From Polytrichum commune (Eukaryota; Streptophyta; Polytrichopsida; Polytrichales; Polytrichaceae), in contig OX485808.1 of the NCBI GenBank assembly GCA_950295325.1, positions 3,596,501 through 3,660,500 of the forward strand: 64,000 nucleotides of DNA, in the 5' to 3' direction. Made by a program: the position numbers and the translations under genes. The notes under the pieces are model-generated. The model had not been told where the DNA came from, searched no databases, and worked only from the letters and a program-made list of their open reading frames with translations. This document shows, piece by piece, positions 1 through 64,000 of the stretch (positions are counted from its first letter, which is position 1; every line of letters starts with the position of its first letter).

Positions 1-407
1 GAATTTGGATATTGATTCTTATTGAATGATGCTTTGCATTGTCAATAGGTGTCTTGTTGTAAAGCTCCATTACTTCCACTTGTTATTTAGGGTTGACCAT
101 ATTGTAGTGATTTAGAGTGTCATATGGACCAAGATGACTCAACTACTTATTATCCTCATCAATTGTTTGTTGTCCCCTTTTGAACCTCCATAAATGGCAT
201 CTTTTCACTTGTTGGTAAATGTCTTAGTTTTCCTATTGTAACAATTGCAACTTCCCTTTCAGAAATTCCTCTACCTCATGTTCTTATTTAATAAACATCT
301 TAGTCATAATTGTCGGTCACTCAATATGATCCTCATCGAAGCGGTTTTGTACCTTTATAGTGTCTCTTCAAGTAGTCCACCTTAGCTTAGTTGTTACCAC
401 TAGATAT
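1..407. other. Unassigned 5' flank of the LINE
   Basis: No coding region, RNA gene or clear repeat was seen. Base composition is balanced between strands, unlike the strongly A/C-biased DNA that begins at about 417, so this is the insertion-site flank of the retrotransposon. Confidence 0.5.
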
Positions 408-416
408 TATTTTTCA
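408..416. repeat. Candidate left target-site duplication of the LINE
   Basis: The 9-mer TATTTTTCA occurs here and again at 8453-8461. The two copies sit exactly where the A/C-biased element begins and where its TC-rich 3' tail ends. A T-rich 9-bp duplication fits target-primed reverse transcription, but it is short and low in complexity, so chance remains possible. Confidence 0.5.
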
Positions 417-1106
417 ATAGAAACACTAAACTCCAACAAACAAACAATTATTACACTTAGAAATCAATACAAATCTAACCTTCGTATACTTAAAATTAAA
501 ATCAACCCAAAAGACACAAACCCCAATACACAAAAATACCAAATACAAAAAACCTACAAAATATACAAAAGTAATATAACAAAATTATATTTGAATACAA
601 AAACCAATAGTAAACCAAACAAATCCCACAAAAAATTAGTAAAAATCATCTCCATCAATACTCCAACTAAATTACAAATAAAAAACATACAAATAAAAAT
701 CACAACAAAACCTCTTACCAAATACAACAAAAATAAAACAATACAACCTACTCGGAATAAACATCTAAAATACCCTATCAAACAAAATATAAAGCCTACT
801 ATGGGCTCGGCCTACCGGCCTCGCCACAAAATAGAGCTAATATATATACACCACCACACCTTTAACCCCATCATTAATACAATTACAAAGCCTATACACC
901 CACATACTAAACCCATACACTACCATCCCAAAAATGCACACAAAACAATACCCGCCCTACCTAATCTATTCACCACTAGTAATTATACAATAATAAAGTA
1001 TTATAAAATGTTCAAGAGAAACCCAAAAATAAAACATTATCTCGGATATTACTTCATTAATAAATTAGCCCTACTACAATGTGGAGATATCGAATCCAAC
1101 CCGGGC
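417..1106 (+). pseudogene. LINE N-terminal segment: basic Lys/Asn/Ile-rich protein ending in a 2A peptide
   Basis: An uninterrupted frame of about 230 codons reaches from the element start to the 2A break point. It is rich in Lys, Asn, Ile and Thr and low in acidic residues, as expected of a nucleic-acid-binding ORF1-like protein, but no named domain was recognised. The first in-frame ATG inside the element is at 801 and the next at 1008, so either the upstream 384 bases are leader, the start codon was lost, or initiation is non-AUG. From the ATG at 1008 the product would be only a 33-residue leader ending in the 2A sequence, a layout reported for N-terminal 2A peptides of other non-LTR elements. 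A long stop-free run in such A-rich DNA, where TAA should be common, argues that the upstream part was coding. Confidence 0.55.
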
Positions 1107-1109
1107 CCA
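1065..1109 (+). other. 2A ribosome-skipping peptide motif
   Basis: The frame reads LALLQCGDIESNPGP, matching the strict 2A consensus D-(V/I)-E-x-N-P-G-P with the usual Leu-rich, Cys-Gly lead-in. In known 2A peptides the ribosome fails to join the final Gly (1104-1106) to Pro (1107-1109), releasing the upstream protein and continuing downstream. Here that would separate the basic N-terminal part from the enzymatic polyprotein without a protease. All key residues are intact although the element is otherwise dead. Function is inferred from motif identity. Confidence 0.88.
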
Positions 1110-2515
1110 ATGCCAAATATAATACACGCACACCCAACAACACACAAAAGAGCAGCCAATACCTATTTTATCCCTAATACAATAAAACTCCATCCAGAAT
1201 ACCAACACCTTGCAAACAGTTTTTCCCCTATATTAAAACAAGACCATCCCTTGCACCAACAATCAATCTTGGCATTTCCTCACTTACACCAATACATACA
1301 AACGAAAAACCACCCTCCACCTCCCCATATGGTATACGCCATCATTGTAACCATTAACCCCTCAATAAACACATGCAATAATATACTAGCCCAACCTAAC
1401 GCCTATCACTTTAACATAGAATGGACCAATACACTAATTACCAAGTTGGCTCACCTTACCAACCCTCCTGAAAGGCATATCCTCACGATACATCCATACA
1501 CTAAGTTTATTGAAACCCACCAAGACATAATAAACCCTCCAAACTCAATACATAAAGACCTATACACTTTCATCCATAAACAAGGAACACCCCCAAGTCT
1601 AATTGAAATCCAAAACGAATTCCCATTTTTACCAAATAAATTAATAACTGAAACACTTAGATGCTTTGAACCAATAAATGAATATGCCCACCCACCCCCA
1701 CTCCTAAATATACCTACCCAAACACCTAGAGCAAACAACAACACCAACAACGAAACAAACATGATAACTTGGAATGCTTCATCACTTAATACAACCTTAC
1801 CCAACTTACAAAGCCTCATCACCTACACTCAAATAAATACAGCAATTATCACTATCCAAGAGACCAAGCTCACTGCGACAAAATCCACGAAATACATTCA
1901 GAACTTATTCCCACAATATAAACTCATTTTTAACAACACACACGCATTCACGAGATGTATCCATCAACGAATGCCCTATACACCCGGCAGGGGAGGATTG
2001 CTCACACTTATACACAATAAATATGCGTTCCCCGGTAATATCACCAAAATCCCGACTCCAATAAATATTTCACTATACCTCCAAATTATACGAATAAATA
2101 ACCAACCATTACAACCATGGCTAATCATTCATATATATATGCCCACACACGTAGAAGACATTCGACTCATCCCCACCATAGAAGCCACAATTACCAACCA
2201 AATCACCGCACACCCAAATCACAAAAACATCATGTGTGGAGATTTTAACCGAGATATCGCACTTATAGGCAGACAAAATGACAACCTCTACACACCACCA
2301 CAAGAAGAAGACATACAATGGAGGACCTTTACTACATCCCTGAATTAGAATATATCCCAACAGATTCCACATTCTCAAGACAAGGTGGTAATAACTTTAC
2401 ATCAACTAGCTTGATTGATGGTTTCTATATCAACTCGTCAAATAATAGTAAATACACCTCTACAACAAACACCCATATAAACCTCAACTCAGACCACTAT
2501 CCAATAACACTACAT
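1107..2515 (+). pseudogene. LINE polyprotein: uncharacterised linker plus APE-type endonuclease
   Basis: Residues after the 2A break (1107-1760) form a Pro/His/Asn-rich linker with one region (about 1560-1670) that could be a helix-turn-helix; I do not recognise it. The apurinic-like endonuclease starts at 1761. Visible motifs are ITWNASSL (metal-binding Asn), IQETKL (catalytic Glu, 1860-1862), GRGGLL, the HIYMP strand, CGDFNRD (2235-2255), SLIDGF and the terminal SDHYPI (Ser-Asp-His, 2489-2497). This enzyme nicks target DNA for target-primed reverse transcription. The frame ends at a TAG at 2346-2348 and resumes one frame over, best explained by loss of one T next to AAT-TAG, so this copy could not make a complete nuclease. 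Confidence 0.85.
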
Positions 2516-4420
2516 ATACCACACAACACACTACTAGCAAGACCCATACTCTCCAACAACATTACACAATCCAGGATTTAAAACCCAATACCGCCCGAAA
2601 ACCTCGAAAAATTTAACATAATTTTTTTTGAAGAAAACACCATACAAATTAATGTTTTAACCACTCTCCTTGAACACCACGACCATCTCACAAATAATCA
2701 ATGGAAAAATGCATGTGACTCACTCGACATCATAATACAAAAAATTTCACTAACTACAGAAGAAACATGCAGTGCAGCCCCATCACCACACCTTACAAAC
2801 CGTGCAGCCCAACAAGGCGGCTTCTTGCCACGCAAACTAGCTAAATCATGGAAAAAACACCTAGCCACATATCACTTAATCATGAAAACTATATACATTA
2901 CCAAAAACAACCCGAACTGGCAAACACACCCAATAATAAATGAAATACACAACCACCAACATGCTCACATCCCTAACCCACCCACAACAAACACATCACC
3001 AAACGAATGGATAGAAGAAATAGCAACCATTGCAAAAACCGCCAAGAAACAAGCTAGAGATATCACTACAAAATACACTAAAGAATGCATATTAAAGGCA
3101 ATATCAAAATACAGACAACTTTATGAAAAAAATCCAAAAAATGTAAACATGAAAGTCTTCAGAAACTCCGAAACTTCACCCCTAGACTCTATCATTGACA
3201 GACAAAACAACATTTTAACTAGTCCCGAAGATATTGCCAAAGAAATATATATACAACAATCTATTAGCAACCGCCCCACAGTTCTCACTTGTGAACACCA
3301 AACAATACACCCCCAACATTGCACGTGTAACGTACGACAATACCCATAGCATGACCTCGACGGCTTCACCATAGACCGGCGCGGAGAACCCCAAATTCCA
3401 CTATATACATATTTTGACACAGAAACATATGACCTTTGCCTCAAAAACCTAGGTAATAACAAAGCCCCTGGTCCAGACAAAATTCCCAATTCAATCATCA
3501 AAAATATGCCACCACGTTTCCACAAACTTTTGTTTCTATTCTTCAAATACTGTTATAAACAACAACAAATCCCTACATCATGAAAAACTAGCCTCACAGT
3601 TTTAGTTTATAAGAAAGGTAACCCATCACAACTTACAAACCATAGACCTATTGCTCTAGCAAATACCATATATAAATTTTATACAAGCACTCTGACATCT
3701 ATCATTTCGACCTATGGAGAAACTCATCAAATACTACATGATAGCCAAGAAGGATTCAGAGCTGAAAGAAGTACATCTAGACAACTTCAAGTATTTATTG
3801 CTGCATTAGAAGACGCAAGATTCACAAACCAGGACATATACATTTTATACATAGACTTCAAGAATGCATTTGGCTCCATTGACCACGCTAGACTCCTAGC
3901 CATAATGAAGGATCTCGGATACCCAAACGACGCTGTAAACCTAGTCGGAAATATATATTCTCAATCCACTACTACATTCATTGGAGAACACTTTGGTAAA
4001 ACACAACCTATCCCCATTCAAAGATGAACAATACAAGGAAATACCCTAAGCCCATACCTATTCATCATATTCTTAGAACCCCTCCTTAGATGGTTACAAC
4101 AAGGGAATAATGGATACACATTTGGTACATCCAAAGTAAAAATCTCCTCAGCAGCATACGCCGATGACTTAGCAGCAATTGCCAACAAACTAAAATCACT
4201 ACAAATACAAATTAACAAGCTCGACAAATTTTGTAAATGGGCGGGCATGGATTTGGGAATTCCTAAATGCGCGATTACTGGATGCCCAAACAAATCCAAA
4301 ACGAGCCCCCTAGCATTCAAAAGTCAAATCCAAGCTACCAATATAAACTACAGAAACGAACCTATACCAGTCCTAAGTCAAAATGAACCATACACATACC
4401 TGGGAATAAGCCTCGCCCCT
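2516..4420 (+). pseudogene. LINE polyprotein: reverse transcriptase domain
   Basis: After a spacer, the frame carries the LINE pre-RT signature NKAPGPDKIP (3455-3484), then fingers and palm: LVYKKG near 3605, NHRPIAL, EGFRAERSTSRQ, motif A IDFKNAF with catalytic Asp at 3854-3856, motif B QGNTLSP near 4034, and motif C YADDLAAI with the Asp pair at 4163-4168. Motif E/thumb (YLGISL) follows at about 4397. It would copy the element RNA at the nicked target. Stops interrupt it at 2579 (TAA), 3347 (TAG), 3581 (TGA) and 4025 (TGA, just before motif B), so the copy is inactive. The motif B context and the 'LEPLLRWL' that follows resemble APE-bearing LINEs rather than LTR elements. Confidence 0.9.
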
Positions 4421-6029
4421 TCACTAAAATGGAAAACGCAAATACACAATACCACCACCAAAGTTATAAAACAATGTAAAGACCTAGCAGCTTGTCCAGC
4501 TACTATGAAACAAAAAATTAATATGGCAGACACAGTTATACGTGCTGGAATCGCATACAGCTTCTACGCTGTATCATACTCTCTTCCCGCCATAAAAAAA
4601 CTTGACAAAAATATCATAGCCCTACACAAAACAATATGTGGATTACCAAAATGCACATCAAACATCACTACACAACTCCCTCATGACTTATTCGGAATAG
4701 AAGCCTTCTCACTCAAAAACGCCTATTTACGATGCATAGAAGAGCAACTACAACATGCCCTTAATGACACCGGAAGACTTGGAAAAATTTACAATGGACT
4801 ACTACAATTTATACTTGCAACATTTGGTGGCGCCAAAGAAATACCTCGTATCAAATATCACCACTGTGTCCGGTCACCTATAACTAGAACACTATTTTTA
4901 CTGAAGAAAGAAGCCGGAATCCACCTTAAAAGTACAATGGACAACTTCATATTTAACACCTCCCCTCTTGAAAACGTCTGGATGAAAGAAGCGCAAAACA
5001 TGCATGGCCTAAATCATATAACCTCGCTAAAATTACTACAAAAATTACTACTGCACAATATAATTGAACTAAGGCAAATCACCTTACCCAATGGCCTTAA
5101 TATGATGAGCCCAGATGATTTTAAAAACTATTATTCCAACCCTACAAAACTAACCAAAAGTGCACTAAACATTGCCCAACAATTATTTTGTCACCCCTCA
5201 TGCCCCCCACAATGTCAACAACCATGCCCGCACCATTATCCCCCAAGAACCTTAAAAGACAACTACATTATAATAAACCACAACATCCTCCCCAGACAAC
5301 CCGATCCTCCCATCCACCCCCCAAATCCACCGCACCCACACCACCCATCTCCACCAAGAGAAGTTCTTAAATACCCCACACAATTCCCTATCCACACAAT
5401 CCTTGACCACAAAAAACGTCAATACATTAACTCCAATGGAATAACAAAAAATGACACATCATACCTATGCCAATGGATAATAAGAAATAATAACATCTAT
5501 AACAAATGGCGAACCCAAAGATATTTATTCCTTTGGTATGACGCTAACACTTGTACACATAATACCAGCCTACTTACTCAATACTACACCAAGAGACAAC
5601 ACAAATACTTCTCAAACTTAATAAACGCCCATTTTGCCACAGAACAACAACGTGATACGAGATATGTCACCCCCGCAATAACTATCCCACTGGCACATAT
5701 TTCTATCAATGAATGCAACCCCGAAAGTGATATAGAAACCACCATCAATACTATCCAAACTCACTTTGATGTTGCCCACATATACGAAGATAATGGAAGG
5801 CACCTCACCACTATCTCCAAAACTAGACTACATTGGCTTTGGCAACAATACCAACTCGCAAAAAACACCCCACATGGACTAGAACCACCCACACAATCAT
5901 TTGAAACCGAAATGGTATGGTTATACCAAAGATACAAATACCGTATTCCTAAAAATGACCCTCTAAAACTAGTCCAATACACAATACCAACCCCAATACT
6001 AAATTTTCTCATCACATCATTTAATATCA
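4421..6029 (+). pseudogene. LINE polyprotein: thumb and long connector with a Cys/His cluster
   Basis: This stretch is open for its whole length, the longest intact coding block in the element. After the thumb region it contains a cluster reading C-x3-C-x3-C-x3-C-x-H-H (5189-5236), a plausible metal-binding knot, followed by a Pro/His-rich hinge (about 5240-5370) and then a region with aromatic and basic residues (about 5400-5900) that I do not recognise. The distance between RT and RNase H, about 830 codons, is far longer than in ordinary LINEs, so extra domains are present. The open frame despite age suggests relatively late stop mutations. Confidence 0.6.
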
Positions 6030-6410
6030 GCCACTCATATTTCTCATCCCCAGTCACATGCCCCACACAACTCAATCAATTTTACTCCCCGTTCTCACGA
6101 GATAAAATATTTGGCTCCTTAGGTAAAGCCTTCGACCATAAATGGAAGGGAATAGGCTATGCCCACCCCAATAATGCAATAGACCTACAACAGGCTATAC
6201 ATTGGGCCCGTCTTGCCGCCAAAAACGACCCAAGTACCATCACAATACTCATTTCACCGGATACAAATTGGTACCAAAACTTCAATCCACACTCTGGTCC
6301 ATTTCCAGATACACATATTATTGCCCACTTTGCTGCAGATACTATCACATATGAAGAACCTACTATACCACCTGAACTTAACATATCTAGGAAAGAACTC
6401 TCTACATTAC
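6030..6410 (+). pseudogene. LINE polyprotein: segment resembling a PCIF1/Dam-type adenine methyltransferase
   Basis: The frame shows, in order, YFSSPVTCPTQL, a YSPFSRD segment, FGSLGKAF (about 6110-6133), W-K-G-I-G-Y followed by AHPNN (6161-6175), a helix with AIHWARLAAK, and a strand ending ISPD-TNWYQNF. The order SP...D..FGS.G..F...G-x-(N)PP...hydrophobic strand-PD.W is that of adenine-N6 methyltransferases of the PCIF1 cap-methylase and related phage/transposon families. The catalytic NPPF/Y position reads HPNN, so the domain may be inactive, highly divergent, or a different fold with chance likeness. If real, it would modify element RNA or cDNA. This is inference from motif spacing and needs a profile search. 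Confidence 0.4.
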
Positions 6411-7090
6411 AAATATTCTGCATACACCATCAAAATAACTACATAGGAACCTATGAACAACTAAATCAACTCACCCATATTGTAAATAACCTTTCAATAC
6501 CACAACCATACACACAAATTGCCACATATACCCCTCCGAATACCCCTGTCAACCCTAGCAAAAAGTGGTCCAAACTAACCTATCCCAACATCCCCACACT
6601 CAATGAAGCATCTATGCCTCAACCACCCGAATACCAAACTAACTTCCCATTAAAATTCCATCCACAATTTAGTTATTACACTGACGGTTCATTTAAAAAA
6701 CCCAAACTAATTGCCCCTGGAGTATGAAGAAGAGAAGCAGCAAGATATGGCATTTATAGTCCTAAAGGGCTTAACATAGCCAAACGACTACATGGCCACC
6801 AGAATATCCTACGGGCAGAAATGATTGCCATCCACAAAACACTACGAATTATCAACGATCAATATCCAAATGAACCCGCATACATATTTACCGATAGCCT
6901 AAATGCACTTTATCTACTAAACACACAAATTAAACATCCCACACTACACAATAGTCACCCTGACCAAGCCACACTTGCCTCCATGGTACAATTGCTCCAA
7001 AACCGTTCCTAGCCAATCACATTATACAAAGTGAGAGTGCACGTCAATATCGACGGCAACGAACAAGCAGATAAATTAGCAAAAGAAGGA
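6411..7090 (+). pseudogene. LINE polyprotein: RNase H domain
   Basis: After a variable spacer the RNase H fold begins at about 6671. The four acidic catalytic positions are visible: Asp in YYTDGSF (6683-6685), Glu in RAEM (6818-6820), Asp in FTDSLNA (6893-6895) and Asp in GNEQADKLAKEG (7070-7072). It would degrade RNA in the RNA-DNA hybrid during second-strand synthesis. TGA at 6725, where the context suggests Trp, and TAG at 7010 interrupt it. RNase H downstream of RT occurs in several LINE groups, including those with an APE domain. Confidence 0.88.
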
Positions 7091-8142
7091 CTGGAGCTTA
7101 CACATAGAAGAGCCACACATCCATACGAACACGCCCATGCCACACCGTATTATTACCAAAAAGACGAATGGCCCTCCATGATAGACATGCCAGACAAAGG
7201 CCCAGTTAGATTTCTAGAAAAACAAATTAAAAAATATGACAGAATAAACAACTTAGAAAACCTGGCCATACAAACTCCCAATATATATAAATGGATAAGT
7301 AATGAAAATATTGACAAAGAACTTTCCAATGAATTTTGGAATAACCCTACCATTACGGACAAGCAAAAATCATGCCTTATCAAATTTCGCACCGGAACCT
7401 ACATGGGCCAAGCCAGAAAACAAACTTTCTTTGGTAGACAAAGATTCCCTACCATTACCTGTCCTATTTGTAATTCATATGACTACATGTACTACTGACA
7501 TGGCTACATGTACTACTAACATGTAGGCAACAACATATACATTCACTACACGTCAAAAGGCATAACAAAGCAGTCTGGGAAATCAGAAAATTATTAATAT
7601 CTTCCGAAAAATCCCGATGTTACACTCTTATGAACGCAGGTACCTTTAATGGCAACCCCCAAGAAAACACCGTCCCTAACTGGCTATTACCGTGCACATG
7701 TGGAACCCAAAGATGCCACTGTAACTCCCGCTTTAGACCCGACATTCTCTGCGTTAAAGGCTTACCATATCAAAACGAACCCCCCACAAATATAGACGAA
7801 ACACTTACCATACAATTCATTGAATTCACATATTGTAATGATAGATTTTCACCGGTAACACTAGAGGCCAAAGCTAACAAATACAAGCCACTCATAGAAA
7901 GCATTGCTGCTCTAGGGTGGAAAATTGACCCGCTCATTGTTATTACAGCAGGAGCCAGAGCCGCAACACACATTCCATCGATGAAGTTGCTTGAAGACAA
8001 ACTTAAAATACCCATGCCATCCATCCGAAATACCTTTAAAAATATTAATACCATTGCCATACAATACGCCATGTCCATCCTCCTTCACAAAAGACGACTA
8101 GAAAATCATCAACCCCTACCTCAACTACAAGACCCCCCTTAG
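7091..8142 (+). pseudogene. LINE polyprotein: CCHC knuckle and C-terminal restriction-like endonuclease
   Basis: A spacer with a conserved-looking KFRTGTYMGQARK stretch leads to CPIC (7460-7471). The His (7507-7509) and last Cys (7522-7524) lie in another frame beyond a 14-bp insertion at 7484-7497; without it the spacing is CX2CX7HX4C, that of RLE-bearing LINEs. Then come RHNKAVW, a second cysteine cluster CxC-x4-CxC (7693-7722), and the nuclease motifs RPD (7735-7743), Glu in IEFTY (7822-7824) and KxxKY (7870-7884), the PD-(D/E)XK arrangement. TAA closes... the frame ends with a stop at 8140-8142 after a basic tail. RLEs cut target DNA, often at preferred sites. Together with the upstream APE this gives two unrelated nucleases in one element. 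Confidence 0.8.
7484..7518 (+). repeat. 14-bp tandem-like duplication that breaks the CCHC knuckle
   Basis: TACATGTACTACTG at 7484-7497 is nearly repeated at 7505-7518 (last base differs). The extra 14 bases shift the frame from 2 to 1 and separate the two halves of the zinc knuckle. Removing them in thought restores the expected spacing, so this is a late lesion of this copy. Confidence 0.75.
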
Positions 8143-8361
8143 CTAAAAACCAAAAACATATATGAGAAACGTCCTCTCTCTACAACAATAAGCTCATGAC
8201 CAGGCACCCCAACTTTGCACAAACACACCCCCTCATTAATTAACCCTATTTATACCCTCCTAGATGGTACTGGCCTCTTTGATGCTGGTTTCTTTTGTTA
8301 CCGGTTACTTGTGACTATAGTGTCTACTCTCGAAAGGGGGAAGTAGTTCTTTACTCCTATT

Positions 8362-8382
8362 CCTATGTCCCGTGGACATAGG
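8362..8382. repeat. Perfect hairpin 1 in the LINE 3' UTR
   Basis: CCTATGTCC, three-base loop CGT, GGACATAGG: a perfect 9-bp stem. It could fold in RNA or DNA. Confidence 0.8.
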
Positions 8383-8417
8383 TCTAGGGGTGGAACGAAC
8401 AAACACTTCATTCACGT

Positions 8418-8434
8418 CGATCCCCCGGGGATCG
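8418..8434. repeat. Perfect hairpin 2 in the LINE 3' UTR
   Basis: CGATCCCC, one central C, GGGGATCG: a 17-base palindrome that in RNA would form a GC-rich stem of seven pairs with a three-base loop. It lies 35 bases downstream of hairpin 1. Confidence 0.8.
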
Positions 8435-8452
8435 AAGTTTCTTCTCTCTCTC

Positions 8453-8461
8453 TATTTTTCA
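8453..8461. repeat. Candidate right target-site duplication of the LINE
   Basis: TATTTTTCA, identical to 408-416, directly after the TC-rich tail. Confidence 0.5.
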
Positions 8462-8745
8462 TTGTGACAACCTTATTCTTGTGTAATTATCTTCTTCATG
8501 TGCCTCAACTATGTTTACTTTAGCTCGAGAGTTACAACTTAATCATGAAGGTTTTGACAATCATCTTCATATGCAACAACCTCCTTCATATGTCAAAGTT
8601 GGCTCTTCTTCCCTTCTTTCAAAATTCCTTTGTAGTGATAGAAGTTCTTAATCCCTTGATGCCTAAACTCCTTTCACTTTGTAGTGGAATTTCATTTTTT
8701 AGCTCGAGTGTTATTGGAAAGTAGAACCAAGTGATTCTAGGTACC
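8462..8745. other. Unassigned spacer
   Basis: T-rich intergenic DNA between the LINE and the first MITE. No coding potential or clear repeat seen. Confidence 0.45.
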
Positions 8746-9157
8746 GTAGCTCTCTAGCAACTTGGGCGGAAATAATTAATTTTAAATGTGCCTAAATTTA
8801 TGAGAAAATAATTTCATTGAGTGTTCACAAAAAAAAACACTCAAAGAGTGCCTAAAATCACAATAATGCAAGTGACATTCACTGGAATCCAAAAGTAGCA
8901 TCAAATGATTTCAATAGTGTCTTCATACGGCATCAATCTCACTCATGGTCTAAACACAATACAAGCATGAATTCGCTCCACAAGTCATGCTTGACACGCT
9001 ACCATAAAAACAGGAATGAGACAAGCAAACGGAATGAATGTCTAACTTGTTTTTTTTTAAATCCAAATTTAGAATATTATTTTTTGGGTTGCCTAACTTA
9101 CTTTTGCACTTTAATTAACTATTAGGAAGAAAGGTGCCCAAGATGCTAGAGAGCTAC
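8746..9157. mobile_element. MITE-like element C, copy 1
   Basis: Ends in 21-bp terminal inverted repeats with one mismatch: GTAGCTCTCTAGCA plus ACTTGGG at the left (8746-8766), its complement at the right (9137-9157). Internal sequence recurs in copy 2 at about 9823-10210, including the stretch around AAAGAGTGCCTAAAATCACA. No coding capacity. Superfamily not assigned. Confidence 0.75.
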
Positions 9158-9306
9158 ATATAACCTTGAAGTAATTTGTTTGTCGTTGTGGATCCAATGA
9201 CTTTTGTAACTAGATGCCTCTTGTTGTTGTAGAAACTAAGTAGAACTAGGTGTCTCTTGTTGTTGTAAAACCAAATAGCTATAGTAGACTTGGTAGCCTC
9301 TTATTG

Positions 9307-9640
9307 TAGAAACTACACTAAATATGATATTTTGTGTCATCAATTCTAAGTGTCTTGCTCAATACTAATTGTCACCCGCCATGTAGTGTCGCCAACACTA
9401 AATGTTAATTCAACATTATTTGTCATTCCTTGTAAATTTTTTGGGAGATTGTAGATTTACAGTGTTACAATTGCTGTCACTTACCAAGTGGTTTTTCTTC
9501 CAAATTTCAATCATCCATGACAATATCTCATCACAAAGTTGCCACCAAGAGAAGGTAGGGTTTTGGCCGATGGATGAACTCATCCATCATCCATGACAAT
9601 ATTTGTTCACTTATTCATAAGAAGTCTCATCCAAAAAGTT
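9307..9640 (+). mobile_element. Repeat B copy 1 (ACTACACT-ended)
   Basis: Begins ACTACACTAAATATGATATT and contains the hallmark TTGCTCAATACTAATTGT and TTACAATTGCTGTCACTTAC segments. Related copies lie at about 19130-19440 (minus) and 63666-64000 (plus). The end resembles the termini of element family A. No coding potential; right edge uncertain. Confidence 0.6.
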
Positions 9641-9719
9641 CATAGTGACATAGAATACCATCCGACACTAAATATCATATTGAGTGTAATAAACTTAGTG
9701 TCTCTCAATGTTGTAAGTA

Positions 9720-9777
9720 ACAAGGCTCCAAGTTTCCAAGTTGGCATCCAAGTTCCAAGTATCAAGCAACCAAGTAG
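9720..9777 (+). repeat. Short imperfect tandem repeat of CCAAGT
   Basis: Six occurrences of CCAAGT, some spaced by a few bases. Confidence 0.6.
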
Positions 9778-9822
9778 GTGGGTAGGTAGCCATTCAATGT
9801 CTACCTTGCTCACTTAGTGGGT

Positions 9823-10210
9823 TAACCACTTAAATTTTTGGGAAATTAATTTCGTTGAGTGTTAAAAAAATAAATTAAAATAACATTCAAAGAGTGCCTA
9901 AAATCACAATAATGCAAGTGAAATAGTTTCTCACAAAGACCATCCTGTATAACTCTCAAACAAAGCTAAACCTTGATATACAAGTAAAAGACAAACTTCA
10001 GGGTAAGGAATGTTGGTTAAGGCAAGTGTTTAGGTTAGCCGCCATAGATGAAGTTAAGAAAACCATCCATGAATTCTAAGAATGACTTGAATGAATGTCT
10101 AACTTCTTTCAAATTACTTTTTTAATTTGCCCAATTTTAGATTTTTTTTTTGGGGTTGCCTAACTTTAAATTAAACTACTAGAAAGGTGCCCAAACTACT
10201 AGAAAGCTAC
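9823..10210. mobile_element. MITE-like element C, copy 2
   Basis: Direct-orientation relative of 8746-9157, sharing GAGTGCCTAAAATCACAATA and a GAATGAATGTCTAACTT segment. The right terminus (10190-10210, ACTAGAAAGCTAC) is recognisable; the left terminal repeat is decayed. Confidence 0.6.
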
Positions 10211-12589
10211 GATATCCAATGTAATCTCTCTCACTCTCAAACACCCAATGTTGTTGTTCCTCCCATACTTTTGATTGTCTTCCCCCTTGGATGTCCTCCT
10301 TGCCATTTTCGTTAACCCATGCTCAACCTTTGTTTGGAAGGGATCATATGATTGACTACAATTTAAGTATATCCTTAATTATAAAGGCATGGAATGTACC
10401 AAAGCACAAACCTCGATGTGGTTGTGACAACCATGTTTTTGTAATAGCTATGGATGGATTGTAGCACTACATCTTTGCTGTCCACTATGTGTTTCGTAAC
10501 TACCTCCAACATCATGCCATCTATGATATAAAGGAGAATCATCGTCATCTATGGTTGTTGATTTCCCACAAAACATTAGATAGTATTTTGAGCATTTCCG
10601 TTTTTCATACATGGAGAATTTGAATCACATGCACCACATGAATCATACAAGTTCTTTTCTAGTATGGTTTTGAGTTAGGTTGGATCAATGACAAGATCAT
10701 CAAGCGTTGCACATACTATCCAAACGTGAATTGTGTATTATGTCTTTAGCAACATGAGCATTTTTTTTGATAGTTTGTCTTTTCCATGGTTATTCTGCCA
10801 CGAAGCCTTGTAGATCTTGGATTGTAATTTGAACATAGACCCTTCGGCCTTTGGCGGAGGCATAGTGTGTCCATGCTGCACCAAATACCATCAAGTTTTC
10901 TATTGTGTGAGTTCTCTTACACTAAGCATTAATATTTAATTCATTACAAGTAGTTGACTATTATTTGTTGAATGCTCAACGAACATGTTAATGAGACACG
11001 GTAGGTAATTCCAAGCAATTATAAACCTACACGATGTTTCATTTGTGAGTAATTCACTATTTGTTGTAAAAGAACAACTCAAGGTATTCATCATTTTATG
11101 AGAAATATATCAGATTTCTCTTGGATATACAATTTTTGGTTATATTGCATTTTGAAGGGTTAGTGTTGTTGTTTAAGAATAAATGGCTTTTTGTTTTGGG
11201 CAAGAGGGAGTTATTGCAAACGGAGAGTGCTTCTCATTCATCCAACATAGAAGCCCTCAAATAGTAAGCAACCCCAAATTTGTATAGTCAAAGTCGTGTG
11301 AGATGAATCAACTATGAAACTACAAGGGGTGTTGTCTAGTTTTTGTTTTGTTTTAAAAAAAACACTACAATAATGATGTCCCTAAACCCTAATTTCCTAC
11401 TTGCTAGGTGTGGAGATCCGAAGATGTTGGCAGATGTCATGAAATCTTACCTTGGGGTAGTAGATCTTAACACTAGGAATTGTGTATTGGAGGGCTTGAA
11501 GTTGTTTGGGTCCACCAAACGGAAGCTCAACTTGCCACTGGTGTCGATTATGATTCACATCGACTTGACAAGTTAATTCAATACCTTGTCCTAACTCCCA
11601 TGTTAAAACAACATGCATCGAGGACTCTTTGAAATTTGTAAAGCATGGTGTGGCTCATACCGCATATGTGTTAGAGATTGATTGCCCTACCTCTCTATGG
11701 CACATTGCTAGATTGCCACCCAACTCAACCAAAAGATTTTGGGCAATGCAAAAGTTGGTATTAGCAAGCATGTAGTGAATTTGCAACTACTCAAACTTGT
11801 CGGTGTTGTAGAATGCGAGTAATGTTTCAAGTGTTGTGTTCAACCGTATGTTTGACAATGTTAGTATGTGACATGTGTTGGTATGGATTTTTACAATAAA
11901 AATCAACAATACACTCATAGTTGTTTGAAGCATCCATGGCAACATGGCCTGTTCATTGTAGTTCCAAATCTTGAAACTCTACCCTTTTTCAATCCCAATG
12001 AAATGATAGACACATTTAGAAATTGAACCATATGACTGTCAAAATGTACTAAGTTTGGCTTCATTGCTCACATGTTACTGCTCACTGCTCCTTGCTCACA
12101 ATTCATCGTTCATATCTTAGCTTCCCTCTTCATTATTGTAGGAAATTAAGGTATGTGGTTGTTATTCAACTACTCTTCTTAATCAAACAACTATATTTGA
12201 CTAATGTGTACTTTGGTGAGGATGGAAAAAAACAACAACACATAGTACACTGTCCACGTTCACTTCACACACAAAGGTGAAGGCCTAAAGGCCCAAAGAA
12301 GACTTCATGGATAAAAAATCTACATGGAGTCCTACATGGCGGACTATGGATAAGGTTTCATGGTCTCCTAGAAATGTCGTCAGGCCCACCTCCAAGAGAT
12401 GGGCCTGACGCAAATTCCGGTAGACCATGATTTTTTTAATATTTTTTCCAACATGATAGTTACAAGGCACATTCCAAAATAAATTCCACGATAGATTCCA
12501 GGACAAACAAACAACACCAAAGAATTCTCTCAAATTGATAGAGTTTGAGACATATTATATTAAACCAAATCCTCCCCTCCTTTTCCACC
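10211..12589. other. Unassigned intergenic DNA
   Basis: No recognisable gene. A 77-codon open stretch at 11343-11576 has no family likeness. A segment near 12148 (TTAAGGTATGTGGTTGTTAT) resembles the terminus of element K at 57601, and 11290-11340 resembles the interior of family E, so decayed transposons contribute. Confidence 0.45.
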
Positions 12590-12767
12590 AACAAAATATG
12601 CAATGGTCCTGCAACATGGTCCATTCTCACTTCACGCTATGCTTGAGGGCCCGTGACTACGTAAGATGACTTTCCCAACACCCATGGTACGGCCTATGGA
12701 TGAGAGTCAAGGGTCCTCACCATTACAAGGTCACGGCTCTTGGCGCATGTGTGAAGTGGCCCTAAGT
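12590..12767. mobile_element. Terminal fragment related to element family I
   Basis: The right end (GTGTGAAGTGGCCCTAAG, 12749-12766) and internal words such as CCTTTTCCACCAA and GGGCCCGTGAC match the right-hand part of the element at 29265-29746. The left end is not clear. It lies about 600 bp upstream of the TM9 start and could influence its promoter. Confidence 0.5.
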
Positions 12768-12879
12768 GCATTACACAACAAAATGCACATATTATGTACT
12801 AACTTTCTAGGGCGTAAGAGAAACTAATAACCTCCCATGTTATTATTCTTGTGTCAGCTAAATTAACTCCAAACACCAT

Positions 12880-13380
12880 AATGATTGCCCCCCCCCCCAT
12901 TCCCCCTTCCTCCTCTCTCAAGACTCTCTCTCTCTCAAGACTCTCTCTCGTTCTCGCCCTTTGTTCTCTATCTTTCTTTCTCTGTGTTTGTGCAGAGGCG
13001 TGACTTCGTGCACGCACGTTGCCTGCCGAGCACCACCCCTCGCACATCTCTGCCATTGCCATTTCATTCGTGGCACCTCAAACTTACCCCATTGCGCTCC
13101 TCACATCCGGCCGTTCGTCGCCAATCCGCGGCCTCGCAGCGCCGAGAACGGGAGCGCCAAGAAAGCTCGCATTCCAGGGTTTGGGGCCGCGGCGATCTGG
13201 CCAAAGGGAAGGGGGAGGGGAGGAAAGGGGATGTGAAGGATAGGGTTTGAGCGTTGGCGATCTGGTGGCATGGCCATGGGAGTTTGAGGTAGGGGATAGG
13301 TAGTAGATCTGGAGTGTTTGTGGGGGCGAGAGAGGTTTGGGTGTTTTGAGGTTTTGTGGTGAGCAAGAGGAGCGACGGGG
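12880..13380 (+). promoter_or_regulatory. Probable core promoter and 5' leader of the TM9 gene
   Basis: A C-run and CT-rich tract (12889-12960, with the phrase CTCTCAAGACTCTCTC repeated) resembles the pyrimidine patches near plant transcription starts. It is followed by a GC-rich stretch (about 12990-13260) and the ATG at 13381. No clear TATA box was seen. If transcription starts within the CT tract, the leader carries an ATG-TGA start-stop pair at 13231-13236 and a five-codon upstream frame at 13270-13287. The start site is not determined. Confidence 0.5.
13231..13287 (+). promoter_or_regulatory. Possible upstream start codons in the TM9 leader
   Basis: ATG immediately followed by TGA at 13231-13236, then a five-codon frame ATG...TGA at 13270-13287 that also contains a second ATG at 13276. 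If transcribed, they could lower or condition translation from 13381. Transcription start is unknown, so this is conditional. Confidence 0.35.
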
Positions 13381-16300
13381 ATGGGGAACCATGCGAGGTT
13401 CCTGTGTTTGTTGCTGCTGTGTTTAGCGGGCGTGGATGCGTCTTCCAGGGCGCTTCTTAGCGCCCGTGACCACCGGTACAAGAAAAACGATTATGTGCCG
13501 TTGTATGCCAACAAAGTCGGCCCCTTCCATAACCCTAGGTACATGCCTGCTCTTTCTGTTTTTTTTTTTTTTTTTTTTTCTTACATTTCTATGTCTTGTT
13601 TGGGAGGATGGGGTTTAGGAGCTATTTGGAATTCATCGTGATCCGAAAATCCATTTCAAGAAGTTTAAATGTTTCGCACAGGAGTTTAATCGACAATGTA
13701 GATCTTGATGCATTGTTTAGGCATTTGTTTCCGCCGTGAAGCCTTAGATCTATCTTAAGGTGGTGCTATCGTTGAGTTGATCAATACTTGTTGTGGATGA
13801 AGGTCGTGAAATTGACGGATGTTCTTTGACAACGGCAACACGCCCTTGTCATTTCTCCTGGCACTGATATTCAATTCTGATAATAAATATGTTATTGCGA
13901 ATCATATATGTGCTTGGGCCGAAGACGTCCTTGCTGTCTCCATTTCCCAAAGATGCTGTATAATTCATAGAGTGAAGAGATTAAATGAACTTCATGCAGC
14001 TGCATTTCACTCTTCACAATATATAATTGCTAACCTGGGCCTCGTTCACTATCAATATTGGTCTGAGTAGTTTCCCCCAAGTAGTGGGAAAAGGTTGAGG
14101 CTTCTTCTCGTGATGATCGAAGTGAGGATTAATTTAGAAGAGCCCTGGCATGCATTGCCAAAAAAGGCTGGGAAGAACATGACATTCAACAGTTTCCCTG
14201 TGGTGGATCTTCTTTGAATTTGTAGAAGCAGCTCAATGTTCTTACCCATGGATGTATATATGGTTTGCCTATGTATGGCAGTGAGACATACCAGTATTAT
14301 GATCTGCCATTTTGCCAGCCCCATGATGTGAAGCACAAATCTGAGGATCTAGGAGAGGTGCTTGAGGGTGATCGTATGGTAACTACCCGCTACAATGTCA
14401 CCTTTGGCGTCGACAAGGCTGTGGAAGTTCTTTGTGTTGCCAGGCTACAGCCTGCTGATATTGTGCAGTTCAAGAAGGCTGTGGAGCAGGACTACTATTT
14501 CCAGGTTTGTATCTTGTACTCTTGAATATTGTCTTTCGTTGGAAGCAGTATCATCAATCTCTTTTGACCTTCCTACTACTCATTGGGATTGATGCGGAAT
14601 GGCATATAAGGGCACTTTCTGTTGGTGGAAGGAAGACTTTTTTCTGAACCCATTTTATGTCCTCACGTTGTGGATGTTTTGAGCGATCCGTAACTCAGAA
14701 GGTAAGGCTAAAAGCAGCAGCACTGCATTACCTGATTCAACGTGTGGCTAGGATGTAATGCTCTGTTACTGCCTCGTGGTCAGGATGGACTGAGACTATT
14801 ACCCTACCCACTCCCAACCATTGTTTGTTGGTCTTGTGAGGATAAAAGGTGAATTTCTATTTGTGCTTATTCCGGAGTAATAGTGCGGTTGTCAGGCTCT
14901 CTTTGGAGATCATCAGTTTTTCATTCACATAATTGGGCAAAACTGTGAATCCTGTCCGATTTAATTATGATGACTACTTGGCAAGATATACGAGGATGGG
15001 AACTGCGTTTTGATGCAAATTGTTAGTTGTTAAAGTGACTGCCAATCTGAAGGTGTTAGTTAGAGTTCTTGGTTAATGTTTGGTTACTGATTAATATTAT
15101 TATACATCTAAGACCAAGTGTGTTGTGTGCATTATTGCAGATGTTTTTTGATGACCTTCCTCTATGGGGCTTCATCGGCAAGCTTCAACCAAATGAGAAG
15201 CAAGAGGAGCGATACATGCTTTTCACTCATGTGCACTTTGAAGTGTTGTACAATGCAGATCGTGTCGTGGAGATTAGTGTTTCTACTGATACCAATCAGG
15301 CAGTTGATATTACAGAGGAGGTGCCCATGGACGTAAAGTTCACATTCTCAGCCAAGTGGCTCCCATCCCCAAGGACTTTTGAAAAACGAATGGAAAAGTA
15401 TCAAAAGTACTCTTTCCTGCCACAACACCTTGAAATCCACTGGTTCTCCATCATCAACTCGTGTGTAACAGTTCTACTGTTGACAGGGTTTCTTGCCACA
15501 ATTCTCATGCGAGTCCTTAAGAATGACTTTATCAAGTACGCTACTATACCTTTCTGCTGGAAACTACCTTCTTTCTTTTGTAAAGTTAATCTATATTGCA
15601 TCACATTCGTCTTCCTTGTCTTATACTAATGGATTTTTCATTTTCGCTCTTGTTTAAATAGGTATACGAATGAAGACGAAGAGGACCCTGAGGAAACAGG
15701 ATGGAAGTATATTCATGGTGATGTGTTCCGATTTCCTCCCTATCCCAAGTAAGTGTTGGTATTACTTATCGTGCAAAGATCTGGGGAAGTAAGCTGGCAA
15801 TGTCTACATTGTTAAAAAATTGGGTATCTCCAAATAGATGTTGTTTGAATGGGTGGTTTGCAATCGAGCTTCAGTTGCAAACACTGGAACTAATTCATGA
15901 GTTTTTTTGGCGTGTAGTATCTTTTCTGCAGTCATTGGCAGTGGAACCCAGCTTCTTGTTCTTGTCTTCTTCATTTTTGGCTTGTCACTTGTGGGTGTGT
16001 TCTACCCATACAATCGAGGTGCTCTCAACACTGCATGCCTCGTCATCTATGCGCTTACTGCTGGCATATCTGGTTATGTGTCTGCACATCTGTACCGTCA
16101 AATGGGTGGTGAAGCCTGGGTAATGTTCTCTCCAGTCACTCTATATTCAGCTTTTCTGGTGCACCTATTGCTGCTCATGTTTCTGAACAGATATATTGTC
16201 ATGTATTATACTGGAAGCAGAGTTTTACTGATGGGATGACATGATTTAGTCAATCCTTTCATCGAGGTTTAGGATCATCTGTCCTAATTTTTTTTATCTT

Positions 16301-17792
16301 GGCATTGCAGGTGAGGAATTTGCTATTGACAGGATCGCTGTTTTCTGGCCCACTATTCTTAGTATTCTGTTTCAACAACACAGTGGCCATTGGATATCGA
16401 TCAACACAAGCTTTGCCATTTGGAACTATTGTGATTATAGCCATCATCTGGGCTCTTGTGACATTCCCACTAACTGTAAGCTCCTCTCCAGATGTATTGA
16501 TTTTACACACCCTATTATTTTGACCTTGGCCATTTGTTTCAGATGTAGAGCTTTACTTAAAGTTCTATGTGTGTGCAGGTTCTTGGAGGTATTGCGGGAA
16601 AGAACAACAAGTCAGAGTTCTATGCACCATGTCGAACTAACAAGTATCCTAGGGAAATTCCTGCCTTGCCCTGGTATCGCAAGACTGTTCCACAGGTATT
16701 TGACTCACGTTTAGACTTGTCTACCTATGTGCTTGGATCTCATTATTTACATTTTTGTGAACCTTCCGACAGATTAACGTCTCAAAAGAATGTGATAGTT
16801 GGGAAAAATTCTTAATCTAAAAAGCACCAACCCTAGTTCTGTAACTGGCAATTGGCAATGATGCATTGTACTAATAGGATATCTCCAGTTCAAGAAAAGC
16901 CTTGTGCATGTAAGCCTGCCCTGTTGTGTCATCATTAATTAGGGTTACTTAGCCCTCTTTTTCCAGTTGCTATTAAGTTATTGCTAAGTGTTCTCAATGG
17001 GGATTTTATGTACTTGCTTGTGCATTGTCTTCAAATCCTTCACTGTATTCCCTTTATATAAATGTCGTTATATGCATTTGACAGAGCTTCAATTTCTTGT
17101 TGGCTTTCAGATGTGCATGGCTGGATTCCTGCCTTTCAGTGCAATCTACATTGAGCTCTACTACATTTTTGCAAGTGTGTGGGGTCACAAAATCTATACT
17201 ATCTATAGCATCCTGTTCATTGTCTTCATCATCCTCATCATTGTGACTGCGTTCATCACGATAGCCCTCACATACTTCCAACTTGCTGTTGAGGACCATG
17301 AGTGGTGGTGGAGGTACATACACTGCACATCCCCTAGTTAAACTAATTTGTTTAGAATGTCATGGAATGTGCCTTGCGATATGGTTATTTGATACTGAGA
17401 ACTAGGATATTGATTTTTTTTTTACTTTGTCTTTGTTGGTGGTAGACATTGCATCTTGATCTGGATGTATTTCTGGATGGTGATGACTGACAGCAATATT
17501 GATTTAAAGGCCTTCATCACTGCTTCAAAGAGAATTGTTTAACTGATCACATGTATTTGTCATTGGACTTAGGTCGGTATTCTGTGGAGGTTCGACTGGC
17601 TTTTTCATTTATGGATACTGCTTCTACTACTACAATATCCGATCAGGCATGGTCGGATTGATGCAGACATCCTTCTTTTTTGGCTACATGGGCTGTGTCT
17701 GCTATGGTTTCTTCTTGATGCTGGGTTCAGTTGGTTATCGGGCATCACTATTATTTGTGCGCCACATCTATCGTGCTATCAAGTGCGAGTAG
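13381..17792 (+). CDS. TM9 superfamily / endomembrane-70 (nonaspanin) protein, nine exons
   Basis: Exons inferred from GT-AG sites and family similarity: 13381-13538, 14282-14504, 15141-15535, 15662-15748, 15918-16119, 16311-16475, 16579-16695, 17111-17313, 17573-17792; joined length 1770 bases, 589 residues, normal for plant TMN proteins. Residues 1-22 form a signal peptide ([11 protein letters not shown]). The large lumenal domain holds [27 protein letters not shown] and [11 protein letters not shown]; then [12 protein letters not shown] enters the first membrane span, [13 protein letters not shown] follows, and about eight more spans include [25 protein letters not shown] and DHEWWWR. It ends IKCE, fitting the C-terminal KxD/E Golgi-retention signal of plant members. 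TM9 proteins sit in Golgi/endosomal membranes and act in membrane-protein sorting; the exact cargo is not known here. All splice phases join cleanly, no stop or frameshift, so it should be functional. Start chosen at the only ATG giving a signal peptide. Confidence 0.96.
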
Positions 17793-18400
17793 GGTATTAG
17801 ACACATCATCTTGATTATATGCACCACTATATCGCCCAGAGTGGCCTGCCAACTTTGGTAACATATTAATAGCTGATCAAACACTCTTTCTGATAAGGTT
17901 TCGTAGAGCTGATAACAAGAGTCCAGGTAGGTCATGAAAACAGTGGTTAGTCTTCTGCTGTGAATCTCTAGGTTGAAGTCTTTACGTGCACATGAGTTCC
18001 ATTTCGAGTGGTTGGAGCCAGCTGTACAGTAGCTGATGGTCTGGATAGATGAGTAGTCAGGCAAATTGCAGGCACAGTAGATCTACATTGTGTGCCACAA
18101 ACGGAGGAGGATGTGCAGTAAAGGCGTCTAGCGGGAAGTAAGGCAAACGTGTTTCAGCTCTCAGGGGACAACTCAGACCTTATCAGAATGCATGTATTGA
18201 ATCAAAACATCCTCTCAGGTTGAGCATGTCCTCACCTTTATCAACTCGATTCATCTAACCAGATTCATTCGAGGTCTCTCCATGCCTGATGTCCACTTGC
18301 TATGTAGCTGAATCTCACGCTCACAGTAATAGTTGAATTGACCTGTTTCTGTCACCACTGGATTTGTTTCAGTAAAATTGTGTAATACCAACTCTTACTT
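17793..18400 (+). other. Probable 3' UTR and downstream flank of the TM9 gene
   Basis: No coding region. AT content rises gradually, and several TGTAA words (for example near 18381) could serve in 3'-end formation. No single clear poly-A signal can be chosen from sequence alone. Confidence 0.4.
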
Positions 18401-18647
18401 CTATTGAAATTAACAGGTTCTATGTGGAAATTTGAGTGGAAAATAGTGGTAATGAAAATAGTGTTGACCTACTCTTTTGGATTCATTTGATGTTTCAATT
18501 TTTCCTGCCCCAATATTCCTGCCCCACAGCTTTTGAGCGTGGCATGGGTGAGAGCGTGGCATGCTTGTAAGACACACCAGGTAAGAATACCACAATTAAC
18601 TTTCCTCTTCCTGCAGACAGTTGCATCGCGGAAGATCACCATTTTGA

Positions 18648-18911
18648 TATGAAGATGGCAATAATGGGTCGAAATCAACTGTTTTACATTCCCTAAACAA
18701 CAGAGTATATGCTCGTATTGGTGGGCAGGAACCTCTGAAAGCTTCATGTTTCGATTTTTCTGGAGACACCAAGAGCTTTGAGGAGTTTGCATCTCTTTTA
18801 ATCACTGGTCAATCAATACCTTCTGTATTAGTACTTGCAAGTAACTTGACTTTGAGGGACCTGAGAAAAAGAATCCACTTCAGAAACTTAAGGAAGGTAC
18901 GTGGGTCTTAA
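18648..18911 (+). other. Unrecognised open segment, possible exon remnant
   Basis: An 87-codon stop-free stretch, mixed in composition, opens after a TGA at 18645 and ends at 18909. A good splice donor context (AG|GTACGT) lies at 18896/18897 and a pyrimidine-rich acceptor at about 18616, but the acceptor-led frame meets the TGA. No family was recognised. It may be a decayed exon of a gene downstream of TM9 or chance. Confidence 0.25.
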
Positions 18912-19129
18912 ATCTAAATGCCGTGAGGGGCTTCGGACCTTTTGAGAATATATAGGGATACATTGACACGCATTTAATACAATCTAACTGTGTAGAAGAT
19001 TCAATATTTTTTCTAATAGTCAGTTTCACTAATTGGATGATCCTCACAAGTCTAGGAGTAATGTCAGACGATGGGAATTAATATGTTCGTCTCTTAATTC
19101 CCATACCGATTAAAACTTTCTGTCACTCT

Positions 19130-19440
19130 GGTAACTTTTCTGATGACACTTACGAGTACTGTCATCCTAATTGATATTTCGGTAACGAGATACTTACAAA
19201 GTTTGGTGTATTCTGCATCTTAACAGTTCTGTGAAGAAGCATTGTCATGGATGAAGGATCATGTAGTAAGTGACAGTAATTTCAACATTGTAAATGTATA
19301 ATGCTCAAATATCTTCACAAGAAATGACTAACAATGTTAGGTTTTATATTAAGTGTTAGTGACACTACACGGGCGGTTTTACAATTAGTATTGAGCAAGA
19401 TGAATAGAAATGCTAACACTAAATGCAATGTTTAGTGTAG
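19130..19440 (-). mobile_element. Repeat B copy 2
   Basis: Read on the minus strand it begins TACTACACTAAACATTGC, then TTGCTCAATACTAATTGT and TTACTGTCACTTAC, as in the copies at 9307 and 63666. Length at least 300 bp, no coding capacity. It contains splice-like GTAAGT at 19266, which is part of the repeat. Confidence 0.65.
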
Positions 19441-19559
19441 TAATTGTGTGCCACCTTTGTAAACAGACCTCTCCAATTGACCTTCCAGGAGGATTTTGTT
19501 ATCCAACACTTACCAGCAGGGTTGCCGTAAATATATGCTCCTATATGTTTATTGATGAT

Positions 19560-21735
19560 TCATACTAAAACTACATTGGTAGAATAATTTTGGGTTACTG
19601 CCGTAGCATCATTCAGCCTTGTCCATGTAGGTCGGTTCCATGACAAAGTTAAAATATTCGCTATTATTCACACATGAAGATAGACACTTGGAAATTTGGG
19701 TGGAGTGACACTATTCACATGAATCATTGTTCATCCGGGCATCATTCACTGGAAATACTATTCATAACAGTACTATCAGTGAAAATACCGACACTGATCA
19801 CAATAATCTTACTTTTCATATCGACACTATTCTTCATTCATACTGATGTCAGTTTCTTCCCATATTCTAAGTTTCTCCCCATGAAGGTAAGATAGTGGAG
19901 GCTCATGTCAGATGCCAAATAAAGAATGGAACATAACCATGCAGCTGAATAATGTTTAGTGATCTCAAATTCAATGTTACGTTGTTTAAATATAGATGTA
20001 CAAAATCCCAATCTCTACAGAGGATTTCACCCTCCTCGATGGTAGGTGTTATGAACATGGACCCTTTGCATAGTCACATGTCTAGAATTAGGGAGTAGAG
20101 GGATTATTGCATACTGAACAACTTGACCCCCCTATAGGTTTGTTGCTGATTCATGACCTGAAGTAGACTAATCTGGGGCCTTCAAAACCAATTCCGGTGT
20201 CAAATCAACTTTTAAAGAAAACATGAGGGTTGCATACAATTTCAGGGCTTTTATGTTGGATGAATCCAATGTATGCTTGTATACGATAATTCCTTGTCTC
20301 CAAAATTTATTCACATCAACCACGTCTCTTAGGATATTAAACATGTGATCAGTACGAAATGATTAGCAACCTATTTGTGGTGACTTTTGTGTCCATTATG
20401 ACATTTCTAGTAAAGTTTGAGAACATACCTTCCAAACACATGTCTACTTTTAATGTCCAATATGAGATACACAATGATTGATATATGATAAACCCCTAGC
20501 AGTCTAGAACTTCATTCGAATATACTTGTGTCCCATCCTGCCTATATTTGCAGTATGCAATTGTGCACAGTTTCCAAGCATTTCATAATAAACCTTGGTT
20601 TACATTCTATAAAAAAAACACATCCTTGCCCCTTCAACCTATAAACCCTTTTAAAATCCACCTTTCCAAGATCTACCTTTGGCCCCAAAAGGCCATGTGA
20701 ACTTTAGAGTTTGCAAAAAGGATGTGACATTCACCCATGCCAATAAATGTAGTCCAAAACTCTTCAATGGCAACTTTGTCGAGAAGAAGTCTATGGGCGA
20801 TGAAAGCAGCTTCTGGCTTCTAGTGAGGCCACGTTGCCTGTGTTTTCTCGACCGTCGGATTTGACTGATGTAACCCTCCTCCCCTGATCTCCTCCGTTCC
20901 TGCCACCACTCATCCATTGCGTTCCTAACATGAAATCAATTACACTAAAACTTGTTAGTGCTACTCAAAGCTTTTTGATAAATGAAGTCCGAGCGTAATG
21001 TATAACGACTTGTAGAGTAGTGCAATTAATAAAACTCCATATGCACGAATGCACTTATTCCAATTTGAGGCAAAATACATGACAATAAATAAGTTCTCAA
21101 ATACTCAATACTTGCAAAATTGAGGATGAATAAGCACACGCATGAAAAGTTTAAGGTGACTACTGTTTCTTGTGGTTGAAGTTTGTAGAATCAACCCTTA
21201 ACTTTTAAACATCAAAAAATGTCCCTTTCTGAATATCAAGATGTTGTCGTATTGATAGTTTACGTTGAAATTGTCATCCATGTGACCCCAACTCAAATTA
21301 GTCTATTCACACATGCATTATTTCAATTGAAATATACACATATGGTAATTGAATTGTAGGGGAGATTGAGCTTGTATAAATGGCAAACTCGTTAACATAT
21401 TATATACTAGGTCAATTAGCTCTTGTGCTTAATTTAACTATTACAAGTTTCACGATATAGTTTTTTTTTCCTTTTTCTTTTCCCTTTTCCCTCTCTTCTG
21501 CAAAACTTGTGTGGTTTTCATATTACCTTGTAAAAAATTCCGTGATCCACTTCATGTGTTTGGCATAACCCGCTTGTGATGGCTCTTGGTTGTTCTCGAT
21601 GGCACCATACCACGAGAATGTAGTAGAGTTTGGCATTCACCTCCGGAGAGGCAATTTCATATGGTTACGGTAGTGGTTTGTCCACCAAAGTTGGTGATGA
21701 TTCATTATCAACAATGAAGGCATTAGTCGAGGGGG
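19560..21735. other. Unassigned intergenic DNA with a family E fragment
   Basis: 20100-20220 is a minus-strand relative of element E (AACCTATAGG next to a GGTCAAGTT-like word). A 61-codon open stretch at 20679-20864 has no recognisable family. Nothing else supported. Confidence 0.4.
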
Positions 21736-21739
21736 AAAT

Positions 21740-22110
21740 TCTACATCATACTTGCTTCAGCAAACTTCATTGGACCCACTAGATTACCTCCACCTCAAGG
21801 ATTTTCTCAAATACGAATGTGAATCGTATTTGAAGCAGGCCATTGACACCACCACAACACAAGATCATTGTTGCTTACTACACCTCAAATCATAGACTTG
21901 CCATTGGAAACTAGACAGTGGTCAAATGAGACATACTTTGTCTCGGAGTGTCCCCTATATAACTCCATCAGCGATAAGTTTCAATCAATATTTGAGAATG
22001 TAGTATTATGAAGTCTCAAGACTCTTTTCAATTGAACCATCAAGTCAATATGTTATTCCTATAAGCGTTTCGGTGTTCCGGACTTCAAAACCAATTTCAT
22101 TTCATTTCAT
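21740..22110 (+). mobile_element. Degraded 3' end of LINE family D, plus-strand copy
   Basis: With frameshifts it matches the coding part of the copy at 24597-25064 (for example the DFLKY and TTTQDH regions and the TSNHRLAIE region), and the downstream part matches the other D copies (CACCAAGTC-like word, TTGAGAATGTAGTATTATG). Confidence 0.6.
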
Positions 22111-23773
22111 TGCACCACCTTCATCTTCCGAAACACGAGGAACCGGCACCAAAACCTCACGAGAAACATTCGAAGTTGAAGTACTCTCCATAGCCACAAG
22201 ATTGGAGCATGAAGGCATCTCAACACCCCAGGTTGCAACAAACATTAAAAATGTTCCTAAACTCTAACAATTTCAAAATGCTCAAGGCAACTATTTTTCT
22301 GTGACTCAAGCAATTGATCACAGGTCATCCGATCGTAAGATGCAACATTCATGTCATTCATACAACAATAGGCACTCCGACATCTTTCATATTATGTGGA
22401 ATAGTGGCATATATCTCAGACTTTTATTGGCTTTGTCTGTAGGACAGAGACTATGCATCAACTTCTTTGTTTCAAGAGCAAATTTCCTAACCACTTTGTG
22501 TTCACACTTGGACGTTACTTGTTCTTGTTATTTTTGGTCCACTTTATGTAATGTGGATGTTAACTATAGTTTATATATATATATACACACATACACAAGT
22601 GCTCCCTAAAATGCATTGAAAGAAATCTAGTTAACTATAGTTATTTCGGCAGTTCTTGATTATTTATTTTTAAAAATTCGGGTGATAAATGAGTAGCTTC
22701 AATCCTTGACCCGTATTTGAGAAGAAGGTGCACAAAATCCAAGAAAGGTTTGGTATAGTGAATAGCCATGGATTGGCATGAGCAAAGTAATCAACTATAA
22801 TTGTAGTCTTTCATAGCAAAGGACAGAGCCTCACGGTTCTACCGTTTTCTTGTTTGGTCATCCCGAATTCCTTAGCAAAAACATGATCGTGCTCCTCATT
22901 CAACGACTTAAGACATTAGAGTTATGATCTTTTAATGTAACCGGAGTTTTGGTTGAAAGTTTAGGTTGTTTGGTATGCAAAGCTTTCATATTTGGTAAGT
23001 TTTTGGGTGCATGGCGGGAGTCGGAGTGGAGGTTTGAATGAAGAGTACTCTATCTCGATTCATTGGGGACCAAACACGTTTTAACATCTCTTGGGATGCT
23101 AGAATATTCCACCACTTTCACGACATTTCAAGCCTCCCTGAAAGTGCTATTCATGGTACCAAGTCATGTAGGAACTCCTCTCAAAGTAGCTTTGAGATGG
23201 CTCGGGTGAAACAACCCGTACAACTGTACTTTGGAGGTAGGGCTGCAGTCATCCAACAAGGAACCAATGTATGGGTTGGTTCGCCCTCCCCCTTTGAAAT
23301 CACCAACACAAAAATAATGAGTAAGTTCCACAAAGTAAGATATGATATCGATTATCAACCAAACTGGAAGAGTTCAAAATTAAAGATGGATGATAGGTAC
23401 GCTCATATGCAATAACTCCCCCCCCCCCTCTCTCTCTCTCCATACATCGATGTGTATCCTCGGTTTGTGAATCTACTTCGGCACTAAAAACATATACTCA
23501 TCTAACATACTAGATCTAGGGCCCGACGGCATGCCGGGCTTGGTTTAACCGCACCTCTTTGTCCTTCAAAAAGCATAGGTTGATTTTTTTGAAAGAATTT
23601 CTTTCCTTTTTTTTGTTAGCACGAACTTTTATTGATCTATTTCCGTGTGAACCACAAGAGCAGATCGCGTGCTCTCAAAGATTGGATGAGTGCTAATGGG
23701 GGTGGGAACTTTGACAACCCTAGAATCTAGTGGATCAACATCTAGGAATGGAGAGAGGGAATTATCATATATG
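22111..23773. other. Unassigned intergenic DNA
   Basis: Contains a short TA/CA microsatellite near 22570-22600 and a C-run/CT repeat at 23408-23440. A 125-codon open stretch at 23038-23415 was not recognised; parts resemble 49180-49260 (GGTTTGAATGAA near its start) and 31380-31410 (GGGTTGGTTCGCCC), so it is probably repeat-derived. Confidence 0.4.
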
Positions 23774-23964
23774 AGCGTACCTCTCATTATTCCAACATAG
23801 CAACCTTGAAATAATATGCAGTCTAGAGTTTACTTTTAACGTTGTTTTGACAACATACTTAGTTTTAGAGACCCTGAATTAATTTACTCGATAATATTTG
23901 AGATGAATCGGCAATAAACCTATAGGCGGTCAAGTTCTTATGTTGGATGGATGAGATGTTTGCT
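23774..23964. mobile_element. MITE-like element E, copy 1
   Basis: About 191 bp with imperfect terminal inverted repeats: AGCGTACCTCTCATT at the left and its relative ATGAGATGTTTGCT at the right. The same ends and interior (AAACCTATAGG, TTCTTATGTTGGATGGATGA) recur at 62836-63028. Confidence 0.65.
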
Positions 23965-24374
23965 TGTATACAATAATTCACACTCTCTCTCTCTCCTCTA
24001 GAAACATGATGTTAGGATCAAAATTTTATTCCCATCCTCCTTGTCATTAATCTAATATGTAGAACTCTAAATGAGAGTTTCGGACGGGGGGATCTATAGA
24101 ATACCGGCCTCGACATTGAAGGAATTGGACACCTTTTGAGAAGCCAATGGGCCACAACGATGGTGGCGGTGGCTAACATGAGCCACATTAGGATCTTCTA
24201 CAAGCACAATTAACAAACACTACAACATCATCAAAGGCCCGAAGCACCCATTGAAGGGGAATTGTGAACAATGGGATGATTGACACCACACACAACGATA
24301 AGCATCACGAATTTCGTAACGCCTACGGCGGCCATAGCCCCGATCAACAACTTTGTCATCCTCCACTAAAATGA

Positions 24375-25064
24375 GTAAATTGAAATTGATTTTAAAGTCT
24401 AGGAAGCCAAAAGGTTTATGGGTCTAAAAGTACATTAGGATGGGTGTCAAACTAGCTAATTCCCCAGAGTGGCGGAGTGCGGTAGGCTCTGTGAGGTAGA
24501 GGCTAATGTCGACTTGATGGTTCAATTGAATGAAAAGGCTTGAGACTCCCTAATACAACATTCTCAAATAATGATTAAAACTTATTTTGAATGGAGTTAT
24601 ATAGGGGACATTCCCAGCACAAAGTTCGCCTCATTTTCATTTACATCATGAGAGCACGAGTGACATGATTTGTTATCTCTAGAGATAAGGATAGTCGACC
24701 ACCGTCCAATTTCAATGGCAAGTCTATGATTCGAGGTGCAGTATGCATCGTGATCTTGCGTTGTGGTGGTGTCAGTGGTTGCTTCAAGTGCAATTTCACA
24801 CTTATATTTGAGAAAATCCTTGAAATAAAGGTAATCTAATTTCTTCCTTGAGAGATGAAAAGAGTTCCACTCTTTAACAAGAGGAGCTTGCTTGACATCA
24901 TCAAATGTGATTTTTGATGGTGTTGGGTTGTCGTGCATCATCAAATGGATTTGTGATGGCAACGGAATTTGAAGCTCTAGGTTTTGAGGGAACATGGAGT
25001 TGCAAATGCTCCTATGTTGTTCTGCTTTCCAAGCACATAACGGTGTCAAAGAACTGGAACTCAA
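24375..25064 (-). pseudogene. Degraded 3' end of LINE family D (reverse transcriptase C-terminal region)
   Basis: A 155-codon minus-strand frame (24597-25064) reads through DFLKYKCEIALEA, NHRLAIEIGRW and a Cys-x2-Cys...E-N-E-A-N-F-V-L segment, the zinc-knuckle-like C-terminal tail seen after the RT of many plant LINEs (C-x2-C...E-x-HF). The terminal His is Asn here and the frame stops early, so it is a relic. 24375-24596 is the downstream part shared with other D copies. No RT core is present: a 5'-truncated insertion, as usual for LINEs. Confidence 0.65.
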
Positions 25065-25185
25065 TGATGAAATTGATGTATTAATCTTTCAAGAGTGGCC
25101 TGAATCTTGGCAACTCTCTTGATGATGTGTCAGTGATTACTTACTGACTAATATCATCCCTCAACAATGTATACTTTTTTTTTTC

Positions 25186-26412
25186 CTCGGGGGGTGCACC
25201 TTTCATTAAAAATCAAGAATCACATGTGTTTGCAACATACATTTAAAAACCTCTATAAACAAGTTTTTTTTGGTAAAAGTAAGCAATATACATACCATTT
25301 CAATGATAAAAATACAAGTGACAATATGTATACACATAAGAAAATTCACATTCATATATAATCGTCAGCATAAGTATGCAAATGTATTTTTGAATAACAA
25401 TCAACCCTATCATATGTAAAATGCAAAACCTTAGCATTCATCATAAAGTCATTGAAGACTTTTTCATTCATGGGATGTAACTCATGAACATCTAAGTTTA
25501 CAGTACATGTCATAAAAGCGAATGCAACTATTGTTTGAAAAGATCAATAAGATCATATGAAGTTTCTCATCAAATGATTGATAAAATTGTAAGTCCACTT
25601 GTTGTTGGCCTTTTTGATACCAACATAAGCCAATCTCCATGTTTGATTTCTATGCATCTTATAGCCTCCCAACAAACCAAACCTTAATTGGAGTTGATGT
25701 TTTTGGTCTACCATATTTTTGACAATTCTAGCTTCATGTGTGTTCTTGTCATGACTTTCCTTGCCTACATCTTTTAGTTATGATAGCAATCAAAGCTCAA
25801 AGTATCTTGAACCAAAAAAGCTACTTTATCCATTTTATTCCACTTGTTGAGTAGTCTCTACCATGCATGCCACATCTTAATTTGGAGACAAGACTAGCAT
25901 TATGCTCTCTCTTCAAAACCAATAATTTAATTGATGAAAGAATTTATCTATAAACACTTCTTGTTGCTTCCATAATCAAACACATGAATGTGATGAGCAT
26001 CCAAAAGGAGGTAAGGGCAATGCAAAACACACGAAAGGAATGAGGAAATGAGTTTTGAGCACCTTCTCAATTACAACTTTAAACAAGTAGCGGCCTTGCT
26101 CTTAGCTCAACAACCCCTTCTAGAACCCTAATATTGCCTCTTCCATACATGCATGAATGAGATAGGGAAACGAGAAAATTATTCATCCTAGTTTCATCCA
26201 ATATTAAATATTTTCCCCATAAAGTCTAGTGACACTACCATACAAATACAAGTGTTGTATAATTTTCTAGAAATCCTTCATACATATACATACCTACGAG
26301 CTACAATTTGTGTAGCATATGTATACGTAGTACATAGAAGTTCAAATTAATACCCCTTATGTGCACACATGCATACTCATACGTGTTATAAAAGGTGCAC
26401 CCCCCCCCGGAG
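25186..26412. mobile_element. Non-autonomous DNA transposon H with G-run termini
   Basis: Left end CTCGGGGGGTGCACCTTT (25186-25203); right end, read inward, CTCCGGGGGGGGTGCACCTT (26412 back). The inverted repeats span about 25 bp. About 1.2 kb, no open frame of note inside. Ends resemble those of the hAT-like elements at 53643 and 55227. A target duplication could not be confirmed because the left flank is a poly-T tract. Confidence 0.7.
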
Positions 26413-28484
26413 TTTTTGCAGTTTGATTTTGTCTATAGATCCCAAAATGTCGTAGGATAAAATGTGAGAAATCTTAAAAGGATTGAGTTGTGATAGACAT
26501 AGGTTTCATCTACAAAACATTCTTTGTAATATGCTAAAAGTACTTCAACAATTAGTGTACCATGGTCTTAGTGACTATTACTATCGTTGAAAGTTAGAGT
26601 GGGTAGAAAATATTGTGGCCCATTGTATTTTATGTGTGGGTTGAAAATTAAAGTGGCTTATAAATGAACAAACTATAATCATCATTTTATTAAATATGAT
26701 CATAATTCTATTTGAAGTAATGTACTTATACTATATATTCTCAAAACCGCAGTAAATCATGTTTTGATTGAAAAAAAACTGGATTCTATACTCTTGGTTT
26801 TGAATATATGATACTGTGAGATCAAATTTGTCATATGTCAAGAAAAAGTTACACTAACCAAAATTTTCATGGTATGACAAAATTATAGTGGACCATATAG
26901 TAGATGTAGAAGGTCTATTAGTGATTTTCAACAATTTTGAACATTTCTTTGAGCACTATTTTGAACTGCTAACTTTCTTCTATGACCAAATGTGTTGTAT
27001 GAGCAATTGGAAGAGGCGGGCAATTTGAACTTTCAAAATAAAAATTAGCTCCAAATTCAGTTAGCTTCCTTAATTGGACACATATTTTTTGGCTCCTAAT
27101 GAGCAGTACAGTCGCTCTAATTTGGTAGATGAGTAATACATCCTAATTTAGTTGTCACCTTGATGATATTTGGGTTAGTCATCTTTGCATAAATCAAACT
27201 ATACCCCCATCATCCTTCGTAATTAGGAGTAATACCCATTGAACCCTAACATGTTTGGATTTTGTGGGCAAGTTGGGCAAATTAGGAGGCGGCATGTGGT
27301 TGTGAGGTGCTAACCGACTTGTATTGTGGGTATTTCATAATGAAAAGCGAGTTTGGCAACATTTTATCTTACATGTGACCACTTTAGAGACACGACCCAA
27401 TCAAAATTGGCATTAAACTTGGTATTCATTGACAAATGACCCATGTAGAATTTGCTAGTGATGTTGTCCACTTACACAACATTGAACAGTGAACGAGTTT
27501 TCCCCTGTATCACCAAATTGGGAAGCAAAGAATTCAATCCAATTTTTTTGTTGATATTTAATAGTAGATTTTCTAATGCGACACATTTTTTATTGTGTAA
27601 ATATAATTGGTGGAAGTTGGAGAACATAAAAAACAAACCAAATAGCACCCACATACCTTACATATTTTTCCAAGTTTGAGAATCCTACTATTGTAGTTAA
27701 TATCACATTATGCACTGCAATTTGAGTTACTACAATATTTTAAGTTGAAGATAACATTATGGGCAACATAACATTATTGAACTAATATTAATTGTTTTGT
27801 TCTAATAATATCAATACAATTGCTTCACCCAAGTTTTCCAGCCCAAATATGCTAGTGCAATGCTCTGCTATGAGAAGAAATAGAGTATAATTTCAAATAG
27901 AATCTAACTTTTTTCTGGGGCCCCCACCCATCATACATACTTAACTGAATAATGTTGTGAATAGGTAGAGTTTTTGGTTAAGTGGAAACATTAGGCAAAC
28001 TTAAGGGTTGCATTAAAGTTGATTGCTCCATTCAAACCAATGACCTGTGTTTTTATAGTAAATTGCATGTCTATGTGACTCACATTACTTGTTATGTTAT
28101 ACCCTTTATCGTAGTTGATGTCATTGACCTAATATAGTGTCACCTACCCTATTATGAGGCCTATACTTAGGTTACATTTGTGGTCAACAAGTTGACGATT
28201 AGTGTATCCATATGACATTCAACATTTCCATATTGAATAATATCTTGGCATTAGCATGTTCAATAACGGTACAAGGCCTTTCATTAGGTAACATTGATGA
28301 TCAACAAGTTGATTATTGGTGTTTAGGGTTGAGGTCCCTTTGGTGGGTACCCACCACTCAACCGGGCTCCACGTTCATGGTTTTTAAACGTACTAATCTA
28401 ACCATTATGGTTCCGGGCCTCCTTTGCCTCTAAGCTTCTAAGCTTCTTGGTGTTGGGGTTTCCTAGCCCCCATGAGCTTGATTT
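26413..28484. other. Unassigned AT-rich intergenic DNA
   Basis: No gene recognised. 27640-27665 carries an end-like word ACCCACATACCTTA shared with element K relatives near 31960 and 58000. Confidence 0.4.
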
Positions 28485-29067
28485 CTAAGGGCCAGTTTAC
28501 ACCATGGACCATGAAGTCGGACCATGGAAGATGGTCTTCTTCTACAATCTAACTTCATGGTCCAACTTCCGTGGTCCGATTTCTTTAAAAAATCAATTAC
28601 AAAGCTTTTGGACCTCTCACTAGGTGTAAACCGAATGTGGACCAAGAGGAATGACCATGCACCAAAAAGTGAATGTGCTCATTTTTTTTAATATATGTTC
28701 AGAAAGAGCAGTTTTAGGAAAAAAATCAAGTTTGACCATTTTTTTGTCTTCTCTTGTCTTCGTCTTCTCTTCCCCAAAAAAAATTCAAGGAAAAAAAACA
28801 TTAGAACAATATTTCTTTGCCATGGCCTTTGCCTTTTTCTACCAAAGCGCCACTTTTGCCTCTCCCACAGCAAAACATGTTGAACCACGTTAGTGGATAA
28901 TGTAGACCTTAAAAATATGTCTTTTGGGGACCTCGAACTCCATGATCACTCTGACATTTTTTCCTTGATGTAAATAGAAGTGATCCCGGGACGAATTCAA
29001 CAACCAATCATAGATTTTACATGACCTTGGGATGACTTCATGGTCCATCGTGTAAGCAGCCCCTAAG
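28485..29067. mobile_element. MITE-like element I, copy 1
   Basis: Terminal inverted repeats of about 34 bp: CTAAGGGCCAGTTTACACCA... at the left, and at the right a sequence whose complement starts CTTAGGGGCTGCTTACACGA; both continue into GGACCATGAAGTC. Inside, GGACCATGAAGT also pairs with ACTTCATGGTCC near 28555. No coding capacity. Confidence 0.75.
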
Positions 29068-29264
29068 ACTCGTGCTTTGTATATCGTCTAGGCTTCCTAG
29101 TTCTAGGGCATCCCAGCCTCCTAACCCTAACTTCTAAATCTCCTAATTCTCCCTAATTCTGACCCCGTTAATCTCATGGCGTGTGTGGTCAAGTCACCTT
29201 GCTCACCAAGGAGTATCTAATTTGTGTGGGCTGACTGTCCTTACTATTGCTACCATACCATAAC

Positions 29265-29746
29265 CTAAGGGCCATTCACACACGAGCCAAAGAGCCGTGA
29301 CCATGAAATTGTGAGAGCCCAAAAGAAAGTGTCCTAAGGCCGTCCCAAGACACCTCCAAAATCATGTAGTGTGGTAATGGACCCTCAAGTGTAGTGTGAA
29401 CTCATATATGATTGGGTCCTCAACCATATGCTATTTCAATGAAATTCTATTCATGTGATAAAATAGATTAAACCAACGGTTGTGAGCATTCAAAATACCA
29501 TGGTTTCCAGGTTTTGTGTTAGACCTACCTCCAAGAGGTTGTTATTGAAAATAGTCAAAATGACCATGGAACATGATCCATTTGATGTCATGTAGACTTT
29601 ACATCCATCTTGCATTCACATACTCCGTTGGTCCCTCAAGCGTAGTGTGAAGCGAACTTGGACTGGCTCCGCCTTTTCCACCAATGAGAGTGCTTGAAGT
29701 GTAATGGTCACGGGCTCTTAGTCTCGTGTGTGGAAGTGGCCCTAAG
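29265..29746. mobile_element. MITE-like element I, copy 2
   Basis: About 482 bp with roughly 40-bp imperfect terminal inverted repeats: CTAAGGGCCATTCACACACG at the left, complement of the right end CTTAGGGCCACTTCCACACA, both running into AGAGCC...GTGACCAT. No coding capacity. Confidence 0.75.
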
Positions 29747-31545
29747 ATGGATACCGCTTTGGAAGCATGTCGTTCAAGCTCTTATCATGCAATTAGGCAA
29801 CGACACCACATGTACTCCAATAAGTGAACTCTTTATTCAAATCTTGATAGCTAATTCAATGCAAAAAGTCCTACTATCATGGCCCTTGGTTGGGTTAGGA
29901 ATCTAAAATTCCTAATGTCATGGCCCTCTTCTTGCTATAACAACTAACTCCTTCTATCCTCATTGCTACTTTCTTATATCCTAGATCCAAAATCCCCTAA
30001 TCAGCCACCCCAATCTTAAGCCACCTAACCTTAAATCCATACCAACCTCTCTTGGTTGTTGGTGCGTCAGTTGGTTGTAGCAATTCACCATGAGTCGGCT
30101 GGGTAGGTTGATTTTATCATCTCATCCATGTCTAATTATATCATGCCTTAACTTGTAAACACTTGACACTTGATATTAGCATGCATAACAACTTCCTCTT
30201 GCATACAAAACGTCAAACTATCATCCCAAGTATTTCAACGTATTACACTACTTAGACAACAAAAAATTAACTTCCAAAAGTTACATGCATGAACAACTAA
30301 CATATGTGACTTTTCTTATATATCTCTAGGCAATTTAGTTTTCTTCTTTGCAAATAGTCTACGTGCCACTAAATACCATGAGTAATGTAGTATTCCCAAG
30401 AGTGGACATTTCATATGACTATTAGGAATGATCGTGTGTCATAATAAGTGTTTCATGTATTCCCACCAATTGAATTACTAATGTGTTATATCAAACCAAA
30501 AACTACTCACATTCTTAAACCAATTTTCAGGTTAAGAATTAGTAAGACCCAAAGTAGATTACGCTAATTCTAACAAACCTAACTCAATCTTTTAGGGGAG
30601 AAATGGAGATACATTTCGATTAAACCGGAAGTTTTTATTAGTTAACAACTAGAAATACAACACATGGGGATAAAGCTAGCTTACTAGCTAGCTTGCTTAC
30701 GAAGACGTGTTGGAGGGGTAATGAAGGGGAGGTTGTTGTTGTACCAGCATGGCAATGAAGTGTGATGTCACGTCCGAGAAATTTGCTCCTGTGCAAAGGA
30801 GATTTGGTTAGATCAAATCACCCCATTTCATGTCCGAGTGAGAGCCCCCCCCCCCCCCCCCCCCCCCTCCCCTCACGTACGAGTGGGTTTGCAAGTAAGG
30901 TACTTGAACATCACCGAGGCTCTCACTTCCAAAAGGACGTTCCTAGCTCACATATCTAGGAAAGGAGAGGAAAGAGAAAGGCAAGAGAAAGAGAAAGTTT
31001 TTTTTTGGGGGGGGGGGAGGGAGAGAGAGAGGAGAGAAGCTCGACCACATCATGGGGATTGCCATGCTCAAGTAAGATTCTTGCCCCCGCTTTTGGCCCA
31101 TGCAAAATTATTGATTTGAGTTCAGTCGGCCATTCCCCATCCCTTTCCGTGACACGCGGAACAAAGGAACGCCCCTCCCCGCGATGCCCCGTCAGCCTTG
31201 CATTTAAGGAGGCAAACCCCGGTACCAAAAGCACCGCAAGTGGTCCAAAGACGTGGAGACAAAAAACACCCAAACCCAACCCACCTACAAAACAATACCA
31301 ACCCTAAATAATTACCAACCCTAAACACGATTTGGGCGAACCAACTCATACACTTGTTCTTTGTTGGATGCTTAAACCCTTGTTTCCAAGGAATCAGTGT
31401 ACGGGTTGGTTCGCCCTAGCCACCTAAACACTAAGAGCAGGTCGACTAACTTACATGAGAATTCCAAGCTAGCACCATGAGGGCACACATTCGAGCCCAG
31501 GAACAACCCTTCTCTCAAAGAAGGGGGCTCCCTCTATTTGATCCG
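29747..31545. other. Unassigned intergenic DNA with homopolymer tracts
   Basis: A long C-run at about 30846-30867 and a G-run/GA-rich stretch at 31006-31034. 31130-31270 is relatively GC-rich. No gene recognised. Confidence 0.45.
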
Positions 31546-31746
31546 TACTACACTGATTATCCCAATTAGTGTGTGTTTGCTTTATGGAGTTACGCAGCGC
31601 TATAATTGTTTGATGAGAATGTAATATTTTACCAAGAAAAATCATTCGTGTTTTGTAATGTATGAACGACCTATTGAACTTTCGTTAGTGAAAATTGAAC
31701 TCGTGATTAAGATGTTAATGCATTACGTAAGTCCATATAGTAACAC
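31546..31746 (+). mobile_element. MITE family A, copy 1 (right end lost)
   Basis: Starts ACTACACTGATTATCCCAAT (31547) and shares the interior (ACCAAGAAAAATCATT, AACGACCTATTGAACTTTCG) with copies at 46291 and 63429. The right terminal repeat is missing. Confidence 0.7.
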
Positions 31747-33777
31747 CCGTTCTTGCATATACCTTTTTTTGAACTAAAACCATACATCCATTTAAAAAAA
31801 GTTGTTACTAAAACCCTAAACCCAAACATACACTTCCGATAATCACAACTAGATTATTAGAGAAGTTTGTTGATGCTTCATTGCTAATGTAGCACAAGTT
31901 TTTGATGTGGGAATCTAATCGGATAGAAGTTGGAGAATATGAAAAGAGTGAACCGAATAACACCCACATACCTTAGCTTGAAACCCTCTTAAGAACCCTC
32001 TTAAGATACATACCACTTGTGTCGACCACAATTACTTTCATTCCCGAGTGAAGGTAAAGACACGCAACAACGGCGATTGGATATGTTGGGGCCAAATCCT
32101 AGTGGTTTGTGCATGGGCCTCCCACGAATTCAACGTTGAACTGTGGAGCATCTTGAATAGGGGGAGGAAGGTAAGGTTTTCTACCTCACCTTTGTGGACC
32201 ATAGACGTCTTGTGGATTTTTTTAAAGGGGAAAAAAGGAAAAAGAAGAGAGGTCAATATGTACATCTTGACGTGTTTCTAGACTCCATCTCCTACGACTT
32301 AGACTTACTTACAAGACATGGACCGCAATCAAATACTATACACACACACCATTTGGGCCCGTATGCATCCATCCTAGCCTACGATCGGCATCCACAACAA
32401 CGTTGGAGATGATGATTAGTGTGGGCCACACTATCTCCGAGAATCGCCAAGTACGTATCAATCTTAGGTGACACATGATTCAACACTTAAATCGTGCCTA
32501 GACAACCCAAACTCATGCTCTCCAATTTGGAGCAATGTGTAGGCTACGCACACGACACACTAAGGCGTGTGACCTATAATGGAGCATGGAGTAAAATAGT
32601 TCCGTGATGTACGATATTAGGCCTCGTTTCCACACAACATGCTTACATTACAAACTAGGGAGCCGGCGAGAATGGAGTGGTGTTGTTGGAAGTGCCTTTG
32701 GTGTTCTTGTGCGACAACTCCCATTTTTGCTAAGCATTCCGCTCACGGTAGATTATGCACAAGAAAAAGGATCTCTCCAGTGATTCATGGTATGCCCAAA
32801 AAAAAATGAAATTGATGAAAGTGGCGACAAGTTGGCCAAAGTTTCATTTTCAACATAAACCCGTCCCACACAAGACTTGAAAACAAAAGAAGGAAGGGGA
32901 TTTTTGTTTTTATTATTTAAAGAGGAGGAGAAGAAGAAGCTTCATTTGACCTTGTAATAACTTAGCGTCAAAGGCATTGTATTGGCCTAGTAGGATGATA
33001 TTTTGTGACGTGAATTAACCATAAACTTACGCAAATCCATGTTCTTATGGAGCCCCTTTCATCCATAATGGACAACTCTACGAGTCTATGATCAACTTGG
33101 TGTGAGTTTCCCATTGGTTATGTAAACTCATGCATCATGTGCCTTGTGAAATTGTGGTTGATTCATTTCAAACAAATCCCATGGGATTTATTTGAGGTCG
33201 TTGTTGTTGACTCCCGGGGTCAAGTCCGTTGTCAAGTATAAATTATAAAGATATCAAAAAATTCTTTCCATTTTCACATTCAAAGATGGACTAGGTGTAC
33301 AAGGTCATTGGTAAGCTTCAACCATGACAAGTGGGAACCATGTCCTGGGACTAAAGTTTGTGGTGTGTATGCTTAAACTCGTCCATTAGGAAGGTAAAGA
33401 CATATCAAACTATGTTACAACCTAAATTTTTTTTACTTGAAGACAATTTGACTCCAAAAAAACCTCCCCACCCTTCTTATTACTTAACCCTGAAATTGTT
33501 ATTCTTCGTGCCAAAATACCATGGTTATAGGATACTAGTGAGCCTATTCCCAAATATTTTCCTTCCTCACCGCTCACAAGTTACCGCTCATCGCTCACTG
33601 GGTCACCGCTCACAAGATAGCACTTCCCAGGCCCACACAATGTTTGCCAACCAGCAAGCATAGGTAGGTGTCATAACCAACTAGTATGGGGCGCAAAAAT
33701 CTAAGATTAATATTTGGTTTCGTCAGTGGAGACCTGCCCCACACCCACACCCACACTGGTGGGGGACAAGCAAGGGG
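31747..33777. other. Unassigned intergenic DNA
   Basis: 31937-31975 resembles the element K terminus (ACCGAATAACACCCACATAC). 33568-33616 has a short repeat of ACCGCTCAC. No gene recognised. Confidence 0.4.
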
Positions 33778-33936
33778 ATTGACAAGAATAGTTTTTATAG
33801 CTGCTTTATTGGCTTGAAGCCATGTAAACCAGCAATTAATTAACAAATATGAAGCGAGACCTACTCCTTCCCATCCTAAAAACAATTGAATATGGTTATC
33901 TCCAAGAATAATGGGCATGAATGCATGGGTGAACAA
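33778..33936 (-). pseudogene. nad5: Nuclear insertion of mitochondrial nad5 (NADH dehydrogenase subunit 5) fragment
   Basis: Fifty-three codons on the minus strand contain [20 protein letters not shown] and LQANKAAIK, the highly conserved core of ND5, a proton-pumping membrane subunit of respiratory complex I. Only this core is recognisable; the flanking codons of the same open stretch (33610-33978) do not match, and the start, the other about 600 residues and any introns are absent. It is therefore a fragment, best explained as mitochondrial DNA inserted in the nucleus. Substitutions such as Cys and Trp where Phe and Arg are usual suggest neutral drift. An RNA-edited functional copy is excluded by truncation. 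Confidence 0.85.
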
Positions 33937-35040
33937 TGCAACTAGTCTTACCCCTCCCCCCTTTAGAAAGAATCTCAAAGCAGTATGATAGAAACTGGCT
34001 AAAATGAATCAGTTCTTAACGCGTAAGAAAAACTTACTCCCCCCCTCCCCCTTCCTCCCGGACCAACGGCAAATCCATGATGGATGAGCTTACCTAGACA
34101 GCACGAAGGGCGAGCCCTATCGTGGGGCCTTCATATCGATGCGTATGGGTTCCGTAGTCGAAAGCGGAGCGACCGCCATCGGGTGGAGGGCTTGACCTAT
34201 ACGTCCACAAAAGTGCCCCCCCCCCCCCCCCCGCCCACAACAAAAGCCACCACCACCACCGCATCACTTGTGCATTGGCTTTGTGGATTCTATTTCCGAT
34301 GGCCGTGGCGGGCGAGCCATGCTCCACCACTCACACGGCGCCATGTGTCACGGGGCGGGCGGGCCAATGCAGCCAAGGCAGTCGGTAAATGCACGGATTG
34401 GTTCAATAGCCGCCCCGGGAAAAGAAACCATACACACACATATATATACATACATACATACATACGTTTTACCCCCACCCCAAGCGTACGTTTTACTTTT
34501 TATCCTAATTTGCTTTAGTAGTTCTTCTTCTTCTTCTTCTTTTCTCGTGTTTTTCGAAGAACGGGCGGGAGGGCGGGCAGGGCAGAGTTGTGGGGCCTGC
34601 CGCGGGGTTTTAATTTCCGTGTGGTGTTGTTCTCAAAAGAAGAGCGGCTTCTAGTTGCCAAAAGGCCCGGGCGGCCAATGGGGTGGGGGTGGCCGATCGA
34701 AGCTCCTTTGGCTCTTAAAAGGCCGCCCCCATGTGCATGCGCCGGTGGTGGTACGACTGCAGGCCCATTGGCCGCCTTATTATCTTGTGACCGGGGGCCA
34801 GGGTTCGGGCAGCAGCAGCAGTAGGCTTAGGCTAACTCTAACTCACCTGCCTACTCCTCCCCCTCGCCCCCTCTTTCTTCACGTGCATTGAGGAGGAATG
34901 AATGGAGAATATAAAGGGCATGTCGTTTGTTATGCATGTGTGGGGGGGGGGGGGAGTGAATTTGGTTACTTTTTTTCTAATCGAGTCCCTTCTAATTTGA
35001 TGGGTGCGTGGTTTGGTGTGAATCGACGAATAAACACCAT
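33937..35040. other. GC-rich unassigned stretch with simple repeats
   Basis: C-runs at 34040-34056 and 34217-34232, (CATA)n at about 34440-34467, (TTC)n at 34520-34541 and a G-run near 34950. GC content is clearly above the surroundings. Open stretches here have no family likeness and are probably composition effects. Confidence 0.45.
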
Positions 35041-36354
35041 AAAGACACGTGTTTAAAAGAGGTTGGATTGTGTTTGCATATTTGTATAGACTACAAGTGG
35101 GGAGGACCTGTGTATTCTGGTTAGGAAAACAATAACCATGTTGTTATGGTAACCAAAAGTGAACCATGGGAGGTCCGAGTTTCAGTTTGGTTGTTATTGG
35201 AGTTTCGTCATGGATTTGCAGATTGCAACCTGACTTTAAAGACGTATATTTGATCGATGGAAGATGAAAGAACTTCGAAACTTGATTGGATAACACCCAC
35301 GTACTTGAAGGGCATGTTTTACGTGAGTGAGCAAGGACCATGGCCACGGCGTTCTGAATTCGCTCATTGGTTGGAAAACGAGTGGTGGTTTTACTTCTCT
35401 TCACACTAGGTCAGTGAGATTGTGATTGACCGTGTCAGAGAACATATGAGCCAGTGACATCGAATCGTAGATGTTGTGAAATGGATAATGTTTGTTGGAC
35501 ATCCGGATTTTGCGGCAAGACCATCCAAATAGGTTGTTTCAATCAAAAAAAAGGGCGACCATATGCTTTACATTATGTCCCATGACCAAGTCCTTTAGAA
35601 AGCGATGTGGATTTTTCTTTGTCATAGCTCTGGACCACGGGTTGTGACAATGGAAAATCCTACTACGAAGTTGATTCTCACAGCCCTTGGTCCCTAGTGT
35701 AAGCATCCCCTAAGTTGTGTTGCAACTCCAAAAAGACCGTATGAGTCGATTAACATGTTTTTCTTTTTCTTTTTTGCATCTCCCGTCAATATCACCTAAG
35801 GTGGAAGTGCAATATATTGTACTACAATACATAAATTAGTTCTTAAAATTTATTTGACTCCATAATTAGTATCAAAGACTTCAAATCAACCAAGTGGGAC
35901 TTTGTTTAGATGAATCAACCACAAACCTATGGGAGGAAAGTTTCTAATAGACCCCTATCATTCACATCTTGCTTGCTACTCTTTAAAAATCATTGAGGAC
36001 TTGCGAGAATTAGGATCTTTAGGACTCCAATTGTTACATACAACCAAGCCTAGATTAGAAACTTTAAGAAGTGCCCTCGCCAATCTTACCCGAGGTGAAA
36101 AGACATTCATGATTATTTGTGACACATAAATCATATTCTTTAGAGTGATTCACCTAAGAAAATAATATCCAAGGGTTTGAATTAGTCAAGTAGAGCCCAT
36201 TTGAGATGAATCAACTATAAACATGTGCGGACAAGGTTACATTGGACCCCCTTTACTTTGGTATGATTGGTGAGGACTTGACTCAAAGGGCAAGACATCT
36301 AACCATGGTTGTTGAATACAAGGGTGCATCTCATCCATCTAGTGAAGATGTTGA
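35041..36354. other. Unassigned intergenic DNA with repeat relics
   Basis: 35687-35714 resembles the right end of element I (GTGTAAGCATCCCCTAAG). 35850-35960 and 36190-36260 resemble the interior of element E (AGATGAATCAACCACAAACC). No gene. Confidence 0.4.
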
Positions 36355-36640
36355 GAATGAAATGAAATTGATTCTAAACTCCGGGTTGCCAAAAGGCTAA
36401 CGGGACTAGAAGTACATCAAGATGGTGTTAAAAGACTAAGTCCCTAAAGTATCGGACTGCAGTGGCCTCATAAAGATAGAGGCTAATATCAACTTGATGG
36501 TCTGATTGGAAGAAAGACTTGAGATTACTTGGTACTATCTTGTGAAATATGGAAGGACACCTATCTCTAATGGGGTTGTAGAGGAGACACTCCCCTACAA
36601 CGTATCCAATGTAGTAACCGTAAGCCCCAACACAAAACAT
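36355..36640 (-). pseudogene. Degraded 3' end of LINE family D, copy 2
   Basis: A minus-strand frame reads ECLLYNPIRDRCPS and LKSFFQSDHQVDISLYL, the segment that follows the zinc-knuckle tail (…C-x-L-Y-x-x-I-R…) in LINE polyproteins; downstream sequence matches copy 1 at 24375. Relic only. Confidence 0.6.
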
Positions 36641-39317
36641 GTTTCATCAAATTGGAGCATGGTCCTAAACAATTTTTTGTGCTATTCGAATAATATACAA
36701 GGAATATGATGCTATGACATGATGTCAAGAGGTGACGCCATTGTGTCAACAAATCAAAAACATGGTCATCAAGTTCATTCTTCCCAAATAAATGAAAGAT
36801 AAATTTCTTCAAGTAAATAAATTCACATATGTAAGACAACTACACTGATGTGTGTAATTAGGTCACCTCTTTACCCACACAAACTACCTTGGGTCAAGAT
36901 CACATCACAAATATTTATAAGGATGTTCATTCATACGTATATCAACCACACTAGACAAACAATTTGTGTAGTTTATTATTGTGGAAATAAGTATTCAAAT
37001 TAGTGTGGAATGTCAATAAATTTGTAGTTGGTTACACATGCCTCTCCAAAACTCATATGATGAATTCCCTTCATTGATGTTTTGAGGTGTGAATTTTGAT
37101 AGGCTACATGCTCCAAGATAATGTATGTTCACCACTTTAAATAAATGTGGTCAAATTTATCATCAATATCCTCAATCAAGGGAGCTCCTTTGGATGTCAT
37201 TTGGCCCAAGGGAAATGCACCATAGTTTTTTTTACCATTGCACATATGTGCGACCGAAGGCGGTTATTTTTTTAAAACCATTTGCTAAGTATACTAACGG
37301 CTAGGGGTGTTGGAGAACACCCCTTATATGTACCCCATGTGTACATATACAATATGGAAAAGAGGGGGTGGTTTTCCAAGGCCTTAAGCCATTTTTGAGG
37401 CTTTGGGAGGCTTTGAGTCATGCAAGATTATTTTGAGAAATTGGTTCCTACAAGGACCCTCAAAACTTTCATCAACCATAGCAATCTCATTTCTTCATCG
37501 AATCATGTGTGTATTATACCAATGGAAAGCTTTTGAAAATAAATTTTTATTGTACAACACACAAGTCTTTATTCAAAGAAATGAATACACTAAAAAACCC
37601 CAAAATTTTGTTTTCTAAAAGTGTTTAAACATTTAGGAGAATGAGCAAGAATAAAGCTAAGACGGTCTTCTCAAGCTTAAAATCCTTTCTACTAATCTTA
37701 AATGAATATGTCAATAATGAGTCCAAAAAATAAAATTTTAGCATAGTATGTATGTATGTATGTGCATACACATGCATGTAATATAAACATGTGTGTGTGT
37801 GTGACAATGTATGTATGAACGAATACTTAGATATTTATGTTTGAATGATAAAGAGTGGTGTATTTTTAGATGACCATTTTTCATAGCTTAATATGTATGT
37901 CTACATGAATTACTTAAATAAGCATTGACATATACAAAATGGGGTTTAAATATTACTTAAGAACACACAAAAGTTCTAAGCAAAGATAGATCATTCAATG
38001 AATGCTAGAATTAATCCTAAATATATTTCTATAGTATTAGCAATGGTACATCAATATGATTTTAAGCGCCACGTTGGCAATGTTGCATGATTGAAAAAAA
38101 AACATGTATTGATTTTGAGGACCCAATCATTGCTTGTTGACTTGCATGGATGCCAAGTCAACCTATTAACATTATCCAGTTTTTGGGCCCCTATGTAAAT
38201 GTGCTAGCATCTTGACTTTGAAAAACCGTTTCTAAATCACAATATATTAAAAACATATGAACACATATGAACATATATACATGCAGAATCAGTCATTGGT
38301 AGAGCATGACCCACACATTGTATACCAAATACTCATATAAAGGGGTGCTAAACCATGTAATATTACTTTAGAGGGGAGTAGTCCTTTTGTATGTCTCGCA
38401 CATTCATTGTATATGAGCACTATAAATTATGGGTCCCTTGATCAATTTAGTACACAAGTCTCACATAAAAATAATCAAAGCTAAGATTCTCTTTGGCCAA
38501 AGATTATGAGACATTGATAATTAATTCCCTTTTAGAGGGGTTGAAAACCATATTTGAAGGATTGAAAGATTTTCGAGAGGAAATTACACCCCCCCCCCCC
38601 CAAAAAAAAACAAAAAAACAAAAAATTGATGATAATGATAATGTGTGGAAACATATTTGTTAGAATTAGCCTCAAAATTGACAGCGTGGGTTTGGAGTGT
38701 CCATATTGGGAATGTGTGGTCATGTTCTTAGCATGTCCATTTTAGACTTACTCACATTAGGCCCACTTACATCATCCATTTTGGAGCAATTGGGTTGCTT
38801 AGGCTCTTCTAGCTAAGGAAGTCCCCTACTAGGCCTCAAACCTTTCCAACCCCTAAGCTTAATGTGTTCTAGATAAATTATTTAAATTTCTTCACATCAA
38901 AATATAATCTTCTTAATTTAAAAGTATCATTTGTCAACTATAACATGTTCTCTAGCCTCACTCAAATGTTTGGTTTCTAGTTCTAGTAAGATTTTGTTCT
39001 CCCCTCATCGCAAATTGTACATTCAAACTAATTGTCTAGCATCCATCCCTATTGATTCTACCATCTATCTAACATGATCATTCAGGCAGAGAACATGGTG
39101 ATCTTCAAAGAACTTGCTTAAGAGTATTATGACATTCATTACCAACCGTTTATTAGTAGCTAATATTTAAATGTTGCATTAGGTATATTACATGATGCAC
39201 CAATACTTGTGCATTTCATGCCATACCAAACCACCTTGAAATCCCTTTATGCATTAAGTTTTTTTTTTTTTTTTTTTTTTTGTAAACTCTCACATTACAT
39301 AATATCGAATACCAACA
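36641..39317. other. Unassigned AT-rich intergenic DNA
   Basis: (TATG)n at about 37747-37765, a C-run followed by A-rich repeat at 38588-38625, and a poly-T tract at 39259-39281. No gene recognised. Confidence 0.45.
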
Positions 39318-39420
39318 ATGATGCAAAGACCAAACTTTCTCATAAACTATGTGAACTCATCCATCCAAAACATGTAAGCCAACCCATAAGGCTAAAAGAA
39401 AACATAACCTTCATGTTGAA
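39318..39420 (+). repeat. Dispersed repeat F, copy 1
   Basis: Contains AAACTTTCTCATAAACTATG followed by GTGAACTCATCCATCC; related stretches lie at 40205-40300 and 40893-40985. Confidence 0.5.
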
Positions 39421-39934
39421 CTTGTTAAGCAAAGGTAGTTAGAATTATTCACATCACTTACAAAGCCCTAGACTTAAAAAAGAGTCTCAAACATTGCTTA
39501 CCAAGACGTTCTTAGTGAATTTGATTCGATGTGCCGTGTCAAAGGTCTTGTTATTTGGTCATGTGGAAGGTCAAGCCCCAGATGGACAATATTTCTTGAT
39601 TTCCCTTCACTTCGATCGTGCATATATTCACATCACTTACAAATATTTAATTGGTGCATTCTACTACACAAAAGTACCAATACGGGTGCATTCCATGCCC
39701 ATGAAACCACATGAAACCCTTGAGTGTAATAGGTTTAAACAAAACACCCATCATATATACTATTGGATTTCAACTTGGACTTAAAAACATAGCCTCATTT
39801 TTCTGGTGTTATTTCTTCGGCTTAATATAGTTGAATTTTTGTTGTTCCCAATGGCAGAGCATTGTACGTATCCCCGGGGCATTTCACATATAACCAAGGC
39901 CCTCTATGCACCCCGGGTGCATTCCAACGAAAAA

Positions 39935-40185
39935 CGAGGCTTGTTTTCAAAGCAACAGAAAGCCCTTTGGGTCAGCTTCAACAACAACAACAACAACAAC
40001 AACAAAAGAAGAAAAAAAAGAAAAAAAAGAAAAAATTGTCCTTGCTCCAAGGTCCTCAATTTCTACCTTCGAGGCTTGTTTTTAAAGCAATGGAAAGACC
40101 TTTGGGTCGGCTTTTACAACAACAAAAAGTAAATGTCCTTGCCCCTCGGTCCTCAATTTCTGCAAAGCCCTCCCCTCGAGGCTTT
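39935..40185 (+). repeat. Local tandem duplication, period about 135 bp
   Basis: CGAGGCTTGTTTTCAAAGCA at 39935 recurs as CGAGGCTTGTTTTTAAAGCA at 40070; both continue with CTTTGGGTC(A/G)GCTT, CAA repeats and GTCCTTGC...GGTCCTCAATTTCT. The first copy carries a (CAA)n tract and a poly-A/AAG stretch. A third partial CGAGGC start lies near 40178. Confidence 0.75.
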
Positions 40186-40204
40186 CCTCTTATACGTACG
40201 TGAA

Positions 40205-40300
40205 GACCGAACCTTCTAATTGAGTACGTATACTCATCCATTCAAAAGGTTAATACACAACCCACAAAAGTGAAAGAAAGAAAGATGGGGTTTAAAAAGT
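40205..40300 (+). repeat. Dispersed repeat F, copy 2
   Basis: Contains CCGAACCTTCTAATTGAGT and ACTCATCCATTCAAAAGGTT, related to 39318-39420. Confidence 0.45.
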
Positions 40301-40892
40301 CCATGAATTGGCCATATCGTAACAATCCTTAGGCCCATGTAGGTTGCATATTGACGGCACAATTTATGGCATAGCTAGGGTTAGACAAGCGTTGTCCATC
40401 CAATCACCGAGACGTGACTTGATCCACCTCATCACAAAGGGGTTGGGGGGGGGGGGCGTAAAATCCCCTACTTAACCAAAACATCACAAATCAAATTGCT
40501 CCAAATGAATGACTTGGTAGAACTACATCACATGCCCGAAATAAAAAGAGTGACCAAAAAAATGGTCGAGTAATCAAAGAGAGTTTGTACATATTTTCCG
40601 TCCTCATCTTGTCACATGTGACGACCGTCATGTCCCGTCACACATGACAACCTTGTGTGGCACACGTGGGTGATGGTTCAAGCCAGGTGGGTTGTGCTCC
40701 CATACTTAGAAAGAGAATGCCTAAAATAAGGTTGAGCAAATGTTATGAAATTGAAAATGGAAAGTATATTTCTAGTGCATAATGTACTAATACCAATGTA
40801 AACCATGCTCAAAAAACTACCTAAAATACATGAGTTCGTTAGACTAAAAAAAAAAGCATTCATCATATGTAACATTAAGTATCAAAATGAAC

Positions 40893-40985
40893 ATAGAGAC
40901 TAAACCTTCTCGATGATTGTGTGAACTCATTAGTTAAAACGATGAATACACCACCCAAAGGTTGGGTTTAAACTCTAATGTCCTA
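40893..40985 (+). repeat. Dispersed repeat F, copy 3
   Basis: Contains CTAAACCTTCTCGATGATTG and GTGTGAACTCATTAG, related to 39318-39420. Confidence 0.45.
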
Positions 40986-43205
40986 TGCAACCATAAGTCG
41001 GCTATGAGCAGTTCGCTCTGACCCCTTTGACACTAGTTCGGATGGTTTCTTGACTTTTTCAACTAGTCTTCTTGTTTGTGTTCAGGTTCTCAACTGATTT
41101 ATAATGGAACCACTTCACGTATCAAAACTTGGCATTTGTCACCTCCACGGTTTAGGGGCATCATATCCTATACATGTTTTTTGTTTATCCCTATGTGCAT
41201 ATGATTCCCAATTGATTTCAAAATTTGCATGACACTCAAAAGCAACATATCCTAAACATCTACCTTTATTACCATCTCCTACATAATAAAACCTCGACAT
41301 TCAAAATGTGAACTGTGAGTAGTCACTTCCGACCTGCAAACATCTATACGGTTAAATTTATCAAAAAAACTTTAGATCTTCATCTAGAGTGCTAAAATTG
41401 AGGTCACATTTTCTAAAGAAATTGGGCGTGGGAAGTTAGGGCTTAAGAATGCCAATTGAGAGGGGGGAGGGGGGGGGGTAAAGTTTAAAATGTGGGTCCG
41501 TAAGATTGCATGCATGGGAAGGGGAATGGGCGGGAGCAAGTGGCAAGGTGGTCCATGTGAGAAAAAAGGAAAAAGCAAAGCAAAGCATTGTGGGGGCCAG
41601 GCATGTCAGGCGGGACGGAGGGACTTATTAGTGTCAGTGGCCCCGCTTAAGAAATTAATAAGCCTCACCTCAAGTCGGTTTACTAAAATTTCAACTTAAC
41701 CCCAACTGGCCACCCTCTTTAATCCCCCCCCCCCCCCCCCCTTCTTAAAGAGTGGCTTCCCATTGTGTTGGCAGCCACATCAAAGCCGCCTCCATCCCGT
41801 CAAGGTTTGTGGAGAAAACGCAGTGAACTATTTTTTAGTCTGAAAATTGCTTGGTTTAAGACTACACCCTAAACTCTGTAATATCAACTTCCATAATGTC
41901 ACACACCCTCTGATATCCCGAAACCCTAGGGAACGGGTGTTCGTAGTTCAAATCTCACTCCTTATTGTCACATTTCTCTCCCTTGTATCACGAAATTTGT
42001 CATTATTGTAAACCACCCAAGAAGACAGCCCACACCCTCGCATTGTGCCATGTGTCAACATGTGGAGTGTCACCTTCTTCTTCCTCTTCTTCTTATGCCA
42101 CTTGTTGAAATGTTGGTGCATGCGTCCACCACATCGCCTAGGAAGGGCAAGTGGAGTGGACCACACTAGCGCATGTGATGGGAGAACGAATTCAAATTGT
42201 CCTCACATCTCCTTTGTGTTGTTCCATAATGTCACATGCTACACTAATTCTATAGTATCACGCATCCATGTTAACACTGCAAAACTCCGTCATATCATGT
42301 GCACTTTGGTTGCCACAGGCGTGATACTATGGAGTTTAGAGTGTATTCAGCTTTGGAAATGGCATAAGAGATTTTGGTGTCGTCTAGTGGACTCCAATGG
42401 GAAATGCAACAAGCATCAACCTTTTTGGGGACTTGTGTTTACTAGAGCCCCTTTGTCCACAATGGATGAGTTTACAAAGACGCCACAAACCCCAAGTCAG
42501 ATCCACTAACACCCTATGTATAGACGTGGGTTAATCAAATGCCTTTCTCTTTGCACTCACTTTTTGTAGGGAAGAGAAACGCAATTAATGCGAGATCGTT
42601 AGCAAATCCGAATCAAACATGTAGTCATTTGCGTCATATGTTGAAGCTCATATAAATATGTTGTGCTGAGAAAATAAAGATTTGTGTGGTCAGTAAGTGG
42701 TTATTATGTCCTCCCAAAACATGTTCATCATTGAGCCTAGAATGGTTAGCATATTTTAAGGATGTAGTGCAATCTCTTCTAAGCACGTATCATTTAACCT
42801 AACCACGGACCATGTGTAGGTGTCCATATTAATGTAACGTTGGAGATAAGCGTGTCTACCTTGATTGAAGAACAAACCCTCCAAATAATTCTTAGTGAAC
42901 TTAAACGTCCCAAAGTGGGACTCTTCATTTGAAATGATCGAATCTTTGATCAAAATGTGTATGAGAATAGCATATTTCCCCTCCAAACTTGCCTAGTGAA
43001 TGCGCTTATTGACCTCCAAAAGCGGGTTTGTGGACTTTTATCTATGATTCTTGACATGCTTGCATTTCCAAAGACATTCTGATCATTTCATCACTTGATG
43101 ATCATATTCATGTAATTTTCACCATTTTATAGTATCTGTAAATTTAGCCACCGGATCAAGTTTCTCATTCGAAGAAAATTAGACTCCTCGAGAAACCTTT
43201 GGGTA
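40986..43205. other. Unassigned intergenic DNA
   Basis: G-run at 41461-41478 and a C-run at about 41727-41742. A 154-codon open stretch at 42045-42509 has no family likeness and irregular composition. No gene supported. Confidence 0.4.
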
Positions 43206-43250
43206 TATATATATATATATATATAGATATATATATAGATATAGATATAA
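43206..43250. repeat. AT microsatellite
   Basis: (TA)n with interspersed GATA. Confidence 0.85.
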
Positions 43251-44440
43251 GTCCCCCTTACCCCTTGTGCATTTAAAGGGATCCACATGGTCTAGCAAAA
43301 CATGACAAAAATTCAATCAAAATATTATTCGGCGAGAACAAAAGGTTGATATAACCTAGTAGCAATTTTAGTACTTTGACGGCGAAAAAGCATATATTTT
43401 GGGACCCGTTGAATGCCTTTATGGAGGTTCCAACCGGCAAGAGGGAAACTTGGCATATGGACGTACGTCTCATCCATCCGTGTTGAAAACATCTCCCTTA
43501 AAAAAATTGTGGTTAATCGATGCCATTTGTGCCATGCTAGTTTGACTCAAGGGCTTTGAACATACCATGACTAAGAAGCTACATGATGACGATGATAATA
43601 GAAAGAGTTTGGGATTAAAATACTATGATATTTTATAGTTGAAAAGTTGAAAAGTTCACAGTGCCTAGCATGAATGCTCCCCATAAATGGGGAATCCCGA
43701 AATCAAAAGAGAATTATGCTCATATGATACTTATTCCCACATAACGCACCCAAGGAGTTGTGTAATGTTATGGAGTTGATTTCGGTGTCAAATCAACTTA
43801 AGAAAGTAACGTCCAGACTACATATTTTTTTCAAAACATTCTCATTGGTCAAATGAGAGGCCTCTCATTTGCAACAAACCCCTCTTGCCATTCCAACCAA
43901 TAGAGCGTCATGCGACACTTCAATCTCAAAAGTGAATATACATTATGTGTAATTTGCTATGAAGGTGTGGTAAACCTCATATTTGCTCACTTATGGGCAC
44001 ACAACCCCAAAACCACGGCTTGTGGCTCAAATGAATCATCGTTTGGAGATGCCCGGAAACCCAAAAAAAGGTTCCACCCTTTGTTCCGGAGTATCCATGG
44101 TCTCAACACTCCATTTTGTTTTTTTAAAGTCAAAATAATAGTGCACAAGTACCACCAAAAATTTCACGGGGATCCTTATAATCATGGAAAGGGAGTTGGA
44201 CTCCACCAAAAAGTGATAACATTATGAAGTGAAAAGCTCACACGTTTCTTTCTTTGAGAATAATCACACTTTGATTCTCAAATGACAGTGCAGGATATGA
44301 AATCTCGATTCTACTCTAGCTTGAATTTGAAGTGGATGAAAGAGAGGGAGCATACTTTCATGAAGGTTAGAATGGTAACTAGGCTCACATGTTGAGAGAT
44401 GTTATGGTCGTGACTAATGTCGGCCTGGCATTGTCTTTTT
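43251..44440. other. Unassigned intergenic DNA
   Basis: No gene, RNA or clear repeat seen. Confidence 0.45.
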
Positions 44441-44622
44441 CTATACCAGTCATGTATTTATAATAAGGATTTCATGTTTTTTTATACCAATCATGTATAT
44501 ATAATAAGGATTTCATGTTCTTTTATACCAATCATGTATATATAATAATAAGGATTTCTTGTTTTTGAATATAATACATGTATCTATGATAAGGATTTCA
44601 TTTTTTTATACCAATAAACTAT
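44441..44622 (+). repeat. Tandem minisatellite, unit about 41-44 bp, four copies
   Basis: The unit reads roughly TATACCAATCATGTATATAT then AATAAGGATTTCATGTTTTT. Copies start near 44442, 44483, 44524 and 44568, with a partial copy at 44608. Confidence 0.8.
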
Positions 44623-45084
44623 GAGTATTTGATGGTATTTTTGTTTTCAATCTATTTGGGCCTATACACCATACAAGAATCTCCATACCTAGGTAAAGTC
44701 GCCTTAACAATGATATCTTTTAGAATGGCTTTTATCCAAATAATAAATCGGGTATTGAATATTTTCTCCCCTTGACAAGTCCACCAAATATTGATATTTG
44801 ACTAGTAATGCAATATTGATACCCACATGTGGGTTCTTTGACATTGTTATTGATGTTGATTATTGATACCATGCATTCACCATTATACTTCATAGACCAA
44901 CGATGGTCTGAACTCTCCTCTACATATTCTTTAGTTGGTATGGCACATTGCGGAAGACATTTCCAACCCCACATAGATGTGACAAAGAGCTAAGTGATTT
45001 TAAGGTTATGAAAAGACATGCCCAAAAAAAACATCCATTAACCTACATGGTCCTCTAAGAGATCTATGGTATGTGGCCTATACG

Positions 45085-45305
45085 ATGAAATCAAATGAAA
45101 TAGATTATAGAATTGGAAAACTCAAAAGGCTTATGGGATTAGAAGTACATCAAAAAGGGTTTTACATACAGGTATAGAAGCCACTGTAGTTCATTACCCT
45201 ACGGTGGCTTCTATATGATGGAAGCTAATATCAACTTGATGGTCCAGTTGGAAGAAAAGACTTGAGACTACCTAATTCTACATTCTAAAATAATAAGGAT
45301 GGAAC
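45085..45305 (-). mobile_element. Degraded 3' end of LINE family D, copy 3
   Basis: Shares with other D copies the plus-strand phrases AAGTACATCA, GGTGGCTTCTAT-like word, GGAAGCTAATATCAACTTGA and GACTTGAGACTACCTAAT. Coding part no longer readable. Confidence 0.55.
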
Positions 45306-46289
45306 TCAAATACAATGAATAACAAAGTAAGCCGCTTAATATTGTCACACATACTATAGAGGGCTCCCTACTTCATCTTTAGATGTGCTGGAATATAGTT
45401 GCCACGTGGGATACAAGTGGGTCGTGTCGATTATGAGCATGATAGGTGGCAAATTTTGAGGGAAAAATAATTAATTCCTTCGAAATAGGGAGCCCTCTAC
45501 GGTTACCTAGAGATATATGTTCTTGAATATTAGATCATTCTAAAGCATGGACGCCAGTTTCACTTTGGCATCCACTAGACATTGCACGATGCATACCTTA
45601 CGGGTTAAGCTAATGTATCACACTCCACTTGAAAAGCCGCAACATTTAAGACGGCCGGATGTACCCGAGTGCAATTTTACTTTTTCTCGGCGAAGGTTAA
45701 AACCTCAGGCTAATTACGACAAACGCGGACCCCGACCCCACCACCGCTTTTGTTGTTGTTGTTGTTCTTATTATTATCATACATGGCGGGGCCCGGTAAC
45801 TCGGGTCGAGAGCCTCCTTGGTTGACAATGTGTGTGGGTGGGTGGACCCACGCCCTCCACATATCTAACCAACCCTTGGCACCTTCTCCCGCCCGCACTA
45901 GCTATGAAACAAAATGACGGGAACTTATTAAGCTTAGCACCGGAAGCAAGCTCACAAGGTAGTAGTACCAATTGGTGCAACACCGGGATAATAGACAAAG
46001 AGTGGCGGGCCCCGCCCTAGGGCCACATTGGAATACGGAGCTTGTGTAATCTATTAATTCCCAATAGGGAAAATTTTGGGGACTCGGGCGCTGACGAATC
46101 GGGGCCAAGGAAGTACACCTGCTACATTGCGTAGTCAAACCCACGAAGGCCAATTCGGAAGAAGATTGCGTCCCTTAACTTATGCAAATGGAACAAACCC
46201 CGGCTCGGCCGGTCGCTTATCGGCGCCGTGTTGGAGTTCCTTCACCGTTTATGATTGTTTAATGTCCCATATGATACAATAACCTTCCT
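45306..46289. other. Unassigned DNA with a GC-rich block
   Basis: 45640-46260 is richer in GC than its surroundings and has a (GTT)n run near 45749. Frames on both strands were read; no family recognised. Confidence 0.4.
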
Positions 46290-46290
46290 T

Positions 46291-46524
46291 ACTACATTGG
46301 TTATCCCAATTAGTGTGTGTGTTACTATGCGGGAGTCACGCGATGTCGTAACTAGTTGACGAGTTTTGCGATGTTTTACCGAGAAAAGTCATGTATGTTC
46401 TATGATGTCTGAACAAGCTATTGCATTGACCTTTCGTGAGTAAAAGTTGAACTCCTGAGTAAGAAGTTGTTGCACCGTGTATTTTTGAATAGTAGCATGC
46501 ACTAATTGGGATAATCAGTGTAGT
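46291..46524. mobile_element. MITE family A, copy 2
   Basis: Both ends intact: ACTACATTGGTTATCCCAAT at 46291 and, read inward from 46524, ACTACACTGATTATCCCAAT; 25-bp inverted repeats with two mismatches. 234 bp, no coding capacity. The right end read inward from 46525 starts CACTAC, reminiscent of CACTA transposons, but a 3-bp target duplication was not seen. Confidence 0.8.
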
Positions 46525-49500
46525 GAAGCGAAGCTTGAGTAAGTTGTTGGATGATGTAGAACGTAACGGATTTACTTGCGAAACGCTTCCACTCTTTGTG
46601 ACAATTTTAGAGCATTGAGTAACTCTAAATAGCAAGGGATGCTAGATTTTGTAATCGGTGTAGTGGTCCCAAGGGAAAGTGGCCCTAGTGTGGGCACTTT
46701 GCGATCCACATGCAAGTTTGGCCGTTGGATCAAATGGGAGTTGTCTCATCCAGTTAACAAGTGCGGTATCACAAAGATTGCCATTTAAAGTTTCAGAAGC
46801 GGAGTTGAGATGCGAAACTTATGAAAGATCAAAAGTGAAGATTATCTTTCTTTTTAAGGGATCTCATAGGCCCTCCTAATTGTTTACTTTACAAAGCGTA
46901 TAAAGATCTCTATATACTACGCACATAATCGAATTTCAACAAGTCGCGTGTCTTTTTGGTGTTCATTCATAAGTACCAACTAAGGTAAGTAACCTTTCTT
47001 TTGATTGTGCAATCTAAGGTTCACACTAACCATATACCATTCAAATACAAATGTTTAATTGAGATGAACATGAGACCTAAACATGAGCAAAAGGAGTGGT
47101 TGAAACAATCTAGAAACCATCCAAAGTGGTGTCAAAGGGGTCAGAGTGAATTGCTCACAACCAAATTATGGTTGCACAAGACATTAAGGGTTAAGGGTTA
47201 GTATCCAACCGACATTAAACCTCCCTCTTGAAGCTTTTGGTGGGAGGGAGGGATCTTGGACTAGGATAAGGTCTCGAGCAGTTATGAACCAAATTTCTAA
47301 ATTTGACCCAAAAAAACGATGTATGCCTTGTACGAATTCCCAAAAACATTGCCCTTGTATTCTTGAAGGTTGCCTTGTCCACAAAACCCATTTGAATGCA
47401 TCTCTCCTTCAAGGTTCAAAACAAACTTGAGTGCTTCTTGTTCATGTGCTATAAAACTAAGGTTGTAAGGCTACCAAGCAAAAACTTTTTGAAGCAAATT
47501 TGTGGACATTGATTTAAGTTCGCATCATGTTATGGTTGTTAAGATAAATATCCATTCATTCAAAATTACATGACTTTTGGTGTATAGCCTTTAGGTATTA
47601 TGACTGCATGCTAGTTTATGGTGTCTCAGAATATGAAAGTTTATAATGACTATTTGTGGATAATTTGGAAGAAACATTATTATTAACAAAAAATGATCTA
47701 ATCAATGACAATTATGAGTGATTTTAACTAATGGTGTACTTGACAATGATCGATGTATTTGTGACAAGTGTGATTCAATTGTAATTTGAAGTCCATTTCT
47801 TATTAATTATGAACATTCAATTCCGTTCACGTAAGTTTTGGACATTGATGCCAATTCATGTGTAGATTGTTGAACTTTCTTCTATAAAAGTTTGTTATGG
47901 CAAAAATCAAGAAGTGAAATTTAGACATACAAACCAATTTTCATCAAGAATTTGATGATTCCGTATTTTTATTGCATTCAACCTACAAAACCATTCAATG
48001 GTTGCACACTGATGCTCAACACATTTGTAACAAAATATGAGGATTTCTTCTTATGAAAATGAAATTGAAAAGCTTAAAACATAATACTCGTTCAAGGTTG
48101 ATACACCATAAATATTACACCAGTGTTCAACACAACACTGCCACTACCAAAACACTCCTCGCCCTTAAAAATCCTACGAAGAAGTTTACAAACTAATGGA
48201 AAATTTCTCACAAATTTCTATCCGATACCCAACTCACATCGTACTAGATAAAAGGAAACTCGGAAAGAAGCAAGCCTTGATCCCATTAGACTAACCAACT
48301 CCTCCCACCCAATGTTACATATGTATTGATTACAAACCACTAACTATTAAACAAGTCCACCTACTGAAAGTATGCATTAAGCTACCCATGCCCCCACCCC
48401 CATGACACGGTCATGGATGTGTGCACACATCAACATTCCTTTCTCTTTTCCTTTTCTTGGTACACCATGGATATGATGGATGAAATTCATCCCAAATGCG
48501 CTCTTAAGACTATCAAAACTTAGTGTGCCCCCTTCACAACATAGTCCATTTCCACAAATTTGGCAGTTGGTAGGAGATAAGGAACAAGATCATTTCACAC
48601 ATATAGACCAATGTTGGATTGGTATATAGGTGACAACATGGTATCAATAATCAACATCAATAATGGTAGCAAAGAACCTACCCATGGCTATCAAAATTGT
48701 AATACCAATCAAATATTGATATATGGTGGCATCTCAAGGTGAGAGAATCTTTGTGTACCCTATATATTATTTGGGTCAATGCCATTATAAACCATATTAA
48801 TACTACGACAATTTTACCTAGTTATGGAGGTTCTTGCATGGCATACAAGCCCAAATGGCATCAAACACAAAACATCCATAGCCAGTTGGTATAAAATATG
48901 TGAAAAATCTCATAATGGATACATGAATGGTTTATTACCATTTTCTTAATATGGACACTAGTTCAACTTCAGTGGTGTAGACCTCAAGTGCTATAAAGGC
49001 ATGTCTATATTGATTGCATCGCAACTTATTGACAAAAATGAAATGCTTCAAAAACACATGTTTGGGTAGACATTAGACTTATCATTTAATTCAAACAAAA
49101 TTTTGGTGCAGAGTTGGTTGTTTTGTATTTAAAAACACCAATCCATGTTTGGTAAAGTTTTGGTGCATGCGTGAAGTTGGTGTCTTGGTTTGAATGAAAA
49201 ACATTCTAAATTGGCTTATTGGGGGCCAAGCTCATTTCAATACCTTTTAACGTACCAAAAATGAGTTTGACCCTCAATGAAATGACAGGAAAATTTCTCA
49301 TGATAAACTTGCTAGAAATGACACTTGAAGCCCACTTCTTTCCAAGTGACCTATCAACAAAATTCACGTGTGAAGCAACCCCACTAACAATGGCCTAGAC
49401 GGTTTTCGCCAATTGCCATTCTCGAGAGCCAAGGCCCCCAACGAGATAGAAGGCAAAGGTGTAACTTAAACCGGGGGAGTCACGGAATTATAGACCAACC

Positions 49501-51424
49501 AATGCCATACAAGTGTGTTGCTCTCTCACCTCGTGACGAAGTTTAGAACGTCACGAACCGCCTTTAAAAAAGAAATTAACTTGTGGTCGAGTGACTTAGA
49601 ATTGCGTGTTTTGTGCTCAAGGAAGTTAGCACCTCTAAAGCAAATCGTCATCTAGAGTAGGCCCTAGCTTTTCCTCTAGAAGGTTTAGGCCGCGCAAGAT
49701 CTTATCTCAAAGTGTTGATGAATATCGAACCCTCTCGAATGTTCGTGGGTGTTCGAATGTTCTCTTTGGTGAATATAATTAACCTAGAAGTCATCGCTAA
49801 CACTCTTCTCCATGTTAGACCTTTACATATAGGATGTGAAGAGAACTCTTTCACATTGGACCCTCGTAAAATGTGATTTAATTTTTGTATACTCTTTGCT
49901 TTGCCATAATTTGTGTCAAAGTGTAATTTCCACTTACAATTGTACATTTACTTATTCATCAAAACCCGGTGATATTCACAACACTTACCAAGGAGGAAGA
50001 TGAACAAGGGGAGGGGAGGTTGAACATGTTGATTACTATTGTAAAGTTGGGGTTGCTATTTATGGTTAAACTAACCCCTAATTTGGTTTCAAAGACCTCA
50101 AATAAGTCTAGTAAGTTAGTTTGGGATGAATCAACAACCGACCTATAGGGGGTCGGTTTCTATTATAATCCCCTTGGTAGATGTTAGGAAACCAAATCAA
50201 CCAAAACATCATAAAATCTTCTCATTTTTTTCTTTCTAAGAACATGCTTTGCCAAACCAAGGATAAGGTACAATTTACTAGATGTAATACTTCCTTGGGC
50301 CAAGGCCGTATTGAAACCTTGATATGCCATAACCATGCCGCCTTGGAGGCACTTTGCATCATGATCTCTTGGTCTTGGGATCCTAGCGTAAAGACCGAGG
50401 GACCAATGCAATGCTCTTGAGTCTTGACCAATGGGATCGCTCAGTTTTAGATTTTCCTAGTTGGGCTTGTACTACTCTTGTCCATTGTGCTACTATATGT
50501 CGCTTGACCTATTTGGGTGACCACCTCCTTTAGAAGTTGACCCTTTCTTATTTGAGCTATAACTCATACACCTTTATTTGTCCTTATTCATTTCCCTAAG
50601 AACTTGGAAACCTTTTATAACCATGTTAAAATTGTTAATTAAGTGGTTCCTCATGGTTAAATTGATCAGGTTACCATATCTCCAAAGGCATGGCTTTAAC
50701 CCTTAAAAACTTGAGCCAAACATGTATTATGAAATATGATAGAGTTGAAATATGAAATATGAATTGGAGTTGGCATACAAGGAAAAAAAAAGAAAAGAGA
50801 AAATTTTAGACCACATCCACATAGTTGGAATAAAGATCATAATCCTTGATCTCCACCAAAGTAGTTTAAAAGAATTTCCCTCTATAACATGATTTTTTTT
50901 AGGAGGAATTAAAATCACTCCATCTTTATTATGATTCGCTAAAAGTGTGCATTTCATAACTTGGTGAAAAAAATTTAACAAATATTCATGGCGTTGACCT
51001 TGTTTATTTTGTAAAAAAGAAGATTTTAGTTCCCATCATTTTAAAGTCCATACCTTAGAGTCAATTTGCTATAGATTGTGGACAATGTTACTAGTTCAAA
51101 GGGGAAAAAATAGGAAATAAAATTCAAATTTTCCTTGAGAAAAATATCGTTGAAATCCGCTCGCAACCATTTTTGGCTTTTATGGTCATTTAGGGGCTAA
51201 GGTATGTACACCTACCAAAATCCAACACTATGCACCAACTTAATATATTAAGGAGATTCAACTATATAATTGTGGCAAATAGTGATCATTTTAGATTCAA
51301 CGTTGAATTTGGGTATGTCTATTCTTAAAGGCATTTGTAAGACTTGTTTATCATGTAAATGGCACCTAGGTTTATGCATGAAAAGTTTCAAACTATTACT
51401 TAGGATCGAATGATGGATTCATAT
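46525..51424. other. Unassigned intergenic DNA
   Basis: No gene, RNA or well-bounded element. 50080-50165 resembles the interior of element E (GATGAATCAACAACCGACCT). Several 60-80-codon open stretches have no family likeness. Confidence 0.4.
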
Positions 51425-51600
51425 GAAACAAAATTGATTTTAAAATCTAGGAAGCCGAGAAGGCTAATTAAACTGAAAGTATATCATGATGGTTTCAAAT
51501 CAGTTAATTCTCTAGAGTGGCGGAGTGCGGTAGCCTCCGTAAGGTAGAAACTAATGTCAACTATATGAAACAATAAAGAGGAGGTTGAGCCCTCATTATA
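51425..51600 (-). mobile_element. Degraded 3' end of LINE family D, copy 4
   Basis: Shares AGAGTGGCGGAGTGCGGTAG and GGAAGCCGAGAAGGCTAA-like phrases with the copies at 24375 and 54795. No readable coding part. Confidence 0.6.
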
Positions 51601-53634
51601 GTTACCTTATTTGAGAACTTTCGCGGAGAGTGTCACAAGGAGGGGTGAAATTACTTTGAAAATGAATGGCACTTCATGAGTGCATTGGATTCTCATGAAC
51701 TATGCCCCAAGTGGCGACGAATTTGGACGACTTGCATGGGATTGATGTCCACCACACACTCAACATGTCAAATAGTTACTTGAGGTTTTTTTTTCCTCGG
51801 ACCTTTATGGCCACATTTGGGCACATTGGAATCCCAAATCGAAATGTATATGACATTTGGTAACATATTTAACTTACGCTTTACACTCTTTTTCGTGTTA
51901 TCCACAATTGTACAGATTCATATTTGGAGTTGTACCAAACTTTTTGACCAAAGTCCGTATGTTTGGCATGAAATTTGTGTAGAATGTGACAAAATCATCA
52001 AGCTTTACCACTAAAGGTCTAGACGTCTGTTTTTATTGGGGCAATCATCTCTACTGAACATATCATCATACAAATTTGCAGTACGGTTTTATGATTTTGG
52101 AACATGTGAACAGTTGAAATTTTGTGTAAACAAGATACAATCCTAGCTTTGCAAAGACGTCATCTGTACGATATATGTATCACTAGAAATTTACATTTTC
52201 TTTTATAAGTTGTTGAATTGGGATGAATGTTTTCATATGATTTGGGGTAGTTCACCCTGGCCTTCAGGGATCACAAACAACCCAAGGTTACGAACGTCTC
52301 ACAATGTCCAAGATGGATACGGATCCAAAACCAAACCACTTGCCACTTACCTTTACAAAAAACCTCTTGCATTCCACTTGCAAATGGGATCCCTTGACCC
52401 ATTCAAATCCTACGTGGCAACTCGCAATCCTTGCCACCAACTCCTCCACTCCATCCCCGGTGCAACTTGGGAGCCATGCACATATCTCCTTCCCCATTTC
52501 CCCCCTTCATACAAACTAGTTTGAGGAAAAGGGGAAAATAAAAGAGACAAAGAGAGGGCAAGGCAATGGGATTTGGCCTACATAGTCTCTTCTCTCTCTC
52601 TCTTCCGCTTTTCCGCCAAGGAACGGTAGGTTAGCTAGCCAATAGGTTGGGACATAATAAGTCGCCCTACGGCCGGTAAAAGAGAGAGAGAGCTCGTTCC
52701 GTACCCAAGCGGAGGAGGTTATTGGGGCCCTCCTTGCCTTGCCTTGCCCACTTTGCATTCGAAAGTGTGTGTTATTGGAGAGTAGGTAGCAAGGGGTTTG
52801 AAAGTGAGGTCGGGTTTTGGCTCCTTGCCCCACCAACATAAGTCATCTTAAAATAAGAGGGGATGATGAGGGAGGGGTTGAATGTCTTGCCCGCAAGCCC
52901 AAGATTGACTACCCAAAGAGTCACCGTAGGGTCCAACTATTCCAACTTGTAATGAACTTTAGTCAAGAGAAAGTTTTGTAATATCATAACTTCCGGAGGT
53001 CAAATTGTCATGTAGGAAGCAATATGTTGAAATCCATCATAAGTAAACTCCTAATTAATATTGTGATGATTGCATTATTAGCTTATATTGCTTTATCATG
53101 TGTCACTCTATAAAGGATTGAAGCAAATTGTAACATAAATACAATGCATAAGCTATGAGATAATTACAGTATATACCATAAGGTGTAACTTTTAACGTAG
53201 TTCTACACCACCTATGGAAAGTTTTGAACTAGCTTTTCTTTTTTGAGATGGGTCGTTGTTTAGGTCATCTTGGAATGCATGTTTTTCATTTGTGATCACA
53301 CAAAACAAAAACAAGAAACATAAAATTTATGATGGGTAGTTGGTGTGTTATTTAAGACATTATCTCGGGGAAATCCTTATTAGTTTGATGTTCGTTCCAA
53401 TCCAAAGCAAAGACCAATTTTCTGAAATTCTCAAAAGATAATTATTTGCCTTCAATGTATTTCACATGTTTGCTGAAAATATTCAGCATGTTAAGTGCAA
53501 AATTTATTCCTTTGATACTAATTAAAAGTTGAATAATTGAAATATTTATTCTCAATATGACACAACACCACAATTCCATTCCACTATCATATAGTGAAAT
53601 TTTAAGAGGACAATGGATGCTACACCTTTTTAAG
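51601..53634. other. Unassigned intergenic DNA
   Basis: No gene recognised. CT/GA-rich microsatellites near 52590 and 52685. Confidence 0.4.
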
Positions 53635-53642
53635 GATATAGT
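53635..53642. repeat. Left target-site duplication of hAT-like element G1
   Basis: GATATAGT; its partner at 54321-54328 is GATTTAGT, one mismatch. Confidence 0.6.
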
Positions 53643-54320
53643 CTTTGGGGAGGTGGGGGGGGGGGGGGGAGGGGGCACTTGCAAAAAACATAGGAACTAC
53701 ATGTGACACAATATATGGTCTAATATGTAAATTGTGGCTAGAATTGGTAAAGAAATTACATATATTATAGGGTGCCCTAGGTGTGTGGAATATCATTATA
53801 TGTAATACAACATTTGACATAAAATTACTTAAGTGGCACACATAAAGTACCATGGAAATCAGGAGTTGGATATGAAGAATTGTAGACCTTGCATTTCAAT
53901 TATGGAGAATGAATGAATAATTATTGATTTTCTTTTGTGAAGAATCAAGTGATGGATGAAATCACTTGTGAAACCACCACCCTCAACAACTTCTACATCA
54001 AGTTTTCATTGTTTTTTGTCTTCATAAGAACTTTAGCCCAATGAACAATGCTTATAGTTTATATTACATTTTTTGGACTTGGAGATTTGGGGATTTTAGG
54101 AATTCGTTTTTACATCAAATAATATAGGGTAACAGTAAATCAATCAAATAACAATATATAAGTATCCATAGGGGTGCTCATAGTCACAAGAATTTACTAT
54201 CATTTATGAAAAATCAACATGCTTTGTAATCCATTTTATTCAATGAATATCCCCCATAGATTACTATGTTATTGCATGTAGATACTTATTCTAAGAAGGT
54301 TTGCCCCCCCCCCCTCCAAG
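53643..54320. mobile_element. Non-autonomous hAT-like element G1 with G/C-run termini
   Basis: Left end CTTTGGGGAGG then a long G-run and GGGCACTTGC; right end ...TTTGCC, a C-run and CTCCAAG. Body matches G2 at 55227 (ACATAGGAACTAC, TAGGGTGCCCTAGG, TATATGTAATACAACATTTG). Flanked by a near-perfect 8-bp duplication. 678 bp, no transposase. Confidence 0.75.
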
Positions 54321-54328
54321 GATTTAGT
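54321..54328. repeat. Right target-site duplication of hAT-like element G1
   Basis: GATTTAGT, partner of 53635-53642. Confidence 0.6.
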
Positions 54329-54794
54329 GAGTTACAAGTTAATTACGGAATGGGTCAATGACATATTGCTTCTTATTGTGTTAGTTTGTGTGACTCACGC
54401 TAACTTATAGGTTAGAGTAGGTTTGGGTGTATGGATTAATTGAGCTTCAAACTAAACCTAAAAAGCATGCAACCATTATGATTGATTTTTCTATTCAAAT
54501 GTGCTCATCTCATTAATTAATAATTTAATTCATCACGTGCTATAGATATGAATATAACATGCACTTCTCTTTTGAATATAATGCCGTCATATCAACAATC
54601 AAGGGATTCTTGCTATAAATGATATATTCCTAGCGGTGTATAATTGCTTACCGTAGATTGGAAAAGCCTTAACATTACATGTCTTATCAAGCATCTTATG
54701 GTGTACCAAAAAAAAAGCCATGGTTGGATACCCATGTGCTTCACTTCACGTGATCGACATCACAAATGGCTTTGAGAAAGGTTTTATTGACGGA
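54329..54794. other. Unassigned intergenic DNA
   Basis: AT-rich, no gene or clear repeat. Confidence 0.45.
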
Positions 54795-55075
54795 ATGAAA
54801 TTGATTTCAAAGTCCAGGAAGTCAAAAGGCTAACGAGACTGAAAGTACATCATGACGGTTTCAAACCATATAAATTTTTAGAGTGGCGGAGTGTGGAAGT
54901 CTCCGTGAGGTAGAGGCTAATGTCAACTTGATGGCATTATTGAGAGAAGGACTTGAGGCTCCTTAATACTAAATTCTCAAATAGTGATGGAGACTTATCT
55001 TTAATGGGTTATATAGGGGACACTCCAGTACAAAGTGTGCCTCATTTTTAACTGCATTATAAGAGAAAAAGTGGC
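54795..55075 (-). mobile_element. Degraded 3' end of LINE family D, copy 5
   Basis: Closest relative of copy 1: shares AGAGTGGCGGAGTG, GAGGTAGAGGCTAATGTC, ATTCTCAAATA and TATATAGGGGACACTCC. Minus-strand coding remnants only. Confidence 0.6.
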
Positions 55076-55218
55076 ATAATATATTAATGAGAGCTTAGGT
55101 TTTGTGTGTAGCATCAGGCCTTGATGTTTAAGCTTGCTCTCTTTGGTGGACAACAATAACAAGCAGTGAATGTAGTTATAGACACCTTCCATACGTAACT
55201 AACCTCGTATTTTGTGGT

Positions 55219-55226
55219 GTTGCATG
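55219..55226. repeat. Left target-site duplication of hAT-like element G2
   Basis: GTTGCATG, identical to 56053-56060. Confidence 0.8.
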
Positions 55227-56052
55227 CTCGGGGGGGGGGGGGGGGGGCACTGGCGAAAAACGTAGGAACTACGTGCGATAAAATATAGGGTCTTGTATAA
55301 AAATTTGGCGTAAAATTTGTAAAATTATTAGATGTAGTATAGGGTGCTCTGGGATTGTGAAACATGATTATATGTAATATAGCATTTGACAAAACATGAT
55401 TAAATTACCTAAGTGGTACATATAAAATAGCATGGAGAAAAAGCGATAGTTTCAAAAATTAAATACTTTGCCACCAAAATATAAAACCGGCCCCACTTTA
55501 GACCTTTCGGAAATTGCATAAATGGAAGAAAAGAAATGCCGGCTAATTGCCTAAATACATTAGGAAATGGGGGCTATCAACCGATAAATTTTGCACTCTC
55601 TAGGCCCACTCTCGGGTAAAAATTGAAAAATCCGAGCTACCTCCAGAAAGCTCGGCAATTAGCCGTTTCCTCTACAGAACTCCCCGGACTCTGCTCCCGC
55701 CCTCTCTCGCCCCCGCCTCCGTCAACCCTGGTTGGCAGACCTCGACTTGGTGCAAGAGTGGCACTCTGCTTCTCTGAGGCCCTGGAACAATCGGAGGATT
55801 CGGCTTCCAAACAATCAAAAACAATCAAGCAATCACCACCGGAAGCCTGGACATATAAGTAATATAGGGTACCATAAAATCAACCATCCAAGAATTTATA
55901 ATTACCAATAGGGTGCAAATAATCACAACAATTTACCATTATTTCAAAAATTAGCATCCCTTATAATCCTTTCTCATAGGTAAATAGCCCCCATTTTAAT
56001 AGGTCATTATCGCAGGTGTATGCAAAATATACAAGGGAGTGCCCCCCCCGAG
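55227..56052. mobile_element. Non-autonomous hAT-like element G2 with G/C-run termini
   Basis: Starts CTCGGGGGG (a run of about 18 G) then CACTGGCG; ends AGTGCCCCCCCCGAG. Terminal inverted repeats are therefore a G-run framed by CTC/GAG. An exact 8-bp duplication flanks it, the hAT signature. 826 bp; body homologous to G1 except for a more GC-rich insert at about 55620-55855. No transposase. Confidence 0.85.
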
Positions 56053-56060
56053 GTTGCATG
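56053..56060. repeat. Right target-site duplication of hAT-like element G2
   Basis: GTTGCATG, identical to 55219-55226. Confidence 0.8.
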
Positions 56061-57600
56061 GGTGCATGTGAGGCCACCCCCTACTAAAGAACTTTGAATT
56101 ATAATCAAAGATGAGGGAAGCTAAGATGTGAGCAGCTGAGCTAAATTTAGTAATTGTGCATAATTATATGGTCCACACTCTAAATTTGGCACTCTTTTGA
56201 TTGAAAAATTTCAATCATAAAGTACTAACATTTTGAATGAACAAGAGTGAAGTGGGAATATTACCATGGATACTTTAAAGAACTATCAGTGCATTATTGA
56301 TTTTTTTCCATAGCAATGCATACCAATACATGTCATTTTATTGACATTCTCAAACATGCGGCTAAACACAACACTTGGGACATTACTCAAACTCTATAAC
56401 ATTGGCAAGTTGGAGTAGTCACGTGACCTTATTTGTAGGTGTACATTGGAGTTTGAATGAACTTGTCATTGTTGTATTTCACATTGCACAAAAATCTATA
56501 CACATAATAAAGATGTTTGCAGGACACTCATTTCCTTCTTTTCTTTTCTTTTCCAAAGCTTGAGGGGACATATTTGTGAACTTCGGGCATGTGCAATGTG
56601 GGAAGTCATCAATTGTGATGTGGTAGGAGATGTCATGCTTGGAGGCAATGCCTCACCCCTTGGTGTTTTTTCCATTATACATGTGACCAAAGGGTCTTTA
56701 CCTAGGGGAGGCTATCTGAGTTTTCAAGTTGTAGACTTGTGCATAAATTTGCAATGAGACATTAAATGTGTAGAGAACATCCTTCGATCTTGCTCAAGAG
56801 CACATTTCAACTAAGCAACGCCCCAAAAGACCATTAAGGGTCACAAAAGCCTCAATTTGCTATCCAGAGTGCTTTCCAACATTTTCAAGCCATTATTGTT
56901 GGTTCTAAAAAAAATCAATTTTGCAAAAGATCTTTATAAACAATGCCTGAACATTGTCAAGGGCTTTCTCAAGAGTTTTGAAAAATGCCAAAAACTTGAA
57001 AAACACCCTTTTGGTGTTGAGAGGGGTTTTCCCAACATTTTAGAGACATTATTGTTATTTGAAAAAAAAATTAAAAAAATGATTAAAAATGACGCCCCAA
57101 ACACTTCCTGGGGCCTTCTTAGGGCTTATGAAAAATGCCCAAAAACTTGAAAAACACCCTATGGGTGATGAGATGGTGTTTTCCAACAGTCTGGACACTC
57201 CAAAGTTGGTTTTGTGCGTTTTTGTGGGGCCTTTTCTAACCATCACTTAATCATAATATGTGGTTTTTTTTTTGGAACTGGCCATCACCCTAGTTGCAAT
57301 GTTTTTGACCTCATTTCTTTTGGGATTGCCTTTGCAATTTAAAAGGGGTGTTTGTTGCCATCATTGCTAGGTTCGGTAGTGTATTTGGGAGGCAACCAAG
57401 GGGGTTTGATTGGGTTGGTGGTATGCACCTCCAACTAGCAACTGGATCTTATAATGGCTAGGAGGATCTGTTGAGGAGGGTTGGGGTGATGGTGCCCCAC
57501 AATTTCTCTTTTGTAATTGTTCTCGAGAAACCCTTAGATTTTTTATTTTATAACATATCTTAAAAACGCTTCACCCCTCATGTCCTTATAGTTCTTTAAG
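56061..57600. other. Unassigned intergenic DNA
   Basis: 56830-57220 contains repeated words such as AAAATGCC(C)AAAAACTTGA with AAACACCC (near 56985 and 57130), an internal direct repeat of about 145 bp. No gene recognised. Confidence 0.45.
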
Positions 57601-58176
57601 GGTTAAGGTATGTGGGCATTATTCAGTTCCTTTTCCATGATCTTCAACTACTACCAATTACATTCAAACAACAAAAAAAGTTGTGTTGCATTAGCAAATA
57701 TACGATGAAGCATCAACAAAAATCAACTTGAAAATCATACCTCCCATGATTTAGTAATGGTTACCGGAAGTGCACGACTTTTTCTTTCTTAATTGCATAC
57801 ACACGTCTCCCCAATTGTCTTCACTATTGAGCATGGAATAGTTAATAAAACTTAGACACGTAATCTTATCTCTTTAAAACATATATGTTTTTGTTGTTTG
57901 TTCTTTGATCCTCATCAAACCACACACCATCCAAACATAGAAGGCCAATCAAGAAAAGTAACCGAATAACACCCACCCACACACTCTCCTACTTTAAGGT
58001 GTGTCATGAACCCAAAGTCTCTTGGACCAGAAGCCTAACCAAGCAAACCCTTGAAAACACATACAAACTTCAAAACCGCGTAAAAAGAGCAGGCATTCAA
58101 CCACACACCATTCCAAACATAGAAATCAAATCAAGAAAAGGAACCAAATAACACCCACCCACACACATACCTTAAG
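57601..58176. mobile_element. MITE-like element K
   Basis: Left end GGTTAAGGTATGTGGGCATT (57601) and right end ...ACATACCTTAAG (58176) form inverted repeats that continue into a TTC(A/G)GTTCCTTTTC word. End-like relatives occur near 12148, 27640, 31960 and 51195. Its right part is caught in a tandem duplication. Confidence 0.6.
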
Positions 58177-58284
58177 ATTTGTCAAGGACCCAAAGTCTCT
58201 TGGACTGGAAGCCTAAACCACCTAAACAACACCCTTGGAAACCACATACAAACTTCACAACCGCGTTAAAAGAGTAGGCATTCA
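57920..58284 (+). repeat. Tandem duplication, period 181 bp
   Basis: CCACACACCAT at 57920 and 58101 start two copies that share AATAACACCCACCCACACAC, ACCCAAAGTCTCTTGGAC and CATACAAACTTCA(A/C)AACCGCG, each ending in an AGGCATTCA word. Confidence 0.85.
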
Positions 58285-58844
58285 TCGTAAAACCTTGTTT
58301 TTTTTTTTACAACACAATCGCCCCGTAAGTTTGCCCCTCCTCTCCATCTCCGCTTGGAGCCTCCCAATAAGTGTGGTGGATTGTGCCTTGTACTACTAGG
58401 GCATCCAATAAGTGAAGTTAGGATCCCATCTCAACATGGACACGGATCTTTGGGCGCAGCCCTTCCCTATCATTGAGTGGGCGTGTCAGAACCAAGGCCC
58501 GCAAAAAGCCAACCCAAGCTTTTGTATGTGTGTGTGTGTAAGGTAAATAAGGGCCCCAAAGGAGGGGGTGGCCGGCGAGGGGGCCGGCATTTTACCCCCC
58601 CCCCCCCTTTTCTCCCTCCGGCCCCCTTCCAAGACGACTCCATTGGGCAGTCTTTTGCGAGGTACCCCTTCATTGCTTCATTATGACGGTTTGAACTCTT
58701 TGTACCTACTCTCCCCCTCCCCCCCTTGACTTCGTTGCCCAATTGCTTGCATGCATGGGCCACAACGAGTGTATATATATTTTATACACACTTACACGTG
58801 TACACATACCCACTCACCCGCCCGCCCAAGGCGGCCGTGCCTAG
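58285..58844. other. Unassigned DNA with homopolymer tracts
   Basis: GC-rich block with a C-run at about 58597-58610 and palindromic GGCCGGC words near 58570-58590. No gene recognised. Confidence 0.45.
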
Positions 58845-59345
58845 CTAATTCTAATGGCTAGGGATTCGTGTTGGCGTCTTTGTGAACTCATCTCATGCAT
58901 CGTGGATGAAGGGGCTCCGGTGAAACAACATCCCTACAAGGTTGAGGGCCGGTTCGTTCCGATACGATCGTTGTTGGACTGATTTGGTTTCTTGATGTTG
59001 TTTTTGGAGTTGAATAGTCTAGATATGGTTGTTTATGTGGTGTAGTATATTTCACTGCGTTTTCATCTTCGCAATGGATGGGTGTATGTGGACGTCATGG
59101 ATCCTGTTGTGTTCGCGTAAATTGATCCATTGCGAAGGTGAAAACACATTGAATTGTATTTTAGTTCTTGAATGATTGTTTTTTGATGCTTTGATTGGGA
59201 GGAATAGAATAAGGGACCCCGTATTAGTCTAGCGCAGTCTAGATGGAACGAGTCGGCCCTCAACCTTGTAGGGGATATTTTTTGGTCATCCGTGATGGAT
59301 GAATTTACGAATCCACGAATCATGAGCCAATTCCAACTCACTAAT
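58845..59345. mobile_element. Foldback element with nested inverted repeats
   Basis: Outer arms: CTACAAGGTTGAGGGCCGGT region at 58929-58960 pairs with 59246-59278; weaker pairing extends outward to the GATTCGTG words near 58863 and 59320. Inner arms: 59053-59079 pairs with 59125-59151 (CTTCGCAATGGAT), 27 bp with three mismatches. No coding capacity. Confidence 0.7.
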
Positions 59346-61705
59346 ATTTAGACATGTATATTTGAGTGATATGGAGTTGGGTGTGGATATAAGGACAAAC
59401 ACCTAAAAGACATGTGTTTGGAAGAGATTGAATTACATGATCAAAATATGCTAATCATCCTAGGTTCAAATGTCAACGTGATCGAGAGGAACAACCATTT
59501 GATGAGCACGTGATTTTTCACTTTGAGAATGAATAAGATATGCATACGAACTCCAAAAAAAATGAAGCAAATAGTGATGGGTACGATTTAGATTTTTAAT
59601 CATCTCGCACTAATGTGTGTTTCGAACCCTATGAGAAGTGGGTGCAAAGAGGAAAAATGTCCGGATAAAAGACGTCCACATCAATCAACTCAAGATTCAT
59701 GCCTCTACGTTTATGGTTTATGGTTAATGGTTGATTCATCTTAACTCGCATTCAATAAATTAATTTGAGTCTAATACTACGGGACCAAGTATGCTAAAAA
59801 CAACTCTATAGTATCTAAGGATTCCCAACATTTTCACCTTCGACTTACTTAAGTGGCACAATCTTGGTTGGTTTCCTAACACATACCGAGGGTGTGATAG
59901 TGAAACCGACCCCCATAAGTTGGTTGCTACTTTATCCCATATTAAGCTCACCACACTAATTTGGTGCCTATAATTTAGAAGTTACTTTAGCATAAAAAGA
60001 CAACCTTTGGGCTCTACAACAATGCGTTCACCTCCCCTCCCCCCTCATTAGGTGTTGTGAACATTCACCTAGCACAATCCTTGGCCCACCTAGTTACAAG
60101 TTGGTAAAAAGGTGTTGCCCTATTTTCAATTCTTGTGATCAATGAACAGGGCGAACTGACCGCTAGTTACAAAATAAACCGGTTGAAGTTCAAGACTTCA
60201 TGAAAATTACCGATCAATTTAAAGAACATACCTCGAATTAGTAAAGAAAAAATTGAAAGATCACAACATGTAACCGGTTGGACTTGGAAACCCTAGGGTT
60301 TTCGACCGATCATGCCCCCAAAATCTCCCGGGAATGGGCTTGTGATCCACCACGGGAACGGATGGGTCATGGAGTTATCCAACATTGGGATTCCTACTTT
60401 TGGAAGATCCGTTGGCTGGGTCTAGTGCTTGGTTGGTGATTGGGTGGGAACAAAGCTTGTTGGTTGGCTTGCGCATGGGGACAAGGCATAGAATCCAATG
60501 CGAGTGTGAGGTACATTATCTACTTAGATTGATGAAGCATGTGGTGGTGCAATGGTAGGGAGGGAGGGAGGGTTTTTGTATCTCGCCTTCATTTGGAGGC
60601 GCATGTCCCCGGCTCCCAAGTACGCAAGCCCATGCGTTTATTGCACACGGAGCCACAAAGTGCACATGGCCACTTCAAAGTTCCTATTGGTGTTTCTATG
60701 CGACACGAAATTAGAAAAAAGGTTTTGAAGCTTTCTTTTTTTTACCAATTTTGTGGGTTTTGGTTTCGTAACATCTGTTGAGGTGGTAATAGTAAAAATG
60801 TGTCTTATGTATGTTGGTTTTTGATTCATCTCAATTGAAGTTCATTAGACTGGTTTGGAACAAAATTCATGGGGTTTATGATAATAATCGTTGTTTTCAC
60901 CTTCCCCCATCCCCAGTTCACCCTCCCCTTCGGTTGATTTTTGAGGACACGTGTTTTGGGGCATTGTAACGTGTGCTGAAAATTTGTTGACTATTCTAGG
61001 TTCAATAGTCAACATAATTGAGAGACGTGTATGCATTCAAGAAGAACGAGAATCTTCAATTTGATAAGGAAGAGGTATTCATCCAAGCTCCAAATTTCGC
61101 GAGGAAAATTTTCACGGCTTTGGTTTGAATTGGTTGATTGTCTCAAACTAAATTGCATGTTTAATATTATGGAAACGTGGGTGCATAGTTCAAGATTTTT
61201 CAACCATATATTGGAGCCTCCACTCACTTGCCGTCAACACAATGTGTTGAACAGTGGACGACACATGTACATGTAAGTCATGCTCTGATTCCACTCGGTT
61301 TTTTTCCTCTTCAATTTTGTAAAACGTCTTTCATATCTACATTGTTATGTGTAATTAGGATGCCTTCGCTATAGGTTGCCTCTTACCCATGCAAATGACT
61401 TTGGATCAAAATCAAATTACAAAATTTTATAACTCCGTCTATTCACCCGTATAGCAATGACAATAAACATTTTGAAAAATAGTGTGAGAATTGATAAATT
61501 AGGGTGGGGTAACCTAATCGCACATATCGATGTAAACGATATTTTAGGTCGTAGATGTCCATATTGAGAGACTATCTCTTTTAGGTTTGATTCTTATACA
61601 CTAGGGTGTCGATATGGAATTATGCCACTATCAATTTAGGCACATGAAATTAAAGGTATTCAAAAGTGGCCAATGTTCTAGCAACATAATATTTTTAAGA
61701 ATTTG
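59346..61705. other. Unassigned intergenic DNA
   Basis: 59350-59430 resembles 35020-35065 (ACACGTGTTT/ACATGTGTTT context). A (GGGA)n run is at 60557-60570. No gene recognised. Confidence 0.4.
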
Positions 61706-61840
61706 TTTTTTGAAATGAAGGTGGTTTCAAAGTCCGGGAAGTTGAATTTTTTTTTATGAAACTAAAAGTACATCAAGATGGTGTCAAAAAGGTTATTTCT
61801 CTCAAGTAACAAAGTGTAGTGGCCTTAGTAAGAATATGTT
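61706..61840 (-). mobile_element. Degraded 3' end of LINE family D, copy 6
   Basis: Shares GTTTCAAAGTCCGGGAAGTT, AAAAGTACATCAAGATGGTG and GTGGCCTTAGTAAG with other D copies. Confidence 0.5.
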
Positions 61841-62535
61841 CACATCTATATATAATCTAGGTAATCTACGTTCACACCTCCATTAGAAATATCATGTTGA
61901 CTTCAATAATATTGTAACTCAATAAGCTCTATCCATAGTAATGCCACAATTTAGGCCTTGATAATCAATCGTCCACCAAAAATGGACTTGGATAATATCC
62001 TCCAAGCCCGAGGGAGGAAGAACCATTACCTCTTTACACATCACCTTCCATGCTCATGCAATTTTTATGCCACAACTTCGAGCCACCTTTTGAATGAGAA
62101 CGGAGGCAAGAATAACCAAAGCAACAAAGACTCCTAGTCCCTATGGTTGGTTGGCCTAAGATGAGAAAGAAAAGAAAAAGGAATGTTAGTGTTTTTTTTT
62201 TTAACCTTGACATGTGCTGTCCGTTCACCGCCTCACTCCCATGTCTGCATGGACATGGGAGTAGGGGCATCTTAGCGCCTATTTTCATAGGTGGGGCCTA
62301 AGATGAGAAATATGGGACCTTAAAAGAATTTGAAGGTTGGACATGCCATAAAGAAAAGCTTGAACAATCCACTTAATCGTTAACGGTGAAGTTAGACTTA
62401 AGTCTCTTCGAAACCTTCTTTGAACTCACCCACACCATGATAAAAGTACTAAAGAGAAGACATAAGAACCTAGTCAACTTTGCATAGTTCACATACGCTA
62501 CTTGCAAATTAATCAACTCACCTCAAATGACTTGG
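61841..62535. other. Unassigned intergenic DNA
   Basis: A short palindrome CCCATGTC...GACATGGG at about 62238-62263. No gene recognised. Confidence 0.4.
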
Positions 62536-62753
62536 ACTACACCGTTTATGGTATTTAATGTCACTTAGTATTTGGAAATATGTAATGTTGTAACTTCTTA
62601 TTGTATACTTCAATTTTTACCAATGAAGAATAAGTAGGTTGTATGGACATCACAAATGACTATACCTGGTAAAAACCTATACTCTCAACAAAACGTTATA
62701 GCATTGTACAACTCCGAATAGTAAGTGACACTAAATACCATGATCGGTGTAGT
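62536..62753. mobile_element. MITE family A relative, copy 4
   Basis: 218 bp with 34-bp inverted ends, four mismatches: ACTACACCGTTTATGGTATT at the left, and read inward from the right ACTACACCGATCATGGTATT. Interior matches the copy at 63429 (ATAGGTTGT/GTAGGTTGT, TAGCATTGT...TCCGAATAGTAA). Joins families A and B through its terminal sequence. Confidence 0.75.
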
Positions 62754-62835
62754 CTTTATAGCTAATTCCAATGTCAACTAAGCCAAAAATAATACTCTAC
62801 ATGCCGCATATTGTTTGAGGGGTCTTTTTTTAATG

Positions 62836-63028
62836 ACTGTACCTCTCATTCATCAAACATAAATACCTTGAAATAACATCCAGCCCATAGAATATTATTT
62901 TTATAATATGAATGACATTAAAAATTAATTTAAAGACCCCGAATTAGACCTGTCCAAGTCATTTGAAATGAATTGGCCACAACCTATAAGTGATAAAGTT
63001 CTTATGTTGGATGGATGAGAGGTACGCT
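62836..63028. mobile_element. MITE-like element E, copy 2
   Basis: Left end GTACCTCTCATTCATCAAAC (62839) and right end complement GTACCTCTCATCCATCCAAC; 24 bp with two mismatches. Interior matches 23774-23964. Followed by a CT tract and C-run at 63038-63065, as copy 1 is followed by a CT tract. Confidence 0.75.
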
Positions 63029-63065
63029 TGTGTGTGAAAACTCCCTCTCTCCCCCCCCCCCCCCC

Positions 63066-63428
63066 TAGAAGCCCATAATGTGCTTTGGTGAGTTTATGGT
63101 TTAAAATTTAATCCCTTAAACTTTCAAGTTCCACAAAAGACGAGCACGCTCAAACTTACAAGAGGAAGGGTCAAGTTAGTGACTTGCATTTGGTCATTGG
63201 TTGTTGAGCTCTCGTTTCTTTGCATCCACTTTGAAGGCAAAACTTTAGGCATTTGACTGCCGAGCATCAAGCGACAAGCTCTTGGGTCGTCGGAATTTGT
63301 TGTCATTTTCCATGAATTATTGTTGTCCCAAAAGCAACAGAAATTTTGAGTTTAACTTTGAAGATCAATCCACACTCCTCGTTTGCAAACTCCCGTGTCA
63401 GGCCAACATTAAACCTCACCGGTCATAG
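63066..63428. other. Unassigned intergenic DNA
   Basis: No gene or clear repeat. Confidence 0.4.
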
Positions 63429-63665
63429 CTACACTAATTATCCCAATTAGTAGTGTGTCATTCTTTGGGGTTACATGGTGCAAAAAAACTTCTTACTCAT
63501 GAGTTCAATTTTTACTAACGAAAGTTTAATAGGTTGTTTAGACATTATAGAACATAATTGACTTTTTTTTGGTAAATTATTACATTCTCGTGAAGTAATT
63601 TTAGCATTGTGTAACTCTGAATAGTAACTCACACACACACACTAATTGGTGTAATCATCATAGTA
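63429..63665 (-). mobile_element. MITE family A, copy 3
   Basis: Ends CTACACTAATTATCCCAATT at the left and ...ACTAATTGGTGTAATC at the right, interior in reverse orientation relative to copies at 31546 and 46291 (TTTTACTAACGAAAGTTTAA). Contains an (AC)n run at 63630-63641. Confidence 0.75.
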
Positions 63666-64000
63666 CACTAGATGTTGTATTGTAGTGACACCGAGTCTAT
63701 TTGTCTTGCTCAATACTAATTGTAAATCCCCCATGTAAAAGTGTCACCAACACTACATGTAAACCTTACATTGACTGTCATTCCTTGGAAAAAAATGTGG
63801 GGAGTAATAGATTTACATTGTTGCAATTATTGTCACTTATAAAGTGATTTCTCATCCAAATCATCCCTTACATTATTTCATTAGACAATGTTAAGATGCA
63901 AAAAAATACCAATAAACGTTTTAATAGTTGGCGTGGATTTCATCCAAATTTCAACTATTCATGACAAGTACTTGTAAACTTGTTTATAAGAAGTGTCATT
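63666..64000 (+). mobile_element. Repeat B copy 3 (runs off the window)
   Basis: Shares TTGCTCAATACTAATTGT, GTGTCACCAACACTA and TGTCATTCCTTG with the copy at 9307. Directly abuts the family A copy. Confidence 0.6.

Follow-up and report, generated by a model that had tools for sequence, protein, structure and literature searches.

A dual-endonuclease LINE, probably of Dualen type, with a 2A motif and a PCIF1-like domain in an apparent land plant

Can a single LINE encode two unrelated endonucleases together with a 2A peptide and RNase H? This was the original prediction for one element in a DNA stretch of 64,000 nucleotides (hereafter the window), and the motifs, the Pfam matches, the structure model and the open copies all concurred with it. 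The element is a 5'-truncated and broken LINE copy on the plus strand, as are all its parts described below; it consists of part of ORF2 and the 3' UTR, without ORF1, and was delimited by BLAST against the relatives L001 and L002, by its target-site duplication and by its reading frames. Positions 416-8454 aligned to L002, and an exact 9-bp direct repeat, TATTTTTCA, is present at 408-416 and 8453-8461. The element therefore spans 417-8452, exactly as first proposed.

This copy is dead. Its frame is shifted near 2340, stops occur at 2579, 3347, 3581, 4025, 6725, and 7010, and a small tandem duplication (about 7480-7530) disrupts its CCHC knuckle. The 3' UTR (8143-8452) ends in a TC-rich simple repeat with no terminal poly(A). 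Among the nine copies whose 3' ends were read, (CTAT)n runs were present in L003-L006 and the TC-rich run in the window copy; the pattern used found no end repeat in L001, L002, L007, and L008. Flanks differed among the copies read, and no target-site duplication was found at L006, where the placement of the 5' boundary is possibly uncertain. At gathering scores, Rfam returned nothing for the window, L003, L035-L037, and L041.

Seven fetched copies retained an ORF2 frame longer than 2,200 aa: 2,625 aa at both L003 and L005, at least 2,857 aa at L004, at least 2,279 aa at L016, and 2,422, 2,409, and 2,305 aa at L042, L043, and L044, respectively. Both nucleases were in one frame in six of them, the frame of L043 stopping short of the C-terminal restriction-like endonuclease (RLE); the search of the source genome for intact copies thus left two nucleases in one element standing. 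The family has been recently active, as supported by the 99.5% identity of L003 and L005 across 11.5 kb on separate chromosomes. In the longer copies ORF2 is preceded by ORF1, a part absent from the original prediction. Its product of about 539 aa scored no better than E 2.3 in Pfam, and the PDB offered nothing convincing, the top hit being a flavocytochrome at E 0.071. The order within ORF2 is a variable N-terminal part, 2A, APE, reverse transcriptase (RT), a probable chromodomain, a PCIF1-like domain, RNase H, and CCHC/RLE.

The N-terminal remnant of ORF2 in the window copy (417-1028) appeared weakly constrained (dN/dS 0.45 against L003, one comparison). It is followed by the 2A motif with its upstream context (1029-1109; ...INKLALLQCGDIESNPGP), read in frame, with D-I-E-S-NPGP at 1086-1109. 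For the motif and its flank, dN/dS against L003 was at most 0.12 in all five comparisons, one of them with saturated dS. NPGP was found in 12/12 copies covering the region and the full D(V/I)ExNPGP in nine; the glutamate was replaced by lysine in L004 and L044 and by glutamine or histidine in L043. A frame break separates 2A from APE in L006 and L044. In a diverged subfamily, two copies have a second 2A motif, which the original prediction likewise did not note.

The APE-type endonuclease (1764-2520, across the frame shift) exhibited the motifs IQETK, GDFN, and SDH and matched Exo_endo_phos (PF03372) with 29.5 bits, the cut-off being 24.5. At least one APE Pfam model was also above its cut-off in L002, L016, L042, and L044; APE fell under the cut-offs in L003, L004, and L043. 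The RT (3450-4411, YADD at 4157-4168) was recovered by RVT_1 in two pieces (6.4e-12 and 8.5e-11). The full ORF2 of L003 matched R2 at 1e-29, with no match to L1 ORF2p up to E 0.1, and its RT part alone matched R2 at 5.7e-31 and L1 ORF2p at 8e-16; the control L1-type element L038 gave 4.9e-54 for L1 ORF2p versus 3.3e-22 for R2. The RNase H of the window copy (6671-7100) is interrupted by stops and the scanned piece reached only E 0.017, the Pfam values being 7.3e-13 in the intact L003 and 2e-16 in L042. The predicted APE motifs, YADD, and acid tetrad (D-E-D-D) were all readable in the three-frame translation and were joined by these Pfam matches.

The RLE (7460-8142) was recovered in part. RPD (7735-7743), Glu (7822-7824), and KANKY (7870-7884), followed by the stop, were readable as predicted and the L003 model resembled R2 both in Foldseek and in VIA; the CCHC knuckle, also predicted, is broken by the duplication mentioned above. 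Selection on the coding regions was estimated by dN/dS against L003, giving 0.06-0.15 for APE (6 comparisons), 0.06-0.07 for RT (7 comparisons), 0.03-0.12 for the methyltransferase core (10 comparisons, two with saturated dS), and 0.06-0.10 for RLE (10 comparisons, three saturated), figures that are rough because many dS values exceeded 1. The enzymatic domains are under strong purifying selection.

Two further domains lie between RT and RNase H. At 5366-5600 we observed a probable chromodomain, which the original prediction did not mention. When a profile of ten pieces from relatives was compared with the PDB, chromodomains made up 10 of the 12 matches listed (best E 0.049). Pfam Chromo was above cut-off in none of eight pieces of relatives and gave a sub-threshold match in five of the eight (E 0.0009-0.13). 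In the AF2 model this region folds into three strands plus one helix (pLDDT about 80), and the A1 model retrieved no chromodomain among the best 50 Foldseek or the best 50 VIA rows.

The second is a PCIF1-like (cap-adenosine methyltransferase) domain at 5640-6380, also missed at first, with a PF12237 match at 5882-6151 (37.1 bits, cut-off 31.1). The sequence AHPNN (6161-6175) aligns where PCIF1 has its catalytic NPPF. The domain keeps the [FY]SSP and FG[SA]xG stretches (SSL for SSP in L005), with a dN/dS comparable to the low value of the RT. In L042-L044, PF12237 scored 25.5-28.5 bits, under the cut-off. When a host PCIF1 gene was sought with a 105-aa zebrafish piece, all 108 matches were weak, the strongest at E 0.0016, and no match was distinct. 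Among those checked, several overlap places that include PF12237 candidates. In viral contigs, 63 pattern matches to the alignment of the PCIF1 region and 23 to that of the RLE gave no confirmed case. In the literature searched, mostly at record level, no LINE with a PCIF1-like domain appeared; an earlier mention is possible.

To place the family, we used an unrooted RT tree of ten rows, comprising four family elements, three R2 rows, and three L1-type LINEs from the genome that also carries the family, without rows for Dualen, I, Jockey, CR1, Ingi, Crack, or RTE. The four family elements formed a clade (100/100) outside the three L1-type LINEs and apart from R2 in this tree, which carries a long-branch warning; this check did not refute the prediction. 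A grouping of the family with the L1-type row L038 was rejected (AU p = 6.9e-6). Membership of the L1 clade was discarded given this position of the RT and the presence of an RLE, and membership of the R2 clade given the presence of an APE and flanks that differ between the copies read.

Could the PCIF1 assignment be an over-prediction of a common Rossmann-like fold? The PDB sequence matches of the domain were weak (E 0.098 and 0.28; by profile, 0.44 and 0.96), and the adenine methyltransferase fold of RlmJ was nearly as close: with Foldseek alone the A1 model retrieved this N6-adenine methyltransferase first (E 0.022, no row at or below 0.001) rather than PCIF1, and its best VIA row came within 1 Z of the best PCIF1 row. 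However, PCIF1 provided the sole rows in both PDB searches and VIA ranks 1-5 (Z 8.2-8.9), and PF12237 exceeded the Pfam cut-off at 150/150 scored places, out of 697 candidates, so that we regard over-prediction as very unlikely. It is also unlikely, if somewhat less so, that the domain is still an enzyme, namely an adenine methyltransferase with an altered motif IV. The retained fold and both conserved stretches would suit such an enzyme, as would the strong constraint on the methyltransferase core, but NPPF was absent from 32/32 copies, its asparagine being replaced by histidine in 29 and by phenylalanine in three, with the second proline retained in two (L016 and L017) and the aromatic residue in none. 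The N and F of NPPF are needed for catalysis. The domain has lost its methyltransferase motif and is nevertheless maintained by selection.

The same question arises for the second nuclease. That the element is an APE-only LINE and the C-terminal RLE a chance match seems scarcely credible: the C-terminal 335 aa of L003 and L016 had no Pfam match and the RLE profile retrieved no R2 from the PDB by sequence, whereas CCHC was found in 26/26 readable copies, KxxKY in 27/27, and [RK]PD in 25/27, and RLE dN/dS was at most 0.10 in the seven comparisons without saturated dS. R2 proteins also occupied Foldseek ranks 1-6 for the C-terminal model of L003, so that this check, too, did not refute the prediction, and VIA ranks 1-7 (Z 9.5-11.6, next row 7.2), the mean confidence of the AlphaFold models being low (pLDDT 58.7 and 53.6). 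If both nucleases are real, an R2/R4/NeSL-like RLE element might have gained an APE by itself, making the family Dualen-like from outside that clade. In the unrooted tree the RT falls on the same side as R2, split from the L1-type rows with 100/100 support, and the PCIF1-like domain, the chromodomain, and ORF1 are, to our knowledge, undescribed for Dualen. Against such an independent fusion, which we consider rather unlikely, the combination of APE and RLE with RNase H is reported for Dualen/RandI in PMC4640811, and simple-repeat, non-poly(A) 3' ends are listed for 8/8 green-algal RandI families in table 3 of PMC3747384. A single origin is also the simpler account. We therefore favor a recently active dual-endonuclease LINE of Dualen type in an apparent land plant, an assignment that is probable and made by architecture (APE before RT, RLE after RT, and RNase H, as the original comparison with Dualen/RandI had it). 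The land-plant origin is inferred from a plastid contig of 146,561 bases that carries rbcL and accD, with 30% G+C in its two readable pieces, from TTTAGGG repeats at both ends of contig C1, and from the presence of seven large contigs; the plant is perhaps a bryophyte. In PMC4640811, the place of Dualen in the RT tree is taken as showing that APE-bearing LINEs arose by replacement of RLE by APE, and one 2015 survey has Dualen/RandI from green algae only.

What the sequences show directly is the set and order of the domains, their conservation, the copies, and two duplications; the working outlined next goes beyond that. A member of this family would produce two proteins, the ORF1 protein and a polyprotein-like ORF2 product. 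Ribosome skipping at the 2A motif, if it occurs, would make the ORF2 enzyme begin at a fixed proline, whatever the upstream sequence. The enzyme would copy its own RNA at a nicked target by target-primed reverse transcription. This mechanism is consistent with the truncated 5' end, the 9-bp duplications, and 3' ends made of simple repeats. RNase H would strip the template. Two nucleases would be on hand for the two strand cuts, and the chromodomain may direct insertion to marked chromatin. The PCIF1-like domain most likely binds rather than modifies; its ligand would be RNA that is capped or contains adenine, or else a further component of the complex. More speculatively, and with more doubt than confidence, a cap-adenosine methyltransferase may have been domesticated on a land-plant branch as a non-catalytic cap or RNA reader paired with a chromodomain; a single protein would then recognize its own capped transcript, pick the chromatin, and cut both target strands with separate nucleases.

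The pseudo-methyltransferase would suggest a LINE able to recognize RNA caps or RNA modifications, a role we have not seen proposed before. With its pair of unrelated nucleases and a disabled homologue of a cap methyltransferase, the family offers a rare test case for LINE insertion, in which two nucleases both under selection and near-identical open copies can be used to probe which nuclease cuts which strand. It also illustrates the extent to which LINE proteins can grow.

The architecture itself is known from Dualen/RandI, reportedly described by Kojima and Fujiwara in 2005; the PCIF1-like domain, the probable chromodomain, and the 2A motif are apparent additions when compared with the description of Dualen. 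Like Dualen/RandI, the family combines APE with RLE in a single element; it also shares the RNase H, 3' ends made of simple repeats, and an RT apart from L1-type LINEs. The founding Dualen elements have a cysteine protease, a feature that may not define the clade, whereas Pfam scans of ORF2 up to E 1 found no peptidase, although a divergent one could escape Pfam. Dualen is found in green algae or cryptophytes, the present family apparently in a land plant. R2, which provided the best PDB matches of both RT and RLE, has the same RLE fold and CCHC-RPD-Glu-KxxKY order; unlike our family, with its APE, RNase H, 2A, and flanks that differ between the copies read, R2 lacks all three of these domains or motifs, and its insertion site is rDNA. 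APE-type LINEs with 2A, reportedly the subject of Odon 2013 according to its title, carry 2A on the N-terminal side of the APE-RT protein, as is the case for the 2A-like motif here, but the family described here also bears an RLE. PCIF1/CAPAM has in common with the LINE domain the PF12237 core, the FxSP and FGSxG stretches, and the fold, whereas the latter is without NPPF, is embedded in a LINE, and has a Pfam match that mostly ends before the C-terminal part of the model. Finally, chromoviruses, the chromodomain-bearing LTR elements, likewise have a chromodomain within a retroelement polyprotein, but these are LTR elements with an integrase and not LINEs.

The original prediction had described one LINE encoding two unrelated endonucleases, a 2A peptide and RNase H at 417-8452 of the window (G000:C6:3596501-3660500, in a genome of 408 Mb and 64 contigs). 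We found this element to be real and its borders to be exact, based on BLAST alignments with two relatives from the same genome, with the right end at 8454-8455 (L001 and L002) and the start at 416 (L002), and on a 9-bp duplication on both flanks. The APE, RT, RNase H, RLE and 2A motifs named for it were readable in the sequence. This copy is dead; its ORF2 carries a frameshift near 2340 and stops at 2579, 3347, 3581, 4025, 6725 and 7010, and its CCHC knuckle holds a short tandem duplication. Elsewhere in the window, at 44436-44615, a 41-bp unit is repeated 4.4 times in tandem; the window gave no tRNA and, at gathering scores, no Rfam match.

Searching the genome with part of the window ORF2 recovered at least 51 places (51 scored of 3,797 first-look candidates), and the look for intact copies proposed in the original prediction led to long ORF2 frames at L003, L004, L005, L016 and L042-L044. 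L003 and L005, located on different chromosomes, each have a single ORF2 frame of 2,625 aa; they share 99.5% identity across 11.5 kb, a sign of recent movement. The frames of L004 and L016 cover at least 2,857 and at least 2,279 aa inside the fetched stretches (2,924 and 2,919 aa in the genome search). A diverged second subfamily, reached via L041, gave at least 83 matches (81 scored of 2,837 candidates), with frames of 2,422 aa (L042), 2,409 aa (L043, stopping short of the RLE) and 2,305 aa (L044); the L041 frame stops short of RNase H, which resumes in a different frame. Diverged, partly broken copies (e.g., C2:40402066-40404762) share 74-98% protein identity with the window copy, which suggests a long history of movement for this family.

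Both nucleases recurred among the relatives. Exo_endo_phos or Exo_endo_phos_2 scored above the Pfam cut-off in the window copy, L016, L042, L044 and, for one model, L002; both were below it in L003, L004 and L043. Six APE motifs were checked in 10 copies, or nine without L001, whose stretch lacks the APE region; all six were present in eight of the nine, L007 missing one at an alignment break. The RLE motifs were read in 28 copies (window, L001-L008 and L016-L034): CCHC in 26/26 readable copies (with an internal stop in L008), [RK]PD in 25/27 (L017 and L023 are without the proline), the Glu stretch in 26/27 (L027 is frameshifted there), and KxxKY in all 27 copies readable for the catalytic part. 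No Pfam model matched the RLE of L003 and L016, and an RLE sequence profile found no R2 in the PDB. With the AlphaFold model of the RLE (pLDDT 58.7 on average, 70-89 over much of the core), R2 proteins occupied ranks 1-6 in Foldseek (E 1.1e-4 to 2.2e-3) and 1-7 in VIA (Z 9.5-11.6); the next VIA row, at Z 7.2, was a bunyavirus polymerase that includes the nuclease domain.

The full ORF2 of L003 matched R2 in the PDB at 1e-29 and no L1 ORF2p down to E 0.1. Its RT part alone matched R2 at 5.7e-31 and L1 ORF2p at 8e-16, whereas the L1-type control L038 showed the reverse preference (L1 ORF2p 4.9e-54, R2 3.3e-22). An RT phylogeny, as proposed in the original prediction but here an unrooted tree of four dual-nuclease elements, three L1-type elements and three R2 without a Dualen row, resolved three groups; the dual-nuclease elements were grouped with 100/100 support, apart from the L1-type elements, and R2 with 80/85, and the tool warned of long branches that meet. 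Joining the dual-nuclease group with L038 alone was rejected by the AU test (p = 6.9e-6). The L1-type LINEs L038, L039 and L040, all from this genome, encode APE and RT in one frame and have another long frame upstream of it; the ORF2 frame of L039 is unusually long (1,845 aa).

At least one NPGP motif precedes the APE in all 12 copies whose stretch spans this region, within a full D(V/I)ExNPGP in nine of them, the Glu being altered in L004, L043 and L044. L041 and L043 have two such motifs, apparently from duplication of an N-terminal cassette. They lie at ~898 and ~1699 in L041 and at ~aa 197 and ~aa 351 of the L043 frame, where Gln and His replace the canonical Glu. The frame is broken between 2A and APE in L006 and L044. 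The surroundings of the 2A had dN/dS ≤0.12 in five comparisons with L003, one with saturated dS; the part of ORF2 before it was under less constraint (0.45, one comparison), and the open-frame length upstream varies widely among copies. The putative 2A would give ORF2p a fixed start; one report describes an animal 2A-like sequence, the echinoderm 2A-like signal sequence, as active in plant cells (PMC4981915).

Between RT and RNase H lies a PCIF1-like domain, for which Pfam PF12237 scored above cut-off in the window copy (3e-9), L003 (3.6e-10), L004 (1.2e-10) and L016 (2.4e-13), and below it in L042-L044 (25.5-28.5 bits). All 150 scored places in the genome (697 candidates) were above cut-off, and the 19 whose surroundings were read all lay inside ORF2 of this LINE. 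No host PCIF1 gene stood out in a genome search with a 105-aa piece of zebrafish PCIF1. PCIF1 was the sole listed match, a weak one, in the PDB sequence search (E 0.098 and 0.28), and again stood alone in the profile search (E 0.44 and 0.96). With a low-confidence model (pLDDT 53.6), VIA ranked PCIF1 1-5 (Z 8.2-8.9) and the N6-adenine methyltransferase RlmJ at Z 7.5-8.0, rows less than 1 Z apart being treated as tied; Foldseek alone placed RlmJ first (E 0.022). The NPPF position reads AHP followed by PN (two copies) or HN, NN or HT (the others) in 28/28 copies, AHPKD in L041 and AFPTD in L042-L044, so that the catalytic NPPF is absent from all 32 copies read. The core had dN/dS of 0.03-0.12 in eight comparisons with L003 (two more were not estimable, with saturated dS), compared with 0.06-0.07 for the RT. 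Core and RT are both 85% identical between L003 and the window copy; between L003 and L016 the core is less conserved (66% versus 79%). We therefore regard the domain as repurposed and probably non-catalytic.

The stretch just before it, with the pattern Y-L-C-Q-W...W...L, is likely a chromodomain. Pfam Chromo matched five of eight pieces below cut-off (E 0.0009-0.13) and the other three not at all; a profile of ten pieces retrieved 12 PDB sequences to E 10, 10 of them chromodomains (best E 0.049). AlphaFold predicted three strands and a helix (pLDDT about 80), and no chromodomain was among the rows listed by Foldseek and VIA. The region holding it was under less constraint (dN/dS 0.07-0.37).

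L003, L005 and L006 have an ORF1 ahead of ORF2, 539 aa long when counted from the likely Met. It recurs in at least 81 matches (49-100% identity; 80 scored of 850 candidates), some of which, judged by position, precede L002, L027, L030 and L032, and Pfam and PDB searches found no known fold for it. At 3178-3202 of the joined, oriented L003 stretch, its end overlaps the beginning of the open frame of ORF2 by about 24 nt; ORF2 may be started by a shift or by reinitiation. An 18-bp tandem repeat (about 9.5 copies; L035 2087-2269) occupies a 5' region common to L003 and L005, perhaps as promoter repeats. Among nine 3' ends, L003-L006 have (CTAT)n and the window copy a TC-rich run, and pattern search found no repeat in four. 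Both ends were available for three copies; two have 9-bp duplications, and none was found at L006.

By architecture, these elements match Dualen/RandI, described as combining APE and RLE with RNase H (PMC4640811); they are not proven members, because the RT tree had no Dualen sequences. One 2015 survey gives Dualen/RandI from green algae only (PMC4438587), and LINE/Dualen annotations in cryptophytes appear in a paper from 2025 (PMC12747079). Green-algal RandI are reported to have non-poly(A) repeat ends in 8/8 families (PMC3747384). As described in these sources, Dualen/RandI share APE and RLE, RNase H and non-poly(A) 3' repeats with the elements studied here, which have in addition an ORF1 and, within ORF2, a 2A motif, a PCIF1-like domain and a probable chromodomain.
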